Origin: Ruminococcus sp.
Lineage (GTDB): Bacteria; Bacillota; Clostridia; Oscillospirales; Ruminococcaceae
Assembly (NCBI GenBank): GCA_017519415.1
Contig: JAFWSI010000045.1
Coordinates: 62,001-126,000, forward strand
Direction: 5' to 3'
DNA length: 64,000 bases
This document shows positions 1 through 64,000 of this stretch, piece after piece. Numbering within the stretch: position 1 is the first letter of the stretch; every line of letters begins with the position of its first letter. A program made the position numbers and the translations under genes. The notes beneath the pieces are model-generated. The model was given only the letters and a program-made list of their open reading frames with translations, was not told the DNA's origin and did no database searches.

Positions 1-842
1 CTATGTATCTCATGTCGTCCTCCAAGCTCAAAAAGGCAAGGAGCTCGCTTGAAGCTACAGAGCCCTATTTCTACAAGCTCCAGTCCACCATTGAAAGCGT
101 GCTGGAGCATACTCCCCACACCCGCCAGCTCTACTTCGACAGGCGCGAGGATATACCCGAGGACAAGCGCAAAAAGGGCTATATCGTCATAACCGCCGAC
201 AAGGGACTGTGCGGCAGCTACAACCACAACATACTCAAATATACCGAGCAGAAGCTTGACGAGGCGGCAGATCTCGACAACTGCTACCTATTCGTTATGG
301 GTCAGGTGGGAAGAATGTACTTCCAGCGCCGCAGCCGCAACGACAAGAAGGCTTCCGTGGACAGCCAGTTCCTTTATACCACCCAGAACCCCACGCTCTA
401 CAGAGCCAAGGAGGTGGCAGAGCTGGTGCTGGAAAAATTCGAGAAGCGCGAGCTGGACGAGGTATACGTCATTTACACGGATATGGTCACCTCCAATCTC
501 ATGGAGACAAGGACCCTCCGTCTGCTCCCATTTGAACGCAGACACTTCGGAAAGACTGCCGACGGTACGCTGAAAAAGCTGCCCAAGGCCTCCTTCATGC
601 CCTCCCCCGAGGAGGTAATGAACTTCCTTATCCCCCAGTATGCAAAGGGTATAATCTACGGCGCCATGGTAGAGGCCTTCTGCTGCGAGCAGCAGGCGCG
701 TATGACCGCTATGGACGCAGCTACCACCAGCGCTAAGGATATGATAAAGGAGCTTTCGCTGCTCTACAACCGCGCAAGACAGGCGGCTATCACTCAGGAG
801 ATAACCGAGGTATGCGGCGGTGCACAGTCTCTCGTTGAATGA
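1..842 (+). CDS. atpG: F1Fo ATP synthase gamma subunit, 5'-truncated by the window edge
   Basis: Gamma is the central rotor stalk of the F1 sector, coupling proton flow to ATP synthesis on the cytoplasmic face of the membrane. The frame is open to the window start. The residues SSSKLKKA correspond to the family's usual S-S/T-S-K-L segment about 25 residues in, so roughly 20 N-terminal residues lie outside the window. Further family marks are ITADKGLCGSYN (about residues 63-74) and the C-terminal helix with NRARQAAITQEITEVCGGA. Downstream are atpD and atpC in the standard order. The atpG-atpD gap of 221 bp is unusually long and holds hairpin repeats. Identification is secure; the true start is not visible. 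Confidence 0.96.
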   Translation, partial: MYLMSSSKLKKARSSLEATEPYFYKLQSTIESVLEHTPHTRQLYFDRREDIPEDKRKKGYIVITADKGLCGSYNHNILKYTEQKLDEAADLDNCYLFVMGQVGRMYFQRRSRNDKKASVDSQFLYTTQNPTLYRAKEVAELVLEKFEKRELDEVYVIYTDMVTSNLMETRTLRLLPFERRHFGKTADGTLKKLPKASFMPSPEEVMNFLIPQYAKGIIYGAMVEAFCCEQQARMTAMDAATTSAKDMIKELSLLYNRARQAAITQEITEVCGGAQSLVE

Positions 843-847
843 TCGTA

Positions 848-1019
848 GGGAACGCCGCCCTCGGCGTTCCGTGTATTGCAAATAAACAAAATGAACCCAT
901 TGTAGGGGAGCCCGCCATCGGGCTCCCGATCGAAATTATACGTCTATCGCGGGAGGGCGAGGGCGCCCTCCCCTACATAATGTTACATAAATTATGTGGA
1001 ACGCCGAGGCGGCGTTCCC
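848..1019. repeat. Cluster of four GC-rich hairpin repeats inside the atp operon
   Basis: Four imperfect palindromes occupy the atpG-atpD gap. Their stems are GGAACGCCG (849-870), GGGAGCCCG (906-927), GGGAGGGCG (951-972) and GGAACGCC (998-1018). The first two read TGTAGGG or GTAGGG at their left end. The last two are in the opposite orientation, ending in CCCTACA. The fourth is nearly the reverse complement of the first. This makes a symmetrical forward-forward-reverse-reverse block of one repeat family that recurs elsewhere in the window. No T-run follows, so they are not evident terminators; as transcribed hairpins they could affect mRNA processing or stability. Confidence 0.8.
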
Positions 1020-1048
1020 TACAATTGGTTTATCCCAAATTCTCTTAA

Positions 1049-2458
<1,410 letters not shown>

Positions 2459-2473
2459 GGGAGGCGGCTCATT

Positions 2474-2884
2474 ATGGCTAAGACCTTTCACCTTGAGATA
2501 ATCGCCACGGACCGCGTGTTCTTCAGCGGTGAAGTGGAGCATCTCGTAATAACGGCTATAGACGGTCTCCTCGGCATCATGGCGGGACACGAGCCCCTTG
2601 TTACCTCTCTCCCCACAGGCGAGCTGAAGTACATGGTGGACGGCAGATGGAAATACGCCGCCATATCGGAGGGCTTCATACAGGTAATGCCCGATTCTTC
2701 CATAATACTCGCGGATACCTGCGAGCTTCCCGAGGAGATAGACATAAAACGCGCCCAGCAGGCAAAGGAACGCGCAGAGGAGCTCCTCAGACAGAAACAG
2801 AGCATAAAGGAGTACTATGAGACCCAGGCTGCGCTGAACCGCGCGATAAACCGACTGAAAATATCTCAGAAGCATTTCAAATGA
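2474..2884 (+). CDS. atpC: F1Fo ATP synthase epsilon subunit
   Basis: Epsilon caps the rotor and regulates ATPase activity. The 136-residue protein has the N-terminal beta-sandwich (FHLEIIATDRVFFSGEVEHL, then DGLLGIMAGHEPLVT around residues 30-44) and the C-terminal helical hairpin rich in Ala, Glu and Arg (about 90-136). The start follows an AGGGAGGCGG ribosome-binding site. It is the last gene of the operon: an intrinsic terminator begins five bases past the stop codon. Confidence 0.97.
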   Translation: MAKTFHLEIIATDRVFFSGEVEHLVITAIDGLLGIMAGHEPLVTSLPTGELKYMVDGRWKYAAISEGFIQVMPDSSIILADTCELPEEIDIKRAQQAKERAEELLRQKQSIKEYYETQAALNRAINRLKISQKHFK

Positions 2885-2888
2885 TCTC

Positions 2889-2916
2889 AAAAAGCACTCC
2901 ACAGGAGTGCTTTTTT
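2889..2916 (+). terminator. Intrinsic terminator of the atp operon
   Basis: The stem AAAAAGCACTCC pairs with GGAGTGCTTTTTT around an ACA loop, with an uninterrupted T6 tail. It lies directly after atpC. Confidence 0.93.
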
Positions 2917-3020
2917 AGTGAGTAGTAAGTAGTGGGGGCGCACAATGTGCGCCCCTACTTAGTTCTTAGCTCTAAAAACTAATCACTAAAAACTTGCGGG
3001 ACGTCGAGAACGGCGTCCCC
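2911..3020. repeat. Intergenic element with TAGT-rich arms and two GC hairpins
   Basis: Between the atp terminator and the secD promoter, the left arm (2911-2932, TTTTTAGTGAGTAGTAAGT) is loosely inverted at 2960-2995 (the reverse complement contains TTTTTAGTGATTAGT). The arms enclose a hairpin GGGGGCGCAC/GTGCGCCCC at 2934-2955. A second palindrome follows at 2997-3020 (GGGACG...CGTCCC). Both hairpins belong to the TGTAGGG-type repeat family seen in other gaps of this window. Confidence 0.6.
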
Positions 3021-3109
3021 TTCAACGGCTACAATTTGTTCATAATTCCAAATTTAAGCCGAACTAATTGTGCATATTTTTGAAAAGGGAATATTTTCAG
3101 CTCATATGC

Positions 3110-3138
3110 TTGACTTTTTTTGAAAAATATAGTACAAT
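3110..3138 (+). promoter_or_regulatory. Sigma-A promoter of secDF
   Basis: TTGACT (3110-3115) and TACAAT (3133-3138) are separated by 17 bp. The predicted transcript has a 5' leader of about 90 nt containing a small GC-rich stem (CCTCC...GGAGG, 3181-3199) before the secD ribosome-binding site. The region 3021-3109 shows nothing else recognisable. Confidence 0.8.
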
Positions 3139-3233
3139 AATTGTAATTGTCAAAGAGACAGGAAATAAGAGCCGGCAGCTCCTCCCTCAACTGCGGAGGT
3201 GATCAAAAAAGGCTCAAATTAGGAGGCATGACC

Positions 3234-4646
3234 GTGAAAAAGACCGGCAAAAAAACTTTCTTCATTGTCGTTGCTTTGATCGCACTGTTCGGTGTTTCGT
3301 CGGTGCTTGGTATTGACAAGCTTTTCGGCGATAACAGAACCACCTACGTCAAGGGCGTTGACGACATCCGTCTTGGTATCGACATCAAGGGCGGCGTTGA
3401 CGTAACCTTCGGACCCGCCGGAGACTATGACGCTGACGAAAATCAGCTCGCTTCCGCGACCGAGGTAATCAAGACAAGGCTTTCCTCCCTCGGTATCACT
3501 GATAACGAGGTGTACAGCGATGAAAAAAGCGACAGAATCATCGTACGTTTCCCATGGCAGGTCGGCGAGACAAACTTCGACCCCGAGGCCGCTGTCAAGG
3601 AGCTCGGCGAAATGGCTGAGCTTACCTTCCGCAAGGGCACCGATACCACCACAGACGAAGACGGAAACGAAGTTCCCTCAGGCGAGATCGTCCTCACAGG
3701 CGAAGATATAGCTTCCGCTTCGAGGCAGTACAGACCTGACGACACAGGTAAGGATTATGAATACGTTGTTGCTCTCGAGCTCAACGATTCGGGTACAGAT
3801 AAGTTTGCAGAGGCTACGGCCGAGCTCTCAGGCTCGTCTACGCCTATCTCTATATGGATGGATAACACCCTTATCTCGGCTCCTACCGTAAACAGCACCA
3901 TCACCGGCGGCAAGGCAGAGATCTCGGGAAGCTTTGACGCAGAGTCTTCCAAGAAGCTTGCGGATCAGATCAACTCGGGTGCTCTTCCCTTCAAGATGGA
4001 GACAAAGAGCTTCAGAACAATATCGCCTACAATGGGTGAAGGCTCGCTGGGCGCTATACTCCTCGCAGCTCTCATCGCATTCTGCTGCATAGCCGTATAC
4101 ATGGTAGTCCTTTATAGACTCCCCGGCGTTGTTGCGGTTATCGCACTCTGCGGACAGATCGCAGGCTCGCTGGCTGCTGTTACAGGCTGGTTCGGCTTCA
4201 TGAAGGGCTCGACCCTCACCATTCCCGGTATCGCAGGTATCATCCTTGCGGTAGGTATGGGCGTTGACGCAAACATCATCACAGGCGAGCGTATCAAGGA
4301 GGAGCTCAGAACAGGCAAGTCCCTTGACGCCGCTATAAAGATAGCCTACAAGAGAGCTTTCTCCGCTATTCTCGACGGTAACATCACAAACGTTATCATT
4401 GCGGTCATCCTCATGGGAGCTTTCGGCGTGCCCGACAGCTTCTTCTCAAAGATACTCAACAAGACTATCTTCTTCGCATTCGGCGCTACTGCTGAGGGCG
4501 TTGTTTACTCCTTCGGATTTACCCTGCTCGCAGGCGTTATCTGTAACTTCATCTTCGGAGTATTCGCTTCAAGACTTATGGTAACATCACTCTCCAAGTT
4601 CAAGTGCTTCAAAAACAGAAAGCTTTACGGAGGTGATACGAAATGA
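3234..4646 (+). CDS. secD: Protein translocase subunit SecD
   Basis: SecD is a membrane component that uses the proton-motive force to help complete Sec-dependent protein export. I chose the GTG at 3234. The AGGAGG at 3221-3226 lies seven bases before it, whereas the ATG at 3228 is only one base from the Shine-Dalgarno; an upstream TTG would be well before the site. The resulting protein has about 470 residues. It shows TM1 at about residues 6-25, the motif LGIDIKGGVDVTF, a large extracytoplasmic P1 region to about 265, then five TM segments. The SecD signature GMGVDANIITGERIKEEL is near 340. secF overlaps by 4 bp. SecD and SecF are separate genes, unlike the fused SecDF of Bacillus. Confidence 0.95.
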   Translation: MKKTGKKTFFIVVALIALFGVSSVLGIDKLFGDNRTTYVKGVDDIRLGIDIKGGVDVTFGPAGDYDADENQLASATEVIKTRLSSLGITDNEVYSDEKSDRIIVRFPWQVGETNFDPEAAVKELGEMAELTFRKGTDTTTDEDGNEVPSGEIVLTGEDIASASRQYRPDDTGKDYEYVVALELNDSGTDKFAEATAELSGSSTPISIWMDNTLISAPTVNSTITGGKAEISGSFDAESSKKLADQINSGALPFKMETKSFRTISPTMGEGSLGAILLAALIAFCCIAVYMVVLYRLPGVVAVIALCGQIAGSLAAVTGWFGFMKGSTLTIPGIAGIILAVGMGVDANIITGERIKEELRTGKSLDAAIKIAYKRAFSAILDGNITNVIIAVILMGAFGVPDSFFSKILNKTIFFAFGATAEGVVYSFGFTLLAGVICNFIFGVFASRLMVTSLSKFKCFKNRKLYGGDTK

Positions 4647-5614
4647 GCAAGAATAATACCGAAAAAGAGATCGTAGATACTCCGAAGAAGGTCTATAACT
4701 TCTGTTCAAAGAAGAAGCTTATCCTCGGCGTAGTTGTCGCAGTCGTAGTTGTTTTCATCCTCGGCTCGATAATCAGAGGCATCCACCTTGCCATTGAGTT
4801 CAAGGGCGGTACCCTCATCACCTACACCTATCAGGGCGAGATCGATACCAACGAGGTCGCTGCCACAGTAAAGGATATTGTAGGCTCGACAGTTACCGCA
4901 AGAACAGGTGAGAGCCTTGATTCCGGCGGAAAGCAGGTAACTATCTCCTTTACCTCAGACGAGGGACTCACAGCCGACAGACAGACACAGCTCACAGCTG
5001 CTCTCAGAGAAAAGTTTGCGGCAAACGAGCTCGAAATATACGATTCAAACGATGTAAGCCCTTCATCGGGACGTGAGTTCCTTCTCAAATGCTTCATCGC
5101 AGTCGTATTCGCAGCTGTAATAATCATCATCTATATCGCTATCCGTTTCAAGAATATCGGAGGCTGGCTGGCAGGTCTGTGCTCCATCTTCGCACTCTGC
5201 CTCGATATACTCGTAGCCTTCACGACTACCATAGTATGCGGCTTCAGCATCGATTCAAACATCGTTGCAGTTATTCTTACAATACTCGGTTATTCGATCA
5301 ACAATACTATCGTTATCTACGACAGAATCAGAGAAAACCGCAAGCTCATGCCCAAGGCTTCTCTTAATGAGCTTATCAACGTAAGCTGCACACAGTCGCT
5401 CACACGTTCGATCAGAACGTCTATCACAACTATCGGTACTATGCTTATAGTTACCATCGTTGTACTGGTGACCGGCTACGATTCGCTCCTCAGCTTCTCC
5501 GTACCGCTTATGATGGGTCTTATCTCAGGTACCTTCTCGTCACTCTTTGTTGCTCCCGTAACATGGTCGTGGCTGAAGAACAGAAAGGCTGCAAAGGAAA
5601 AGAGCAAAAAGTAA
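4643..5614 (+). CDS. secF: Protein translocase subunit SecF
   Basis: SecF is the partner of SecD in the SecDF export accessory complex. The protein is 323 residues: TM1 at about 26-47, then IEFKGGTLITYTY, which matches the family's D/E-F-x-G-G-T motif, an extracytoplasmic domain to about 150, and five C-terminal TM segments. The motif LTILGYSINNTIVIYDRIREN lies in TM4-5. The ATGA overlap with secD indicates translational coupling. A terminator follows immediately. Confidence 0.96.
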   Translation: MSKNNTEKEIVDTPKKVYNFCSKKKLILGVVVAVVVVFILGSIIRGIHLAIEFKGGTLITYTYQGEIDTNEVAATVKDIVGSTVTARTGESLDSGGKQVTISFTSDEGLTADRQTQLTAALREKFAANELEIYDSNDVSPSSGREFLLKCFIAVVFAAVIIIIYIAIRFKNIGGWLAGLCSIFALCLDILVAFTTTIVCGFSIDSNIVAVILTILGYSINNTIVIYDRIRENRKLMPKASLNELINVSCTQSLTRSIRTSITTIGTMLIVTIVVLVTGYDSLLSFSVPLMMGLISGTFSSLFVAPVTWSWLKNRKAAKEKSKK

Positions 5615-5620
5615 TATTCA

Positions 5621-5650
5621 GGGACCGTCCGCAGGGGCGGTCTTTTTTTG
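5621..5650 (+). terminator. Intrinsic terminator of secDF
   Basis: GACCGTCC (5623-5630) pairs with GGGCGGTC (5635-5642), followed by T7. Confidence 0.92.
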
Positions 5651-5783
5651 TAATAAACGCCCATAATGCACAATATATTGACCAAAAACACATTATATGC
5701 CATACTTTACTCAATTAATTTCAGAAGTAAATGCGCCATTCATCGCGAAAACTATATAATACGAAAAGCAGGAGGCAATACCA

Positions 5784-6046
5784 ATGAAAAAAAGATACTC
5801 TCAGGCGTCATAGCACTCTCGCTCCCTACAGCCTGTGCAGTTAACAGCAGCACTTCAGCAGCCACCACGGCTCCTGCCGAAACAGCACTTGCGGAGGAGG
5901 TCACAGAGCCCGACGGTACAGAGCTCCCGCCCTACAAGGCCTCCCCCGGGAGTCCGTATATCCCCATTCCCGACCTTTCGGGCTTCAAGCTTACAGCCCC
6001 CTTTGTCTATGGGGCGGGAAAGCCCGAGGTAAAGGGCGACTCATAG
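5784..6046 (+). pseudogene. Frameshifted small lipoprotein-like gene
   Basis: AGGAGG (5770-5775) and an ATG at 5784 start a frame that stops after nine codons. Adding one A to the A7 run at 5787-5793 restores a frame to the TAG at 6044. The restored product would begin MKKKILSGVIALSLPTACAV, a plausible lipoprotein signal with Cys after LPTA, followed by a Thr/Ala/Glu-rich low-complexity stretch and a Pro-rich tail ending EVKGDS, about 87 residues in all. The body resembles other secreted or lipid-anchored Ruminococcus-type leader regions but shows no catalytic domain, so it may also be C-terminally truncated. Alternatives are a sequencing error or slippage-based phase variation in the A run. 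Confidence 0.55.
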
Positions 6047-6091
6047 TCCTGCGGGGCTGCTTTTTCATGTTGGCCGGGGCTTCCCCTCGTC

Positions 6092-6120
6092 TTGACTTTA
6101 TTTTGCAGATAGGCTATAAT
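6092..6120 (+). promoter_or_regulatory. Sigma-A promoter of the FHA/PP2C operon
   Basis: TTGACT (6092-6097), a 17-bp spacer, then TATAAT (6115-6120), 36 bp upstream of the GTG start. Confidence 0.85.
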
Positions 6121-6156
6121 TAATGTGTACTCAATCACACGGAAAGGAGCGGTCAT

Positions 6157-7236
6157 GTGGCAAAGCTGAGATTTACCGAAAGAAACGGTGAGGCGTATAT
6201 ACGATGCAGATTCACGGGTAACGAGACCCTCAACGAAGCCGAATACAGATACTTTATCGACAATCGCATAAAGGGCTGGCTGGTACCCGAATACGAGGGT
6301 CCGGGAAAGCTGGGATTCTCCGGCGAATACGGTGTGCCGCTCATCGATATACTGAAACAGGGCGTTGACAGGCAGCTCTATTTCCGCATAGTCAAGAACC
6401 TGCTGGACATTTTCTCGGTAGCAGAGCGGTGCAGCTTCAATATGCCAAATATCCTGCTGGATCCCGGTTTTATCGCCATAGACCCGCAGAATGCCGACCT
6501 GTACCTCTGCTATCTGCCCCTGTGGTACAACGAGAGCTGCAACGACGGCATAGTCAACTGTCTGCGCAGGATCTCAACCTTTGCACAGTATGACTCACAG
6601 GAGGATTTCAGGCACGTTGACGGCTTTATGAACTTCATCTGCCGTGAGAGCGGCTTCACCATACCCGAAGCTATGGAATACATCAGGAGAGAGGCTCCGG
6701 AGCTTTTCCCCGCCGATAAAAAGGCTCCGCAGTTCAGCAGACCTGCCGCGGCTCAGACCCGTGTACAGGAGCAGTCATCGATACCGGGCAGCACTCATCA
6801 GTTCAGCCGCCCAGAGACTGCAAGGCCTGCGGCTCCTCAGCCCGCAAAGCCCGAGCCCAAGGTGATCGCCTCCCTCGATGAGCAGCGCAGGAACGTGCTC
6901 CCCGAGCTGGTAAGGACAGAACGTCCCCGTCCCGCGGTGACCTGGCCGACTCTCACAAGGCTTTCCACGGGAGTGACCCGCAATATCGACAAGCCAGTCT
7001 TTAAAATAGGCAAGGAGCGCGACCGCGTTGATCTCTGCGTTACCGAAAACAGGACGGTGAGCAGACATCACGCCACTGTATTTACACGCAGCGGCTCCTG
7101 CTTCGTGACAGACAACAACTCTACCAACAAGACATACATAAACGGCACGCCTGTTCCGCCGGATACGGAGATAAAGCTAAAAAACGGCGATATACTCAGA
7201 CTGTCCGACGAGGAATTTGAATTCAGAGAAGCTTGA
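6157..7236 (+). CDS. DUF6382-like / FHA domain protein
   Basis: Probably a phosphothreonine-sensing scaffold. The GTG start at 6157 follows AAAGGAGC; the ATG two bases earlier runs into a stop after four codons. The N-terminal part (about 1-180) resembles the DUF6382 domain found with FHA domains in gut Firmicutes. Residues of about 190-255 form a Pro/Gln/Arg-rich linker. The FHA domain spans about 265-355, with FKIGKERDRVDLCV, the core phosphopeptide-binding SRHHA, and DNNSTNKTYING. It is the first gene of a four-gene operon with a PP2C phosphatase, which fits Ser/Thr phosphorylation signalling, but no kinase is present in the window. The N-terminal domain assignment is from memory of the family and less certain than the FHA call. 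Confidence 0.82.
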   Translation: MAKLRFTERNGEAYIRCRFTGNETLNEAEYRYFIDNRIKGWLVPEYEGPGKLGFSGEYGVPLIDILKQGVDRQLYFRIVKNLLDIFSVAERCSFNMPNILLDPGFIAIDPQNADLYLCYLPLWYNESCNDGIVNCLRRISTFAQYDSQEDFRHVDGFMNFICRESGFTIPEAMEYIRREAPELFPADKKAPQFSRPAAAQTRVQEQSSIPGSTHQFSRPETARPAAPQPAKPEPKVIASLDEQRRNVLPELVRTERPRPAVTWPTLTRLSTGVTRNIDKPVFKIGKERDRVDLCVTENRTVSRHHATVFTRSGSCFVTDNNSTNKTYINGTPVPPDTEIKLKNGDILRLSDEEFEFREA

Positions 7237-7255
7237 TGCCTCCGAGGGGGTAATT

Positions 7256-8035
7256 ATGGAATATATCGCAGCTGCCGACACCGACATCGGCATTGCAAAA
7301 AAAATAAATCAGGACAGCGTCTGCGTCAAGACCGCAAGGACTGCCTCGGGAATGGCGGCTCTTGTGATGGTATGCGACGGCATGGGCGGACTCTCCCGCG
7401 GAGAGCTTGCCAGCGCCGAGGTGGTACGCTGCTTTGCGGACTGGTTCGACAGGGAGCTTCCCTTCGAGCTGGAGAGCTGGAACTGGGAAAAGGCCGCAAG
7501 AAACGTGATAAGCAGGCTCCGCCGCGTAAACGCCCGCATATCCGCATACGGACAGCGGAACAATATACAGCTGGGCACCACGGCCACGGGTATCATAGCC
7601 GTCGGCTCCGAATTCATGACATTTCACCTCGGTGACACCCGCATATACAAGGTCTCCGACCGCCTCAGCCAGCTCACCGAGGATCACACCTTCGTGAACC
7701 GCGAGGTTAGAATGGGGAATATGACTCCCGAGGAGGCCCTCACAGACCCCCGCAGGAACGCTCTCGTTCAGTGCATAGGCGTTCTGGGCGACGTATGGCC
7801 CGAGGTAAAGCTGGGAAAGCTTGAGAGCGGCTCCAACTACGTCATATGCTCCGACGGCTTCCGCCACGTCCTTACGGACAGGGAGCTGTACGAGGAGCTT
7901 TCGCCGAAGAAGCTGACGGACAAGGCCGCTATGCAGAAGAAGCTGCGGGAGCTTATAGAAACCGTAAAGGCACGGAACGAAAGGGACAATATCTCCGTCG
8001 CCCTGTTCCGTCCCGAGCTGAAAGCGGAGGACTGA
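7256..8035 (+). CDS. PP2C-family protein serine/threonine phosphatase
   Basis: A metal-dependent Ser/Thr phosphatase of 259 residues. The ATG at 7256 is preceded by GAGGGGG and is preferred over in-frame codons inside the FHA gene. Motifs in order are DTDIGIAKKINQDS near the N-terminus, VCDGMGGLSRGELAS (metal-binding Asp and Gly), GTTATG, HLGDTRIY, LTEDHT, and CSDGF near the C-terminus, so all the core PP2C acidic residues appear present. It is soluble and similar in size to PrpC/Stp1. Co-transcription with an FHA protein suggests it reverses a phosphorylation that the FHA domain reads; the cognate kinase would have to be elsewhere. Confidence 0.93.
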   Translation: MEYIAAADTDIGIAKKINQDSVCVKTARTASGMAALVMVCDGMGGLSRGELASAEVVRCFADWFDRELPFELESWNWEKAARNVISRLRRVNARISAYGQRNNIQLGTTATGIIAVGSEFMTFHLGDTRIYKVSDRLSQLTEDHTFVNREVRMGNMTPEEALTDPRRNALVQCIGVLGDVWPEVKLGKLESGSNYVICSDGFRHVLTDRELYEELSPKKLTDKAAMQKKLRELIETVKARNERDNISVALFRPELKAED

Positions 8036-8039
8036 GCCT

Positions 8040-8270
8040 ATGACAAATGCAGAGATACTTGTTATAATCGCCGCTGCGGCGGTATTCATAATAATAAACA
8101 TCATCATGTGGACCGTCATAGCCAAAAGGGCAAAAAAACGCAGGCAGCAGCCCGAAGGCTCCGACGGCATGACCCTCATACCCGCGGACAGCGTTCCCGC
8201 AGAGGCCTCAGCAGCCGGCTTCGAGCTCATCGAAAACATAGTGATGATACATACCGACGACAGGATATAG
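8040..8270 (+). CDS. Small single-pass membrane protein
   Basis: A 76-residue protein with a strongly hydrophobic N-terminal helix (about residues 5-27, rich in Ile, Ala and Val) followed by a basic patch (AKRAKKRRQQ) and a polar tail. The basic patch suggests a cytoplasmic C-terminus. It starts 4 bp after the PP2C stop with GGAGG about 14 bp upstream. I do not recognise a family. Its position suggests a partner of the PP2C/FHA system. Confidence 0.72.
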   Translation: MTNAEILVIIAAAAVFIIINIIMWTVIAKRAKKRRQQPEGSDGMTLIPADSVPAEASAAGFELIENIVMIHTDDRI

Positions 8271-8296
8271 ATATATCCGCAAACGGAGGAACAGCA

Positions 8297-8947
8297 ATGG
8301 ATACTTCAACGGAATACGCAAGGAACAGCAGGCTCCTGAAAAAATGCAGAAAGAACTATACTGTTCTGGTCATAATATACTTCTTTTCGCTCATATTCTT
8401 TCCTCTGCTGACATTCTTCATGATGCTTGGCTCGGCAGGAGCTCCCGATACATTCATGCTCATTGCCGACAGCATACTCGTTTTTCCTGCGGCCATGTAC
8501 TGCGCATGGCAGGCCTCCTACAGGAGGCGGGACATCTTCGTGATAATCACCGCCGCCCTCATAGCCGTCAATCAGCTTATCCTCCATGTGCTGCAAAGGT
8601 ACGCAAAGGGGGTATACCTGAAATACTTCACCTTCCATTCAGTAAAATACTGCGCAAAGATACATCTGGGAGTCCTGATAATAATCCTCCTTGCCTGCGC
8701 TCTGAATATGTACACCAACCTCACCTATCACAAGCTGGAAAAAGCCGACGGTTTTCCGAATTTCAGCATAATACACTTCGAGCAGGAAAAGAACAGCATA
8801 CAGCTCGGAATAAAGGATCCCTACAGAGTCATAATGGAGAAGAAAATGAAGTCTGCCTCCGATACCATGGCAGACGTGACTGTGTCAGGAGGAGAGCTTG
8901 AAAAATATCATCGCGGACACACGCCGTCAGATATGGATGATGTGTAA
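8297..8947 (+). CDS. Integral membrane protein of unknown function
   Basis: A protein of 216 residues. The start at 8297 has GGAGG nine bases upstream; earlier in-frame codons overlap the preceding gene without a ribosome site. There are about four predicted TM segments (roughly residues 22-46, 52-72, 80-98 and 122-142), then a cytoplasmic tail of about 70 residues. No recognised motif. It is the last gene of the FHA/PP2C operon, closed by a terminator, so a role in the same signalling pathway is an inference from context only. Confidence 0.75.
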   Translation: MDTSTEYARNSRLLKKCRKNYTVLVIIYFFSLIFFPLLTFFMMLGSAGAPDTFMLIADSILVFPAAMYCAWQASYRRRDIFVIITAALIAVNQLILHVLQRYAKGVYLKYFTFHSVKYCAKIHLGVLIIILLACALNMYTNLTYHKLEKADGFPNFSIIHFEQEKNSIQLGIKDPYRVIMEKKMKSASDTMADVTVSGGELEKYHRGHTPSDMDDV

Positions 8948-8983
8948 ATTTCACAGAAAATGTGCGGATTTTTCTGCAAAAGT

Positions 8984-9009
8984 AAGGCGGCTTTGAGCCG
9001 CCTTTTTTA
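8984..9009 (+). terminator. Intrinsic terminator of the FHA/PP2C operon
   Basis: AAGGCGGCT pairs with AGCCGCCTT around TTG, followed by a T-rich tail. The tail abuts the purB promoter -35 box. Confidence 0.93.
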
Positions 9010-9038
9010 TTGACATGCAAAAAGCAAAATGCTATAAT
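9010..9038 (+). promoter_or_regulatory. Sigma-A promoter of purB
   Basis: TTGACA (9010-9015), a 17-bp spacer, TATAAT (9033-9038). The short leader carries a small hairpin GTACC...GGTAC (9066-9080). Confidence 0.88.
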
Positions 9039-9111
9039 TATTATATATGCACCAACTCAAACCTATGTACCGTCAAGGTACAATAACAGATCATAAAGGA
9101 GTACGTTTTAA

Positions 9112-10551
9112 ATGAGCGGTAATATAAACAGCTACGAAAGCCCCTTCTGCACACGCTATGCAAGTGAGGAAATGCAGTATATTTTCTCAGCGGACAAGAA
9201 GTTCACTACATGGAGAAAGCTCTGGGTAGCCCTTGCAAGAGCCGAAATGAAGCTCGGTCTTCCCGTTACGGAGGCTCAGGTGAAGCAGCTCGAGGAGCAT
9301 ATCAACGACGTGGACTACGAAATGGCGGCTGAGCGCGAAAAGATAACACGCCACGATGTTATGGCTCACGTTTTCACCTACGGTCAGGCCTGTCCCGACG
9401 CCGCAGGTATCATCCACCTCGGAGCTACCTCCTGCTATGTGGGCGACAATACCGACGTCATAATCATGCGCGACGCTCTTAAGGTAGTCCGCAGAAAGCT
9501 CCTGAACGTAATGAACAACCTTGCAAAGTTCGCAGAGGAGTATAAGAACCTCCCCTGCCTTGCATATACTCATCTTCAGCCCGCTCAGCTCACTACCGTG
9601 GGAAAGAGAGCTACGCTCTGGCTCAACGAGCTCCTCATGGACTTTCAGGACCTTGAATACCGTATGTCCACACTGAAGCTTCTCGGCTCAAAGGGCACAA
9701 CAGGTACTCAGGCTTCGTTCATGGAGCTTTTCGAGGGCGACACAGACAAGATAAAGAAGCTGGAGCAGATGATAGCCGAGGAAATGGGCTTTGACGCCGT
9801 AGTTCCCGTATCGGGTCAGACCTACTCGCGTAAGGTGGACTCAAAGGTGCTGGAGCTCCTCAGCGATATCGCACAGTCCGCAAGCAAATTCTCCAACGAT
9901 ATGCGTATCCTCCAATCCTTCAAGGAAATGGAGGAGCCAAGAGAGAAGAAGCAGATAGGCTCTTCTGCAATGGCTTACAAGCGCAATCCTATGCGCTGTG
10001 AGAGAATCACTTCCCTCGCACGTTACGTAATGATAGACAGCCTTAACCCTGCATTCACCGCAGGCACACAGTGGTTCGAGAGAACTCTGGACGACTCCGC
10101 AAACAAGCGTATCAGCGTAGCAGAGGCCTTCCTCGGCGTTGACGCTATACTCAACATCATGATGAACGTTACAAACGGCATCGTGGTATATCCCGAAATG
10201 ATACGCCGCCGCGTTATGGCGGAGCTCCCCTTCATGGCAAGCGAAAATATAATGATGGACGCTGTAAAGAAGGGCGGAAACCGTCAGGAGCTCCACGACC
10301 GTATCATGGACTACTCCATGGAGGCAGGCGCTAACGTAAAGGTAAAGGGTCTTGACAACAACCTCTGTGAGCTCATCGAAGCCGATCCCATGTTCATGGT
10401 AACAAAGGAGGAGCTTGACGCAGTCCTCAAGCCCGAGAACTACACAGGCAGAAGCTCACAGCAGGTTGACGAGTTCCTTGCTGAATGCATAAAGCCTATC
10501 CTCGAAGCAAATAAGGACATTCTCGGCGAAAGCTTTGAGATGAAGAATTGA
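9112..10551 (+). CDS. purB: Adenylosuccinate lyase
   Basis: PurB cleaves SAICAR and adenylosuccinate with release of fumarate in purine synthesis; it is a cytosolic homotetramer. The protein is 479 residues, the normal size. The fumarase/aspartase superfamily signature GSSAMAYKRNPMRCE is at about residues 283-297. The other active-site regions, RHDVMAHVF near 80 and TSCYVGDNTD near 105, are present. The start follows AAAGGAG. It stands alone, with its own promoter and a downstream hairpin, apart from any other pur gene in the window. Confidence 0.97.
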   Translation: MSGNINSYESPFCTRYASEEMQYIFSADKKFTTWRKLWVALARAEMKLGLPVTEAQVKQLEEHINDVDYEMAAEREKITRHDVMAHVFTYGQACPDAAGIIHLGATSCYVGDNTDVIIMRDALKVVRRKLLNVMNNLAKFAEEYKNLPCLAYTHLQPAQLTTVGKRATLWLNELLMDFQDLEYRMSTLKLLGSKGTTGTQASFMELFEGDTDKIKKLEQMIAEEMGFDAVVPVSGQTYSRKVDSKVLELLSDIAQSASKFSNDMRILQSFKEMEEPREKKQIGSSAMAYKRNPMRCERITSLARYVMIDSLNPAFTAGTQWFERTLDDSANKRISVAEAFLGVDAILNIMMNVTNGIVVYPEMIRRRVMAELPFMASENIMMDAVKKGGNRQELHDRIMDYSMEAGANVKVKGLDNNLCELIEADPMFMVTKEELDAVLKPENYTGRSSQQVDEFLAECIKPILEANKDILGESFEMKN

Positions 10552-10624
10552 GCAGCGTGACGCTGCTCAGTTGAGAGTTTTTGATACCCTCCGCTGTCAA
10601 GAGCAGTTTTTTCAACTCTCAACT
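10550..10624 (+). terminator. Hairpins after purB
   Basis: GAGCAGCG/CGCTGCTC (10550-10568) overlaps the stop codon but is not followed by a T-run. A second, longer-range inverted pair, GTTGAGAGTT (10570-10579) and AACTCTCAAC (10614-10623), is followed by TTTTT and could act as the terminator. Confidence 0.55.
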
Positions 10625-10744
10625 TTTTGCGATATTCCGCACTCTACGAAGCGCAGACTCCGCTTGATACCGTAATTCTACGCCTCATGGGTGTACTTTT
10701 TCTCCGCGGCATGATACACTTTTCTCAGAAAGGAGGACACATGA

Positions 10745-11386
10745 ATGGATCAGGTAAAGATCGGTAAATTCATCTCTCAGATGAGAAAGGAAAAAGGACT
10801 TACACAGAAACAGCTTGGCGAAGAACTCCTTATCAGTGATAAGACAGTTTCCAAGTGGGAGACAGGCAAGGGTATGCCGGAGGTGTCCCTTATGCTCCCC
10901 CTCTGTGAAAAGTTAGGTATCAATGTAAACGAGCTCCTCACGGGCGAGCGTATCCCCGATGAGGACTACAAGAAGAAAGCGGAGGAAAATATTATGAATA
11001 TCATGCGTGAAAAAGAGGAAAGCATCAGAAAGATCATCATTTCGGCAATCGTATGCGCTGTTACACTGCTTGCAGGCATTACTCTCATAATAGTGGCAGG
11101 CACACTTGAAATGAAGACATGGCTGAGAATAGTTCTGTCGGCAATCGGCGCATTTGTCATTATCGGCGGTATTGCAGTTGCCGCTTTAGAAGATATGAAC
11201 GCAGGCACTTACGAATGCAGTCACTGCGGAGCACGCTTCGTTCCGTCTGCAAAGAGCTATATTTTCGGCGCTCATACTCTCACAAAAAGAAAGCTCACCT
11301 GCCCCAAATGCGGCAAGCGTTCATACTGCAAGCGCAGATTAACTCACTTAGCGCAGAGCCTGCGCACCCCTTTCCATGCGAGCTGA
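10745..11386 (+). CDS. XRE-type regulator with two TM helices and a C-terminal zinc ribbon
   Basis: A protein of 213 residues. The helix-turn-helix (about residues 7-60) shows MRKEKGLTQKQLGEELLISDKTVSKWETGKG, a typical Cro/CI fold. After a charged linker there are two hydrophobic segments (about 96-118 and 124-146), then a C4 zinc ribbon with CSHCG and CPKCG spacing. Architectures with HTH plus TM helices suggest membrane-tethered sensing regulators, but the signal is unknown. The ATG at 10745 is chosen over the ATG at 10741, whose frame stops after eight codons. AAAGGAGG precedes it. It appears monocistronic; its target is not evident. Confidence 0.85.
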   Translation: MDQVKIGKFISQMRKEKGLTQKQLGEELLISDKTVSKWETGKGMPEVSLMLPLCEKLGINVNELLTGERIPDEDYKKKAEENIMNIMREKEESIRKIIISAIVCAVTLLAGITLIIVAGTLEMKTWLRIVLSAIGAFVIIGGIAVAALEDMNAGTYECSHCGARFVPSAKSYIFGAHTLTKRKLTCPKCGKRSYCKRRLTHLAQSLRTPFHAS

Positions 11387-11456
11387 GCAAGCTCGCCCAC
11401 TATTACTAAATTGGTTAATTGTACATCGCTTACGGTGCTTTGTATAAATTACGCCC

Positions 11457-11528
11457 TGTAGGGGCGCCTGTTGGGCGCCCGCCGGATACAAATATTATTG
11501 TGGGGGCGGCGTTCCGCCGCCCCCACAA
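11457..11528. repeat. Two TGTAGGG-type hairpins in the rimM leader
   Basis: The first (11457-11480) has GGGGCGCC...GGGCGCCC. The second (11498-11528) is a near-perfect palindrome with 14-bp arms beginning TTGTGGGGGCGGCG. It ends 27 bp before the rimM start codon. If transcribed, such a stem so near the ribosome site could affect rimM translation. Confidence 0.72.
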
Positions 11529-11555
11529 TGAATCATCAGACAGGTAAATAATACA

Positions 11556-12059
11556 ATGAAAAAAGAATATCTCGAAGCAGGAAAGATAGTCACCACCCAC
11601 GGAGTACGCGGCGAGGTGAAGATAATGCCCTACACCGACAGCCCCGAGCTTCTTGCGGAGTTCGACAGGCTTTTCATAGGAAAAAACCACGAGGAAGTGT
11701 TCATCGAACGCTCCCGCGTGTTCAAGAATACAGTTATCGCCAAGATAGAGGGAATCGACACTCCCGAGGCGGCGGAAAAGCTCCGCAACAAGGTGCTCTA
11801 TATGCACCGTGACGACCTCGAACTTGACGAGGACACCTACTTCATACAGGACCTCATCGGTCTTGAAGTCCGCGACGCCGACAACGACACCGTTTACGGC
11901 AAGATAGCCGACGTTATGCAGACGGGAGCCAACGACGTCTACGTCATAAAGGGCGAGGACAGGGAATATCTCGTCCCGGCAATTGCAGACGTTGTGGTAT
12001 CCACTGACGTTGACGGCGGAGTTATGACTATCCGTCCCCTTGACGGGCTTTTCGACTGA
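11556..12059 (+). CDS. rimM: Ribosome maturation factor RimM
   Basis: RimM assists assembly of the 30S head, binding S19 and 16S rRNA. The 167-residue protein has the N-terminal RimM beta-barrel (EAGKIVTTHGVRGEVKI, about residues 6-22) and a C-terminal PRC-barrel (about 95-165, with YFIQDLIGLEV and YVIKG...YLVPAI). The ribosome-binding site is weak. rimM usually precedes trmD directly; here two other genes lie between them. The stop overlaps the region from which the next, frameshifted frame begins. Confidence 0.95.
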   Translation: MKKEYLEAGKIVTTHGVRGEVKIMPYTDSPELLAEFDRLFIGKNHEEVFIERSRVFKNTVIAKIEGIDTPEAAEKLRNKVLYMHRDDLELDEDTYFIQDLIGLEVRDADNDTVYGKIADVMQTGANDVYVIKGEDREYLVPAIADVVVSTDVDGGVMTIRPLDGLFD

Positions 12060-12060
12060 T

Positions 12061-12640
12061 GTGAAAAAGAGCAATTTTATTGCTTTAGGAGCTCTTATTG
12101 CAGCCTTTGCGGCAGCTGCCGCATGGTCGGCAATGACCTGCGCAGAATCGCTGAAAGACTTTTTGCGGCTCCCGGAATGGGGAATATCAGTGACGGGGAT
12201 AGTTTTTCCTGCTCATGCTGTTTATCCCCAATATCATATGGAGCAAAAAGCAGCCCGCAGGCTATGAGGAGTCCGCAAAGCGTGAAAGCAAGGTGCTCCT
12301 CGCACTTGAACGTGCAGGCGAAGTCCTTGTATCTGTCCTGGTTCTTACAGACCGCCGGCTTGACCGCTTTTCATTTTTACCGCGGCTGGGCTATATCATA
12401 CTTGCACTTGTGCTCATGATACTCTACGAGCTCTACTGGATAAAATATTTCCGAAGCAGCCGGACTCTCGGAGATATGTACTCGGATTACTGCGGCTTTC
12501 CGCTGGCAGGCGCTTCACTGCCTGTATTTGCCGTATTCCTTCTCGGAGTTTACGCCTGCAATGTCTTTCTTATTGCGGCGTCGGTCATACTCGGCATCGG
12601 ACACATCGGCATACATCTTATGCACAAAAGGGAGCTCTGA
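12061..12640 (+). pseudogene. Frameshifted integral membrane protein gene
   Basis: A GTG at 12061, right after rimM, opens a frame with one TM helix (VKKSNFIALGALIAAFAAAAA) that ends at 12267. A second frame from about 12203 to 12640 carries at least three more TM segments. Removing one T from the T5 run at 12203-12207 joins them into a coherent hydrophobic helix (SVTGIVFLLMLFIPNIIW) and a single protein of about 192 residues. This indicates a single-base insertion, by mutation or by sequencing error. No family is recognised. It lies between rimM and the anchored protein gene at 12718. Confidence 0.6.
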
Positions 12641-12717
12641 GGCTCCGCAAAAAAGAGATAAAAATAAAAGGAACAAAAGAAAAAACGGCGCAGATACGCC
12701 AAAAGGAGGCAATCACC

Positions 12718-13440
12718 ATGAAAAGATTCTTAGGCATACTATTTCTACTCATCATCGCAGCAGCAGGCGTTACGGTCTTCTTCTTCCCGGGCATACCTTA
12801 TTATTATAAGTGTACCCACGATCTGAAATCCACGGAAAATATCCTTACAGACATACCCTCAGACCTGCCTCCCATAGAGGGCGGCACCTCGGAGTACTCC
12901 AGTCTCGGTCTGAAGCTCACGGCATGGAAGGATATGGAGGCCCAGCGCACCGACGACAAGAATCAGGCACTGTGGGAAAACAAGGACCGCACCCATGTGG
13001 TCTCCATATATACGGAGAATATCGGCGGCAATTTCGATTTTCTCGACAGAACGGGTAGGGCCCATGAGGATCTGGACCGCTACTGCAAGAAGATCAAAAA
13101 GAGCACTCCCGACGGAAACCTCGAGTTCGTCCGCCTCATAGCCTCGCTGACCATGGACGACTTTGATATACACGACTTCAGCAATGCGGCTACCTTCTAC
13201 AAGATGATGAAGATCAAGAACGATATGTACATCAGCGACGACTATCCCGTAAGGATATATACCGTTGACGGCGTTGGCTACCGCGGCTTCCTTCTCATTG
13301 CCCAGGCACCCGACGAGAGCCTCTCCGTTATCAACATATACCCCGAAAAGGACAAGCACGTCCGTTACGTTGTCGGCACCAGCGTCAACAGCTGGGACGA
13401 GGTAAAATCTATTGCAGACAGTATAAAACTGACCGAATAA
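12718..13440 (+). CDS. Membrane-anchored extracellular protein of unknown function
   Basis: A protein of 240 residues with an N-terminal hydrophobic anchor (about 4-26) followed by a soluble domain of about 210 residues. The start has AAGGAGG eight bases upstream. The body contains LGLKLTAWKDMEAQ and ends SWDEVKSIADSIKLTE, reminiscent of small lipoprotein-like domains that read like PsbP/LpqN folds, but I would not assign one. It sits in the rimM-trmD interval. A stable hairpin (GGGACCGC/GCGGTCCC, 13451-13470) follows the stop without a T-run. Confidence 0.75.
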   Translation: MKRFLGILFLLIIAAAGVTVFFFPGIPYYYKCTHDLKSTENILTDIPSDLPPIEGGTSEYSSLGLKLTAWKDMEAQRTDDKNQALWENKDRTHVVSIYTENIGGNFDFLDRTGRAHEDLDRYCKKIKKSTPDGNLEFVRLIASLTMDDFDIHDFSNAATFYKMMKIKNDMYISDDYPVRIYTVDGVGYRGFLLIAQAPDESLSVINIYPEKDKHVRYVVGTSVNSWDEVKSIADSIKLTE

Positions 13441-13492
13441 ATGCAAAAAAGGGACCGCAGAAGCGGTCCCGAGCTGTAAAAAGGAGATAAAA

Positions 13493-14191
13493 ATGCATAT
13501 TGAGATAGCAACGCTGTTCCCCGAAATGTGCGAAGCCGTTTTAAGCGAAAGCATAGTCGGACGGGCCCGGAAGGCGGAAAAGCTCAGTCTTCACTGCCGT
13601 CAGATCAGAGAATACACCCTCGACAAGCATCGCCGCGTCGACGATACTCCCTACGGCGGCGGCATGGGAATGGTAATGCAGTGTGAGCCCATATACAACT
13701 GCTACAAGGCAGTATGCGAAGAACTGGGCACAAAGCCCCATACTATATATATGTCCCCCAAGGGCAGGATATTCGACCAGCAGAGAGCCGTCGAGCTTTC
13801 CAAGATGGATAATATCCTCATAATCTGCGGCCACTATGAGGGCGTGGATCAGCGCGTTATTGACAAGATCGTGGACGAGGAGCTGTCCATAGGCGATTAT
13901 GTGCTCACCGGCGGAGAGCTTCCCGCCATGGTGGTCGCCGATACCGTTGCCCGTATGTGCGAAGGAGTCCTCTCCGATGAGGTGTGCTTCACCGACGAGA
14001 GCATATACAGCGGCCTCCTCGAGTACCCGCAGTACACCCGCCCCGAGGTCTGGGAGGGAGAAGCGGTGCCGCCTGTGCTGCTCTCGGGTCATCACAAGAA
14101 TATCGAGGCCTGGAGACATGAACAGAGCCTTAAAATAACAGCTGAAAGAAGACCTGATCTTTTAGCTAAATATAAAGCTGAAAATGACTGA
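13493..14191 (+). CDS. trmD: tRNA (guanine-37-N1)-methyltransferase
   Basis: TrmD methylates G37 of tRNAs using S-adenosylmethionine and prevents +1 frameshifting. The 232-residue protein matches the family size. It has RRVDDTPYGGGMGMVM near 45-60, the knotted SPOUT cofactor site CGHYEGVDQRVID near 113, and DYVLTGGELPAM near 135. AAGGAG precedes the ATG. It is followed by a terminator overlapping its stop codon. Confidence 0.97.
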   Translation: MHIEIATLFPEMCEAVLSESIVGRARKAEKLSLHCRQIREYTLDKHRRVDDTPYGGGMGMVMQCEPIYNCYKAVCEELGTKPHTIYMSPKGRIFDQQRAVELSKMDNILIICGHYEGVDQRVIDKIVDEELSIGDYVLTGGELPAMVVADTVARMCEGVLSDEVCFTDESIYSGLLEYPQYTRPEVWEGEAVPPVLLSGHHKNIEAWRHEQSLKITAERRPDLLAKYKAEND

Positions 14192-14217
14192 CCGGATTTT
14201 GCGTCAGTCATTTTTTT
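14185..14217 (+). terminator. Intrinsic terminator of trmD
   Basis: TGACTGAC (14185-14192, containing the stop codon) pairs with GTCAGTCA (14203-14210), followed by T7. Confidence 0.93.
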
Positions 14218-14302
14218 GCTTCGATCATGATGAATTTCCTTTTTAACTGGGCGTATATAAAAAAATGCTTTCTCCGTTTAGAAGAAATAAACATAATATC
14301 GC

Positions 14303-14340
14303 GTTGAATAATATGCAAATTCAACAATTGTTGTCAACAA
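14303..14340. promoter_or_regulatory. Overlapping palindromes upstream of ptsH
   Basis: In the AT-rich gap between trmD and ptsH (14218-14558) lie GTTGAAT-N9-ATTCAAC (14303-14325), the perfect palindrome CAACAATTGTTG (14322-14333) and TTGTTG-T-CAACAA (14328-14340). A possible second promoter overlaps them: TTGTCA at 14331 and TAATTA at 14354, with 17-bp spacing. Repressor operators are the likeliest reading. The rest of the gap has no gene that I can support. Confidence 0.5.
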
Positions 14341-14442
14341 TTTTTTGTAGTGATAATTAACAAGCAACTCGGAAAAATTTCGTTCACATTTAATCTAAAT
14401 GTAGAATTTAAAGCAAACTTCGTTTTTAAACCGAAAAAACCG

Positions 14443-14471
14443 TTGACGTTTAACCGATTACCATGTATAAT
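14443..14471 (+). promoter_or_regulatory. Sigma-A promoter of ptsH
   Basis: TTGACG (14443-14448), a 17-bp spacer, and TATAAT (14466-14471) with a TG two bases upstream (extended -10). Confidence 0.82.
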
Positions 14472-14558
14472 GATAATCAGCAAGTGAACATTTGCAAACA
14501 AAAACAAATACAGTCCTTTGAGAGGGGCTGTCGACCACAGAGAATAGGAGAGTTGTAT

Positions 14559-14831
14559 ATGTTTGTAAGAGAAGTAATGGTTAAGAATCAGGTTGGACTT
14601 CATGCAAGACCTGCAACCTTCTTTATTCAGAAGGCGAATGAGTTCAAGTCATCAATCTGGATCGAAAAGGAAGAGCGCAGAGTAAACGCTAAGAGCCTGC
14701 TCGGTATTCTTTCACTCGGTATCGTAGGCGGCACAAACGTAAAGGTGATCGCAGACGGAGCTGATGAAAAGGCAGCAGTTGACGCTCTTATCGAGCTCGT
14801 AGACAGCGGCTTCAGCGAAGAAAACAGATAA
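14559..14831 (+). CDS. ptsH: HPr, phosphocarrier protein of the PTS
   Basis: HPr carries phosphate from enzyme I to the sugar-specific EIIs. In Firmicutes, Ser46 phosphorylation also makes it a CcpA corepressor. The 90-residue product starts at 14559 behind a GGAG site; upstream in-frame codons lack one. It has the active-site His in NQVGLHARPATFF (His about 15) and the regulatory Ser in AKSLLGILSLGI (about 46). Both residues are present, so this is HPr rather than Crh. It is monocistronic, with its own promoter and terminator; enzyme I is not adjacent. Confidence 0.93.
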   Translation: MFVREVMVKNQVGLHARPATFFIQKANEFKSSIWIEKEERRVNAKSLLGILSLGIVGGTNVKVIADGADEKAAVDALIELVDSGFSEENR

Positions 14832-14851
14832 AAAATCACTGTAAAGAACTT

Positions 14852-14885
14852 GGGCGTTACAAGAGTAACGCCCCCTTTTGTTTTA
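14852..14885 (+). terminator. Intrinsic terminator of ptsH
   Basis: GGGCGTTAC pairs with GTAACGCCC around AAGA, followed by CCCTTTTGTTTT. It also lies just beyond the convergent spoIVB stop. Confidence 0.85.
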
Positions 14886-16118
14886 TGCCGCAGCATCCAT
14901 AGCCTGCACCATATTCTCCGCAAATATGCCGTATCCGCAGGTGGGATCGCTCACGAACACATGGGTCACGGCTCCCGCAAGCCTGCCGTTCTGTATGATA
15001 GGACTGCCGCTCATGCCCTGTACTATCCCCCCCGAAGCCTCGAGCAGCCTTTCATCAGTTATCCTGACTACCATATTCTTAGAGCTGCTGCCGCTGGCAA
15101 GGTCTACCTTCACTATCTCCGCGCTGTATCTCTCGGGAGCGCTTCCCGTTGTTACGGTGCATATCTCCGCAGGACCCTCGGTTATCTCCTGACGGTAAGC
15201 CATGGTGAGCTCCTCGCAGTCCGCGGACAGCTCCGCAAGAGTTGCCTCGTTCAGCACGCCGTATATTCCGCTCCGGCAGTTATCGCCAAGAGTGCCGAGA
15301 CTTCCGCTGAAGGCGAATTTTCCCCTCAGCTCCCCGGGTATGCCGCGGGCTCCCCTTTTTATTTCTGTTATCTCCACAGGCACAGCCTCTCCGCTGTGGA
15401 CAGGAACTATCCCCCCTGTGTCGGAATCGCATATGGGATGGCCCAGTCCCGCAAAGGCGCCTGTTTTCTTGTCAAAAAAGGTCATGGTGCCTATTCCCGC
15501 GATACTGTCGCGCACCCACATACCGCCCTTCCAGCCGCCGCTCCGACGGGAGCGTACAGGCTTCAGCGAGGTCGTGAAGCGGCAGTCCTCACGCTCCACC
15601 GAAAGCTCGAGCGTTTTCCCCTCTGACGAGGATATGAGCTCCTGTAGCTGATCGTTGGAGGTGAGCTCCGTACCGTTGACGAGCTGTATCACGTCGCCCT
15701 TCTGTATCCCCGCTTCCATGGCCGGACAGCTGAGAGTGCCGTTTTCACCCTCTACATTGCCGAGCCCCGTGACCATAACGCCCTCCATGAGAAGCTTTAT
15801 CCCGAAGGGACAGCCTCCCACGGCAAGTACGGGCGGATCCGCCTTGCGAACCTCTATATTCTTTACGGGTATGGCTCCGAAAAGGGAAAGAGTCACCTGC
15901 TCGGCCGCAGGCGGCGTTTCAGCCGCAGGCACAGCCCTTACGGGCGAACAGGCGCAGCTTAGCTCGGGAAATCCCGCAATTTTCACAGTCCCGCCGTTTC
16001 CCACGGTCACCGCCGACGGCAGCCGTGAGGAATAATATCCAGCGGCTGCGTATAATCCCACAAAAGCAGCAGATAATACTGCCGCAGACATTTTTATTAT
16101 TTTTCTTTTCAACAACAT
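14883..16118 (-). CDS. spoIVB: SpoIVB peptidase (family S55) with PDZ domain
   Basis: In spore formers SpoIVB is secreted by the forespore and cleaves SpoIVFA to trigger sigma-K processing. The 411-residue protein has an N-terminal TM anchor (about 8-27), a PDZ domain (about 110-190, with AGIQKGDVIQLVNG), and an S55 catalytic region. The latter carries the His in GLGHPICDSDTGG (about 228) and the nucleophile Ser in GIVQGMSGSPIIQNG (about 370). All catalytic features appear intact. An AAAGGAAA site precedes the ATG. A short palindrome, TGTTCCC/GGGAACA, lies just upstream (16135-16152). It is isolated from other sporulation genes here. Confidence 0.93.
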   Translation of the reverse strand: MLLKRKIIKMSAAVLSAAFVGLYAAAGYYSSRLPSAVTVGNGGTVKIAGFPELSCACSPVRAVPAAETPPAAEQVTLSLFGAIPVKNIEVRKADPPVLAVGGCPFGIKLLMEGVMVTGLGNVEGENGTLSCPAMEAGIQKGDVIQLVNGTELTSNDQLQELISSSEGKTLELSVEREDCRFTTSLKPVRSRRSGGWKGGMWVRDSIAGIGTMTFFDKKTGAFAGLGHPICDSDTGGIVPVHSGEAVPVEITEIKRGARGIPGELRGKFAFSGSLGTLGDNCRSGIYGVLNEATLAELSADCEELTMAYRQEITEGPAEICTVTTGSAPERYSAEIVKVDLASGSSSKNMVVRITDERLLEASGGIVQGMSGSPIIQNGRLAGAVTHVFVSDPTCGYGIFAENMVQAMDAAA

Positions 16119-16224
16119 TTTATTTTCCTTTCATGTTCCCTCGGGAACAGAATTATTATCCCCCGGCTGCCCGGATATATAAATGAGAATTATCCACAGC
16201 CTTGAACTGCATATGGAGTAAAAA

Positions 16225-16707
16225 ATGAGTAAAAAAAACAGGAAAGATCTTCCGCAGCACCCCTCCCGTACAATGAGGGCGGCAAAGGCGGCAATGCTTC
16301 TGCTGAGCCTTTACTTTTCCTGCGCCATGACGGTGCTGTCGGGTGCGGGACTTATACATAACCGTGAGAGCTACGGCAGCGCCCTTGCCCGCACGGGACT
16401 TTTCATGATCATAGCCGCCGCACTTATGACAACGGGAGCCGTCCTCTGCCTTTTCAGACGGGATCTTACCGGTATACTGTCCATAGCGGCTTCGGTGTCG
16501 GGGCTCGTGCTTTGCATGGCCATGCTGAAAAAGCTCACCGGACACGCCGACGCAAAAGGCTGGACGGACAAATATACCTTGCAGCCCGTAAGCGATATGT
16601 ACCGCTCAAGAGTGCTGCCCTGCATTATTCCCGTGATAATGGCGGTGGCTATCGCGGCTATCCAGCTTTGCAGCTATGAACAAAGGAAACGCCGCAGCAC
16701 CGGCTGA
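16225..16707 (+). CDS. Four-TM membrane protein of unknown function
   Basis: A protein of 160 residues. It has a basic N-terminus (MSKKNRKDLPQHPSR) and hydrophobic segments at about 20-42, 55-76, 84-102 and 130-150. It is transcribed divergently from spoIVB and ends at a clear terminator. The ribosome-binding site is weak (TGGAG). No family is recognised and no motif stands out. Confidence 0.72.
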   Translation: MSKKNRKDLPQHPSRTMRAAKAAMLLLSLYFSCAMTVLSGAGLIHNRESYGSALARTGLFMIIAAALMTTGAVLCLFRRDLTGILSIAASVSGLVLCMAMLKKLTGHADAKGWTDKYTLQPVSDMYRSRVLPCIIPVIMAVAIAAIQLCSYEQRKRRSTG

Positions 16708-16732
16708 CCGCAGCGAATACTATCATACACCA

Positions 16733-16757
16733 AGGCAGCTGAAAAAGCTGTCTTTTT
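16733..16757 (+). terminator. Intrinsic terminator
   Basis: AGGCAGCT pairs with AGCTGTCT around GAAAA with one G-U pair, followed by T6. Confidence 0.85.
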
Positions 16758-16810
16758 TTGCGGATAAGGCATAACTTTCCGACATTTATTGCAGTTTTTC
16801 GCTCTTTGTC

Positions 16811-16839
16811 TTGCTTTGTTCACATTTCTGTGGTACAAT
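16811..16839 (+). promoter_or_regulatory. Sigma-A promoter of birA
   Basis: TTGCTT (16811-16816), a 17-bp spacer, TACAAT (16834-16839). Confidence 0.75.
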
Positions 16840-16871
16840 GGTATTAATATTACCGAAAGGAACACTCTACA

Positions 16872-17855
16872 ATGAACGTCAAATCGGAATTGCTTGCCAA
16901 TCTTGCCAACGCGGACGGCGAATTCGTCTCGGGCGCCGCTCTCGCGGAAAAGCTTGGCGTCAGCCGTAACGCTGTATGGAAAGCAGTAAAATCTCTCGAA
17001 GCGGAAGGTTTTTCCATAAGCTCAGTCACCTCAAAGGGCTACAGGCTGAGCGACGATAACAACAGACTTTCGGCGGATCTTATAACTCCGCTGCTGAAAA
17101 CAAAAGAGATAGGCAGAACTATAAAGGTGTTCGACGAGGTGGATTCGACGAACAATATCGCCCGCGAGCTGGAAACGGAAAAATACCCCAACGGCACGGT
17201 GGTCATCGCTGACAGGCAGACCGCAGGCCGCGGAAGGATAGGCAGAAGTTTCGCATCTCCGTCGGGCAAGGGACTGTATATGAGTATCCTTGTACGTCCT
17301 CATTTCAATCTCGAATATGCCCCCATGATAACCGCCGCAGCGTCCTGCGCGGCTGCCGAAGCCGTGGAGAGCCTCTGCGGAAGTCCAGTTATGATAAAAT
17401 GGGTGAACGACCTTTATATGAACGGGAAAAAGATATGCGGCATACTCACCGAGGCCTCTCTCGGACTGGAAATGAGAGTACTTGACTGCGCAACTATAGG
17501 TATAGGCATAAATGTCCGCAGGGTCGGCGACAGCTTCGACGAGGAGCTCCTAAAAAGAGCTACCTCCATCGAGGACGAGACAGGCATGGCGCTGAACAGG
17601 AACGTGCTCTGCGCCGAGGTTCTCAACCGCCTTGAGGAATATCTTGGAAGGATAGCCGACAGAAGCTTCCTTTCAGCATACAGGGAGCGCGAGATGCTCA
17701 CGGGAAATATGATAACCGCCAACGTCGGCAGGGAAAAGATAGTGGGCGAGGCTCTCGGGATAGACGAGAATGCAAATCTTATACTCAGACTTCCTACGGG
17801 CGAGATGAAGCATCTCAGCTCCGGAGAAGCAAACCTTTGCAGGATAAGGCAGTAA
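16872..17855 (+). CDS. birA: Bifunctional biotin-protein ligase / biotin repressor
   Basis: BirA activates biotin with ATP and attaches it to carboxylase carrier proteins. The HTH-bearing form also represses biotin genes. The 327-residue protein has the N-terminal winged helix (about 1-60, AEKLGVSRNAVWKAVKSLEAEG), the ligase ATP/biotin loop TAGRGRIGRSFASPSGKGLY (about 118-137), the catalytic KWVNDLYMNGKKICGIL (about 176-192), and a C-terminal SH3-like domain. The class II layout is complete. A GAAAGGAA site precedes the ATG. No biotin biosynthesis gene lies nearby. Confidence 0.95.
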   Translation: MNVKSELLANLANADGEFVSGAALAEKLGVSRNAVWKAVKSLEAEGFSISSVTSKGYRLSDDNNRLSADLITPLLKTKEIGRTIKVFDEVDSTNNIARELETEKYPNGTVVIADRQTAGRGRIGRSFASPSGKGLYMSILVRPHFNLEYAPMITAAASCAAAEAVESLCGSPVMIKWVNDLYMNGKKICGILTEASLGLEMRVLDCATIGIGINVRRVGDSFDEELLKRATSIEDETGMALNRNVLCAEVLNRLEEYLGRIADRSFLSAYREREMLTGNMITANVGREKIVGEALGIDENANLILRLPTGEMKHLSSGEANLCRIRQ

Positions 17856-17915
17856 AACCTGCACTTAAAAATGCAGGAAAACATAAAATAAATATTATAA
17901 AGGAGGTATGTCTGA

Positions 17916-18590
17916 ATGAGATATACTATCATTGGCCAGACTGTTCCCGCAGTAGAATGCGAGCTCAACGCGGGCGAGTCCATGTTCACACAGTCGGGAG
18001 GAATGATCTGGCAGACACAGGGTATTAAAATGTCAACAAACGCAAGAGGCGGTCTCGGCCGCAGTCTCGGAAGAATGTTCACGGGCGAATCAATATTCAT
18101 GGCCAATTATACGGCGGAAGTCCCGGGCGCAAAGATAGCATTCGGCGCAACTGTTCCCGGCTCTATTGTTCCCGTAAATATCTCACAGGGCGGCCTCATA
18201 TGCCAGAAGGGAGCCTTCCTCTGCGCCGAGCATACGGTTGATCTCAAGGCTATATTCACAAAGAAGATCATGTCGGGTCTCTTCGGCGGCGAAGGCTTTA
18301 TCCTTCAGCACCTCTTCGGTCAGGGCATGGCATTCCTCGAAGTCGACGGCGATATGGTGGAAAGGACTCTCGGTCCCGGCGAAATCCTGAAGGTCGATAC
18401 AGGAAACGTTGTGGCCTTTGAGCCCAATGTAAAATACGAGGTAGAGACCGTAAAGGGTCTCGGAAACATCTTCTTCGGCGGAGAAGGACTCTTCCTCACA
18501 CGTCTGACAGGTCCCGGAAAGGTAATACTCCAGACCCAGAACTTCAACGACTTTGCAGCAAAGATCCTCTCTCTGGGAATGAAGAAATGA
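17916..18590 (+). CDS. AIM24 / TIGR00266 family protein
   Basis: A protein of 224 residues of the conserved AIM24 family (function unsettled in bacteria; the yeast homologue is mitochondrial). The glycine-rich beta-helix-like body shows ESMFTQSGGMIWQTQGIKM, RMFTGESIFMANYTA, and the terminal GGEGLFLTRLTGPGKVILQT, all typical of the family. It has a strong AAAGGAGG site and no signal peptide or TM helix. It overlaps the next small membrane gene by an ATGA junction and is followed by a zinc-ribbon gene, so the three probably form one transcript. Confidence 0.92.
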   Translation: MRYTIIGQTVPAVECELNAGESMFTQSGGMIWQTQGIKMSTNARGGLGRSLGRMFTGESIFMANYTAEVPGAKIAFGATVPGSIVPVNISQGGLICQKGAFLCAEHTVDLKAIFTKKIMSGLFGGEGFILQHLFGQGMAFLEVDGDMVERTLGPGEILKVDTGNVVAFEPNVKYEVETVKGLGNIFFGGEGLFLTRLTGPGKVILQTQNFNDFAAKILSLGMKK

Positions 18591-18730
18591 AGCACTGGCT
18601 CATAGCCGTGGCTGTTGCCGTGATATACCTGCTTTTCAGCGTATTCACGGGACTGTGGGCGATCTCATGGGTAATATGGGTATTCTACGCGGTATACAGG
18701 ATAGCGGACTATATAAAGTCCCAGCAGTAG
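18587..18730 (+). CDS. 47-residue membrane protein
   Basis: A short gene overlapping the AIM24 stop by 4 bp (ATGA). It encodes a protein beginning MKHWLIAVAVAVIYLLF and rich in Trp, Val and Ile, with two tightly spaced hydrophobic stretches or one long hairpin, ending RIADYIKSQQ. The ATGA coupling and clean hydrophobic pattern support it as real. It may anchor or accompany the AIM24 protein; that is an inference. No family is recognised. Confidence 0.65.
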   Translation: MKHWLIAVAVAVIYLLFSVFTGLWAISWVIWVFYAVYRIADYIKSQQ

Positions 18731-18767
18731 GAACGGCATATCATTACTGTGTATTGAGGTGAAATAT

Positions 18768-19025
18768 ATGTTTATCTACGGTTTTCCCGTTTTAGGGCTT
18801 CAGTATATGTCAAGGGCGGAGGATCTCTTCCGCATGGCAGCCGAAAACAAGGCTGCTCCGGGCTGGATAGGCGATAAATGGCGCTGCGTATGCGGCGTGG
18901 AGAACAGCACGAATTTCTGTCCCGAGTGCGGGGCAAAGGCTCCCGCAAAGCCGTGGAAATGCTCCTGCGGCAGGGACTGTACCACGAATTTCTGCCCAGA
19001 CTGCGGCGCAAAAGCCCCTGTCTGA
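18768..19025 (+). CDS. Small protein with tandem zinc ribbons
   Basis: A protein of 85 residues. The ATG at 18768 is chosen because GAGGTG (18756-18761) lies six bases upstream; a GTG at 18759 would be inside that site. The N-terminal half is a short helix-forming segment. The C-terminal half has two C4 ribbons of the form WxCxCG-x(8)-FCPxCGAKAP, at about residues 40-60 and 65-84. Such double ribbons often end cytosolic scaffold or AIM24/SPFH-linked proteins. The function is unknown, and the location after AIM24 suggests a shared role. Confidence 0.82.
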   Translation: MFIYGFPVLGLQYMSRAEDLFRMAAENKAAPGWIGDKWRCVCGVENSTNFCPECGAKAPAKPWKCSCGRDCTTNFCPDCGAKAPV

Positions 19026-19026
19026 T

Positions 19027-19055
19027 AAAAAGCTGCGCCTGTGCGCAGCTTTTTT
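19027..19055 (+). terminator. Intrinsic terminator
   Basis: AAAAAGCTGCGC pairs with GCGCAGCTTTTT around CTGT. Confidence 0.93.
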
Positions 19056-19067
19056 GTCCGCAGGGAC

Positions 19068-19096
19068 TTGACAAACACCTTTTTTCATTGTATAAT
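19068..19096 (+). promoter_or_regulatory. Sigma-A promoter of the leuA T-box transcript
   Basis: TTGACA (19068-19073), a 17-bp spacer, TATAAT (19091-19096): a consensus promoter. Confidence 0.92.
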
Positions 19097-19385
19097 ACAG
19101 TTAATAAGCATAAAATGCGATGAAGGGAATAAAAGCTTGTGTGAGTTTTCACAGAGAGCCGGCGGACGGTGAAAGCCGGCAGACAAATACAGGCCATAAC
19201 TCCTCCCCGAGCAGCCGACCGAAAGAAGAGTATTCAAGTAGGCTCGGACGGGCGCTCCCGTTACAGAGATATGCGTTGATCCGACGCAGACGAGTGGGTG
19301 TATTCTTACATCAAGAAGAGTGGTACCACGGAGTATTTATTGCAGCTTCGTCTCTTCCATGCCTTGCATGGAGGAGACTTTTTTA
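19097..19385 (+). promoter_or_regulatory. Leucine-specific T-box leader of leuA
   Basis: A tRNA-sensing transcription attenuator. Stem I carries GGTGAAAGCCGG (19168-19179). The specifier codon, aligned to the Trp T-box at 44.7 kb, is CTC (19200-19202), a Leu codon. The stem II/pseudoknot region AAGTAGG...CGGACGGG...CCCGTTA follows (19236-19265). The T-box core TGGTACCACGG begins at 19321; its bulge TGGT would pair with an ACCA tRNA end, as expected for tRNA-Leu. The terminator is GTCTCTTCCATGC/GCATGGAGGAGAC with T6 (19350-19384). Uncharged tRNA-Leu should favour the antiterminator and leuA expression. Confidence 0.92.
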
Positions 19386-19433
19386 TTACCCTCCTGCGGG
19401 AAGGCAAGTACGGATCGGAATGGAGGTTTTTGT

Positions 19434-21092
19434 ATGAATAACGTCAGCAAGTACACGAGACAATTCTTTGAAGCGCCCGATACGGGCATGAAATGGACAA
19501 AAAAATCCTATGTTGACAAGGCTCCCGTATGGTGCAGCGTCGATCTCCGCGACGGAAATCAGGCTCTCATAACGCCTATGAGCCTCGGCGAAAAACTGGA
19601 ATTCTTCAGAATGCTGGTGGACATCGGATTCAGGGAGATAGAGATAGGCTTCCCCGCAGCGTCCGAGACCGAATATGACTTCTGCCGTACTCTCATCGAG
19701 CAGGAACTCATACCCGAAGATGTGACCATACAGGTGCTCACCCAGTCCAGAGAGCATATCATCGAAAAGACCTTTGAAGCGCTCAGGGGCTGCAAAAACG
19801 CCATAGTACACCTGTACAACTCCACCTCCGCAGCCCAGCGCGAGCAGGTTTTCCGCAGAAGCAGGGAGGAGATAAAGGAGATCGCGGTGAGCGGAGCGCA
19901 GCTTCTCAAGGAATACCGCGAAAAATACGAGGGAAATTACCGATTTGAGTACTCTCCCGAGAGCTTCACGGGCACAGAGCCGGAGTTCGCACTGGAGGTA
20001 TGCAACGCCGTTCTCGACGTATGGCAGCCGACTGCCGACGACAAGGTGATAATCAATCTCCCCGTAACAGTGCAGCTCTCAATGCCGCATATATACGCAA
20101 ATCAGGTTGAGTATATGTGCGAGAACCTGAAATACCGCGAAAATGTCATAGTATCCCTCCACCCCCACAACGACCGCGGCTGCGCAGTGGCCGATACGGA
20201 AATGGGACTCCTTGCGGGAGCCGAACGCGTCGAAGGCACTCTCTTCGGGAACGGCGAGCGCACGGGAAATGTGGATATTATAACCCTCGCCATGAATATG
20301 TACTCCCAGGGCGTGGATCCGAAGCTGGAGCTGAGCGATATACCGTCCCTCTCCGAGATCTATACCCGACTCACGGGAATGAATATCTACGAGCGTCAGC
20401 CCTATTCGGGCAAGCTGGTATTCGCAGCCTTCAGCGGCTCTCATCAGGACGCTATCGCCAAGGGCATGAAATGGCGCGAGGAGGGTCATACCGACTTCTG
20501 GACGGTGCCATATCTGCCGATCGACCCCGAGGACGTGGGCAGGGAATACTCCGCAGACGTTATCCGTATCAACAGCCAGTCCGGCAAGGGCGGCATAGGC
20601 TATATCCTCGAAACACGCTTCGGCTACGATCTGCCAAAGAAAATGCGCGAGAGCGTGGGCTATCTGGTCAAGGGCATATCCGACCGCAAGCACAAGGAGC
20701 TCCTTCCCGACGAGGTATGCAGGATATTCACCGAGAATTACGTGGACATCGTTTCTCCGCTCAGTGTGAAGTCCGCACACTTCAGACAGAACGGCAGCAT
20801 CAGCGCTTCCGTTACGCTTGAATGGAAGGGCGAGGAGCTCATGGCGGAGGCTCACGGAAACGGCCGTCTTGACGCCGTAAGCAACGCCATAAAGGCGATA
20901 ACAGGCCTCGGCTACAGCCTCAACACCTACTCCGAGCACGCCCTCGATGTGGGCTCGGCTTCAAAGGCGGTATCCTACGTAGAGGTGGTAAGTCCCGAGG
21001 GAACGAGCTACTGGGGCGCAGGCACCGACGACGATATTATCAGGTCGTCCATAAACGCTCTTGTCAGCGCTATAAACAATATGGTGAAATGA
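19434..21092 (+). CDS. leuA: 2-isopropylmalate synthase, long (LeuA type 2) form
   Basis: This enzyme condenses acetyl-CoA with 2-ketoisovalerate, the first committed step of leucine synthesis. The ATG at 19434 is preceded by TGGAGG; the frame extends upstream into the T-box but has no ribosome site there. The product has 552 residues, fitting the longer actinobacterial-type enzyme. The TIM barrel shows CSVDLRDGNQAL (about 30) and the metal-binding HPHNDRGCAV (about 240). The C-terminal regulatory dimer domain occupies about 430-552, ending in DDDIIRSSINALVSAINNMVK-like residues, and normally binds leucine as feedback inhibitor. It is controlled by the upstream leucine T-box. Confidence 0.95.
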   Translation: MNNVSKYTRQFFEAPDTGMKWTKKSYVDKAPVWCSVDLRDGNQALITPMSLGEKLEFFRMLVDIGFREIEIGFPAASETEYDFCRTLIEQELIPEDVTIQVLTQSREHIIEKTFEALRGCKNAIVHLYNSTSAAQREQVFRRSREEIKEIAVSGAQLLKEYREKYEGNYRFEYSPESFTGTEPEFALEVCNAVLDVWQPTADDKVIINLPVTVQLSMPHIYANQVEYMCENLKYRENVIVSLHPHNDRGCAVADTEMGLLAGAERVEGTLFGNGERTGNVDIITLAMNMYSQGVDPKLELSDIPSLSEIYTRLTGMNIYERQPYSGKLVFAAFSGSHQDAIAKGMKWREEGHTDFWTVPYLPIDPEDVGREYSADVIRINSQSGKGGIGYILETRFGYDLPKKMRESVGYLVKGISDRKHKELLPDEVCRIFTENYVDIVSPLSVKSAHFRQNGSISASVTLEWKGEELMAEAHGNGRLDAVSNAIKAITGLGYSLNTYSEHALDVGSASKAVSYVEVVSPEGTSYWGAGTDDDIIRSSINALVSAINNMVK

Positions 21093-21166
21093 CCTGTAAC
21101 CTGCACAAATCCGCCTGTTGAAAACATTCACAATAACCAAAATAATTCAAAAAGCTCTGCTCCTTA

Positions 21167-21195
21167 TTGATTTTAAGCACTCAAAGTAGTACAAT
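21167..21195 (+). promoter_or_regulatory. Sigma-A promoter of the ilvB leader transcript
   Basis: TTGATT (21167-21172), a 17-bp spacer, TACAAT (21190-21195). The preceding 21093-21166 holds no gene or terminator that I can identify. Confidence 0.8.
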
Positions 21196-21228
21196 TAAAT
21201 ATATATTATAGGTAAGGAGCGGAAAATA

Positions 21229-21351
21229 ATGAGATCAGTGTATATTTCTTCCGGTATCGTCATTATTATAGGCGCAGTCAGCAGTGAATACGGCCGCCGT
21301 CTTTTTCCATTCTGCCCGAATGGCGCTCTTGCCTGTTACAGTTATATGTAA
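21229..21351 (+). CDS. Putative ilvB leader peptide (attenuator peptide)
   Basis: A 40-codon reading frame with a good AAGGAGC site nine bases before its ATG. It contains the run SSGIVIIIGAV (residues 7-17), which has Ile x4 and Val x2 within eight residues. The frame ends 20 bp before a strong terminator hairpin and 108 bp before ilvB. Placement and Ile/Val enrichment are what ribosome-mediated attenuation of branched-chain genes requires; such leaders are well known in Proteobacteria and Actinobacteria. An alternative antiterminator pairing was not resolved by eye. The peptide itself is unlikely to have a function. Confidence 0.72.
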   Translation: MRSVYISSGIVIIIGAVSSEYGRRLFPFCPNGALACYSYM

Positions 21352-21371
21352 TCCTGAGCAATGAAGCTGTA

Positions 21372-21402
21372 CCCTCCGGCAGAAGCCGGAGGGTTTTGTT
21401 TT
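21372..21402 (+). terminator. Attenuator terminator upstream of ilvB
   Basis: CCCTCCGGC (21372-21380) pairs perfectly with GCCGGAGGG (21385-21393) around AGAA, followed by TTTTGTTTT. Lying between a leader frame and ilvB, it is best read as a conditional terminator. Confidence 0.88.
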
Positions 21403-21459
21403 ACAGACGCTCATATCGCTTTAACCAAGAAATAACCTCATCGGAAGGACAATGATATT

Positions 21460-23154
21460 ATGAAAATCTCAGGTGCAAAGATAGTTGTCGAGACCCTGAT
21501 AGAACAGGGCTGCGACACTGTGTTCGGCTATCCCGGCGGACAGGTAATACATCTTTTTGACGAGCTCTACAACGCCCGCGACAGGATAAAGCATATCCTC
21601 ACCGCCCACGAGCAGGGCGCCGCCCACGCTGCGGACGGCTACGCAAGGGCTACGGGAAAGGTAGGCGTAGTCATCGCAACCTCCGGTCCCGGCGCAACGA
21701 ACCTTGTTACAGGCATAGCTACGGCATACCTTGACTCCATACCCATGGTAGCTGTCACGGGAAACGTTTCCTGCGACCTCATCGGCCGCGACAGCTTCCA
21801 GGAGGTGGACATAGTAGGCATAACCATGCCTATTACCAAGCATAATTTCATAGTAAAGAATATAGACGAGCTGGCGGATACTCTCCGCACAGCCTTCAAG
21901 ATAGCAAAATCAGGACGCCCGGGACCTGTTCTCGTTGATATTCCCAAGGACGTTCAGACAGCTCTCTGCGAGCATGAATCCAACGCACAGCCCGTTATCC
22001 CTTATCCGCTGAATTTTGCCTCGGAGGAAATGCTCCGCAGAGCCGCGGATATGATAAACAGCGCCGAAAGGCCCTATATCTACTTCGGAGGCGGAGTCAT
22101 AAGCGGCAAGGCCTCGGCTCAGGTCATCGCCCTTGCCGAAAAGGCAGACGCTCCCATGGGCTGCTCGCTTATGGGGCTTTCCGCAGTACCCTCGGATCAT
22201 CCCCGCTTCCTCGGTATGCAGGGTATGCACGGACACTTTGCGTCATCGGCGGCAGAGGCGGAGGCCGACCTGATAATCGCTCTCGGAGTACGCTTCAGCG
22301 ACAGGGCTACCGGCAACAACAAGCGCTTTGCAAAGAATTGCAGCATAATCCATATAGACATAGACGGAGCGGAGCTCCACAAGAATATCCCCGCCACTCT
22401 TGCCATAAGAAGTGATATAAAGGACTCTGCCGAGCGTCTTGCGGCAATGATAGAAGAAAAAAAGCATCCCGAATGGGAAAAGCGTATCGCAGAACTGAGA
22501 ACTGAGGAGCAGAAACGCACGGAATCGGCTCTGAAAAAGGCTGCCGCAAGAAAAAGCGAAGTCTGTCTCAGTCCCTATGATATAATCGATACGGTAAGCG
22601 CCCTTGCAGGCGACAGTATAGTAGTTACCGACGTAGGACAGCACCAGATGTGGACGGCTCAGCGCTATCCCCTCAGGAAGCCCCGCACCTTCCTGTCAAG
22701 CGGCGGCCTCGGCACCATGGGCTACGGCCTCGGAGCTGCCATAGGAGCTTCCGCAGCCACGGGAAAAAGAACGGTGCTGTTCACAGGCGACGGCAGCTTC
22801 GGCATGGATCTCAACGAGCTGGCTACGGCTGTATCCCAGTCCACGCCGGTATTGATCGTAATAATGAACAACGGCGTTCTCGGAATGGTACGCCAGTGGC
22901 AGACCCTTTTCTTTGACAGGCGCTATTCCCACACAACTCTTGAACGCAGCACTGACTTCGCAAAGCTTGCGGAGGCCTTCGGCGCAAGAGGCGGACACGC
23001 CGAAAGCATAGAAGAGCTTGAAAAACTGGCTGAGGAAGCCCTTTCGTATAACGGTCCCTTCGTTATAGACTGTCCGGTGGACCGCGACGAATTCGTACTT
23101 CCCATGCTGCCCCCCGACGGCTCGGTGGGTAATATAATTACCGAGGTTGAATGA
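21460..23154 (+). CDS. ilvB: Acetolactate synthase large (catalytic) subunit
   Basis: A thiamine-diphosphate and FAD enzyme making 2-acetolactate or 2-aceto-2-hydroxybutyrate, the first common step for Val, Leu and Ile. The 564-residue protein has the catalytic Glu region TAHEQGAAHAADGYARA (about 45-61), the central FAD-binding domain, and the TPP motif GDGSFGMDLNELATA...NN (about 444-472). The presence of ilvN downstream and the length support the biosynthetic rather than the catabolic (AlsS) enzyme. The likely control is the leader-peptide attenuator upstream. Confidence 0.97.
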   Translation: MKISGAKIVVETLIEQGCDTVFGYPGGQVIHLFDELYNARDRIKHILTAHEQGAAHAADGYARATGKVGVVIATSGPGATNLVTGIATAYLDSIPMVAVTGNVSCDLIGRDSFQEVDIVGITMPITKHNFIVKNIDELADTLRTAFKIAKSGRPGPVLVDIPKDVQTALCEHESNAQPVIPYPLNFASEEMLRRAADMINSAERPYIYFGGGVISGKASAQVIALAEKADAPMGCSLMGLSAVPSDHPRFLGMQGMHGHFASSAAEAEADLIIALGVRFSDRATGNNKRFAKNCSIIHIDIDGAELHKNIPATLAIRSDIKDSAERLAAMIEEKKHPEWEKRIAELRTEEQKRTESALKKAAARKSEVCLSPYDIIDTVSALAGDSIVVTDVGQHQMWTAQRYPLRKPRTFLSSGGLGTMGYGLGAAIGASAATGKRTVLFTGDGSFGMDLNELATAVSQSTPVLIVIMNNGVLGMVRQWQTLFFDRRYSHTTLERSTDFAKLAEAFGARGGHAESIEELEKLAEEALSYNGPFVIDCPVDRDEFVLPMLPPDGSVGNIITEVE

Positions 23155-23163
23155 GGTGAAACT

Positions 23164-23664
23164 ATGGATCAGTATGTTATCGGAGTTATCGTATCAAATG
23201 TTTCGGGCGTGCTCTCAAGAGTTTCGGGAATGTTCACGCGACGCGGCTTCAATATAGACTGCCTGACGGTGGGCGAAACGGAATCCAGCGGATTTTCACG
23301 CATAACCGTTGCCTTTCACGGCGACGATGACATAAAGGAGCGCATACTCAGACAGCTCCAGAAGCTCCACGACGTAAGAGAGGTGGAGGTAATGGACAAG
23401 AACGAGACCGTTATCCGCGAGCTGCTCCTTATCAAGGTAAGGAACAAGGCGGACGTAAGACAGGATATAATGACGGCGGTGGAGATATTCCGCTCAAAGA
23501 TAGTGGACTACTCTCCCGCAGCCCTCACCTGCGAGCTCACTGGCGAGACCTCGAAGATAGATGCATTCATCGAGCTCCTCAAGCCCTACGGCATAATGGA
23601 GATGTGCCGCACGGGCATAGTGGCTATAGAACGCGGTGAGAACTGCCTGAAAACGGTAAAATAA
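23164..23664 (+). CDS. ilvN: Acetolactate synthase small (regulatory) subunit
   Basis: The regulatory subunit that confers valine feedback inhibition and activates IlvB. The 166-residue protein has an N-terminal ACT domain (about 4-77, with VIVSNVSGVLSRVSGMFTRRGFNIDCL) and the C-terminal ALS-SS domain. It starts 9 bp after ilvB with GAGGTG as ribosome site. The gene is sometimes called ilvH. Confidence 0.96.
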   Translation: MDQYVIGVIVSNVSGVLSRVSGMFTRRGFNIDCLTVGETESSGFSRITVAFHGDDDIKERILRQLQKLHDVREVEVMDKNETVIRELLLIKVRNKADVRQDIMTAVEIFRSKIVDYSPAALTCELTGETSKIDAFIELLKPYGIMEMCRTGIVAIERGENCLKTVK

Positions 23665-23667
23665 GCT

Positions 23668-24273
23668 ATGGCGGATATGTATATCAGAAAGTTTCGTCCC
23701 AATAAAATGCATATAACAGCAGCATTATTCCTGCTATTATCCCTTATCCTGTTTGTAAATGGAATTTACAGAACGATCAGGATATCATCGAAGTATACAA
23801 TGGCTTCATTGAGTACAGCACCTGAGAACGCAACCAGCGGCAGTGGTGTTCTTCTGGAATGTATGCCTGTCAGCGGGGAACTGAAGGGGGCATCTCTGGA
23901 GCGTAAAATATCATGCGCTTTCATAAGCAATTATGAGATAATGATAGTGGAAGCTGCAAATAAATACCGCTATGCAGCCGTAAAACAGAATTCTGAGGAA
24001 TACAGATGTTTAACGGAAGGAAAAACCGTAACAGGCTATTTTTCCGATAAATACGGCAGACAATTCATGGACTATATCTCCAGAATGGATAAATATTATA
24101 ATGAAGAAAGCGTTATCCCCGAAAATAAATGTTCAGAGCTTGGGATAATAGTTGTTGACACTGCAAAGGAAAAACGCAGCATACTTTATGGACTGCCCTT
24201 TTTAATTACCGGCATACTGCTTATGATAAAGGCAGGCAGCCCGTTCTTTAATTTCCCCGTGGAAAAGATGTAA
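23668..24273 (+). CDS. Two-TM protein of unknown function in the BCAA cluster
   Basis: A 201-residue protein starting 3 bp after the ilvN stop. TM segments lie at about residues 11-32 ([20 protein letters not shown]) and 170-190 ([19 protein letters not shown]). The intervening domain of about 130 residues would face outward and begins [16 protein letters not shown]. The layout is like small DUF3592-type or RING-less E3-ligase-like bacterial membrane proteins, but I would not assign one. The gene is visibly more AT-rich than ilvN or leuC around it, hinting at separate origin. Confidence 0.75.
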
Positions 24274-24299
24274 ATATTACCTGCAAAGGAATGATAAAA

Positions 24300-25568
24300 A
24301 TGGCAATGACAATGACCCAGAAGATACTTGCGGCTCACTCGGGCAGGGAGTCCGTCAGCGCAGGGGAGCTTATCCTCGCAGACCTTGACCTCGTTCTCGG
24401 AAACGATATAACTTCTCCCGTAGCTATAAAGGAGTTCGCAAAGCTCGGCATGGACAGCGTGTTCGACAGGGATAAGATCACCATGGTCATGGATCACTTC
24501 GCCCCCAATAAGGACATAAAGGCGGCGGAGCAGTGCAGGCTGTGCCGCAGCTTCTGCGCGGAAAATGACATAAGCCATTTTTACGACGTGGGAGAAATGG
24601 GCATAGAACACGCTCTGCTCCCGGAAAAAGGCCTTGTCACGGCAGGAAATGTGGTCATCGGAGCAGACTCCCACACCTGCACCTACGGTGCTCTCGGAGC
24701 CTTTTCCACGGGAGTGGGCTCCACGGATATGGCCTGCGGAATGGCAACAGGCAAAGCGTGGTTCAAGGTGCCCTCAGCCATAAAGATAGTTCTTACGGGC
24801 AGCCTCCGCAGATACGTTTCGGGCAAGGACGTGATACTCCGCATTATCGGTGAGATAGGCGTGGACGGAGCCCTTTACCGCTCCATGGAATTCACAGGCC
24901 CGGGACTTGCCTCCCTCACTATGGCAGACCGCCTCTGCATAGCCAATATGGCTATAGAAGCGGGTGCAAAGAACGGTATATTCGAGGTGGACGGTACAAC
25001 TCTTGACTACATCCGCACACACGGCGGCGCAGAGCCTGTTATATATAAGGCTGACGAGGACGCCGACTACGACGAGGTGCTCACCGTTGACCTTTCAGAG
25101 ACAGAGCCCACAGTGGCTTTTCCTCATCTTCCCGAAAATGCCCGTATCTTTGCCGAAATAGGCGATGTAAAGATAGATCAGGTTGTCATCGGCTCCTGCA
25201 CCAACGGCAGACTTGAGGATCTCATAGCCGCCGCCGAGATAATGAAGGGCAGAAAAGCCGCGAAAAATGTCCGCGTGATCGTTATCCCCGCTACTCAGAG
25301 GGTATATCTCGAAGCAATGGAAATGGGACTGCTCAAAACCTTCATCGAGTTCGGCGCGGTTGTATCGACACCTACCTGCGGTCCCTGCTTGGGCGGATAT
25401 ATGGGCATTCTTGCCGCAGGAGAAAGAGCTGTCGCAACTACCAACCGCAACTTCGTGGGACGCATGGGGCACCCCGAATCGGAGGTATACCTCGCAAGTC
25501 CCGCAACCGCTGCCGCAAGCGCGGTAACAGGCAGGATAACAAGTCCATGGGAGGTGGCTGAGCTGTGA
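24300..25568 (+). CDS. leuC: 3-isopropylmalate dehydratase large subunit
   Basis: LeuC with LeuD isomerises 2- to 3-isopropylmalate using a [4Fe-4S] cluster. I place the start at 24300: AAAGGA (24285-24290) lies nine bases upstream, while the in-frame ATG at 24291 touches it. The product has 422 residues, the short HacA/LeuC2-type length typical of archaea and Clostridia. Cluster-ligand motifs are GSCTNGR (about 300) and [10 protein letters not shown] (about 358). [18 protein letters not shown] near 120 is also diagnostic. It overlaps leuD by 4 bp. Confidence 0.95.
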
Positions 25569-26056
25569 AATACAACGGAAATGCTATAAAATACGGCGAC
25601 AACGTGGATACCGACGTTATAATCCCCGCACGTTACCTCAACACCAGCGACCATAAGGAGCTTGCAGGCCACTGCATGGAGGACCTGGACAAAACCTTCG
25701 TGAGCCGTGTAAAGCAGGGAGATATGATAGTCGCAGGCCTGAATTTCGGCTGCGGTTCCTCCCGCGAGCACGCTCCCATAGCCATAAAGGCAAGCGGAGT
25801 ATCTCTCGTCATCGCAAAGAGCTTCGCCCGTATATTCTACCGCAACGCTATCAATATCGGTCTTGCTATCGTGGAGTGCCCTGCGGCTGCGGAGGATATA
25901 AGCGAAGGAGACACCGTTGAAGCCGATCTCGATAACGGCATTATACGCGATATAACCACGGGTAAGGAGTATAAAACGGCTCCCTTCCCCGAATTCGTGC
26001 AGAAAATAATCGAAAACGGCGGCCTTATGCAGTCTGTCACCAATGGCGTTATTTAG
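25565..26056 (+). CDS. leuD: 3-isopropylmalate dehydratase small subunit
   Basis: The swivel-domain partner of LeuC. The 163-residue protein starts with GTG, overlapping the leuC stop (GTGA). It has [16 protein letters not shown] near the N-terminus and [16 protein letters not shown] (about 58-73), both family signatures. The short size matches the LeuC2/LeuD2 pairing. Confidence 0.95.
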
Positions 26057-26119
26057 CCTTAGGGAGCGGCTTTGCCTCTCCTCGGCTATAAACTTTGAAA
26101 GGATAATTATTATTATACC

Positions 26120-26806
26120 ATGAAAAAAGCTCTCAAAAGCACAAAATATCTGTGGATAGGCGGAGTCCTCGGAGTATTGCAGCAATTTCTCGGCAATTTA
26201 TGTACAGTTGACCCTATCTTCGATAAATATGATCTCTCCGAAATAATGGGAGGACTTACCTTTTGGGCAGCCTTCATACTCCTGCTTCTGCTCAGGAAAA
26301 AGCCAACCGCAAAGGAACATTTCCGCGATATTTTCCTGCTTTTCGTGGGACTTGACTTCTTCTACTACTTTTACCTGATATTCATTGATATCTATGAATA
26401 TTTCTCCTATTTCCAGAGACTGCCCGAAGAAAAGAAAAAGGGATATAATATCTTTCAGAACACCCTTAGCGAGATACCCGACTTTTTCATGTGGACGGCT
26501 ATCGGACTGGCGGCGGCGATACTGGGCTATATAGCCATCCGTTCAAGGGACAAGGGCAGAAAAAAGCTGTATATGCTGTTTCTTGCACCGTTTTTCGCTG
26601 TATTTGTACTGATGATAGCCGAGGACGCGGCTGCTTTATGCAATTACATTAAATGTGAAAGGATTCCCGTTGAAGAACATGAACCCGGCATATCATACAG
26701 CTTTGGACCTGTGGGACCTGTCGCCGATATACTGTCAACGGTGATAAGTGTATATATGTATGCCAGACGCAAGCCCTGGAACTACCCGCCGCAGCTGAAA
26801 AAATAA
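26120..26806 (+). CDS. Multi-pass membrane protein of unknown function
   Basis: A 228-residue protein with about five hydrophobic segments (roughly 12-28, 46-62, 74-93, 124-144 and 153-172). The loops are rich in aromatic and charged residues (DFFYYFYLIFIDIYEYFSYF near 77-96). It ends with a cytoplasmic PWNYPPQLKK tail. The ribosome site is AAAGGA. A palindrome, GCAGGGAAAGCTTTCCCTGC (26816-26835), follows but lacks a T-run. I do not recognise a family. It sits between leuD and a protease-like membrane gene. Confidence 0.75.
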   Translation: MKKALKSTKYLWIGGVLGVLQQFLGNLCTVDPIFDKYDLSEIMGGLTFWAAFILLLLLRKKPTAKEHFRDIFLLFVGLDFFYYFYLIFIDIYEYFSYFQRLPEEKKKGYNIFQNTLSEIPDFFMWTAIGLAAAILGYIAIRSRDKGRKKLYMLFLAPFFAVFVLMIAEDAAALCNYIKCERIPVEEHEPGISYSFGPVGPVADILSTVISVYMYARRKPWNYPPQLKK

Positions 26807-26864
26807 AGCAGCCGGCAGGGAAAGCTTTCCCTGCTGTACATTTTAACAGATAACGGAGATAACC

Positions 26865-27536
26865 ATGACAGACCTGAACTGCTTACTTGCAGGACTGACG
26901 AGACTCCTCGGTCCGCTGATCCTGCTTATCCTATGGCACAGAAAGACGGGCGCACGAATACTTCCCGCTATTGCTGCGCTTCTCGCCTGCTTCCCCGTTT
27001 TTATAATCGCAGGCGCGATACGCTCGGGCTTCGATCACAGTCAGTGGGTCGCGTTCCATTTAAAACAGGGACTGCTCTACGGCGTTTTTGAAGAGGGCGC
27101 AAAGTTCCTTATGCTGCGCTATCTTCTCACCTCCTATGACAACCGCCGGGACGTGGTGACCTACGGCATTGGACACTGTGCCTTTGAGGAGATAGGTGCG
27201 GGAATGGCCTGCCTTAATCTTATCGGCACTGACAGGGCTGCCCCTGATATTCTATGGGTAAATATCTTTGCTGCATTGGAAGGCGCGGCTTCTGCCATTG
27301 CACTGACCGTACTCATATTCTACGGAATACAGACGGGAAAATCGAAGATAATGCTGCCTCTTGCCATGCTCCTGCACTTCATAAGCAATTTTGCGGGCGG
27401 AGCCCTCACCATGTCCGTTTCGGTCATAATAAGGACCCTGCTTACCGCAGGCGAATGCTTTGCCGCATACCGCTGCTATAAGGCGATGCAGAGTCCTTTT
27501 GAAGATGAAATTCAGACATATCACTCCAATTTTTAA
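26865..27536 (+). CDS. YhfC-family putative intramembrane metalloprotease
   Basis: A multi-pass protein of 223 residues resembling the YhfC/CAAX-protease-like superfamily. It has paired Glu motifs in TM helices: GVFEEGAKFLMLRYLL (about 73-88) and YGIGHCAFEEIGAG (about 100-113), then a His in MLLHFISNFAGG (about 168-179). These three blocks are the expected catalytic layout of the ABI/Rce1-type clan. About seven TM helices are predicted. The substrate is unknown. The start has ACGGAG upstream. Placement inside the leu cluster has no obvious explanation. Confidence 0.72.
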   Translation: MTDLNCLLAGLTRLLGPLILLILWHRKTGARILPAIAALLACFPVFIIAGAIRSGFDHSQWVAFHLKQGLLYGVFEEGAKFLMLRYLLTSYDNRRDVVTYGIGHCAFEEIGAGMACLNLIGTDRAAPDILWVNIFAALEGAASAIALTVLIFYGIQTGKSKIMLPLAMLLHFISNFAGGALTMSVSVIIRTLLTAGECFAAYRCYKAMQSPFEDEIQTYHSNF

Positions 27537-27557
27537 CACGGAAAGGAAGCTATATTT

Positions 27558-27833
27558 ATGAGCGGTGTGATCGAACGTGAAAAAATGCACCCGAGCAATA
27601 CTATGTATGCGGGGTGGTCGCCTGCTTTGCAGATGTACATAATGAATAAAATGGAAAGCTACAGCTTCTTCGGCTACAGCGATTACTATGAAATAACCGA
27701 GGAGACCTACGAGCATTTCTGCGACGAGGGCTTTGTCCCGGAGCCTGTCAGACTGCTCTTTTCGAGCGATCCTATGCACAGGCCGACAGGCGAGCACAAG
27801 GTATTCCATGATCGCTTTTTCGGAATAGAATAA
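27558..27833 (+). CDS. Small soluble protein of unknown function
   Basis: A 91-residue, aromatic-rich acidic protein with a good GGAAAGGAAG site. It contains [20 protein letters not shown] and [20 protein letters not shown], with no TM helix, no signal peptide and one Cys. It begins 21 bp after the YhfC-like gene and precedes leuB by 50 bp. I do not recognise it. The compact composition and spacing support a real gene. Confidence 0.7.
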
Positions 27834-27883
27834 CACTCCCCGCTGTGCAGCTGATGACTGAAGCTCAGCAGAAAGGCAATACT

Positions 27884-28957
27884 ATGGAACTGAATATCGC
27901 ATTGCTGAAGGGCGACGGCATTGGTCCCGAGATAGTGGACAGCGCCGCTGCCGTTCTTGAAAAAACAGCCGGAATATACGGCCATAAGATCAGCTTTGCC
28001 CCCTATCCCATAGGGGGCTGTGCCATTGACGAAAGGGGTACGCCCCTGCCGCAGGAAACTGTGGAGGGCTGCCTTGCTTCCGACAGCGTGCTCCTCGGAG
28101 CGGTGGGCGGTCCGAAATGGGACGGCCTTGCAGGAGATGTACGCCCCGAAAAGGCACTTCTCGGCATACGCTCCGCCCTGGGACTTTACACAAATCTCCG
28201 TCCCGCAAAGCTCTATCCCGCTCTCCGAAGCGCTTCACCGCTGAAGGACGGGATAGTGGGTGAAGGCTTCGATCTACTTATCGTAAGGGAGCTCACAGGC
28301 GGAATATACTTCGGCGACAGAGGCTACCGTGAAGGTAAATACGGCACGGAAGCCTTCGATACCGAGGCCTACAGCGTCACCGAGATAGAACGCATCGGCA
28401 GAGTCGCCTTTGAAGCCGCCATGAAGCGCAGCAAACGCCTTTGCAGCATAGACAAGGCGAATGTTCTTGAGTCCTCCCGCCTCTGGAGAAAGACCATGCA
28501 TGGGCTCTCGGAGCAGTATCCCGATGTGCAGTATTCGGATATGTTCGTGGACAACGCCGCCATGCAGCTGGTACGCGATCCCGGACAGTTCGACGTCATC
28601 GTCACGTCAAATATGTTCGGGGATATACTCTCGGACGAGGCCTCGCAGATAACGGGCTCTATCGGTATGCTTGCCTCGGCGTCCCTGGGCGCCTCAAAGC
28701 GCGGTCTTTACGAGCCCATACACGGATCCGCTCCCGACATTGCGGGACAGAACAAGGCAAACCCCATAGCCGCCATACTCTCGGGAGCAATGATGCTCCG
28801 CTACTCCTTCAATCTCATCAGGGAAGCGGAAGCTATCGAAGAAGCGGTGAACAAGGTACTTGATGCAGGCTTCCGGACCGCCGACCTCATGGGCACGGAA
28901 AAGGGCGTGCCCCTTACCTGCACGGAAATGACGGAAAAAATACTGGAAGCGATATAA
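27884..28957 (+). CDS. leuB: 3-isopropylmalate dehydrogenase
   Basis: LeuB oxidatively decarboxylates 3-isopropylmalate to 2-ketoisocaproate with NAD+. The ATG at 27884 (AGAAAGG upstream) gives 357 residues beginning [18 protein letters not shown], exactly the family N-terminus; in-frame codons before it are not used. Further signatures are [20 protein letters not shown] (about 140), and [21 protein letters not shown] (about 243-263) with the metal-binding Asp residues. Together with leuA, leuC and leuD this completes the leucine branch within the window. Confidence 0.96.
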
Positions 28958-29005
28958 AGATATATATATTGCTGTTAAAGTAACAAAAATTTAATTTTTT
29001 ATCTC

Positions 29006-29034
29006 TTGACAAAAGGCTCCGATAATATTATTAT
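29006..29034 (+). promoter_or_regulatory. Sigma-A promoter of the lipoprotein gene
   Basis: TTGACA (29006-29011), a 17-bp spacer, TATTAT (29029-29034). No terminator is visible between leuB and this promoter. Confidence 0.82.
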
Positions 29035-29092
29035 ATTCAAAGACGCACAAGGGTGCGCCCACATGATATAATATTTTATCGGAGGATTTAAA

Positions 29093-29806
29093 ATGAAAAA
29101 AGGATTATTGACACTTTCGGCATTCGTCTTCGCACTGACACTGGCGGGATGCGGCTCAGACAAGGATAAGGCTGCGGACAAGGACAGCAGCTCATCGGCT
29201 GCGGAAGCCACCACGGCAGTTGAAACGACGACAGCCGAAGAAACGACCGGCACCGAAAAGGAAACTGACAGCAAGGACGAAAAAGACGGCGATAAGGACG
29301 AAAAGGACGGCAGCAGTGCAACCTCTGCGGCTGAGCTGACATTAAATGACATTGCAGGTCCATACCACAAGACAGGCTATATGGCCATGGGCAATTATCC
29401 CGAAGAGCTCGACCCGAAAAAGCTTGTGGAGATAATGAAGGAGGACCCGATGACCATATCCGGGGACGGCACTCTCCACTTCTGCGGCAAGGACTACAAG
29501 CTCAGCAGAGCAGGCGCAAAGGATGAGGAGACCGTATTCAGCATTGAAGGCAGCGGCTTCGATATGAAGGAATATGTGGGATCATCGGCCTGCGGCAGCA
29601 AGGATTACGAGGGTCCGTGTATGTTCGTTTGCAATACGCTGTACATGACGCTGAACGACGAGAAATTCCCCTACACCGAATATAAGGTTATCCTCAAGGC
29701 AAAGGGCAGCGATTCAAGCTTCGGCTATATCTCCGTGGATCAGGGTGAAGCCGACGACTGGGACAGCTGGACCTGGGACGACGAGGATACGACAGTGGAA
29801 GAATAA
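29093..29806 (+). CDS. Secreted lipoprotein with acidic low-complexity linker
   Basis: A 237-residue protein. The type II signal peptide (about 1-20) ends in the lipobox LAGC. A linker of about 65 residues, rich in Thr, Glu, Asp and Lys (TTTAEETTG, DEKDGDKDEKDG), follows, and then a globular domain of about 150 residues with GPYHKTGYMAMGNYPEELDP and ISGDGTLHFCGKDYKL. The C-terminus is strongly acidic (DDWDSWTWDDEDTTVEE). It contains four Cys in the globular part, including SSACGSKDYEGPCMFVC, possibly disulfide-bonded. It has its own promoter; ridA follows 21 bp later. No family is assigned. Confidence 0.83.
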   Translation: MKKGLLTLSAFVFALTLAGCGSDKDKAADKDSSSSAAEATTAVETTTAEETTGTEKETDSKDEKDGDKDEKDGSSATSAAELTLNDIAGPYHKTGYMAMGNYPEELDPKKLVEIMKEDPMTISGDGTLHFCGKDYKLSRAGAKDEETVFSIEGSGFDMKEYVGSSACGSKDYEGPCMFVCNTLYMTLNDEKFPYTEYKVILKAKGSDSSFGYISVDQGEADDWDSWTWDDEDTTVEE

Positions 29807-29827
29807 AATATAAAGGAAAAGATTATT

Positions 29828-30214
29828 ATGATAAAGATCAATACTTCAAAGGCTCCCGCAGCTGTGGGACCATACTCCCAGGCAATAGTTTCACACGGAA
29901 TGGTGTACACGAGCGGTCAGATCGCAATTGATCCCGCTACAAACACTGTTGTCGGCAATACCATAGAGGAGCAGACCGAGCAGATAATGAAAAATCTTGC
30001 CGCTGTCCTCGAGGAAGCAAGCTCAGGCTTCGGCATGGCGGTAAAGACCACCTGCTTTCTTGCGGATATGAATGATTTCGCAGCATTCAACGAGGTCTAC
30101 GGCAGATACTTCACATCTCTCCCCGCAAGGAGCTGCGTTGCGGTAAAGACACTTCCCAAGGGCGTTCTTGCAGAGGTGGAGGTCATTGCCGAGGTCAGCG
30201 ATTACTCTTATTAA
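29828..30214 (+). CDS. ridA: RidA family reactive enamine/imine deaminase
   Basis: RidA hydrolyses 2-aminoacrylate and related enamines released by PLP enzymes such as threonine dehydratase, sparing branched-chain and other PLP pathways. The 128-residue protein has the family start INTSKAPAAVGPYSQAIV, then VYTSGQIAIDP, and the terminal signature ARSCVAVKTLPKGVLAEVEVIA with the Arg that binds the substrate carboxylate. Position beside the ilv/leu genes fits its known metabolic link. A terminator follows. Confidence 0.95.
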   Translation: MIKINTSKAPAAVGPYSQAIVSHGMVYTSGQIAIDPATNTVVGNTIEEQTEQIMKNLAAVLEEASSGFGMAVKTTCFLADMNDFAAFNEVYGRYFTSLPARSCVAVKTLPKGVLAEVEVIAEVSDYSY

Positions 30215-30227
30215 AGCTTACGATCAG

Positions 30228-30264
30228 CTCTCCTGTTCATTCCGGACAGGGGAGTTTCTTTTTT
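30228..30264 (+). terminator. Intrinsic terminator of ridA
   Basis: CTCTCCTGT pairs with ACAGGGGAG (one mismatch) around TTCATTCCGG, followed by TTTCTTTTTT. Confidence 0.82.
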
Positions 30265-30266
30265 GC

Positions 30267-30295
30267 TTGAAATTAAATCTCATATGTGGTATAAT
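30267..30295 (+). promoter_or_regulatory. Sigma-A promoter of the nadA-hydE-coaX operon
   Basis: TTGAAA (30267-30272), a 17-bp spacer, TATAAT (30290-30295). The predicted transcription start (about 30302) falls just before two tandem palindromes. Confidence 0.82.
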
Positions 30296-30306
30296 TAATA
30301 AAATGG

Positions 30307-30345
30307 GCAAATTATATATTTGCGTAGCAAAATTATAATTTGTGC
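30307..30345. promoter_or_regulatory. Tandem AT-rich palindromes at the nadA transcription start
   Basis: GCAAAT-N5-ATTTGC (30307-30323) and AAATTATAATTT (30330-30341, perfect) have centres about 21 bp apart, two helical turns. Both share a core of AAATTATA and flanking G/C. Their position immediately downstream of the -10 box suits a repressor. I do not match them confidently to a known NiaR, NrtR or Rex site. Confidence 0.5.
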
Positions 30346-30450
30346 CGTTAGCTGTTAGCCATCAGCAAATAACCTATTGTAAGGGAGCGCAATGTGCACA
30401 CCCTCAGATGCGGCAAGCCGCTTGCCTGACAGCTAAGGGCTAAAGGCTTC
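30345..30450. repeat. Intergenic element with TAGCC/GGCTAA arms
   Basis: The left arm CCGTTAGCTGTTAGCCATC (30345-30363) is inverted by GACAGCTAAGGGCTAAAGGC (30428-30447). Between them lie the TGTAAGGGAGCGCAATGTGCAC repeat-like segment (start 30379) and a small hairpin GCGGCAAGCCGC (30410-30421). It resembles the element at 55.3 kb. Confidence 0.6.
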
Positions 30451-30502
30451 AAAATTTAACAGCAAAGCCGTTGAATTCTGATTTACGAAAGGAAGATCAG
30501 CT

Positions 30503-31435
30503 ATGACTGTCCGTGAATTGCAGGATAAAATAATAAAGCTCAAAAAGGAGACGAACACTGCGATCCTCGCCCACTGCTATCAGGCACGGGAAATATGCGA
30601 GATCGCTGATTTCGTGGGCGACAGCTACAAGCTCAGCGTTGACGCAAAGAATGTTGCAGAGGACAATATCCTCTTCTGCGGAGTACACTTCATGGCCGAG
30701 ACCGCAAAAATGCTCTCGCCTCAGAAGCGTGTATTCCTTTCCAACAGGCATGCAGGCTGCCCTATGGCGGAGCAGATGGACAAGGACATGATAAGCGCCG
30801 TAAAGGAGTCCGAGCCCGACCGCACTGTGGTGGCTTATGTCAATACCACCGCCTCGCTCAAGACCGTCTGCGACGTCTGTGTTACCTCGTCAAGCGCACT
30901 CCGCATAGTCAGGGCTCTCGAAAACGACAAGATACTCTTCATTCCCGACTGCAACCTTGGCGACTATATAAAGAAGCAGTGCCCCAAAAAGGATATAAAG
31001 CTCCTTAACGGCGGCTGTCCAACTCATGCAAGGATAACCGTAAAGGAGGTGCTTGCCGCCAAGGAGGAGCACCCCGGCGCCCTTTTCCTCGTTCACCCCG
31101 AGTGTACTCCAAAGGTAGTTGAACTGGCGGATTACGTCGGCTCCACCACGGGTATCATGGACTTCGCAAAGAAGTCGGACAAGAAGGAATTCATCATAGG
31201 CACGGAGAACTCAATCGTTGAACACTTGCAGTACGACTGCCCCGACAAGAAATTCTACCCCGTAAGCCGCGATCTCGTCTGTCATAACATGAAGCTCACC
31301 ACTCTCCCCGACATATACAACGCCCTTGTGGGTATTGGCGGCGGCGACGGCGAAGCCTTTGAGATCATCATGGACGACGAGCTCATTGCACAGGCAAGAA
31401 AATGCATAGATGAAATGATAAGGCTGGGCGGCTGA
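30503..31435 (+). CDS. nadA: Quinolinate synthase
   Basis: NadA condenses iminoaspartate with dihydroxyacetone phosphate to quinolinate in de novo NAD synthesis, using an oxygen-sensitive [4Fe-4S] cluster. The 310-residue protein is of normal size. It shows ILAHCYQAREICEIADFVGDS (about 20), GVHFMAETAKML (about 72), TVCDVCVTSSSALRIV (about 122), LFLVHPECTPKVVE (about 195) and VCHNMKLTTLPDIYNAL near the C-terminus; the last three blocks contain the cluster cysteines. nadB and nadC are not in the window. It heads an eight-gene operon; hydE starts 1 bp after its stop. Confidence 0.96.
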   Translation: MTVRELQDKIIKLKKETNTAILAHCYQAREICEIADFVGDSYKLSVDAKNVAEDNILFCGVHFMAETAKMLSPQKRVFLSNRHAGCPMAEQMDKDMISAVKESEPDRTVVAYVNTTASLKTVCDVCVTSSSALRIVRALENDKILFIPDCNLGDYIKKQCPKKDIKLLNGGCPTHARITVKEVLAAKEEHPGALFLVHPECTPKVVELADYVGSTTGIMDFAKKSDKKEFIIGTENSIVEHLQYDCPDKKFYPVSRDLVCHNMKLTTLPDIYNALVGIGGGDGEAFEIIMDDELIAQARKCIDEMIRLGG

Positions 31436-31436
31436 T

Positions 31437-32474
31437 ATGACGGAAACAGTCCATAAGCTTTACACCTCGGGCGATCTCTCTGACAGCGAGCTGAAAGCCC
31501 TTATAGAGACCGATGACATGAAAGCAGCGGAGCTCCTCCGAAGCTGCGCCGATGAGGTAAGGCAGAAAAGCTACGGGAAAAAGGTCTTTCTCCGCGGACT
31601 CATAGAGGTATCCAGCTATTGCAGGAACGACTGTCTTTACTGCGGTATACGCCGCAGCAACAGTGCTGCGGAGCGGTACAGACTGTCCCGTGAGGATATA
31701 CTCGCCTGCTGTGAAAACGGCTATGAGCTGGGCTTCCGCACATTTGTGATGCAGGGAGGCGAGGACGCATTCTTCACCGACGACTTCCTCTGTCCGCTCA
31801 TATCCGAAATTAAGGAAAAGTACCCGGACTGCGCGGTGACCCTCTCCCTCGGAGAGCGCTCCACCATGAGCTATGAACGGCTCAAAGAGGCAGGAGCGGA
31901 CAGATATCTGCTCCGTCACGAAGCAGCTTCTCCCGGGCTGTATTCAAAGCTCCACCCGCAGGAGATGAGCCTTGAGAACCGTAAGGAATGCCTTTTCACC
32001 CTGAAGAAGCTTGGCTATCAGGTGGGCGCGGGCTTCATGGTGGGAGCTCCGTACCAGACTACTGACCATATCATCGCTGACCTGCGCTTCCTGCAGGAGC
32101 TACGGCCGCAGATGATAGGCATAGGTCCCTTCGTTCCCCACCACAATACTCCCTTTGCAGCCGAAAAGGGAGGTACTCTCGGGCTTACGCTGAGACTTCT
32201 GGGTATACTCAGGCTCATGTTCCCGAAGGTACTGCTGCCTGCCACAACGGCTCTCGGCACGATAGCTCCCAACGGCAGGGAGCTTGGCCTGCAAACGGGC
32301 TGCAACGTGGTAATGCCCAATCTTTCACCTGTAAAAGTAAGGAAAAAGTACGACCTGTACGACAATAAGATATGCACGGGCGAGGAGGCGGCGGAATGCC
32401 GCGGCTGTCTGCAAAGAAGAATCGAGTCCGCAGGCTACAAAATAGCGCAGGAGCGCGGCGATGCAATAATCTGA
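31437..32474 (+). CDS. hydE: [FeFe]-hydrogenase maturase HydE (radical SAM)
   Basis: HydE is one of three maturases (HydE, HydF, HydG) building the diiron subcluster of [FeFe]-hydrogenase. The 345-residue protein has SSYCRNDCLYCGIRR (about 60-74), the CxxxCxxC that holds the radical SAM cluster, in the exact HydE context. Downstream are TFVMQGGED, RYLLRHEAASPGLYSKLHP (about 156-174), GAGFMVGAPYQT and IGPFVPHHNTPF (about 224), all HydE-like. The main alternatives, BioB or PylB, fit less well. It follows nadA by 1 bp. hydF, hydG and hydrogenase genes are not nearby. Confidence 0.92.
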   Translation: MTETVHKLYTSGDLSDSELKALIETDDMKAAELLRSCADEVRQKSYGKKVFLRGLIEVSSYCRNDCLYCGIRRSNSAAERYRLSREDILACCENGYELGFRTFVMQGGEDAFFTDDFLCPLISEIKEKYPDCAVTLSLGERSTMSYERLKEAGADRYLLRHEAASPGLYSKLHPQEMSLENRKECLFTLKKLGYQVGAGFMVGAPYQTTDHIIADLRFLQELRPQMIGIGPFVPHHNTPFAAEKGGTLGLTLRLLGILRLMFPKVLLPATTALGTIAPNGRELGLQTGCNVVMPNLSPVKVRKKYDLYDNKICTGEEAAECRGCLQRRIESAGYKIAQERGDAII

Positions 32475-32523
32475 ACAAATATCCGGTAAAAGTCACACAA
32501 ATAAACTTATCAAGGAGAATACT

Positions 32524-33468
32524 ATGCGAGTACGTTTCCATCTGCCTGATTTTTCAGTAAATTTCAAGCTCAACCTGCTGTTCACCGAAATGCTCTCCCA
32601 CCGTCCCGAGCTTTTCCGCGAGGGAGTGGAGATAGCTTCCTTTTACGGCGTTTTCCCGCCCTCACTTTGGAACGGCGGCAGGACTCAGGGAGGCGTATGC
32701 GACAAGAACTTTGTCAGGAACGTCATCAAGACCTTCAATGACAGAGGAATACCCCTCCGCTTTACCTTCACGAATCCCGCTCTCGAGAAAAAGCACCTCA
32801 ACGACCCCTTCTGCAATATGGTGCTGAATATGGCCAACAACGGTCTCAACGAGGCTATCGTGATGTCTCCCATGCTTGAGGACTATATCCGCCGCAATTT
32901 CCCCGACTATAAGCTCACCAGCTCCAGCTGCAAGCGCCTGAATACTCTCGAGGGACTTCTCGGCGAGCTGAAAAAGGATTACCACATAGTCGCAATGGAC
33001 TACGACCTCAACAACAGGTTCGACCTCCTTGAACAGATACCCGAGGAGTACAGACCCCGTATAGAATTTCTCTCAAACGCCTGCTGCGAGCCCAACTGCC
33101 CGAGGCGCTCGGCGCATTACCATTCCATAGGCGTGCAGCAGATCGCCTACAACGAGCATATCAGAAAGTATCCCAATCTCCCCTTCAATGCGGAGAAATA
33201 CGACCCCGACCACTTCCGCGACTGCCCCTGCTCCCAAAGAGGTCTCTTTGAGATAAGGGGGCTCCGCACTCACATATCTCCCGAGGATATATGGGAGAAA
33301 TACGTTCCCATGGGCTTCGAGCAGTTCAAGATAGAGGGCAGGACGGCAAGCCCCATAAACGTGCTCGAGACCTATATGTACTACATGGCAAAGCCCGAAT
33401 GCCGTGACGAAGCGCGTTTCACCCTGCTGAAATCTCTGGAGAATTCGGGCGCTATGGTATTCAAATAA
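32524..33468 (+). CDS. U32-like cysteine-rich protein, tandem paralogue 1 of 4
   Basis: A protein of 314 residues. It begins MRVRFHLPDFSVNFKLNLLF and contains WNGGRT (50-54), TFTNPALE (81-88), LTSSSCKRL (131-139), MDYDLNN (158-164), SNACCEPNC (184-192), CPC (234-236) and GFEQFKIEGR (264-273). The last motif resembles the KIEGR signature of peptidase U32 / TrhP / UbiU-type TIM barrels, which bind a [4Fe-4S] cluster through four Cys. Candidate ligands here are Cys188, Cys192, Cys234 and Cys136 or Cys236. No signal peptide. AAGGAG precedes the start. The U32 relation is an inference from motifs; the substrate is unknown. It is visually closest to paralogue 2. Confidence 0.75.
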   Translation: MRVRFHLPDFSVNFKLNLLFTEMLSHRPELFREGVEIASFYGVFPPSLWNGGRTQGGVCDKNFVRNVIKTFNDRGIPLRFTFTNPALEKKHLNDPFCNMVLNMANNGLNEAIVMSPMLEDYIRRNFPDYKLTSSSCKRLNTLEGLLGELKKDYHIVAMDYDLNNRFDLLEQIPEEYRPRIEFLSNACCEPNCPRRSAHYHSIGVQQIAYNEHIRKYPNLPFNAEKYDPDHFRDCPCSQRGLFEIRGLRTHISPEDIWEKYVPMGFEQFKIEGRTASPINVLETYMYYMAKPECRDEARFTLLKSLENSGAMVFK

Positions 33469-33479
33469 GGAGTGATATT

Positions 33480-34433
33480 ATGCGAGTAAGATTTCATCTT
33501 CCCGATTTTGCCGAGCACTTCAAGCTCAACCTCGTATTCGCCCATATGCTGAAGGCACGTCCCGACTATTTCCGCGAGGGCGTGGAGATAGCTTCCTTCT
33601 ACGGCGTTTTTCCGCCCTCACTTTGGAACGGCGGCAGAACTATCGGGGGCCAGTGTGACGAAAGCTTCGTAAGAGGAGTACTCAGGACCTTCAACGACCT
33701 CGGCATACCTCTCCGCTTCACCTTTACAAATCCCGTTCTCGAGGAGGAGCACCTCTACGACCCATTCTGCAACATGGTAATGAGGCTTGCGGACAACGGT
33801 CTCAACGAGGTTATAGTCAACTCCCCGCTGCTGGAGGACTATATCCGCAAGACCTATCCGAACTACAAGCTGACAAGCTCCACCTGCAAGAGACTTGACT
33901 CCATAGATGGTCTCCTCGGGGAGCTCAGAAAGGATTATCATATCGTGGTAATGGACTACGACCTGAACAACCGCTTCGACCTCCTCGAACAGATACCCCC
34001 TGAGGACAGGCCCCGCGTGGAGCTGCTGTCCAACGCCTGCTGCGAGCCGGGCTGCAAGAACAGGAAGCTGGAATACGACCTCATCGGCAAGCAGATGATA
34101 ATCTACAACGAGCACCTGAAAAATCACCCCGACAAGCCCTTCAATATCGCAGACTATACCGACGACAGCGTTTCCAACAGGATACACTGCCGCTGCCGCG
34201 AGCGCACCCTTTATGAGATAAAGGATCTCCGCACCCATATCTCTCCCGACGATATATGGGAGAAATACGTTCCCATGGGCTTCGAGCAGTTCAAGCTCGA
34301 GGGCAGGACGGCGGGCAACCTCTACCTCATAGACAACTATATGTATTACATGACAAAGCCCGAATGCCGCGACGAGGCAAGGATGATGTTCTTCTACAAC
34401 CTCGATTCCAACGGCGTTATACAGTACGAATAA
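33480..34433 (+). CDS. U32-like cysteine-rich protein, tandem paralogue 2 of 4
   Basis: A 317-residue protein beginning 11 bp after paralogue 1, sharing its motifs in order: FHLPDF, FYGVFPPSLWNGGRT, TFTNPVLE, LTSSTCKRL, MDYDLNN, SNACCEPGC, then HCRCRER in place of CPCSQR, and GFEQFKLEGR. Between the two Cys groups it carries a different linker of about 40 residues. The same C-terminal block YYMTKPECRDEAR is present. All candidate cluster Cys are retained. The start has AAGGAGTG upstream. It is probably a functional paralogue with a distinct substrate or a hetero-oligomer subunit; both are inferences. Confidence 0.75.
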   Translation: MRVRFHLPDFAEHFKLNLVFAHMLKARPDYFREGVEIASFYGVFPPSLWNGGRTIGGQCDESFVRGVLRTFNDLGIPLRFTFTNPVLEEEHLYDPFCNMVMRLADNGLNEVIVNSPLLEDYIRKTYPNYKLTSSTCKRLDSIDGLLGELRKDYHIVVMDYDLNNRFDLLEQIPPEDRPRVELLSNACCEPGCKNRKLEYDLIGKQMIIYNEHLKNHPDKPFNIADYTDDSVSNRIHCRCRERTLYEIKDLRTHISPDDIWEKYVPMGFEQFKLEGRTAGNLYLIDNYMYYMTKPECRDEARMMFFYNLDSNGVIQYE

Positions 34434-34445
34434 GGAGGCGGTACA

Positions 34446-35402
34446 ATGAAGGCAAGATTTCATCTGCCGGGCATAACGAGAAATTTCTCGTTCAATCTCA
34501 TATTTGCGCATATGCTGAAAAACTGCCCCTACTATTTCCGCGAGGGCGTTGAGATAGCGTCCTTCTTCGGCACCTTCCCACCCGCTGTATGGAACGGCGG
34601 AAGGAACGTCAAGGGCAGATGCGACGAGGGCTTCATAAAGCAGGTGCTGAAGGCCTTCAACGACATGGGCATACCTGTCCGCTTCACCTTCACAAATCCC
34701 TGTATCACAGAGGAGCTCCTCCACGACGAGTTCTGCAACAGGATACTCGAGCTGGCCTACAATGACCTCAACGAGGTCATAGTCAATTCCCAGCTCCTGG
34801 AGGACTATATCCGCGACAAGTACCCGAAGTACAAGCTCACCAGCTCCACCTGCAAGCGTCTCGACACCATAGACGGCCCTATCAGCGAGCTGAAGAAGGA
34901 TTACCACATCGTCGTCCTCGACTACGACCTGAACAATCAGTACGACCTGCTGGAAAAGATACCTCCCGGGGACAGGAACAGGGTGGAGATACTCTGCAAC
35001 ACCCTCTGCGACCCAAAATGCAAGATGCGCAAGGAGCATTACAGGCTGATCGGAGAAAACTCCATAGCCTATAACGAATACGTCAAGAGCGGCAAGACCA
35101 CTCCCTTCAATCTCAGCGATTATTACGAGATAAACGAGGAGAACGCCATACACTGCAAATGCCGCGAAAGGAATTCCTTTGAGATAAGGAAGCTCCCCAC
35201 CCATGTTTCTCCCGACGATATATGGGGAAAGTATATGCCCATGGGATTCGAGCAGTTCAAGCTGGAGGGCAGGACGGCGGGAAGGATATTCCTCACCGAG
35301 AATTACCTCTACTATATGGCAAAGCCCGAATGCCGCGACGAAGCACGTCTTATGCTCCTCTTCAACCTTGAGAAGAACGGCATAATCCGCGTGGACAAGT
35401 GA
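34446..35402 (+). CDS. U32-like cysteine-rich protein, tandem paralogue 3 of 4
   Basis: A 318-residue protein that shares the family scaffold but is more divergent at the N-terminus: FHLPGITRNFSFNLIF, FFGTFPPAVWNGGRN, TFTNPCITEELLHDEFC. It retains LTSSTCKRLD, DYDLNN, CNTLCDPKC (the second and third Cys align with those of paralogues 1 and 2), HCKCRER and GFEQFKLEGR. It has additional Cys in NCPYYF and TNPC. AAGGAGGC precedes the ATG. It lies 12 bp after paralogue 2. The predicted fold is the same as for its neighbours. Confidence 0.75.
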   Translation: MKARFHLPGITRNFSFNLIFAHMLKNCPYYFREGVEIASFFGTFPPAVWNGGRNVKGRCDEGFIKQVLKAFNDMGIPVRFTFTNPCITEELLHDEFCNRILELAYNDLNEVIVNSQLLEDYIRDKYPKYKLTSSTCKRLDTIDGPISELKKDYHIVVLDYDLNNQYDLLEKIPPGDRNRVEILCNTLCDPKCKMRKEHYRLIGENSIAYNEYVKSGKTTPFNLSDYYEINEENAIHCKCRERNSFEIRKLPTHVSPDDIWGKYMPMGFEQFKLEGRTAGRIFLTENYLYYMAKPECRDEARLMLLFNLEKNGIIRVDK

Positions 35403-35415
35403 CGGAGGGCGATAT

Positions 35416-36354
35416 ATGAAAGCACGTTTTCATCTGCCCGGCATAGCGACACACTTCAAATTCAACCTTGTGTTCGCCACGGTGCTGGAGCAGTTTCCCC
35501 AGTATTTCCGCGACGTGGAGATAGCCTCCTTCTACGGCGCCTTTCCCCAGTCAATATGGAACGGCGGAAGGACCCAGGAGGGAGTATGCGACAAGAGATT
35601 CGTAAAGACGGTGCTCCACGCCTTCAACGAAAGGGGCATACCCGTGAGGTTCACCTTCACCAACCCCGCCCTTGAAAAAAAGCACCTGAACGACAAGTTC
35701 TGCAATATGGTGATGAGCCTTGCGGACAACGGTCTCAATGAGGCCATTGTCGTATCGCCGCTGCTGGAGGAATATATCCGCAAAAACTATCCCTCCTTCA
35801 AGCTGACGAGCTCCACCTGCAAACGTCTCAACGACGGTGACAGACTTGCGGCAGAACTGGAAAAGGATTACCATATAGTCGTAGTGGACTACGACCTGAA
35901 CAACAAATTCGATATACTCGAAAAGCTTCCCAACAAGGACAAGTGCGAGTTCCTTGTGAACTCAAACTGCCGCCCGAACTGTCCCGACAGGGCGCAGCAC
36001 TACTACAACGTCGGCGTCCAGCAGATAAACTACGCAAACCATATGCGGAAATATCCCGATCAGCCCTACGATCCCCTGATCTTCGGCGACGGAAAAAATC
36101 AGAACTGCCCCTTTTTCACGCGCAGTATCTTCGACATCCGCGAGCTGAGCACCAATATCAGACCCGGTGATATATGGGAAAAATACCTTCCCATGGGATT
36201 CAGCCAGTTCAAGATAGAGGGCAGGACCGCATGGCTGTTCAACCTCATCGAGACCTATGTATATTATATGGCAAAGCCCGAATTTGCCGACAAGGCACGC
36301 TACACGCTCATAGACTTCTGCACCGCAAACAACGTAATAACAGTTAATGAATAG
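35416..36354 (+). CDS. U32-like protein, tandem paralogue 4 of 4, with altered cysteines
   Basis: A protein of 312 residues with FHLPGIATHFKFNLVF, FYGAFPQSIWNGGRT, TFTNPALEKKHL, LTSSTCKRL, DYDLNN, SNCRPNC and GFSQFKIEGR. It differs from the other three where they carry CxC: here the sequence is NCPFFTR, so the second Cys is Phe. The conserved KPECRDEAR is KPEFADKAR. If the CxC pair helps bind a cluster in paralogues 1-3, this member may bind it differently or not at all. It also lacks one residue in FRDVEIASF. The start has GGAGG upstream. It is followed 11 bp later by the esterase gene. Confidence 0.75.
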   Translation: MKARFHLPGIATHFKFNLVFATVLEQFPQYFRDVEIASFYGAFPQSIWNGGRTQEGVCDKRFVKTVLHAFNERGIPVRFTFTNPALEKKHLNDKFCNMVMSLADNGLNEAIVVSPLLEEYIRKNYPSFKLTSSTCKRLNDGDRLAAELEKDYHIVVVDYDLNNKFDILEKLPNKDKCEFLVNSNCRPNCPDRAQHYYNVGVQQINYANHMRKYPDQPYDPLIFGDGKNQNCPFFTRSIFDIRELSTNIRPGDIWEKYLPMGFSQFKIEGRTAWLFNLIETYVYYMAKPEFADKARYTLIDFCTANNVITVNE

Positions 36355-36365
36355 GAGAATGCATT

Positions 36366-37868
36366 ATGAAAGCTGCTGCTGTTTTCAGTGACAACATGGT
36401 GCTCCAGCGGAACAGGAATATCCGCGTTTTCGGCACCTGCAACGACAACGAAAAGATAATAACCGTCAGCATACCTGAGCTGGACTGCTCTGCCCGCGCT
36501 TCCGTAAAGGACGGAAGGTGGGAGGCTGTACTGCCGCCCCGCAGGGAATGCGATAACTGCACCCTCGAGATAAGCTGCGGAGCTATCAAGAAGATTTTCC
36601 GCAACGTAGCTATAGGCGAGGTCTGGCTGGCAGGCGGCCAGTCCAATATGGAGTACGAGCTCTGCATGGATAAGAACGGCTCCGCAGCGCTGGCCGGATG
36701 CGGAAACGAAAACGTAAGGTTCTATTACACCCCCAAGTGTGAAATGGCGGACGAAAAGCTTGCCGCTGCCGAAAGAGAGTCCTGCTGGAGTCTTCCCTCA
36801 GCGGAAAACTCCCGCTCATGGTCGGCTGTGGGCTATTATTTCGCAAAGGAGCTCAGCAGAAAGCTGGGCGTTACCGTGGGTATCATCGGCTGCAACTGGG
36901 GCGGTTCCTCCGCATCCGCATGGATCAGCCGCGAATACCTCAGACAGGACAGCCGCCTCCACAAGTACACTGACGAATACGACAAGGCCACAGAGGGAAA
37001 GACCGACGCGGAAATGATAGCCGAATACGACGAGTATTCCGAGTATCAGGGCGCATGGGACGTAAGAAAGAACGAGTGCTATGCAAAGCGTCCGGATATA
37101 GGGTGGCAGGAGATACTTGACATCTGCGGCGAAAGCCGCTACCCCGGTCCTATGGGAATAAAGAACCCCATGAGGCCCTGCGGTCTCTATGAGACCATGC
37201 TCAGCAGGATCTCTCCCTATACTCTTGCGGGAGTCCTCTGGTATCAGGGCGAATCCGACGATGTGAACTGCACCACCTACGATCTGGTGCTGAAAGCGCT
37301 CATAGAAAACTGGCGCAGGGACTGGAAGGACGACAGCCTGCCATTTATGATAGTGCAGCTGCCCATGTTCAGATACTCCGACGATGAAGATACCGCCAGC
37401 TGGGCGTATATACGCGAGGCTCAGGAAAGGGTGTTCCGCTCGGTGAGGAACACAGGTCTGGCAGTATGCCTTGACTGCGGAGAATTCAACAATATCCACC
37501 CCGTTGACAAGGCTCCCGTGGCTCACAGGCTTTACCTTCAGGCTCTGAGTCAGGTATACGGACTCTGCGGAGACAGTGAGGCTCTGCCTCCAATGTATGA
37601 CAGCTTTGAGGTCCGCGACGGCAGGATATTCATATACCTCAGGAACTATGAGGGCGGTCTCTGCGGTCAGCCCGAGGGCTTTGAGATAGCAGGCGCGGAC
37701 GGAGTATACTATCCCGCCGAATCAGAAATAAAGCTGCCCTGTATCGTACTCAGCAGCAGTAAGGTAAAGGCTCCCGTGTCGGCACGGTACAAGTGGATCA
37801 ACTATGCGGAGGTCAGCCTTTTCGGCGCCAACGGCATACCCCTCCCGCCCTTCCGCACGGAGCGCTGA
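36366..37868 (+). CDS. Cytoplasmic SGNH-type sialate O-acetylesterase-like protein
   Basis: Predicted to remove O-acetyl groups from a sugar (family: sialate 9-O-acetylesterase / acetylxylan-type SGNH hydrolases). The 500-residue protein has an N-terminal beta domain beginning AVFSDNMVLQR, then the nucleophile block AGGQSNMEYEL (about 90), CNWGGSSASAWI (about 177), WYQGESDD (about 291) and the Asp/His block FNNIHPVDK (about 376). All SGNH blocks are visible. There is no signal peptide, so the substrate would be an imported saccharide. It shares the operon with the four U32-like genes; no glycosidase is adjacent. Confidence 0.88.
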   Translation: MKAAAVFSDNMVLQRNRNIRVFGTCNDNEKIITVSIPELDCSARASVKDGRWEAVLPPRRECDNCTLEISCGAIKKIFRNVAIGEVWLAGGQSNMEYELCMDKNGSAALAGCGNENVRFYYTPKCEMADEKLAAAERESCWSLPSAENSRSWSAVGYYFAKELSRKLGVTVGIIGCNWGGSSASAWISREYLRQDSRLHKYTDEYDKATEGKTDAEMIAEYDEYSEYQGAWDVRKNECYAKRPDIGWQEILDICGESRYPGPMGIKNPMRPCGLYETMLSRISPYTLAGVLWYQGESDDVNCTTYDLVLKALIENWRRDWKDDSLPFMIVQLPMFRYSDDEDTASWAYIREAQERVFRSVRNTGLAVCLDCGEFNNIHPVDKAPVAHRLYLQALSQVYGLCGDSEALPPMYDSFEVRDGRIFIYLRNYEGGLCGQPEGFEIAGADGVYYPAESEIKLPCIVLSSSKVKAPVSARYKWINYAEVSLFGANGIPLPPFRTER

Positions 37869-37902
37869 GCGCAGGGAATAATCATTCAGAAGGAGTAAGA
37901 TC

Positions 37903-38673
37903 ATGCTTTTAGCAGTAGATATAGGAAATACGAATATAGTTTTCGGCTGCGTCAACGACGCGGACGAGGTGGTGCTCTTTGAACGCATAAGCACCGACCA
38001 CAATGCCACGGCTGCGGAATATGCCGTGCTCATCAAAACGATCCTCGAAATGAACAGCTTCAACGTGTCGGATATAAACGACGCTATCATGTCATCGGTA
38101 GTCCCCTCGGTCACAAATACCGTCAAGGAGGCTGTACGCAAGCTTTTCGGAGTAGATGTAATGGTGGCTGGGCCGGGAGTAAAGACAGGTCTCAACATAC
38201 TCATAGACAATCCCGCACAGCTGGGCAGCGATCAGGCTGTTGACGCAGTTGCGGCTATCAATCAGTACCCCGTTCCCCTTATCATAATAGATATGGGCAC
38301 AGCTACGACCCTCTCCGTAGTGGACAGTCAGAAGAACTACCGCGGCGGAGTCATCCTCACGGGCATGAAGGTATCGGCAGACGCTCTTACCGCACGCACG
38401 GCACAGCTCCCCAAGATCAATTTTGAGGTGCCGCCCCATGTTATCGGCACAAATACGATAGACTGCCTCAAGAGCGGTATCCTCTATTCAAACGCCAGCG
38501 CCCTCGACGGCCTTATCGACCGCATGGAGGAGGAGCTCGGCGAGAAGTGCACCGCTGTCGCTACGGGCGGTCTCTCCGAGCTGGTAGTACCTCTGTGCAG
38601 AAGGAAGATAATCCTCGATAACAACCTGCTCATAAAGGGACTTGCCATTATCTACAGGAAAAACAAGAAGTAA
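37903..38673 (+). CDS. coaX: Type III pantothenate kinase
   Basis: CoaX phosphorylates pantothenate, the first step of CoA synthesis, and is insensitive to CoA feedback. The 256-residue protein has the ASKHA ATP site AVDIGNTNIVFGC at the N-terminus, PAQLGSDQAVDAVAA (about 106) and IIIDMGTATTLSVVD (about 127). AAGGAG precedes the ATG. It is the last gene of the nadA operon; a strong terminator follows 8 bp later. Confidence 0.96.
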   Translation: MLLAVDIGNTNIVFGCVNDADEVVLFERISTDHNATAAEYAVLIKTILEMNSFNVSDINDAIMSSVVPSVTNTVKEAVRKLFGVDVMVAGPGVKTGLNILIDNPAQLGSDQAVDAVAAINQYPVPLIIIDMGTATTLSVVDSQKNYRGGVILTGMKVSADALTARTAQLPKINFEVPPHVIGTNTIDCLKSGILYSNASALDGLIDRMEEELGEKCTAVATGGLSELVVPLCRRKIILDNNLLIKGLAIIYRKNKK

Positions 38674-38681
38674 ACAAGAAT

Positions 38682-38720
38682 AAAAAGCTCCGGAGACTTT
38701 AAGGTCTCCGGAGCTTTTTT
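38682..38720. terminator. Bidirectional terminator between coaX and the M23 gene
   Basis: AAAAAGCTCCGGAGAC pairs with GTCTCCGGAGCTTTTTT around TTTAAG. A-tract and T-tract on both sides serve both strands; the convergent M23 gene ends at the same place. Confidence 0.93.
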
Positions 38721-40561
38721 CAGTTTTTCTTCTTATCGTTCTTTTTCCTGTTCTTTTCGGACTCCTCACTGAAGCTGTCCACCGTATTCAGGAACAGCTC
38801 GGGATCAAGGCACATACCGAGGTGCCTTACCTCGAAATGGCAGTGCGAGCCGAAGGAATTACCTGTATTTCCGACCTCGCCTATGAGCTGTCCGCGGGTA
38901 ACGTACTGACCCTCGTCAACAAGTACGGCACTCATATGTCCGTATACCGTCTGGTACTCGTCCTGATGGCCTATCTGAACGAAATATCCGTAGCCGCCTG
39001 TATTCCAGCCCGCAGATACTACCACGCCGTCAGCTGCGGCGTATATCTCCGTACCTGTGGAAGCGGCTATATCCATGCCCTTATGATTCCTTGCACCGCC
39101 GAAGCCGTCGCTGACCCAGCCGCCGTCAACAGGCCAGCCGAACTGTCCCGAGCCTGTAAGCACCGTACTGGGACTGTCGGGTCTTGCAGCATAAATTCCT
39201 ATGCCTATCTGCTCCACAACGGGCTGCTTGGTTATCTTTGTGCTGATGGTCTTGCGGGAGTACTCCTTGCCGTCCACATATGTTACCTCGATATGGCTGG
39301 TCTTTTCTCCGCGCCTGCCCTTTACGATTATATCGCGCACTCCTGCGTTGAGAGAGCTGGTCTCAACCTCTATGGTCTCATAGTCAAGAAAGGTGATGGG
39401 ATCCATTTCCCTGATATATTTTATGGGGAGATAGCTTTCGGTCTCTATAACGTTGACTATCATGCCCTTCCTGCATTTCCTGCTTATATCGGGATTAAGC
39501 TCCTCAAGCTTCTCAAAGTCCATATTGTACTTCTGGGCTATCATGGCAGCCGTATCGCCGCTCTGAGCGATATATACCGACCTCTTCTCCTTTTCGGAGG
39601 TAAGGAGCTTTATCGCCTCATCCTTTTCCATTACGCTTTCCGCAAGGTAGATACCCCGGGAATACTCTATCTGATTCTTATACGAAAGATCCTTTACGAT
39701 GCCGTCAACCCTGTAGTTGAGTATCCTCTCGTTGAGGGCGTCCTGAATGGGCTCCTTGTCCCTGACGGCTCCGATGAATTTACCGTCTATATATATACCG
39801 TCCGCTTCCAGGAGCTCCTCATCGGAGGAAGCGAGCATTTCATTGGCAAGCTGACCTGCCGACACTATGGTATCGTTCTCATTTATTATCCTGAGGGAAT
39901 ACTTCGCCGAAAGGTTGATCACCTCGTTGCTATCGTCGTAGGATATTCGCTGCTGCACCTCACGCTCGGCGGCCTCAAAATCAGCCTCCGCCTTGATAAC
40001 GCCTATCTCCTTGCCGTTGTACTCGACGCTGAGACCGTACTCCAGTCCCGAGCCGTAGCGCACTATGCCTATGAGAAAGGCTATGGATACCACGGGAAGT
40101 ATATAATTGAAGACAGTATAGAACACGCCGTCCTCTCCGAATAGGTACGAGCACCAGAAGTAAGCAAGAGCCTTGTTGTATTCCTCCTTGCTTTCCCTGC
40201 GTGCCTTCTGCACTTTTTTCTGAAGCCTCTTGTTGACCTTAAAGCGGTTCCGCATAGGTGATGAGATCTCCCTGAGTAGCCATAACACCGCCCTGAACAG
40301 AGATACTGCAAGCTCCCAGAGCTCCGAGAGCACCAGCTTTACCGCCGTAATGAGTCCCAGCAGGACAGCTGCGCCTACCTTGACCGAAAACAGGCCTGCT
40401 CTTGTAAAAAAGGAGAGTGTCGGCTTTCTCCGCGGCACAGTATACTTCGGCGCCGCCGGCTCAATAGCCGCAGCTTCGCCGGGATATGCTTCCGTATCAT
40501 CGGCTGTGACAGCTTCGTTCTCTACGTCGTCTGTCATTTCCGTACCGTATTCCGTATCCAC
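38720..40561 (-). CDS. Membrane-anchored LysM-G5-M23 peptidase
   Basis: Probably a peptidoglycan endopeptidase. The protein is 613 residues and starts with GTG behind AAAGGAG. An acidic cytoplasmic N-terminus is followed by hydrophobic segments at about 55-78 and 150-168, with a highly basic stretch between (about 104-128). Then come an extracellular domain, LysM (about 330-375, YIAQSGDTAAMIAQKYNMD), a G5 domain (about 385-460) and M23 (about 490-590). The M23 zinc ligands are in RNHKGMDIA and SHCHFEVRH. It ends in a Lys/Asn-rich tail. Such LysM-G5-M23 proteins occur in Firmicutes as sporulation or cell-wall factors; the exact substrate bond is not deducible. Confidence 0.92.
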   Translation of the reverse strand: MDTEYGTEMTDDVENEAVTADDTEAYPGEAAAIEPAAPKYTVPRRKPTLSFFTRAGLFSVKVGAAVLLGLITAVKLVLSELWELAVSLFRAVLWLLREISSPMRNRFKVNKRLQKKVQKARRESKEEYNKALAYFWCSYLFGEDGVFYTVFNYILPVVSIAFLIGIVRYGSGLEYGLSVEYNGKEIGVIKAEADFEAAEREVQQRISYDDSNEVINLSAKYSLRIINENDTIVSAGQLANEMLASSDEELLEADGIYIDGKFIGAVRDKEPIQDALNERILNYRVDGIVKDLSYKNQIEYSRGIYLAESVMEKDEAIKLLTSEKEKRSVYIAQSGDTAAMIAQKYNMDFEKLEELNPDISRKCRKGMIVNVIETESYLPIKYIREMDPITFLDYETIEVETSSLNAGVRDIIVKGRRGEKTSHIEVTYVDGKEYSRKTISTKITKQPVVEQIGIGIYAARPDSPSTVLTGSGQFGWPVDGGWVSDGFGGARNHKGMDIAASTGTEIYAAADGVVVSAGWNTGGYGYFVQIGHQDEYQTVYGHMSAVLVDEGQYVTRGQLIGEVGNTGNSFGSHCHFEVRHLGMCLDPELFLNTVDSFSEESEKNRKKNDKKKN

Positions 40562-40687
40562 GGGATCTCTCCTTTCCTTCAGGTATTTGCATTGTATTTA
40601 TTATAGCATAAATTTGTGATAATAAAGCGAAAATATCCCATTGATCTGTCATTTAAGGGAGTATTTCGCTTTTATGCACAAAAATCA

Positions 40688-41164
40688 TCACTGATTTTTA
40701 TTGAAATGCCACGAATAATCAAGCATTTCTACTGTATAGTCACGGAGCTTTTCCAGCAGCGGAACTACGTCCTTCTTTGCAGCGGCAAGGTCGTGCTCGC
40801 GGTAGTTTCCGCACTCCACCTCGGTGCAGCCCGGTATCTCTCCCTCGTAGTCCCTGATGAACGTATATGCGTCACGCACCAGCTTTATGGCGTTTTCGTG
40901 AGAAAGTCCCCTTGTGAGCAGATAAAAGCCCGTGCGGCAGCCCATAGGTCCCACATAGACGATATTTTTGCCGAACTCGGAATTTCTTGCGTATGTAGCA
41001 AAAAGATGCTCTATGGTGTGCATGGAGGGCGTTGCAAGATACACGCCGCCGTTGGGCTTTACCATGCGGACGTCATATGTCACAATATCCTCATCGATAC
41101 GCGATATGTACATACCCACGCTGAATTTTGTATGGTCTACCTGAAAGCTTGCTATCTTTTCCAT
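40688..41164 (-). CDS. luxS: S-ribosylhomocysteine lyase (AI-2 synthase)
   Basis: LuxS splits S-ribosylhomocysteine into homocysteine and DPD, the AI-2 precursor. I place the start at 41164: AAGGAG lies eight bases upstream, whereas the ATG at 41170 is only two bases from it. The 158-residue product has the metal-binding HTIEHLFATY (about 52), VGPMGCRTGFYL (about 77, catalytic Cys), and the third ligand in ECGNYREHDL (about 118). All active residues are present. It lies directly downstream of the pseudouridine synthase gene and is probably co-transcribed. Confidence 0.96.
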   Translation of the reverse strand: MEKIASFQVDHTKFSVGMYISRIDEDIVTYDVRMVKPNGGVYLATPSMHTIEHLFATYARNSEFGKNIVYVGPMGCRTGFYLLTRGLSHENAIKLVRDAYTFIRDYEGEIPGCTEVECGNYREHDLAAAKKDVVPLLEKLRDYTVEMLDYSWHFNKNQ

Positions 41165-41166
41165 GA

Positions 41167-42018
41167 TCATTTCTCCTTGAATAGTTTCTGAATATCCCCG
41201 GGAAGCTCCGAGGTCACTGTTATGAGCTCTCCTGTGAGCGGCTCGCGGAAGCTGAGCCGGCCGCAGTGAAGAGCCTGTCTCGTTATATCTTCACGAAGCC
41301 CGCCGTACAGGTCGTCTCCTGCAAGGGGAGCTCCGATATGAGCAAAATGTACCCGTATCTGGTGAGTGCGTCCCGTTTCGAGGTGTATCTCCGCAAGGGA
41401 GTACTTCCCGTTCATCATCAGACGCCTGTAATGAGTTACCGCTCTCTGCCCGTCCTCACGGACGCAGCGGAGTATTATGGACTCCCTTTCACGGGCTATG
41501 GGAGCGTCTATGGTGCCGCTCTCGGGGATAGCCCCATGTACTGCGGCGTAGTACACCTTTTCGCATCCGCCCTGTAGAAGCTTTGCCGAAAAAGCGTCCT
41601 TGGCCACTATACAAAGCCCCGATGTATCGCGGTCCAGCCTGTTCACTGAGCGGAAGGTCAGTCCGGGGTAACGGTACGCAAAATAATTCCCGAGAGTGTC
41701 GCCCTGATGACGTACAGAAGGGTGTACCGGCATACCGCTGGGCTTGTCGAAGACCACAAGGCTGTCGTTTTCGTAGGCTACGGGCACATTCAGCTGCGGA
41801 CCGGGATCAAGCAGGCTGTCGTCCTCAAGGGTGAGTACTATGACGTCGCCCTTCTCAACAGTGTCTATGCTGCGGATAAGCTCTCCCCGCCGTGTCATGC
41901 CGCCCACCTGCCGTTTAAGCCTTGTCAGCAGCCGTCTGGAGACTCCTTTTTTTCCGAGAAGAAATTTTTCCAGCGTCAGCGGCCTTTCCGAGTCCACTGT
42001 CAGCTCTATCCGTTTCAA
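41167..42018 (-). CDS. RluD-family rRNA/tRNA pseudouridine synthase
   Basis: It isomerises uridine to pseudouridine in structured RNA. AAGGAGG (42027-42033) precedes a TTG at 42018, so I choose that start (283 residues) over the ATG at 42054, which lies upstream of the ribosome site. The product has an N-terminal S4-like domain, then NRLDRDTSGLCIVAKD (catalytic Asp, about 120) and LETGRTHQIRVHFAHIGAPLAGD (about 210), all family signatures. Its first 104 bp overlap the 3' end of the upstream membrane gene in another frame. The specific target uridine cannot be told from sequence. Confidence 0.92.
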   Translation of the reverse strand: MKRIELTVDSERPLTLEKFLLGKKGVSRRLLTRLKRQVGGMTRRGELIRSIDTVEKGDVIVLTLEDDSLLDPGPQLNVPVAYENDSLVVFDKPSGMPVHPSVRHQGDTLGNYFAYRYPGLTFRSVNRLDRDTSGLCIVAKDAFSAKLLQGGCEKVYYAAVHGAIPESGTIDAPIARERESIILRCVREDGQRAVTHYRRLMMNGKYSLAEIHLETGRTHQIRVHFAHIGAPLAGDDLYGGLREDITRQALHCGRLSFREPLTGELITVTSELPGDIQKLFKEK

Positions 42019-42784
42019 GGTATTCGTCCTCCTTGATGAAAATATCTGTGGCAAGGGAATATGCGGTCTTCAGACCCGTAAGCGCAGAGGGCAGCCCCGC
42101 CACAGTCAGCAGCCGCGGCAGATACAGCGCAATGAGCCGTATCATTACCCGTTTTCTGCCGCTCATAAAGCCCACGGAATACAGCACCGTACGGAAGGCA
42201 GTCTTCCCGGGAAAGCGCACCAGCAGATAGGGAACAGCCGTAAAGCTCAGCTTCAGCGACAGCCAGATATACGCCGACGCCATGCAGAGGAATACGGCGT
42301 TGACGCCGAGAAATACCTCAAGAGGCCCCGTCTTGCCGCCCAGTACTCCGTATGCGGTCACTCCGAAGAATACCGCAGGAGCAAGGGCAAGAAGTCCCAG
42401 GACCTTCGTCCACAGAAGAGCGGATATGCTTCGTCTGAGAGTGCGTTTTTTCAGCAGGGACTGCGAAAATGTCCTCCGCAGCCTGTATGGGGGATCCGAG
42501 GTTACGGAGTACAGCCGCTCCGCCGCCGCATAGGTGAGAGGCGCAGCCGTTATCCACCGCAGCAGGGTGCATATCACCGCCACCGCAAGCTGTACGGGGC
42601 TACTGCCGCCGAAGAGCCTGATAGGCTCCGTCCCGCCGTAATACAGCAGGAGACTGTATGCCGCCGCCTCGGCGAAGCGGAAAAACAGTTCCGCACCCAG
42701 GGGAAGTATACATATCATCATGGTCCGCGCCCGTCTGCCCCTGAGCAGACCTGCCGAATAGCGGATAAGCTCCCTTGCCTTCAT
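41915..42784 (-). CDS. Multi-pass membrane protein of unknown function
   Basis: A protein of 289 residues with hydrophobic segments at about 22-50, 65-85, 122-148 and 155-185, and Arg-rich loops (RRARTMMI, KKRTLRRSIS). The C-terminal 35 residues (KEDEYLETDRADSG...) are hydrophilic and read through the start region of the rluD-like gene. That gives an overlap of 104 bp, long for bacteria, so the true stop may once have been earlier. No family is recognised. A downstream-gene coupling function is possible. Confidence 0.72.
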   Translation of the reverse strand: MKARELIRYSAGLLRGRRARTMMICILPLGAELFFRFAEAAAYSLLLYYGGTEPIRLFGGSSPVQLAVAVICTLLRWITAAPLTYAAAERLYSVTSDPPYRLRRTFSQSLLKKRTLRRSISALLWTKVLGLLALAPAVFFGVTAYGVLGGKTGPLEVFLGVNAVFLCMASAYIWLSLKLSFTAVPYLLVRFPGKTAFRTVLYSVGFMSGRKRVMIRLIALYLPRLLTVAGLPSALTGLKTAYSLATDIFIKEDEYLETDRADSGLGKAADAGKISSRKKRSLQTAADKA

Positions 42785-42867
42785 ATCTGTGCCTCCGAAA
42801 AATGGTTTTACAGATATTATTGGCGGATTTTGAACTATTATTCATTCGATCGGCATTAGTGTGGATA

Positions 42868-42920
42868 TGCAGGCGAACACTGTTCGCCCCTACAGGCTAA
42901 AGGCTAACGGCTGATGGCTC
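42868..42920. repeat. TGTAGGG hairpin fused to a GGCTAA-type arm
   Basis: GGCGAACA/TGTTCGCC (42872-42889) is followed by CCTACAGG, then GGCTAAAGGCTAACGGCTGATGG (42895-42917). The element abuts the TGA of the histidine phosphatase gene. It joins both repeat types seen in the window. Confidence 0.6.
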
Positions 42921-43560
42921 AATATTCGCCGTCATCTTCGCCGATCCTATCGTAGGGACAATAGCCCAGTATCTCAAAGGCCTGTGAATTCAGCCACATC
43001 TGCGCCGTTACGATTATATCGAAGCCCCCGCCCGCCTCTGCGGTTATCTGAGAGGGCGCATACTTCGGTATTCCGAAGCAGCTGAGCATATTTGATATGA
43101 TACCTCCGTGGGTTATCACAGCGCAGTGGGTAAGGCCGTCGTTCATCATGTCGGTTATGATGTAATGCAAAGCCTTATAGGTGCGGGCTGTGAGTTCCTC
43201 GAGGCTCTCCCCCTTTGGAGGGCGGGCGTCCTTGTCGCCGCGGAGCCATGCGTTGTAGTCCTCTCGCCCTGCCAGCTCGTCTATGGTTTTGTTCTCGAAT
43301 TCCCCGAAGTCCAGCTCCCGCAGATCGTCAACGGGAAAGAGCTCGGTATAGGGGAAGAGTATATCCGCAGTCTCTGTGCATCTGCGCAGCGGCGACGAAT
43401 AGACTCTGTGTACCGTGGGATAGTCAAATTCGTCCATCTTGGCGGCAAGGTCGGCCGCTCCCTTATCCGAGAGGGGAAGGTCGGTGCTGCCGATATATAT
43501 GCCCTTTTCATTGGCCTCCGTCATGCCGTGACGGAGCACGCTTATCCTGTACCCTTTCAT
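42919..43560 (-). CDS. Histidine phosphatase family (phosphoglycerate-mutase-like) protein
   Basis: A 213-residue protein of the RHG superfamily. It has the catalytic LRHGMTEANEKGIYIG at the N-terminus (His about 10), the second Arg in SSPLRRCTETADILF (about 55-69), the acidic ELDFGEFENKT (about 82) and the second His in AVITHGGIISNML (about 147). All four catalytic residues are visible. The substrate could be a phosphorylated small molecule (alpha-ribazole phosphatase-like or sugar phosphatase); context does not decide. It is preceded by its own GGAG site. Confidence 0.9.
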   Translation of the reverse strand: MKGYRISVLRHGMTEANEKGIYIGSTDLPLSDKGAADLAAKMDEFDYPTVHRVYSSPLRRCTETADILFPYTELFPVDDLRELDFGEFENKTIDELAGREDYNAWLRGDKDARPPKGESLEELTARTYKALHYIITDMMNDGLTHCAVITHGGIISNMLSCFGIPKYAPSQITAEAGGGFDIIVTAQMWLNSQAFEILGYCPYDRIGEDDGEY

Positions 43561-43713
43561 AGCCTACTCCTTTCATATCATCTTACAGACTATACTTCTG
43601 CCGAGCATACAGAATGGATAAAATGTACAAATTTACTGCTCGTTTTTTTAACTATTAGTAAACTTCACGAAAACTGCCGCAAAATCACACTTAAAATTTC
43701 ATATTTCTGCATA

Positions 43714-43742
43714 TTTACAAATTATACAGTTTGTATTATAAT
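43714..43742 (+). promoter_or_regulatory. Promoter with embedded palindromic operator
   Basis: TTTACA (43714-43719), a 17-bp spacer, TATAAT (43737-43742). The inverted repeat TACAAA-N8-TTTGTA (43716-43735) occupies the spacer and the -35 box. It is well placed for autorepression by the downstream XRE regulator. The region 43561-43713 shows an additional TACAAA half-site near 43626. Confidence 0.62.
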
Positions 43743-43777
43743 AATAGTAACAGTTTTTCTATTCAGGAGGAATTTTT

Positions 43778-44494
43778 ATGAATTCGGATTTTGCAAGAAT
43801 CATTACTTTACAGCGCAAGGAAAGACACATAAGCCAGAAGCAGGCTGCTACGGATCTGGGCATATCCCAGGCCCTTCTCTCTCACTACGAAAAAGGCATC
43901 CGTGAATGCGGACTTAATTTTCTCGTAAAGATCGCGGATTACTACAATGTATCCTGCGACTATCTGCTCGGCAGAACTCCCGAGCCCGAGGGCAAGACCA
44001 TCACTATCGAGGATATTCCCGACGACGACGGAAACAACACCCTCAAGATGCCTTCTCCCGAGATCATCAATTTCAACAGACGTATCATAAACAATTCCAT
44101 AAGTCTGCTTTTCAGCCTCTCACAGAAGGCAAACAGCATAACCCTCATCAAGGAGGTATCCTCCTATCTCATGCTGTCGGTGTACAAGCTCTTCCGTATC
44201 GTATATAATGCAAATCCACATAACGACCAGAAGCTGTTCCGCATACCCAAGGTCATCGCCAACGACAGCGCAAACGCCATCGTTTCCATGAGCGAGGCCA
44301 ATATCAAGGCTGCGTCCAGCGGTATTGCCCTTGACGGCAACGACTGCGTCGATAATTTCGATACCCTTTACGTTACCACCGCGACCCTGCAGAAGGACTT
44401 CGCACAGTATTCGTCATCCCTTCTCAATCTCATAAAGAGAAGCGAGGAGAGCATTGCCCGTACCCGTGCAAAGTACAGAAGCGATATAAAGTAA
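43778..44494 (+). CDS. XRE-family transcriptional regulator
   Basis: A protein of 238 residues. The N-terminal Cro/CI helix-turn-helix (about 7-63) reads RIITLQRKERHISQKQAATDLGISQALLSHYEKG, followed by a linker and a helical C-terminal domain (about 95-238) with no TM helix. AGGAGG precedes the ATG. The promoter contains a palindrome that may be its own operator. No obvious partner gene: it is followed by the tryptophan T-box in the same direction. The region 44495-44625 has no gene and no clear terminator. The regulon is unknown. Confidence 0.88.
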   Translation: MNSDFARIITLQRKERHISQKQAATDLGISQALLSHYEKGIRECGLNFLVKIADYYNVSCDYLLGRTPEPEGKTITIEDIPDDDGNNTLKMPSPEIINFNRRIINNSISLLFSLSQKANSITLIKEVSSYLMLSVYKLFRIVYNANPHNDQKLFRIPKVIANDSANAIVSMSEANIKAASSGIALDGNDCVDNFDTLYVTTATLQKDFAQYSSSLLNLIKRSEESIARTRAKYRSDIK

Positions 44495-44625
44495 ACGGAC
44501 AAGTACTATTATACCACTTTTGCCCGCTCTTGAAAAGTCCTTTTTCAGATTTTTCCCGTCAGCCTCCACAAGGACATTTGTGCGGACGGCATCAGGATAA
44601 ATTTTTGAAATAATGAATATCGCTC

Positions 44626-44654
44626 TTGACATAAGAGCTTTCTTGTGCTATAAT
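44626..44654 (+). promoter_or_regulatory. Sigma-A promoter of the trpB T-box transcript
   Basis: TTGACA (44626-44631), a 17-bp spacer, TATAAT (44649-44654). Confidence 0.92.
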
Positions 44655-44947
44655 TCACAATAGTAAACCGTTGAAGAAGAGTAAGTAGCTTATGCTATGA
44701 CGTTTCAGAGAGTCTGCGGGCGGTGCGAGCAGATATGTACGGCATGGGCGAATGGACTTCCGAGGGCGAACCGAAGGTCGGTATGCTTTACCGCACTGTG
44801 TAGGCAAGACGCAGAGGAGCTGCGTTACCAAAGCCATTGTATGAAAGTACAGATCGAGTGGACGCTTAGCGTCAAGCAGGGTGGCACCGCAGAAGCTTTA
44901 CGGCTCCTGTCCCGGCAGTAATAAAGCCGGGTCAGGAGCTTTTTATA
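44655..44947 (+). promoter_or_regulatory. Tryptophan-specific T-box leader of trpB
   Basis: A tRNA-Trp sensing attenuator. Stem I begins with GAAGAAGAGTAAGTAGC. The specifier is TGG (44753-44755) in the context GCGAATGGACTTC. The T-box core GGGTGGCACCGC starts at 44879; its bulge TGGC would pair with a GCCA end, matching the G73 discriminator usual for bacterial tRNA-Trp. The terminator GGCTCCTGTCCCGGC pairs with GCCGGGTCAGGAGC, then T5 (44901-44945). Specifier and discriminator pairing agree independently. A frame running across it is a coincidental ORF. Confidence 0.93.
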
Positions 44948-45002
44948 TTTCTCCCCCCCGGTGATACACAAACTCTGACTATTATTGAAAAGGAGAATCA
45001 CT

Positions 45003-46379
45003 ATGTCAAATGAGAAAATCCCTTACAAGATCTATCTTGAAGAAAACGAGCTGCCCAGACAGTGGTACAACGTTCGTGCCGACATGAAGAAAAAGCCTGC
45101 TCCACTCCTCAATCCCGCAACGGGAAAGCCCTGCACAGCAGAGGAGCTCGGCCACGTTTTCTGTGACGAGCTGGTAAAGCAGGAGCTCGACGAGACAAAT
45201 CCCTATATCGACATACCGCAGGAGATCCAGGACTTCTACAAGATGTTCCGTCCTTCGCCCCTTGTAAGAGCTTACTTCCTCGAAAAGAAGCTGGGCACTC
45301 CCGCCAAGATATACTATAAATTCGAGGGCAACAACACCAGCGGAAGCCACAAGCTCAATTCCGCTATCGCACAGGCTTACTATGCAAAGAAGCAGGGCCT
45401 CAGGGGCGTTACCACAGAGACAGGCGCAGGCCAGTGGGGCACGGCGCTTTCCATGGCGTGCGCTTACTTCGGACTCGACTGCAACGTGTACATGGTAAAG
45501 GTAAGCTACGAGCAGAAGCCCTTCCGCCGCGAGGTAATGCGTACCTACGGCGCAAACGTTACTCCCTCACCTTCTGTGACTACAGAAATAGGCAAGAAGA
45601 TACTCGAGGAATTCCCCGGAACCAACGGAAGCCTCGGCTGCGCTATCTCGGAGGCTGTTGAGGCAGCTACCACCAGGGAGGGCTACCGCTATGTGCTCGG
45701 AAGCGTTCTCGCTCAGGTACTCCTTCACCAGTCCATTATAGGTCTCGAAGCAAAGACGGCTATGGATAAGTTCAACATAAAGCCCGATGTTATCATCGGC
45801 TGCGCAGGCGGCGGCTCCAATCTCGGCGGACTTATCGCTCCCTTCATGGGCGAGAAGCTCCGCGGCGAAGCTGATTACCGCATTATCGCAGTTGAGCCCG
45901 CTTCATGCCCCAGCCTTACAAGAGGTAAATACGCATACGACTTCTGCGACACTGGAAAGGTCTGCCCTCTCCAGAAGATGTATACCCTCGGCAGCGGCTT
46001 CATGCCCTCGCCCAACCATGCAGGAGGTCTCCGCTATCACGGCATGAGCTCCATACTCTCCGAGCTCTACGATCAGGGTCTCATGGAGGCTACCTCCGTT
46101 GAGCAGACAGCCGTATTCGAGGCGGCTGAGATGTTCGCAAGAGTTGAGGGAATTCTTCCCGCTCCCGAGAGCAGCCACGCTATCCGCGCCGCTATCGACG
46201 AGGCTCTCAAGTGCAAGGAGACAGGCGAGGGAAAAACTATCCTCTTCGGTCTCACAGGTACTGGCTACTTTGATATGTACGCTTACGGCGCATACAACGA
46301 CGGCACAATGAGCGATTATATCCCCACAGACGAGGAGATCTCAAAGTCACTTGCAAATCTTCCAAAGATCGACGGCTGA
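45003..46379 (+). CDS. trpB: Tryptophan synthase beta chain, TrpB2 type
   Basis: It makes tryptophan from indole and serine with PLP. AAGGAG precedes the ATG at 45003. The 458-residue protein is longer than classical TrpB (about 400) and has the TrpB2-type N-terminal extension. It shows GNNTSGSHKLNSAIAQA (PLP Lys, about 115), TTETGAGQWGTALSMAC and the phosphate-binding GCAGGGSNLGG (about 264). SSHAIRAAIDEAL is near the C-terminus. No trpA or other trp gene is present, so it may salvage indole or act with a distant TrpA. It is regulated by the tRNA-Trp T-box. Confidence 0.95.
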   Translation: MSNEKIPYKIYLEENELPRQWYNVRADMKKKPAPLLNPATGKPCTAEELGHVFCDELVKQELDETNPYIDIPQEIQDFYKMFRPSPLVRAYFLEKKLGTPAKIYYKFEGNNTSGSHKLNSAIAQAYYAKKQGLRGVTTETGAGQWGTALSMACAYFGLDCNVYMVKVSYEQKPFRREVMRTYGANVTPSPSVTTEIGKKILEEFPGTNGSLGCAISEAVEAATTREGYRYVLGSVLAQVLLHQSIIGLEAKTAMDKFNIKPDVIIGCAGGGSNLGGLIAPFMGEKLRGEADYRIIAVEPASCPSLTRGKYAYDFCDTGKVCPLQKMYTLGSGFMPSPNHAGGLRYHGMSSILSELYDQGLMEATSVEQTAVFEAAEMFARVEGILPAPESSHAIRAAIDEALKCKETGEGKTILFGLTGTGYFDMYAYGAYNDGTMSDYIPTDEEISKSLANLPKIDG

Positions 46380-46384
46380 TAATG

Positions 46385-46413
46385 AAAAAAGGACTGCAAA
46401 AGCAGTCCTTTTT
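46385..46413 (+). terminator. Intrinsic terminator of trpB
   Basis: AAAAAAGGACTGC pairs with GCAGTCCTTTTT around AAAA. Confidence 0.93.
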
Positions 46414-46417
46414 CAGC

Positions 46418-46494
46418 TTGTAGGGGACGACGTCCTCGGCGTCCCGCAAGCACAATAAAACTAACGGGCTGTCGAGGGCGCAAGCCCCTACATA
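46418..46494. repeat. Pair of inverted TGTAGGG-type hairpins
   Basis: TTGTAGGGGACGACG...CGTCCC (46418-46445) and, inverted, GGGCTGTCGAGGGCG...CCCCTACATA (46466-46494). As in the atp operon, one forward and one reverse copy face each other. Confidence 0.7.
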
Positions 46495-46496
46495 GG

Positions 46497-46524
46497 AAAA
46501 GCTCCGCGTTTGCGGAGCTTTTTT
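46497..46524. terminator. Bidirectional terminator before the dockerin gene stop
   Basis: AAAAGCTCCGC pairs with GCGGAGCTTTTTT around GTTT. It lies 4 bp beyond the stop of the convergent dockerin gene and probably serves it. Confidence 0.9.
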
Positions 46525-46527
46525 CGA

Positions 46528-49500
46528 TTATTTGCTTAATTCCCATATCAGGTTATCTAAAGGGCTGTTATAATCATATTCATATTTAAACCATGAATTG
46601 CTTTCCGACCTTATAAATCCTCCTATATCATATAATGTCATAGCTTCATCGTTCTCATATTCAAGCTTGATGACCCATGTCATGCCGCCTAATTGACCGG
46701 GATCTTCAGAAAAATCCGAAGTAAGCTCCAGATCTGACAAGAAATCAATGAATTTCTGCGCCTTATCTCCGGTAAATGTAAAGTCATATCCGTTAGGAAG
46801 AGATGTTACATTTACGCTTTTTATTTTGCTGTCTTTTAATCCAAGCTTTTCTGCTGAATCACTGTCTAAGCCGAAGTGGTTCTTCGATATGATACTGAGC
46901 TTTTCATATTCAAAGGCATTCAGGAACTCTGTCAATTCATCTTCAGATACAGCGCCGATCACATCGAAATAGTGATTATCGTCTATAAAAGCATTGGCAT
47001 AGCACTGTCCGTTTTCATGGAATAACAGGCTTACATCCTTATCCTGAATTCTGACTGTCTTATCAGAACCGCGTCCCATGCGCTTTTTAAGATATTCAGC
47101 AATCCCGTCTGTTTCGGCAAGCACATCTGCATCTGCATAGTAGAACATGATATGATAATTCTTTTCCTTGAATGTTACATAGTATCCCACGCCGATGTCT
47201 TCGTATCGAGCATACGGGAACAAGGCTACTTCACTATCATTTTTTGCCTTGATCGTTTCATTTTCAGTTAACTGATAGATAGATCCGTCATTTTTGATAC
47301 GCAAAAACATTTTAAGGTAATCATTACGGTAAGCTTTAGGATACGCTTTCACGTCACTTTTGTTGATCGCATCTATAGCTGCATCAATATCCTTGAAGCC
47401 GATAGGCTGCGCTGTCACAGGTGTTGCAGGATCATCACCGATACCGAGGAGCTTCTTCTGTATGGACTGGGCGTCACCGACCGTAAGTCCGTCGCCGTCC
47501 ATATCCGCGTTGAGCCTGCCAAGCCCCGTAAGATGTATCATAGCCGAACCTTTTTCACCGTACTTGTCGGGATTTGCAAAAGCCTGCATAATGAGCACAA
47601 CGTCGCTCATATCCACCTGTCCGTCGCAGTTTGCATCGCCCGCTGCTATTTCGGCAGTTTCGGAGAGCACCCTGATCTTTTCTATGTTGCTGAAACGTGC
47701 AGGATAAGTTGAAAGTATTCTGCCGTCAAAAGTAATTTCAAGCATCATACCCGCAGCCGGTGTAACTCCGCTGTCAAGCTTATTTGCGGGTACTGTGAAT
47801 CTGTCGCCGACATTCATCGCTATTGAATCATCAGCAGGCTTTACCAGCAAAGTATCGCCGTTTATTTCCATGACCGTGACTGTAACTGTTACGGTATCAA
47901 CGTCGGTATCTGAAAGCACCGTGACCTTCTGTATGTTTGCGAACATGGCAGGATAGGTCTCAAGAATGCCGCCTCTGTAAATGATCTCAAGCTTCATGCC
48001 CACAGTCGGTGTAACACTGCTGTCAAGCTTATCCACAGGCAAAGTGAGAACATCTCCGCGGCCTCCGGTGTCCTTTACCAGCAGGCTCTTGCCGTTTATT
48101 ATTTCCGTAACTGTAGCTATCATGGTATAATCGGAGGTCATGATAAGGAATCCGTTTATAGAATCCTTTAGCAGATCGACATAATCGCCGTCGCGTGAAA
48201 GTATAACGTTATCAGGCTTACTTCTGTCAGCCACACCGCATACCTCAAGAACATATCCGTCCCCGAACTCAAACCGCCAGACATTCTGACCCGAACCAAC
48301 GTCTCTGCCCTTGTAATCCCCGAAGTCCGACCAGTCAAGCTCGCTGCCCTTTTTGGCAAGCTCCTTGACATCGTCAAGGGTCATTTCCTTTGTGCCTTTA
48401 AGAGCTGTCGGATCTTCCTTTTCGGTATCGTCGCTGACTGCAACTACCTTCTGCACATTGCCGAACATGGCAGGATAAGTTTCGAGAATACCGCCATTAT
48501 ATGTGATTTCAAGCTTCATACCAGCTTTGGGATTGAGATCGGCAGGAAGCTGCTTTGCCGATAAAGTAAATTTATCGGAAGACCTCAGCTCAGGCGAACC
48601 GTCCACGGGCTTTACAAGGATAGTGTCGCCGCTCACATCCATGATCCTGACTGTTGCAACTGCTGTTTGCAGGCCCGGATCATCTTCAACAGCCGCCGTA
48701 CCTGTAGTTTTTGGCGTTGTAGTAGTAACTGCTGTCGTATAAACATCGTTATCAACGACCCTGACATCAAAGCTTATATTCTCGTCATCAATGAGACCTA
48801 CCTTGTATGTACCTGCCTTATCGCCGTGGAAATCGGTGTAAAGAAGAACCTTTGGCACACCGGGAGTATTTGATTCATGAGCAAAGGCAACCTCGGAATA
48901 GGTACAGACAACGGGCTCTTCATCACCCTTTTTTACTTCTATCTGTATGCCTTTGAGACTGATACTCTCGCCCACCTTGTATTCCAGCTTGTCCGGGAGC
49001 CTGATTATTTTATACGATATTTCTTCTGGGGCCTCCAAGGTGGTATCATTCAGCTGCTTATGCTCGTCCTCGAATACGGCAGGTCTCAGCTGACCTGTGA
49101 TAGTACCGCACTTGTAAGTGAAGCTCATAACATTCTTTTCTGCGTCAAAGGCATAGTCAGCGATAAGCTCATCGTCTGAAAGTGACTTCATAAGTTCTTT
49201 TGCCTTGCTTATCCTGTCAGCTGTAGCAAGAGCCTTGAAATCATCGCTGTTTATGAGCTCCAATGTCTGGCTCATCACCGCCTGCATATTATCAAAAATA
49301 TCCTGACCGTGTGTGGCTACTGTGACAGATGTATCGGAATTTACTACAAAATAATTCTTTTTCATGTAAATACTGAGATTTTGCTCCGGGTTTTCCGTAA
49401 ATTTGAAGCTTCTGTCCGAACGGTCATAGTCAATACGGTAATTAAATCCGTCATAGTCGGGACTACCCGAATCCACGATGGTGTACTTGAAATTATCGAC

Positions 49501-49803
49501 AATGTCAATGTCATTAAGTACGAAAGGATTGCTTTCCGAGGGTGTTACATCGCAGAGGAAAACAGCGCCTCCCATTCCTGCACTCGCAGTCTGGTCGGGA
49601 CCGCCGCATATCATAAAAGAAGTGCGCTCATCGGTGTATAAGCCGCCCTCGTCCTCATTGTAGACCGTAACAGTAAGTGTGCCTTTCTTTGCAGCCTCGC
49701 TTGTCTGTGACGCAGCAGTTGCCTTTGGCTTGCAGGAGCCCTGCGGCACAGCTGCTCCGAAGCACATTGCCGCAAGCATTGCTGCCAATAGCTTCTTTTT
49801 CAT
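46528..49803 (-). CDS. Large secreted dockerin protein with three homologous repeats
   Basis: A protein of 1091 residues. The signal peptide (about 1-25) ends near a Cys (QGSCKPK), so lipid anchoring is possible. An Ig-like domain lies at about 263-350 (LEYKVGESISLKGIQIEV), then a Thr-rich linker. Three repeats lie at about 382-458, 561-629 and 639-716, each of the form xxTVxxxxGxxxLVKP...GMKLEITYxGGILETYPAMFxNIQKV. A dockerin follows (about 719-787) with Ca-binding loops GDANCDGQVDMSDVV and NADMDGDGLTVGDAQ. The C-terminal region of about 300 residues is unrecognised. Non-catalytic; probably recruited to a cellulosome-type scaffold. The gene is flanked by a terminator and has its own promoter. 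Confidence 0.88.
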   Translation of the reverse strand: MKKKLLAAMLAAMCFGAAVPQGSCKPKATAASQTSEAAKKGTLTVTVYNEDEGGLYTDERTSFMICGGPDQTASAGMGGAVFLCDVTPSESNPFVLNDIDIVDNFKYTIVDSGSPDYDGFNYRIDYDRSDRSFKFTENPEQNLSIYMKKNYFVVNSDTSVTVATHGQDIFDNMQAVMSQTLELINSDDFKALATADRISKAKELMKSLSDDELIADYAFDAEKNVMSFTYKCGTITGQLRPAVFEDEHKQLNDTTLEAPEEISYKIIRLPDKLEYKVGESISLKGIQIEVKKGDEEPVVCTYSEVAFAHESNTPGVPKVLLYTDFHGDKAGTYKVGLIDDENISFDVRVVDNDVYTTAVTTTTPKTTGTAAVEDDPGLQTAVATVRIMDVSGDTILVKPVDGSPELRSSDKFTLSAKQLPADLNPKAGMKLEITYNGGILETYPAMFGNVQKVVAVSDDTEKEDPTALKGTKEMTLDDVKELAKKGSELDWSDFGDYKGRDVGSGQNVWRFEFGDGYVLEVCGVADRSKPDNVILSRDGDYVDLLKDSINGFLIMTSDYTMIATVTEIINGKSLLVKDTGGRGDVLTLPVDKLDSSVTPTVGMKLEIIYRGGILETYPAMFANIQKVTVLSDTDVDTVTVTVTVMEINGDTLLVKPADDSIAMNVGDRFTVPANKLDSGVTPAAGMMLEITFDGRILSTYPARFSNIEKIRVLSETAEIAAGDANCDGQVDMSDVVLIMQAFANPDKYGEKGSAMIHLTGLGRLNADMDGDGLTVGDAQSIQKKLLGIGDDPATPVTAQPIGFKDIDAAIDAINKSDVKAYPKAYRNDYLKMFLRIKNDGSIYQLTENETIKAKNDSEVALFPYARYEDIGVGYYVTFKEKNYHIMFYYADADVLAETDGIAEYLKKRMGRGSDKTVRIQDKDVSLLFHENGQCYANAFIDDNHYFDVIGAVSEDELTEFLNAFEYEKLSIISKNHFGLDSDSAEKLGLKDSKIKSVNVTSLPNGYDFTFTGDKAQKFIDFLSDLELTSDFSEDPGQLGGMTWVIKLEYENDEAMTLYDIGGFIRSESNSWFKYEYDYNSPLDNLIWELSK

Positions 49804-49924
49804 AAAATCAACTCCTTTTCAATAAAAAGAACCGTCTTGATCATATACTACTTATTAGTCGTAAAAAACAGCTGCTTACACTAAGTTCTTTCGCTTTTTT
49901 GTGAACGTACTCTTTGTCACCTTA

Positions 49925-49953
49925 ATAATAGCATATCTCCGTCTTGAAATCAA
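49925..49953 (-). promoter_or_regulatory. Promoter of the dockerin gene (minus strand)
   Basis: On the minus strand TTGATT (49953-49948), a 17-bp spacer, TATTAT (49930-49925). The leader runs about 115 nt and is AT-rich with no clear riboswitch. The rest of the gap to 50047 holds no gene. Confidence 0.65.
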
Positions 49954-50047
49954 CTGCCATTTGCATCGGGCAGATATAAATGCGATATATATATCTTATA
50001 TAGCCCTATCGGCTGTGGGAGCTCCCATCGTTGTTTTTCGGTTTATA

Positions 50048-50076
50048 TTGACAAAAAAATGATTTTTTGGTAAAAT
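50048..50076 (+). promoter_or_regulatory. Sigma-A promoter of the DUF805 gene
   Basis: TTGACA (50048-50053), a 17-bp spacer, TAAAAT (50071-50076). Confidence 0.85.
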
Positions 50077-50106
50077 ATATGTATCAGTGATAAAGGGGGT
50101 ACCACT

Positions 50107-50952
50107 ATGAACTGCAAATACTGCAACTACGAAATAAAACCCGGCGACAGATACTGTGAAAACTGCGGCGCAAGCGTTGAAGAAAACAACGGCTATATGG
50201 ACGGTATACCGTCTGCTCCCGCAGGTGTTCCCAACGGTAACAGTCAGCCCAATGGCTACGGTCAGCCCAACGGTTACGGCCAGCCTAACGGTTACGGTCA
50301 GCCCAACGGTTACGGCCAGCCTAACGGTTACGGTCAGCCCAACGGTTACGGCCAGCCTAACGGCTACGGCAGCTACAACAATCAGAACCCGAACCGTTAC
50401 AACGGTCCTATTTACGGATTCGATCAGTATTCGGGGGGATTCAACGAAAGCGACGGAAGTCCGAAATATGTGGGCTTCGGTGAAGCAATAAAGCTTTATT
50501 TCCTTAACTATGCCAATTTCAAGGGCAGATCCACAAGAAGCGAATACTGGTTCGCTTATCTTTTCAGATTTCTCGTAAGTCTGACAGTTTCCTTCTTTAT
50601 GATCGGTTATATGGCTGCAAAGGGCATTGCCGTAAACAATTTCTCGGATATAACTCCTATTAAGGTAGCCTCGCTCATCGAAACGCTGGCCTTTATGGTG
50701 CCCAGCCTTTCTGCGGGAGTAAGAAGGCTCCACGATGCAGGCAAGAGCGGCTGGCTGATACTTTTTGAGGTACTGTCGTATCTCTTGGTAATACCCATGA
50801 ATATTCCCGGCATCGATGTGGAATTAATGGCAGGCATATTCTGTCTGTGCTCGCTGCCTATAATAGTAGGAGCTATAGTTCTTCTCGTGTTCTGGTGCTC
50901 TCCCAGCGTCGGCTTCAACAAATGGGGAGCTCCCGCAAAGCCCAAATACTAA
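50107..50952 (+). CDS. DUF805 membrane protein with zinc ribbon and QPNGYG repeats
   Basis: A protein of 281 residues. An N-terminal zinc ribbon ([19 protein letters not shown], about 3-21) precedes seven perfect QPNGYG repeats (about 47-88) and an Asn-rich linker. The DUF805 domain follows from about 128, with [19 protein letters not shown], three to four TM helices, and the family motif [15 protein letters not shown] (about 207). The C-terminus is [15 protein letters not shown]805 function is unknown. GGGGG precedes the ATG. It has its own promoter and terminator. Confidence 0.92.
50245..50370 (+). repeat. Coding 18-bp tandem repeat with 36-bp higher-order period
   Basis: Seven 18-bp units encode QPNGYG. 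Third-position differences alternate (CAGCCC..TACGGC, then CAGCCT..TACGGT), so the true repeating unit is a 36-bp dimer. It points to recent expansion by two-unit steps; copy number is likely to vary between strains. Confidence 0.85.
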
Positions 50953-50958
50953 AAGCTC

Positions 50959-50987
50959 AAGGCTTCCGTACCGCGGAAGCCTTTTTT
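50959..50987 (+). terminator. Intrinsic terminator of the DUF805 gene
   Basis: GGCTTCCG pairs with CGGAAGCC, followed by T6. It lies against the convergent small gene at 50991. Confidence 0.93.
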
Positions 50988-50990
50988 ATG

Positions 50991-51425
50991 CTATAAGAAA
51001 TCCCTTACGCCTTTCCTGAGCTCTTCCTCGGCGCTGATCACGCGCTTGGCGAGGTCCTTTGACCGTTCGTCTGCCGCCTGATACATATTGAGGTATTTGC
51101 TCAGCGACTTGATGCCCATATCGCAGCCGTCGGTCATAAGATCGGCTATGGTGTTGTCAGAGCTGTCGGCTGTAAGCTTGATATTCGTTTTCAGCCATGA
51201 CATACCCTTTGCCATAGCCGCAGGCTCCTTGCCCTCGTCCCTGTATTCCTCAAGGAGCCGCCTTAGCTCCTCTCCCAGCCTTTCATGCTGCCCGGAGCTG
51301 TCCTGAAGCAGCTTTTTCAGTTCCGGACTGCTTACATGGCCGATAACATCCCCGATAGAGGAAATTCCCATTTTGACTCCCGAATCGCATTCCCGCAGAA
51401 GCCTTATCGTATCCTGTTCTATCAT
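50991..51425 (-). CDS. Ferritin-like four-helix bundle protein (DUF2383-like)
   Basis: A 144-residue all-helical protein with the pattern IRLLRECDSGVKMGISSIGDVI, then SSPELKKLLQDSSGQHERLGEEL and SDNTIADLMTDGCDMGIKSLSKYLN. Glu/His pairs (QHERLGEE) recall ferritin-like metal sites, but the diiron ligand set is not fully evident. A GGAGG site lies upstream. It is followed by a second small gene at 51477, on the same strand. The function is unknown. Confidence 0.78.
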   Translation of the reverse strand: MIEQDTIRLLRECDSGVKMGISSIGDVIGHVSSPELKKLLQDSSGQHERLGEELRRLLEEYRDEGKEPAAMAKGMSWLKTNIKLTADSSDNTIADLMTDGCDMGIKSLSKYLNMYQAADERSKDLAKRVISAEEELRKGVRDFL

Positions 51426-51476
51426 AAAAATGACCTCCTTTTGCAGTTATTATGACCGCAAAGGGAGGTTTTATAC

Positions 51477-51869
51477 TTACTCGTCGTCATTTCCGTCGCC
51501 GAAATAGAGATTTGTCATCTGCTGAAGACCGTACTTCTCCGCAAACTCCTCAAAGGCTTTCCTTGCCTTCACAAGGCTGTACCCCTTTTCAGCGAAAAAA
51601 CCGTCCTCCATATTGCTGAGCCGGGAGTAGAATTCAAGTCCTATCATCAGGTTTTCCTTTGTGTTGCTGTCCGCCAGCCTGTTAACATCGTCCACTGCTT
51701 CCTTTATCTGTCCGCTCCTCATTTTCTCTATCAGAGTGAAGGCCTTCTGCCTTTCCGCCTCTTCCAGCATATAAAAGGACGATTCAACGTTCTTCGCCCC
51801 GAACAGGACCTTGGCGATGACAGCCGTTATCTCCTTTATCTGCCGCATGATATAATCCTGTTCAAACAT
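51477..51869 (-). CDS. DUF6483-like small helical protein
   Basis: A protein of 130 residues. I choose ATG 51869: GGAGGG (51875-51880) lies just upstream, while the in-frame ATG at 51887 precedes that site. It begins MFEQDYIMRQIKEITAVIAKVLF, the start typical of DUF6483 proteins, followed by helical TPR-like segments (KAFTLIEKMRSGQIKEAVDDV) and an acidic tail GDGNDDE. No catalytic motif. It lies between the heat-shock operon and the ferritin-like gene. Confidence 0.8.
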   Translation of the reverse strand: MFEQDYIMRQIKEITAVIAKVLFGAKNVESSFYMLEEAERQKAFTLIEKMRSGQIKEAVDDVNRLADSNTKENLMIGLEFYSRLSNMEDGFFAEKGYSLVKARKAFEEFAEKYGLQQMTNLYFGDGNDDE

Positions 51870-51903
51870 ATTATCCCTCCTTATCATGTTACATATATTA
51901 TTG

Positions 51904-51936
51904 TGCCCTTTCCCCGCCTAAGGGCAGAGAAAGGGC
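51904..51936 (-). terminator. Hairpin after dnaJ, possible terminator
   Basis: On the minus strand TGCCCTTTC pairs with GAAAGGGCA around a 15-nt loop containing its own small stem. The downstream tract is AT-rich but lacks a strict T-run, so termination here is uncertain. Confidence 0.4.
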
Positions 51937-51962
51937 ATATTATGCTTTTTATTATGGAGCCG

Positions 51963-53108
51963 TCAGAAATCCAGCTTTGAGCGGAGCTTCTCAAAGAAGC
52001 TCTGACGCTTTGCGTAGTTTTTCTCCGTGAGAGAGGATTCAAACTGCTTCAGCAGATCCTTCTGCTTCTTTGACAGGTTCTTCGGCACCTCAACGTATAT
52101 CTTTACGTACTGGTTACCTCTGTCGGTGCGGTGGAGACGTGTGACGCCCTTGCCCTTAAGACGGAAAATAGTGCCTGTCTGGGTCCCCTCACCGATAGTA
52201 TATTTTACGTCGCCGTCGATAGTGGGAACGGTTATCTCCGCACCGAGAACGGCTTCGGTATAAGTAACGGGTATATCGCAGTGTATGTCATAGCCCTCTC
52301 TCCTGAATATAGGATGAGACTTCACATTGATTCCGATGAGCAGATCGCCGTTGGGACCGCCGTTGATACCGCAGTCGCCCTGACCGCTCAGACGAATGGT
52401 CTGTCCGTCATCGATACCCGCAGGTATATCCACGGAAACAGTCTTCTGCACCCTGAGTCTGCCTGCGCCGCGGCACTTGCTGCAGGGATTTTTTATCACC
52501 TTGCCCTTGCCGCCGCAGTGCGGACACGGCTTGGACGAGGATATGGCGCCGAAGGGTGTGCGCTGTGTGGCCTTTATGGAGCCTCTGCCCTGACAGTCCG
52601 GACATATATCCGGAGTGGTGCCGGCCTCTGCGCCCGAGCCCTTGCACAGATCACATACGCACATACGGTTTACCTTTATGTCCTGCTTCTTGCCGTTGCA
52701 GGCGTCCATGAAGCTTATGGAAACTCCCTCCTGTATATCGGAGCCTCTGCGCGGCGCATTGGCGCTCGAACGCTTTGAGCCGCCGCCGAAGCCGAAGCCG
52801 CCGAAGATACTTCCGAGAATATCGTCCATATCCGCAAAGCCGCCGAAGCCTCCCATGCCGTCGGCTCCGCCGTAGGCCGGATCCACGCCCGCATGGCCGA
52901 ACTGATCGTAACGCGCACGCTTCTCGGGATCGGAAAGGACCTCATTGGCCTCGTTTATTTCCTGAAACTTCTCCACATACGACGGATCGTCGGGGTGAAG
53001 ATCGGGGTGGTTCTCCCTCGCCTTCTTACGGAAGGCCTTTTTTATCTCTTCCTCGGAAGCCCCCTTCTGTATGCCGAGGACCTCATAGTAATCTCTTTTT
53101 TCAGCCAT
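51963..53108 (-). CDS. dnaJ: Chaperone DnaJ (Hsp40)
   Basis: DnaJ delivers substrates to DnaK and stimulates its ATPase. The 381-residue protein has the J domain (1-70, with the HPD in ENHPDLHPDDP), a Gly/Phe-rich segment (about 75-115), four CxxCxGxG zinc motifs (CDLCKGSG, CPDCQGRG, CPHCGGKG, CSKCRGAG; about 150-225) and the C-terminal domains. It is the last gene of the hrcA-grpE-dnaK operon, separated from dnaK by a small membrane gene and a repeat element. Confidence 0.98.
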   Translation of the reverse strand: MAEKRDYYEVLGIQKGASEEEIKKAFRKKARENHPDLHPDDPSYVEKFQEINEANEVLSDPEKRARYDQFGHAGVDPAYGGADGMGGFGGFADMDDILGSIFGGFGFGGGSKRSSANAPRRGSDIQEGVSISFMDACNGKKQDIKVNRMCVCDLCKGSGAEAGTTPDICPDCQGRGSIKATQRTPFGAISSSKPCPHCGGKGKVIKNPCSKCRGAGRLRVQKTVSVDIPAGIDDGQTIRLSGQGDCGINGGPNGDLLIGINVKSHPIFRREGYDIHCDIPVTYTEAVLGAEITVPTIDGDVKYTIGEGTQTGTIFRLKGKGVTRLHRTDRGNQYVKIYVEVPKNLSKKQKDLLKQFESSLTEKNYAKRQSFFEKLRSKLDF

Positions 53109-53120
53109 ATCTATTCTCCT

Positions 53121-53229
53121 TAATTAGTAAGTAGTAAGTAGAAAGTAGTAAGCAGAGAATGAACTGCACCGTATTTCTTGAAAAACGGATTTTCTTCACA
53201 CTACTCTCTACTCGCTACTTACTAAATAA
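53121..53229. repeat. Intergenic element with AGTAAGTAG arms
   Basis: The left arm TTAGTAAGTAGTAAGTAGAA (53124 on) through AGTAGTAAGCAGAGA (53144-53158) is inverted by TCTCTACTCGCTACTTAC (53206-53223). The centre carries CCGTATTTC/GAAAAACGG (53169-53188). The size and plan match the elements at 30.3 and 55.3 kb, with a different arm word. Confidence 0.65.
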
Positions 53230-53238
53230 TACGCCTTT

Positions 53239-53261
53239 AGGGCGGAAGGTTTTTCCGCCCT
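53239..53261 (-). terminator. Hairpin downstream of the small dnaK-dnaJ gene
   Basis: AGGGCGGAA pairs with TTCCGCCCT. There is no T-run beyond it on the minus strand, so it may be a processing or partial-termination signal that lowers dnaJ relative to dnaK. Confidence 0.45.
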
Positions 53262-53271
53262 GAAAGCCTTA

Positions 53272-53427
53272 TCAGCCGTTTTCTATTGCATCTTCGTATT
53301 TGCCTCTGCCGCCGTCGTAATCGCCGAGATCATCATTGGCAAGGTTCATGAACCATTTGAAGCCTGCTACCACCAGTACCGCAAAGGCAATTATGATAAG
53401 CAGTCTCTTTATACTTTCCTTACGCAT
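53272..53427 (-). CDS. 51-residue membrane protein between dnaK and dnaJ
   Basis: A short frame starting five bases after the dnaK stop. The product begins MRKESIKRLLIIIAFAVLVV and has one TM helix (about 8-23), then a short acidic, Gly- and Tyr-rich tail ending GKYEDAIENG. Basic N-terminus, hydrophobic core and close spacing to dnaK support a real gene, but the ribosome-binding site is weak and no homology is recognised. It would be made under CIRCE control with the chaperones. Confidence 0.55.
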   Translation of the reverse strand: MRKESIKRLLIIIAFAVLVVAGFKWFMNLANDDLGDYDGGRGKYEDAIENG

Positions 53428-53431
53428 AGGA

Positions 53432-55291
53432 TCAGACTTCTGTAAAGTCAGCGTCTACTACTCCGTCATCGTTTGAGCCCGATCCTGCGTCAGCTGCACC
53501 GCCCATATTAGCGAACTGCGAAGGATCGATACCCTCTGCGCCGCCGTTGGGAGCTGCCTGCTGGTATATCTTTGCGGAGAGATCGTAGAATGCCTTCTGG
53601 AGCTCATCCTTGAGCGATTTGATCTCGTCGTTGTTGTCAGCTGCGATAGCGGACTTGAGAGCTGTGCACTTTGCCTCGATATTTGCCTTCTCGTCAGCCG
53701 ATACCTTGTCGCCGAAGTCTGTGAGAGCCTTCTCGCACTGGAATACAAGATTCTCAGCCTCGTTCTTGTTATCGACAGCCTCACGGCGCTTCTTGTCCTC
53801 GGCAGCGTACTGCTCTGCCTCCCTTACAGCCTTGTCGATGTCCTCCTTGGACATATTCGTGGAAGCTGTGATGGAGATATTCTGCTCCTTGCCTGTTCCG
53901 AGATCCTTTGCGGATACGTGAACGATACCGTTCTGGTCAATATCGAAGGTTACCTCGATCTGAGGGATACCTCTCGGTGCGGGAGCGATACCGTCAAGAC
54001 GGAAGGTACCGAGCTGCTTGTTGTCGCGTGCGAATTCACGCTCGCCCTGAAGCACGTTGATGTCAACGGCAGGCTGATTGTCTGCGTATGTTGAGAACAC
54101 CTGTGACTTCTTTGTGGGTATGGTCGTATTTCTCTCGATCATTCTTGTGCATACTCCGCCTGCTGTCTCGATACCGAGCGAGAGAGGAGTTACATCGAGA
54201 AGAAGGAGACCGTTCTTTACGTCGCCGCCGAGAACGCCGCCCTGATATGCAGCACCGAGAGCTACGCACTCGTCGGGGTTGATGCCCTTGAAGGGCTCCT
54301 TGCCGATGAGCTTCTTTACTGCTTCCTGTACAGCGGGGATTCTCGAAGAACCGCCTACCATGAGCACTTTGTTGATCTCGGAGATCTGGAGTCCGCTGTC
54401 GCTGAGAGCCTGTCTTACAGGTCCCATTGTAGACTCTACAAGATCAGCCGTGAGCTCGTTGAACTTAGCCTGTGTAAGGGTAAGGTCAAGGTGCTTTGGT
54501 GTGCCCGAAGCGTCAACAGTAATGAAGGGGATATTGATGTTTGAAGTAGTTGTGGAAGAAAGCTCTATCTTGGACTTCTCTGCTGCGTCCTTGAGTCTCT
54601 GTGCAGCCATCTTGTCCTGTGAAAGGTCGATGCCCTCAGTCTTCTTGAACTCTTCAACTATCCAGTTGATGATACGCTGGTCGAAGTCATCGCCGCCGAG
54701 ACGGTTGTTGCCTGCCGTAGCAAGTACCTGCTGAACGTCCTCGCCCATTTCGATGATGGATACATCGAAGGTACCGCCGCCCAGGTCGTAAACCATTACG
54801 GTCTGCTCCTCCTCCTTGTCGATACCGTAGGAAAGAGCGGCAGCTGTAGGCTCGTTGATGATACGCTTAACGGTAAGGCCTGCGATCTGACCTGCGTCCT
54901 TTGTAGCCTGTCTCTGCGAGTCTGTGAAGTAAGCAGGAACTGTGATGACAGCCTCTGTTACGGGCTCGCCCAGATAAGCCTCTGCGTCAGCCTTGAGCTT
55001 CTGGAGTATCATAGCTGAGATCTCCTGGGGAGTGTAGTTCTTGCCGTCGATAGATACCTTGTAATCAGAGCCCATATGTCTCTTGATGGAAGAAACTGTT
55101 CTGTCGTGATTTGTGATCGCCTGTCTCTTGGCCACCTGACCGACAAGACGCTCGCCGTTGTTTGTGAAAGCAACGACTGAAGGAGTTGTTCTTGCACCTT
55201 CGCTGTTGGGGATAACTACAGCGTTACCGCCCTCCATAACAGCTACGCAAGAGTTTGTTGTACCAAGATCGATACCTATGATTTTTCCCAT
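53432..55291 (-). CDS. dnaK: Chaperone DnaK (Hsp70)
   Basis: An ATP-driven folding chaperone. The 619-residue protein is of normal Firmicute size. It has [17 protein letters not shown] at the N-terminus, [15 protein letters not shown] (about 170), [14 protein letters not shown] (about 310), the linker [17 protein letters not shown] (about 360) and the substrate-binding domain. The C-terminal lid ends in [12 protein letters not shown] in place of the classical EEVD. AGGAGG precedes the ATG. Confidence 0.98.
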
Positions 55292-55314
55292 AATATATTC
55301 CTCCTAATCTATAT

Positions 55315-55427
55315 GAGCCATTAGCCTTTAGCCCTTAGGCTTTAGCCAATGGTGTCCGCTTTGCGGACGGATTTGATTGTTTTGATTGATGTGAAGCCCT
55401 TCCTAACGGCTAAGGGCTAAGGGCTAT
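55315..55427. repeat. Intergenic element with TAGCC/GGCTAA arms between grpE and dnaK
   Basis: The left arm GCCATTAGCCTTTAGCCC (55317 on) is inverted by CTAACGGCTAAGGGCTAAGGG (55402-55422). The central hairpin is GTCCGC...GCGGAC (55354-55368). The right arm supplies the TAG stop codon of grpE (minus strand). Same plan as the 30.3-kb element. Confidence 0.7.
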
Positions 55428-56002
55428 ATTGCCACCGCCACCATAGCAGGTCTTACAAGCTTATCCCCGAGCATATAGCCCTTCTGGAACACGGCACACA
55501 CATGGTTGCTTGCATAATCGGTGCCGTCCTGCTGCTGTATGGCATTGTGTATATTGGGGTCGAATTCCGCTCCGAGAGCTTCTATCTCGGTGACGTTCAT
55601 CTGCGACAGAAAAGCCGTGAACTGATTGTATATCATGCTCATGCCGTTCTTGAAGTTCTCGTCCGCACACTCGGCCTCGAGGGATCTCTCAAAGCTGTCA
55701 AGCACGGGAAGAAGCTTCTCAACGCACTGAACGGAAGCGTTCTGATATGTCTCTGTTTTTTCCTTTGCAGTCCTCTTGCGGTAGTTGTCGTACTCTGCAA
55801 ACAGCCTCAGATACTTGTCATTGGCCTCGGCAAGTGCGTCCTCAAGGTCGGAGAACTGCGCAGCGGAATCGTTGTACTCGCTTGCGGCGTCCGCTTCGTC
55901 GAGGGTTTCGGAGTCATCCCCTTCAGGCTCCTCTGTTATCTCCTCGTCAAGCTCTTCGAGCTCATCGAGAGCCTCGGCGGAGATATTCTCGTTCTTTTCC
56001 AC
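55424..56002 (-). CDS. grpE: Nucleotide exchange factor GrpE
   Basis: GrpE promotes ADP release from DnaK. The 192-residue protein has a long acidic coiled-coil N-terminus (ALDELEELDEEITEEPEGDD, about 9-28) and FAEYDNYRKRTAKEK (about 69-83), then the beta-wing ending HVCAVFQKGYMLGDKLVRPAMVAVA, the family's C-terminal signature. It lies between hrcA and dnaK; its stop codon coincides with the end of a repeat. Confidence 0.97.
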   Translation of the reverse strand: MEKNENISAEALDELEELDEEITEEPEGDDSETLDEADAASEYNDSAAQFSDLEDALAEANDKYLRLFAEYDNYRKRTAKEKTETYQNASVQCVEKLLPVLDSFERSLEAECADENFKNGMSMIYNQFTAFLSQMNVTEIEALGAEFDPNIHNAIQQQDGTDYASNHVCAVFQKGYMLGDKLVRPAMVAVAI

Positions 56003-56018
56003 CTGTCATTGCTCCTTT

Positions 56019-57074
56019 CTATGGCTCCTGCTGTTCAGCGGAAGCGTTTATCATGTCATCGTCGGCGCTGTCCATCAGCGAGGATATACGCTGTGTCAGG
56101 TACTCGACGTAGGGTATTATCTTTTTGTAATCCACTCTCATGGGGCCTATTATGCCCAGAGAGCCTGCCTCCTTGCCGCCCTTGCGGTACTTCGACACGA
56201 TAAGGCTGGAATTTCCGATAGCTAAGCTGTCGTTTTCGGCTCCGAACTTTACCTGTATGCCGCTGAAGGCGTTTTCAAGGAGCTCCGAAAGTCCGTCCTT
56301 ATGCTCTATAAAGCGGACTACCTCCATTTTGTCCAGCTCGTCGCAGGAAAGGAGCTTTTCTCCGCCGCTGACCGTCAGCTCCTGCTGACGCAGATCCTCG
56401 GAGAGCTCGCATATACCCTTTACAAGAGGCGAAAGCGACACCATATAGGCGCTTACCGCCGCCACCATCTTGTCGAACATCTCCTCGGAGAGCTCGTCAA
56501 CGGATACTCCGCTGAGGTTTTCCTCTATATAATGTGTAAAGAAATCAAGCTGTTCATGGCTGAGGTCGAATTCAAGTCTGCAAGCTTTGTTTTTTATGCT
56601 TCCGTTTGAGGTTATCAGCAGGATAACGTAAAGCCGCTTGCCGGTAGGTATGACCTCCACCTTTGAGATAACGGAGAATCTCGGCACCGCATTGGTCACG
56701 ACCGCTGCGCATTGAGTTATCTCTGTAAGGGCGGTAGCAGCGTTCTGCACAAGAAGCTCCTCGGGAGTATCGCTGCCGCCAAGCATTTCGTCGAGCCTCT
56801 GCTTTTCCTCCTCGGGAATGTCGTGAGGAGTCATAAGCTCGTCGATATACAGGCGATAGCCCTTGAATGTGGGAACTCTGCCCGCTGAGGTATGGGGCTG
56901 TTCAAGATAGCCAAGCTGTTCAAGCACCGCCATATCGTTGCGGATAGTGGCGGAGGAAACATTTATATTTTCAAGCTTCGAGATAGATTTCGAACCGACG
57001 GGCTCACCCGTCCTGACATATTCGTCAACCACAGCAGCAAGTATTTTAAGCTTTCTGTCGTCCACGATACTCAC
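56019..57074 (-). CDS. hrcA: Heat-inducible transcription repressor HrcA
   Basis: HrcA binds CIRCE and represses class I heat-shock genes; GroEL normally keeps it active. The 351-residue protein has the N-terminal winged helix (about 1-75, with RTGEPVGSKSI and SSATIRNDMAVLEQLGYLEQPHTSAGRVPT), a central GAF-like domain and the C-terminal motif GIIGPMRVDYKKIIPYVEYL (about 310-329). It is the first gene of the operon, downstream of a perfect CIRCE, so it is autoregulated. Confidence 0.97.
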   Translation of the reverse strand: MSIVDDRKLKILAAVVDEYVRTGEPVGSKSISKLENINVSSATIRNDMAVLEQLGYLEQPHTSAGRVPTFKGYRLYIDELMTPHDIPEEEKQRLDEMLGGSDTPEELLVQNAATALTEITQCAAVVTNAVPRFSVISKVEVIPTGKRLYVILLITSNGSIKNKACRLEFDLSHEQLDFFTHYIEENLSGVSVDELSEEMFDKMVAAVSAYMVSLSPLVKGICELSEDLRQQELTVSGGEKLLSCDELDKMEVVRFIEHKDGLSELLENAFSGIQVKFGAENDSLAIGNSSLIVSKYRKGGKEAGSLGIIGPMRVDYKKIIPYVEYLTQRISSLMDSADDDMINASAEQQEP

Positions 57075-57098
57075 TACCTTTCAGTCTCCCGATCTTGT

Positions 57099-57125
57099 TT
57101 AGCACTCTAACTCTTCGAGTGCTAA
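57099..57125. promoter_or_regulatory. CIRCE operator
   Basis: TTAGCACTC-N9-GAGTGCTAA, a perfect match to the consensus, between the -10 box and the hrcA start on the minus strand. It is the HrcA binding site. Confidence 0.98.
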
Positions 57126-57129
57126 CTAT

Positions 57130-57158
57130 AATTTATCACTATTATGATGAATTGTCAA
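57130..57158 (-). promoter_or_regulatory. Promoter of the hrcA-grpE-dnaK-dnaJ operon
   Basis: On the minus strand TTGACA (57158-57153), a 17-bp spacer, TAAATT (57135-57130). CIRCE lies immediately downstream. Confidence 0.82.
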
Positions 57159-57266
57159 GGGTTTTAAACATTTTCGGCTTTTTGACCTATTTTTACCAAC
57201 TGCTCATGTGCATTTAGAGCAATTTGACAAAGACAGCCCATGCCGCGAAATTTCCGTAAAAGACTA

Positions 57267-57295
57267 TTGACAAAGCCCTGTGCCCATTGTATAAT
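57267..57295 (+). promoter_or_regulatory. Sigma-A promoter of folT-folC
   Basis: TTGACA (57267-57272), a 17-bp spacer, TATAAT (57290-57295), upstream of the THF riboswitch. It is divergent from the heat-shock promoter. Confidence 0.9.
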
Positions 57296-57330
57296 ATAGG
57301 TGCAGTCGGGAGACCTGCTGCGATTATTCA

Positions 57331-57450
57331 CTGAAGAGTAAAAATGCGTTCGTTATACCGCCATGCGGTATTCCAGTGTTGACCGGACGGGGAGTTGTCG
57401 GTCAAACGAAAAGCTTCGGCTTGCGGTTCGCATTTTGCATCCCGCTTCAT
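57331..57450 (+). promoter_or_regulatory. Tetrahydrofolate riboswitch
   Basis: The outer stem TGAAG (57332-57336) pairs with CTTCA (57445-57449), enclosing the family-conserved words AGAGTA, ATGCG/CGCAT stem, GTTA, CCAGTG, GGGAGTTGTCGG, ACGAAA, GCGG and GCATCCCGCTT in the order of the THF aptamer. Location before a folate transporter gene agrees. The expression platform (57451-57518) is not a clear terminator; control of ribosome access near AAGGAGG (57504-57510) is more likely. Confidence 0.85.
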
Positions 57451-57518
57451 AGGACAACCGAAAAAAGAACATCGCCTTCTTTTCTTGTCGTATGAGTGAG
57501 GAAAAGGAGGTTATTTTT

Positions 57519-58088
57519 ATGGTAAAAAACAACGGCGGAACAGCGGTAAGAACTGATCTCAGACTTTTCGGGAGCACAAAGGTACTGGTGCTGGCGGCGC
57601 TTCTCATCGCGCTGAGTATAGTTTTGGGAAAGTCCCTCGCCTTCAACATCGGCAACAGCATACGCATAAGCCTTGAGAACCTGCCGATCCTTATGGCGGC
57701 CGTGTTCTTCGGCCCCTTCATCGGCGCGGCAGTCGCCGTTTCTGCGGACATTATAGGCTGTATCATGGCGGGCTACGCTATCAATCCGATCATTACTCTG
57801 GGCGGCGCCTGCATAGGACTTATCGCAGGTTTCCTTGCACAGCATCTCCTCAGGGAGGATACAAAGCTTTTCCCGGGGCTTCTCGGCTGTATCATGCCCG
57901 CCCATATCGTCGGTTCCATGCTGATAAAGTCCGTGGGACTGTATATCTACTATCACAAGCCGGTAGAGGTGCTGCTTCTTCGTATCCCCATCTATATCGG
58001 CACAGGACTCATCGAGACCTACATCATCTGTCTGCTGCTGAGCAGCAAAGCCTTTGCAGCGGAATTACAAAAGGTAAGGAAAAAATGA
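57519..58088 (+). CDS. folT: ECF folate transporter S component
   Basis: FolT is the substrate-binding membrane subunit that joins the EcfA-EcfA'-EcfT module to import folates. The ATG at 57519 has AAGGAGG eight bases upstream; the frame extends further back without a site. The 189-residue protein has about six TM helices, and the region IRISLENLPILMAAVFFGPFIGA (about 50-72) matches folate-type S components. It lies behind a THF riboswitch and overlaps folC by 4 bp, both consistent with folate. Confidence 0.93.
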   Translation: MVKNNGGTAVRTDLRLFGSTKVLVLAALLIALSIVLGKSLAFNIGNSIRISLENLPILMAAVFFGPFIGAAVAVSADIIGCIMAGYAINPIITLGGACIGLIAGFLAQHLLREDTKLFPGLLGCIMPAHIVGSMLIKSVGLYIYYHKPVEVLLLRIPIYIGTGLIETYIICLLLSSKAFAAELQKVRKK

Positions 58089-59359
58089 ATTATAATGAAG
58101 CTTGCGGATATATGAAAAAGGCTGCCGAAAGAGGCAGTATTCTTGGACTGTCCCGCATAAGGACGCTGCTGCGCCTTATGGGAGACCCTCAGGACAGGAT
58201 AAGGGTCATACACATCTCGGGCACCAACGGAAAGGGCTCCTTCGGAGCAATGATGTCCTCCGTGCTTAAAAATGCGGGATACAGGGTGGGAATCTTTTCC
58301 TCTCCCGCCATAACAAGGGTCACGGACAGCTTCCGCATAAACGGCTACGAGATAACAGAGCAGGATTTTGCCGACCTCATAGGCGATATAGCGCCGTTCT
58401 GCGAATTCATGGACGAAAAGCCCACTGAATTCGAGATACTGACGGCAGCCGCCTTTGAGCTCTTTGTCCGCCGCGAATGCGATGTGGCTGTGGTGGAATG
58501 CGGCATGGGCGGCGATCTTGACTCCACAAATGTTATAAAGGCTCCCGTTCTGTCTGTAATAACCAATGTACAGACGGATCACAGCGCCTTTCTCGGCTCC
58601 ACAATAAGGGAGATAGCCTCACACAAGGCAGGCATAATAAAGGCAGGCTGTCCCGTTTTCTTCGGCGGGAACAGCGAGGAAGCCTATGAAATCATATCGG
58701 GAGCTGCTGCCGGAAAGGGCTCAGAACTCTTTCTGCCCGACTATTCCGAATTCTCATGGAGCGATGAAGGCTTCAGCCTTGACGGCTTCAGCTTCACATA
58801 CAGGGGCGAGAGCCTGCACATACCCCTTCTCGGCACATATCAGGCGGAGAATGCCGTTAACGTGCTGACCTGCACGGAAATACTGCGGCGTCGGGGCTTC
58901 GATATTCCCTCAAAGGCTGTCCGCAGCGGTCTTGCGGCAGTAAAGTGGCACGGCCGCTTCGAGCTGCTCAGACGGGAGCCTGCCGTTATCTACGACGGCG
59001 CCCACAATCCCGACGGCATACGCTGTGCCGCAGACAGCATACGCAGATATTTCGGCGGCAGAAAGGCAGTTCTCCTCATCGGTGTGATGAAGGACAAGGA
59101 ATACGGTCTTTACGCGGATATGCTGGGAGAGCTCACAGAGCTTGCCTTTACGGTCAGACCTGACAACCCCCGCGCCCTTGACAGTATACTCCTTGCGGAC
59201 GCTCTCAACGCCCGCGGAATGAAGGCATCAGCCTGCGAAAGCTATGAGGAGGGAGCTGCAAGGGCCTACAGCTACGCAAAAGAAAAAGGGCTGCCGCTCA
59301 TCGTTCTCGGTTCTCTTTATATGTACCGGCAGTTCACGGAAGTCCTTGAAAAGCTATGA
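58085..59359 (+). CDS. folC: Bifunctional folylpolyglutamate synthase / dihydrofolate synthase
   Basis: FolC adds glutamate to folates, trapping them in the cell after import. The 424-residue protein has the Mur-ligase-type P-loop ISGTNGKGSFGAMMSSVL (about 41-58), FSSPAITRVTDSFRING (about 71), CGMGGDLDSTN (about 139-149), SVITNVQTDHSAFLG (about 156) and DGAHNPDG in the C-terminal domain (about 302). The ATGA overlap with folT suggests coupled translation and shared riboswitch control. Confidence 0.96.
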   Translation: MNYNEACGYMKKAAERGSILGLSRIRTLLRLMGDPQDRIRVIHISGTNGKGSFGAMMSSVLKNAGYRVGIFSSPAITRVTDSFRINGYEITEQDFADLIGDIAPFCEFMDEKPTEFEILTAAAFELFVRRECDVAVVECGMGGDLDSTNVIKAPVLSVITNVQTDHSAFLGSTIREIASHKAGIIKAGCPVFFGGNSEEAYEIISGAAAGKGSELFLPDYSEFSWSDEGFSLDGFSFTYRGESLHIPLLGTYQAENAVNVLTCTEILRRRGFDIPSKAVRSGLAAVKWHGRFELLRREPAVIYDGAHNPDGIRCAADSIRRYFGGRKAVLLIGVMKDKEYGLYADMLGELTELAFTVRPDNPRALDSILLADALNARGMKASACESYEEGAARAYSYAKEKGLPLIVLGSLYMYRQFTEVLEKL

Positions 59360-59360
59360 A

Positions 59361-59401
59361 AAAGGCCCGGAGCATCATATGATCTCCGGGCCCTTATTTT
59401 T
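59361..59401. terminator. Bidirectional terminator between folC and khpA
   Basis: AAGGCCCGGAG pairs with CTCCGGGCCCTT around an AT-rich loop with its own symmetry (ATCATATGAT). Plus strand ends in TTATTTTT; minus strand ends in TTTTTC. An extra stem, CAGCCGCATTTAATGCGGCTG, lies at 59403-59423. Confidence 0.88.
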
Positions 59402-59429
59402 ACAGCCGCATTTAATGCGGCTGTTCTCA

Positions 59430-59663
59430 TTATTCGATCGTAACAGAGACCTTCTGGTCCTTCTTAGCTGCGCCGGCGCGCATTATAGTACGGAGGGCCT
59501 TTGCGATCCTGCCCTGCTTGCCGATAACTCTTCCCATATCGTCGGGAGCAACGTTAAGGTGGAATACAATAACGCCCTCTTCGTCGGGTGCGTCCTCGGT
59601 AATATTTATAGCGGACTTATCTTCTACGAGGCCTGCTGCGATAGCATAAAGTAAATCTTTCAT
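59430..59663 (-). CDS. khpA: RNA-binding protein KhpA (KH domain, YlqC type)
   Basis: A small KH-domain RNA chaperone that pairs with KhpB in Firmicutes. The ATG at 59663 follows GGAGG; an in-frame TTG further upstream precedes that site. The 77-residue protein has MKDLLYAIAAGLVEDKSAI and the KH GxxG in MGRVIGKQGRIAKALRTIM (about 43-61). It follows rpsP, as in the conserved ffh-rpsP-khpA-rimM-trmD cluster; here rimM and trmD are elsewhere. Confidence 0.95.
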   Translation of the reverse strand: MKDLLYAIAAGLVEDKSAINITEDAPDEEGVIVFHLNVAPDDMGRVIGKQGRIAKALRTIMRAGAAKKDQKVSVTIE

Positions 59664-59735
59664 TGTAATACCTCCGTTCAAGCTTCCGGACAGAGGCAGA
59701 GACCTTCAGCCTCTCCTCTTCCATTAAGCTTTTGA

Positions 59736-59978
59736 TCAAAGAACTCCCTCTTTCTTGAGGATAGCCTTTACTGTATCAGTAGGCTGTGCGCCCTTTGCGA
59801 TCCATTCCTTAGCCTTTTCAGCGTCTACCTTTACGACAGAGGGCTCCTTTGTGGGATCATAATAACCGATCTCCTCAATGAAACGACCGTCTCTGGGGTA
59901 TCTGGAATCAGCAACAACTACACGATAGAAAGGAGCCTTCTTAGCGCCCATTCTTCTGAGTCTGATCTTTACTGCCAT
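59736..59978 (-). CDS. rpsP: 30S ribosomal protein S16
   Basis: S16 is needed for 30S assembly. The 80-residue protein is full length, with [26 protein letters not shown] and [17 protein letters not shown], the family signatures. GGAGG precedes the ATG. It is in an operon with ffh upstream and khpA downstream. Confidence 0.98.
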
Positions 59979-60037
59979 TTGTATTCACCTCCATAATAAT
60001 TACTGTATATCCAAGCGGCGGGAGACCGCATTGAAAG

Positions 60038-60250
60038 CTAATCGGAATATATCATATCCATCATGTCCGAAAGCACCACACACACCGCAGCCAGTATTAT
60101 ACCCACCGTGCGGACACTGCTTTTCAGCTTTTTATCCTGTATCCTGCCTGCCACGATACGTGACACGGCAAATATGATAACGCCTACGATTATCACGAAC
60201 AATCCCTGTCCCGAGACCTTGTATCCGTAGCGGTATCTCATAAAGCTCAT
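60038..60250 (-). CDS. Small two-TM membrane protein between ffh and rpsP
   Basis: A 70-residue protein from the ATG at 60250; GGAG lies nine bases upstream, and the ATG at 60259 touches it. It has hydrophobic helices at about 14-30 (GLFVIIVGVIIFAVSRIV) and 46-60 (VGIILAAVCVVLSDMM), joined by a basic loop QDKKLKSSVR. It occupies a place normally empty between ffh and rpsP. No family is recognised. Confidence 0.7.
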   Translation of the reverse strand: MSFMRYRYGYKVSGQGLFVIIVGVIIFAVSRIVAGRIQDKKLKSSVRTVGIILAAVCVVLSDMMDMIYSD

Positions 60251-60270
60251 ATGATACATCTCCGTTGTTG

Positions 60271-61653
60271 TCAGAAGGGAAGATTTCCTCCGCCCTTGCC
60301 TGTGAACTTGTCGAAATTCATGCCTGCCAGCTGCTTTCTTGCCTTTCTGAGAGACATCTTGTTGTTCTTGCCCGTGAATTTCTTCATTACGGACTGCATC
60401 TGGTCGAACTGCTTGAGCAGTCTGTTCACGTCCTCTACCCTTGTACCCGAGCCCGCTGCGATACGCTTTTTGCGGGAGGGATTGATGATGGAGGGCTTTG
60501 CGCGCTCGGCCTTTGTCATAGAGGTTATCATCGCCTCTACCCTGCCGAGCTGACTTTCATCTATATCGGCGTCCTTGATCTTGTCGCCTACGCCGGGAAG
60601 CATTCCGAGTATGGATCTCATGGAGCCCATACGCTTTATCTGCTTCATCTGATCGAGGAGATCGTCCATATCGAACTTGTTCTCCTGGAACTTCTTTGTG
60701 AGCTTCTCCGCGTCCTTCTGGGACATCACGTTCTCTGCCTTTTCGATAAGGGTGAGGACGTCGCCCATTCCGAGGATACGCGAAGCCATTCTCTCGGGGT
60801 GGAACTGCTCGAAATCGTCAAGCTTTTCGCCCATACCCACAAACTTTATGGGCTTGCCCGTTACGGACAGTACCGACAGAGCCGCACCGCCTCTTGTATC
60901 GGAATCGAGCTTTGACATGAGCACGCCCGTAATGCCTACGGCGTCGTCAAAGGCCTTGGCAACGTTTACCGCGTCCTGACCTGTCATAGCGTCCACGACA
61001 AGCATTATCTCGTCGGGCTCGGTCTCCTTCTTGATATTCACGAGCTCCTCCATGAGAGCCTCGTCGATATGAAGACGGCCCGCAGTATCTATGATGAGTA
61101 TGTCGTGGCCGTAGTCCTTTGCATAGGCAAGAGCCTTTTTCGCAATCTCCACGGGATCCGTCTGTCCCATCTCAAATACCTTAACATCGGCCTTGGCGCC
61201 GACTACCTGTAACTGATTGATAGCCGCAGGACGGTATATATCGCAGGCTGCCAGCAGGGGACGGTGTCCCTCCTTCTTCAGCAGCTTCGCAAGCTTTGCC
61301 GCGTGGGTGGTCTTACCGGAGCCCTGAAGTCCGCACATCATTATGACCGTAGGGGGCTTGGAAGCCATATTTATACGGGCATTGCTGTTGCCCATGAGCG
61401 ATACAAGCTCTTCGTTGACTATCTTTATTACCTGCTGTGCGGGAGTAAGGCTCGCGAGCACTTCCTCACCAACAGCTCTCTCTGTAACGTTCTTTACAAA
61501 GTCCTTTACTACCTTGTAGCTTACGTCCGCCTCGAGAAGTGCAAGACGCACCTCGCGCATTGCTTCCTTGACGTCGCCCTCGGTAAGCTTTCCTCTTGAT
61601 TTGAGCTTCTTAAAGACATTGTTAAGCTTTTCGGAAAGTCCCTCAAATGCCAT
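60271..61653 (-). CDS. ffh: Signal recognition particle protein Ffh (SRP54)
   Basis: A GTPase that targets nascent membrane proteins to FtsY and SecYEG. The 460-residue protein has the N domain, then G-domain motifs GLQGSGKTTHAAKLA (about 108), DTAGRLHID (about 190), TKLDSDTRGG-type SKLDSDTRGG (about 247) and GMGEKLDDFEQFHPERMASRILGMGD (about 275). The Met-rich M domain (about 300-460) ends in a Gly-rich tail GKGGGNLPF. It lies downstream of ylxM, its usual partner. Confidence 0.98.
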   Translation of the reverse strand: MAFEGLSEKLNNVFKKLKSRGKLTEGDVKEAMREVRLALLEADVSYKVVKDFVKNVTERAVGEEVLASLTPAQQVIKIVNEELVSLMGNSNARINMASKPPTVIMMCGLQGSGKTTHAAKLAKLLKKEGHRPLLAACDIYRPAAINQLQVVGAKADVKVFEMGQTDPVEIAKKALAYAKDYGHDILIIDTAGRLHIDEALMEELVNIKKETEPDEIMLVVDAMTGQDAVNVAKAFDDAVGITGVLMSKLDSDTRGGAALSVLSVTGKPIKFVGMGEKLDDFEQFHPERMASRILGMGDVLTLIEKAENVMSQKDAEKLTKKFQENKFDMDDLLDQMKQIKRMGSMRSILGMLPGVGDKIKDADIDESQLGRVEAMITSMTKAERAKPSIINPSRKKRIAAGSGTRVEDVNRLLKQFDQMQSVMKKFTGKNNKMSLRKARKQLAGMNFDKFTGKGGGNLPF

Positions 61654-61691
61654 GACAAGCCTCCTTTTCCTGATACGGGCACACGGCCGCC

Positions 61692-62027
61692 TTAAAGCAG
61701 CTCCTGCACCTCTTCTATTTCATGTGTTATCTCATTTTTTACGCTTTCATCAGTGATCTTTCCTGCGGCAGTCTCTATATGGTCAAGGCGCTCCCTTATA
61801 CTGCCCAGCTTTTCTGCAAAGCCAAGCTTTTCCTCATAGTTGAGGAGTATCTCCTCGGTGCGCTTGATGATACTGCGGACCGCCTGCCTTGTAATATCAA
61901 GGGGCTCGCCTATCTCCGCAAGGGAAAGGTCCTCGCAGTAATACAGCTCCATCATGCTGCGCTGGCGCTCTGTCAGCAGATCGCCGTAGCAGTCGAGAAG
62001 CATTACGAATTTAAGTTCTTTAGCCAT
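61692..62027 (-). CDS. ylxM: YlxM/UPF0122 helix-turn-helix protein
   Basis: A protein of 111 residues from ATG 62027 (AGAGGTG upstream), beginning MAKELKFVMLLDCYGDLLTERQ. The sigma-70 region-4-like HTH reads CEDLSLAEIGEPLDITRQAVRSIIKRTEEIL (about 36-66). The family is co-transcribed with ffh in Firmicutes and modulates SRP GTPase activity in streptococci. The context here is the same: ffh starts 38 bp after it. Confidence 0.93.
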   Translation of the reverse strand: MAKELKFVMLLDCYGDLLTERQRSMMELYYCEDLSLAEIGEPLDITRQAVRSIIKRTEEILLNYEEKLGFAEKLGSIRERLDHIETAAGKITDESVKNEITHEIEEVQELL

Positions 62028-62071
62028 ATCGGAGCACCTCTTCACAGGTGTAATGCAAAATCACTTTACAC

Positions 62072-62100
62072 ATTATACTACATATACCGCCCTTTGTCAA
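62072..62100 (-). promoter_or_regulatory. Sigma-A promoter of ylxM-ffh-rpsP-khpA
   Basis: On the minus strand TTGACA (62100-62095), a 17-bp spacer, TATAAT (62077-62072). The leader has a small hairpin CACCTGTGAAGAGGTG next to the ribosome site. Confidence 0.92.
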
Positions 62101-62130
62101 GAGAATATTTCATTTTTGCTGTATTGAACA

Positions 62131-62160
62131 AAAAAAGCGGCAGAACAACGTCCGCCGCAG
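62131..62160 (-). terminator. Intrinsic terminator of psd
   Basis: On the minus strand CTGCGGCGGAC pairs with GTTCTGCCGC (one bulge), followed by T7. It separates psd from ylxM. Confidence 0.85.
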
Positions 62161-62166
62161 TTATAT

Positions 62167-63027
62167 TTATGCCTTTACGCCTATCTTTTCACCGTATCTG
62201 ACAACGGTCTCGGTATTTCCCGCGGAGTTGCGGAGTATATCCTCGTCTGGGCGCACGGTATCCTTGCCGAAAAGCAGCACTATGGTAGAGCCTCCGAACT
62301 CGAACCTGCCCTTCTCCATGCCTCTGCTCATACCTCCCTCGCCGTGGTTGTTGACTATTCGTCCCACCATCATTGCACCGACCTCCACCTGCACCACGTC
62401 GCCGAAATTGACGGTATGCAGCACGGTATACTCGCGGCAGTTGCGCTTGTATATGTTATAGCGCTCCAGCGCAACGGGATTTACCGTGTGGAGCTCTCCC
62501 GCTATGTAGGTATTATCCGTCTTTATTCCGTCGTCAATATAGCAGTAGCGGTGGTAATCGTCCACCTCCAGGCGGAATATCATGCAGTAGCCTCCGCAGT
62601 AGCGCTTTGCAAGGAACTCGTTCTGCAAAAGGTCGCTTACCCTGTAGCGTGAGCCCTTTATGCGGAATATGCTGTTCCTGCCTATCTTGTGCACCGTAAG
62701 CTTTGAATCACAGGGACTTATGAGATGCGACGGCTCGCGGTCAACAGGTCTCTTTCCAGGCTTTATCGTGCGGGTGAAAAAGTCGTTGTAGGAGCTGAAA
62801 TCGTACATGACATACTCCGAGGTGTCTATGCCGCTGCGCTTTATGAAGGGCTTTATGAGAGCCTTTGAAGCTCCCGAATCCATAAACAGCCCCACTGCCC
62901 TTGAAACTGCGGGAGCAGTCAGCGCTTTCAGCAATATCCTCCCGAAAACGTTTCCGTAGAGCTTTTTCAGCAGCCTGTTCTGGTTTTCATTTGTTACTAT
63001 GACTTGTCCTGTTCTTGTTTTTATCAT
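62167..63027 (-). CDS. psd: Phosphatidylserine decarboxylase proenzyme
   Basis: It makes phosphatidylethanolamine from phosphatidylserine at the membrane. The 286-residue proenzyme has SYNDFFTRTIKPGKRPVD (about 79), FRLEVDDYHRYCYIDDG (about 151, catalytic His), MMVGRIVNNHGEG (about 217) and the self-cleavage site FEFGGSTIVLLF (about 241-252, cleavage before Ser to give the pyruvoyl group). GGST replaces the LGST of many homologues. pssA is not adjacent. Confidence 0.95.
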   Translation of the reverse strand: MIKTRTGQVIVTNENQNRLLKKLYGNVFGRILLKALTAPAVSRAVGLFMDSGASKALIKPFIKRSGIDTSEYVMYDFSSYNDFFTRTIKPGKRPVDREPSHLISPCDSKLTVHKIGRNSIFRIKGSRYRVSDLLQNEFLAKRYCGGYCMIFRLEVDDYHRYCYIDDGIKTDNTYIAGELHTVNPVALERYNIYKRNCREYTVLHTVNFGDVVQVEVGAMMVGRIVNNHGEGGMSRGMEKGRFEFGGSTIVLLFGKDTVRPDEDILRNSAGNTETVVRYGEKIGVKA

Positions 63028-63057
63028 GGTCAGGCTCCTTTATATGTCGCGCAGCCG

Positions 63058-64000
63058 TTACAGACGCGCGTTGGCAAGCATGAGCTTTATACGGTTCTCC
63101 TGATTTACTCTTGTAGCGCCGGGATCATAGTCTATAGCCACGATGTTGGCGTTGGGATTGTCCTGCTTGATAGCTCTGGACATACCCTTTGCGACTATAT
63201 GGTTCGGCAGACAGCCGAAGGGCTGGGTGCAGATGATGTTCTCCACTCCCGACTTTGCAAGAGCGGCCATTTCAGCGGGTATGAGCCAGCCCTCGCCCAT
63301 TACCACGCCCTGATTGATGTACTTGTCCGCAAGCTTCCTCAGGTGCTCGAAGTCATGGAGAGGCTCGAAACTGCCCTGCTCCTTCATCACCTTGATGAGC
63401 TCCTTCTGCTTTGCGTAGATAAGCTCATAACCGATCTTGTTGAATATGGACTCCTTTGTGGTATGGTCGTATATCTTGGCATCGTTGAAGGTTCCCGCAG
63501 CGCAGTACATCACGAACTCCAGCAGGGAGGGCACCACGGGCTCGCAGCCCTCGGAAATGAGGAAATCCTCAAGATGATTGTTGGCAAGGGGAGAATATTT
63601 TACATATATCTCGCCCACGATGCCTACTCTTATCTTCTTCTCGCTGCTGAGGGGAATGGAGGCGAAATCGTCAAGTATATCCCTGTATACCTTTTTTGTC
63701 CTGAGATACATCTTACTGCCCTTGAGGAAGATATTGCACAGTCTCCTGTGCCATTTGTCCAGCATTTTCTTTGACTCGCCCTTGTTTATCTCATAAGCCC
63801 TGCACTTGTTGTAGCAGGTCATGAGCAGATCTCCGTAGAGCACCGCATAGAGCATTTTCAGGAACATGGGCGCTGTTATCCTGAAGGCGCTGTCCTTTTC
63901 AAGGCCGCTGAAATTCAGGGATACCACAGGTATCTGCGGGTAATTCCTGGCAACAGCCTTCCTCAGCAGGTGTATGTAGTTTGAAGCACGGCAGCCGCCG
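63058..64000 (-). CDS. 2-hydroxyacyl-CoA dehydratase activase-related protein, C-terminal part
   Basis: The C-terminal end of what is normally a very large (about 1400-residue) protein with BcrAD/BadFG ATPase and DUF2229-type domains. The frame is open to the window edge: the first visible residues GGCRASNYIHLLRKAV continue into IPVVSLNFSGLEKD. At the C-terminus lie GEGWLIPAEMAALAKSGVENIICTQPFGCLPNHIVAKGM and NIVAIDYDPGATRVNQENRIKLML, all characteristic. It would bind an Fe-S cluster through the conserved Cys. The biological substrate is not established for this subfamily. psd starts 30 bp downstream and is probably in the same transcript. Confidence 0.9.
   Translation of the reverse strand, partial: GGCRASNYIHLLRKAVARNYPQIPVVSLNFSGLEKDSAFRITAPMFLKMLYAVLYGDLLMTCYNKCRAYEINKGESKKMLDKWHRRLCNIFLKGSKMYLRTKKVYRDILDDFASIPLSSEKKIRVGIVGEIYVKYSPLANNHLEDFLISEGCEPVVPSLLEFVMYCAAGTFNDAKIYDHTTKESIFNKIGYELIYAKQKELIKVMKEQGSFEPLHDFEHLRKLADKYINQGVVMGEGWLIPAEMAALAKSGVENIICTQPFGCLPNHIVAKGMSRAIKQDNPNANIVAIDYDPGATRVNQENRIKLMLANARL

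Follow-up and report, generated by a model that had tools for sequence, protein, structure and literature searches.

Four tandem genes of Ruminococcus encode a divergent U32-like subfamily with a candidate iron-sulfur site

The window analyzed here, a 64,000-nucleotide stretch of a Ruminococcus sp. contig, carries four intact open reading frames (ORFs) in tandem at 32524-36354, separated by gaps of 11, 12, and 13 bp. This agrees with an earlier note made from the DNA alone, in which four consecutive genes of 312-318 codons with 11-13 bp gaps had been described between HydE and an esterase, and profile matches revealed both of these flanking genes as named.

30226..30256, + strand: terminator-like hairpin after a RidA-like gene (13-pair stem and T tail; consensus scan only)
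30267..30295, + strand: promoter-like site TTGAAA-17-TATAAT with TG before the -10 (11/12 consensus bases; scan only)
30503..31435, + strand: NadA, quinolinate synthase, upstream of HydE (NCBIfam NF006878, 368 bits, cut-off 294)
31437..32474, + strand: HydE, radical SAM maturase of the H-cluster (NCBIfam TIGR03956, 559 bits, cut-off 254.6)
32524..33468, + strand: U32-like copy 1, 314 aa, HydE-linked lineage
33480..34433, + strand: U32-like copy 2, 317 aa, used for the structure model
34446..35402, + strand: U32-like copy 3, 318 aa
35416..36354, + strand: U32-like copy 4, 312 aa, without C236 and C293, with five conserved Cys and FKIEGR
36366..37868, + strand: SASA-type carbohydrate esterase-like gene (PF03629, 72 bits), starting 11 bp after copy 4

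The NadA gene was absent from the earlier note. Judging from its sequence, the hairpin is a possible upstream border of the operon; terminator-like and promoter-like sites occur in the region in near chance numbers (11 found vs 8.1 expected and 9 found vs 5.8 expected, respectively). No fifth copy was found in the assembly of the same genome, which is 74.87% complete; the sole other relative there is a distant 489-aa protein with 22% identity, and a 689-aa PF01136 protein is encoded elsewhere in this genome.

Copies 2, 3, and 4 display 68%, 57%, and 59% identity to copy 1, and all four share C59, C97, C136, C188, C192, and C234 (copy 1 numbering), as had been proposed, together with the element FK[IL]EGR. 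Copy 4 indeed lacks the second Cys of the CxC pair (position 236) and the KPEC Cys (position 293), from which a specialized or non-catalytic role had been suggested. This suggestion did not hold, since Cys occupies these positions in only 61/189 and 103/189 core members, respectively (counted after 243 family ORFs had been reduced to 196 by length and identity filters), and copy 4 retains C97, C136, C188, C192, C234, and FKIEGR with a dN/dS of 0.032-0.078 against five genomes, a rough estimate because dS between genomes is 0.85-2.2 and partly saturated. Within the copy-1 lineage, position 236 is Tyr in 59, Phe in 18, and Cys in just 1 (n = 78), so copy 1 of the window is the exception. C188, C192, and C234 do not vary across a diverse set of 22 sequences or across 12 sequences from phages. 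C97 and C136, present in almost every bacterial core member, are candidate replacements for the missing fourth Cys of these members.

Curated models barely register these proteins: PF01136, proposed earlier as a check on U32 membership, matched copies 1, 2, and 4 weakly, with 16.4, 17.9, and 15.8 bits, all below its cut-off of 22.4 bits, and did not match copy 3, and the TrhP model NF011996 (equivalog cut-off 534 bits) matched no copy at E 10. Direct profile comparison with U32 proteins was also weak, reaching 91.8% probability with 4 sequences and 82.8% with 20 good ones; a 22-sequence reference gave 63.7%, two of its members (L239 and L244) being wrong frames that the 20-sequence repeat omits. 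The profile probability to a group of U32-like proteins of 367-488 aa was 99.6%. The signature Glu corresponding to TrhP E162 is present in 93/93 family sequences, as are C188 and C192, which fall one column before TrhP C170 and four before C177, respectively; the Glu and the following Cys pair thus stand in TrhP order, with CX3C rather than CX6C spacing. A sequence search of the PDB returned no credible relative for the family, nor for TrhP, and its negative for the family is therefore uninformative.

A structure model of copy 2 in combination with a fold search predicted a U32-type (beta-alpha)8 barrel, the best structural match being 5D88, the U32 protein Mk0906, which a review lists as uncharacterized (PMC11574389). 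The Foldseek alignment to 5D88 was loose (TM 0.48/0.59, 6.3 A, 14% identity), the identity to this protein being 10-14% overall, and a first AF2 model from 4 sequences was poor (pLDDT 61.9) and was not used. In the copy 2 model, C97 lies in a helix and not immediately after a strand. Taken with the controlled profile chain and the signature residues, these results support the U32-like TIM barrel proposed earlier; the accompanying Fe-S site is favored by the conservation and rough placement of the cysteines, but these do not follow the four-Cys motif published for U32 proteins, CX6CX15CX3/4C, TrhP C193 having no counterpart. Within the U32 oxidase superfamily, the four genes probably form a diverged and as yet unnamed subfamily, one that curated models miss.

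HydE is the immediate 5' neighbor of the first copy at 76 of the 80 loci fetched, so the layout of the array is not due to chance, and the esterase cluster follows the array in 44. One copy only is present in 29 of these loci, some of them at contig ends, and copies are solitary in most other genera sampled. The recurrence of arrays in other genomes with orthologous positions rules out chance or an assembly artefact, and recent duplication is ruled out by the grouping of copies 2, 3, and 4, each with the same-position copy of other genomes (FastTree, 100% local support). Each of the four copies is an old lineage that has probably retained its own target site. The family was found in 21/148 genomes, and PF01136 proteins are present in all 21, which does not support a stand-in for missing TrhP/RlhA-type proteins. 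Solitary copies have no partner gene in common among 57 neighbors at 17 loci (three of 60 listed were omitted; genes were called as greedy ORFs, some of which may be wrong), the top Pfam family being an ABC transporter (3/57), and no recurring RiPP-like or RNA-modification partner was seen at the bacterial loci examined.

We know of no precedent for four old U32 lineages in one row. Tandem U32 paralogues as such have one in trhP1/trhP2, which lie within one B. subtilis operon (PMC6599085). TrhP catalyzes prephenate-dependent tRNA U34 hydroxylation, for which certain Glu and Cys residues have proved essential, and RlhA, the enzyme that hydroxylates 23S rRNA C2501, is likewise linked to prephenate (PMC6599085). 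The present family shares with TrhP and TrhP1-TrhP2 the U32 core, counterparts of the essential Glu and Cys of TrhP, and KIEGR, but is of ~310 aa, lacks a counterpart for one of the four canonical Cys, and can form rows of as many as four copies; RlhA, which also bears the U32 signature, has 653 aa in E. coli. UbiTUV has been reported from proteobacteria, whereas this family is found in Bacillota, and Cys spacing differs from that of UbiU-UbiV; UbiV moreover lacks KIEGR, which all four window copies have. UbiU and UbiV, which act in anaerobic ubiquinone hydroxylation, are likewise U32 proteins of 300-330 aa from adjacent genes; both bind a [4Fe-4S] cluster in E. coli, and the first ligand of UbiV lies far upstream, as C97 would (PMC6747719). 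The 367-488-aa group (L005, L128, L130, L132, L133, L134, and L139), for which no named function was found, resembles the family in its CxxxC (7/7, read by eye) and differs in an additional C-terminal Cys-rich tail and other fourth-ligand candidates.

Phage relatives with a rich gene context adjoin radical-SAM-like, YcaO, glycosyltransferase, and precursor-like genes. Such a RiPP-type layout, in which a precursor peptide adjoins further modifying enzymes, was seen only for phage relatives; the window lacks it, as do the bacterial loci examined. Two contigs have, upstream, Ro-like DUF2828/DUF7788 genes whose products may bind RNA. One of five such phage gene sets contains a DAHP synthase, encoded after the U32-like pair of L183; this enzyme is a possible lead to prephenate dependence but could serve other needs. 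In 5/5 phage pairs the first member lacks GGR and KIEGR and keeps the close Cys pair (CxxxC in 2, CxxC in 3). Family members also occur in L172 and L173, faecal records labeled "phage" whose ORFs, as we read them, look like those of a bacterial chromosome. Searches of a literature library returned no paper joining U32 with RiPP, radical SAM, and YcaO, on a U32 peptidase in a biosynthetic gene cluster, or on peptidase U32 of Ruminococcus flavefaciens, and the matches listed for phage with radical SAM and RiPP looked unrelated.

The analysis shows the gene order, the ancestry of the copies, purifying selection, the signature residues, and a predicted fold. Our main explanation, to which we assign a probability of about 50%, goes beyond these: the copies would be U32-like [4Fe-4S] barrels, old and separate lineages, carrying out O2-independent oxygen transfer to a macromolecule. 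We infer the cluster, the donor, and the hydroxylation as follows. Each copy, a predicted (beta-alpha)8 barrel, most likely holds a [4Fe-4S] cluster via C188, C192, and C234, with C97, C136, or the substrate itself as the putative fourth ligand; by means of E181 and the KIEGR element, oxygen would most likely be moved from an organic donor, e.g., prephenate, to the macromolecule without O2, each copy probably acting on its own target site. Proteins or peptides are at least as likely as RNA to be the substrate, because the phage relatives sit in peptide-modification-like gene sets. Oxygen addition to macromolecules in strict anaerobes is a young field with few characterized enzymes, to which this work adds a gut subfamily overlooked by curated models, with three rather than four invariant Cys. 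Three such Cys would agree with a cluster in which one iron is left open to the substrate, and the gene context of the phage relatives points to a substrate class. Natural comparisons are available among cultured R. flavefaciens strains, which have between one and four copies.

Hydroxylation by every copy of a different tRNA or rRNA pyrimidine, in the manner of TrhP and RlhA, is a serious if unlikely alternative. The RNA-modifying U32 proteins described in PMC6599085 and PMC11574389 are TrhP, TrhP1/TrhP2, and RlhA; solitary bacterial copies among unrelated genes are what a stand-alone RNA enzyme might show, and the Ro-like phage genes fit as well. However, Pfam and NCBIfam searches revealed no added RNA-binding domain in the copies, and the context of the phage relatives is that of radical-SAM-like, YcaO, glycosyltransferase, and precursor-like genes. 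In addition, U32 proteins of ~410-430 and ~690 aa, which we take by length to be TrhP1-like and RlhA-like, are among the matches listed for many of 139 PF01136-positive genomes. A bolder reading, rather unlikely as a whole, would make phage and Ruminococcus proteins one class of O2-independent hydroxylases, prephenate-using Fe-S barrels that act on protein or ribosomal-peptide side chains and do in anaerobes what the 2-oxoglutarate protein hydroxylases do with O2. In phages they would work alongside radical SAM, YcaO, and glycosyltransferase partners to hypermodify repeat-rich virion or precursor proteins, the DAHP synthase of one phage would raise prephenate, and in the Ruminococcus group the family would have grown into four lineages that modify the bacterium's own proteins.

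A heteromeric complex of catalytic copies and partners, as in UbiU-UbiV or TrhP1-TrhP2, is improbable: old, tightly spaced tandem paralogues kept together and the reduced first members of the phage pairs would suit it, but the signature is complete in all four window copies, and the one-copy loci and solitary copies elsewhere indicate that a partner is seemingly not needed. Peptidase activity, suggested by the old family name and the weak PF01136 matches, is highly improbable, given that the residues under conservation belong to the oxidase signature and that the U32 biochemistry described in a review is Fe-S hydroxylation (PMC11574389). An accessory factor of HydE or hydrogenase maturation, a notion prompted by the position of the array directly 3' of HydE (76/80 loci), has a very small probability as well. 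Among the first 100 genomes common to both searches, 11 are family-positive, and five of these (G002, G021, G055, G079, and G090) have no HydE match of at least 100 bits, with a sixth (G056) containing a HydE fragment only; the family adjoins HydE in only 2/30 HydE loci (short flanks), both from the genus of the window. A partnership with HydE is thereby rejected, and the NadA-HydE linkage appears to be accidental and local to this group of Ruminococcus.

The four consecutive genes claimed in the earlier note are all intact and separated by gaps of 11, 12 and 13 bp, with copies 2, 3 and 4 sharing 68%, 57% and 59% identity, respectively, with copy 1. Profile matches place NadA and HydE upstream of the array and a SASA-type esterase downstream, the HydE and esterase flanks agreeing with those previously proposed. 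The array and its candidate transcription signals, the latter from consensus scans returning near the chance number of sites in this region, are as follows:

32524-33468, + strand, copy 1
33480-34433, + strand, copy 2
34446-35402, + strand, copy 3
35416-36354, + strand, copy 4
30226-30256, terminator-like hairpin before NadA
30267-30295, promoter-like site before NadA
33566-33591, weak terminator-like match inside copy 2

The last of these is the sole terminator-like match that the scan placed in the same-strand stretch from NadA to the esterase, and a single transcript carrying NadA, HydE, copies 1-4 and the esterase is plausible. Further upstream, between LeuB and RidA (29093-29806), lies a small lipoprotein-like gene that includes a stretch rich in Ser, Thr and Glu; different ORF clusters occupy this position at other loci.

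The proposed kinship with U32 proteins was borne out by the predicted fold and the signature, but not by the Pfam score or the four-cysteine motif. Profile comparison linked the family to seven relatives of 367-488 aa (99.6%, E 9.2e-24), and these in turn to 20 U32 sequences comprising E. coli TrhP, RlhA and UbiU together with clostridial proteins (98.9%, E 3e-17). Direct comparison of the family with U32 was weaker, yielding 91.8% with four sequences, 82.8% with 20, and 63.7% with 22 references, two of which were wrong frames. Control profiles of HydE, NadA, LeuB and the esterase reached 0.2-1.7% against the family, the highest controls overall being 12.9% (367-488-aa relatives versus HydE) and 11.1% (U32 versus HydE). 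One of the longer relatives is encoded in the window's own genome (L005:622-2088, C51); this protein of 488 aa has repeats rich in Gly, Pro and Ala, ends in a Cys-rich tail, and belongs to a second uncharacterised U32-like group.

TrhP residues E162, C170 and C177 are described as essential (PMC6599085). In a joint alignment of 93 family members with TrhP, the E162 column holds Glu in every member, while C188 (one column before TrhP C170) and C192 (four columns before TrhP C177) are likewise present in 93/93. The C197 column holds Cys in 86 members and a gap in seven, and no counterpart of TrhP C193 was found in this alignment. The KIEGR element is largely retained (K and R in 92/93, E and G in 91/93). 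UbiU and UbiV are each reported to use four cysteines to coordinate [4Fe-4S]; the same account describes four conserved cysteines in 8/10 U32 families, with the recurring motif CX6CX15CX3/4C (PMC6747719). The cysteine pattern of the family differs from this motif, which its members lack; because the four copies also miss the Pfam threshold, the family is kept outside PF01136. From its predicted fold and signature, which are as in U32 oxidases, it is a new U32-like subfamily, most likely working as an O2-independent Fe-S hydroxylase, a possible parallel to the 2-oxoglutarate hydroxylases.

Among 189 core members, C136, C188, C192 and C234 are universal and C97 is present in 188, with C59, C236 and C293 in 128, 61 and 103, respectively. 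Seven more distant members all have Thr at position 136 and retain C97, C188 and C192, and across 22 diverse and 12 phage sequences the only strictly invariant cysteines are C188, C192 and C234. In the predicted model of copy 2, C136, C188 and C192 lie 3, 5 and 9 residues past strands 5 and 7, C97 in the helix following strand 3, and C237 (C234 of copy 1) in an insert preceding strand 8. The candidate cluster site could comprise either three cysteines with an open iron or a fourth ligand supplied by C97 or C136.

The earlier suggestion that cysteine loss renders copy 4 specialised or non-catalytic could not be upheld. Position 236 is Tyr in 59, Phe in 18 and Cys in one of 78 copy-1 sequences, making the window's own copy 1 the exception; copy-4 sequences carry Phe there (9/9) and Tyr (5) or Phe (4) at position 293, which is Cys in 8/33 sequences from other genera. 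Since both positions vary in this way, C236 and C293 are unlikely ligands, and their loss is uninformative on catalysis. Against five genomes, with dS partly saturated, dN/dS was 0.040-0.064, 0.067-0.133, 0.061-0.103 and 0.032-0.078 for copies 1 to 4.

Three scans yielded 21 viral contigs with relatives, a few of them near-duplicates or fragments. Five of the 21 (L183/L194, L184/L193, L185, L187/L192 and L195) carry a tandem pair of divergent members, each pair accompanied by two radical-SAM-like genes and a precursor-like ORF. The RiPP-like gene sets are located as follows:

L192:5583-14519 (= L187), RiPP-like phage gene set
L193:9206-18052, RiPP-like phage gene set
L194:1423-12317, RiPP-like phage gene set
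L185:2785-8157, RiPP-like phage gene set
L195:4062-10885, RiPP-like phage gene set
L183:9442-10260, DAHP synthase (TIGR01361, 350 bits), last gene of its set, following the U32-like pair and an ORF of 215 aa

The precursor-like ORFs share a related N-terminus and a variable C-terminus, often Asn/Ser/Gly- or Cys-rich, with weak mutual similarity (23-29% identity); a Pfam search of all five gave no match. The radical SAM calls are based on the CxxxCxxC motif, library scores being under the cut-off for both L183 genes and the second L184 gene, and above it solely for a fusion of radical SAM with glycosyltransferase, located upstream in L194. The sets variously hold YcaO (two genes in L187), glycosyltransferase (domains in L193 and L194), aldo-keto reductase, DAHP synthase and what we take to be UPF0489-like genes. 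The first member of every one of the five pairs no longer has GGR or KIEGR, much like UbiV, which is also without KIEGR, but a close cysteine pair persists in it (CxxxC in two, CxxC in three). Together, these gene sets appear to lead towards peptide or protein modification. TrhP is reported to require prephenate (PMC6599085), a need that the L183 DAHP synthase fits, though it was found in one set. In L169, a glycosyltransferase lies immediately 5' of the U32-like member, in surroundings that we interpret as a tail fibre and lysis region. Some genes of L184, L185, L187 and L195 are open solely with TAG as an amino acid, taken as Gln. DUF2828-DUF7788 genes, presumably Ro/TROVE-like, lie 5' of phage U32-like genes at L180:5904-7532 and L184:5508-7082. 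The faecal GenBank 'Bacteriophage sp.' records L172 and L173 have bacterial-looking ORFs (DNA polymerase I-like; SecA-like and TRAP transporter-like) and are probably host DNA.

Among 80 GTDB loci, representing the best 80 of 180 relatives, 75 are labelled Ruminococcus (22 of them R. flavefaciens), and one, two, three and four copies occur in 29, 38, 2 and 11 loci; these are minimum copy numbers, some of the loci being truncated. In the tree, each of copies 2, 3 and 4 of the window clusters exclusively with sequences of its own position (nine-row groups, 100% local support), and copy 1 belongs to a group of 18 rows that are all first positions; the duplications therefore predate the species compared. 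Within the same best 80 loci, HydE lies directly 5' of the first copy in 76, NadA is second upstream in 70 of 74 readable loci, and the esterase cluster follows the array in 44. HydE is a radical SAM maturase of the H-cluster. Of 100 genomes searched for HydE, 5/11 family carriers had no match of at least 100 bits, and among 30 HydE loci the family adjoins HydE solely in the two from this genus; in genome G059 (L214:1-1430), a NadA-like gene adjoins HydE without the family.

Family members occur in 21/148 genomes of the taxonomic family, adjacent copies being listed solely for the window's genome and G019. PF01136 proteins, some of which we assume from their length to be TrhP1-like, occur in 139/148, including all 21. 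At class level, 23/391 genomes match (6 core, 5 mid-level and 12 weak, i.e., under 42 bits). No recurrent neighbour family of solitary copies was found among 57 proteins at 17 loci, the commonest accounting for 3/57. A mid-level member (L170:4986-5903) lies directly 3' of cobyric acid synthase on a 627-kb Lachnospira eligens plasmid.
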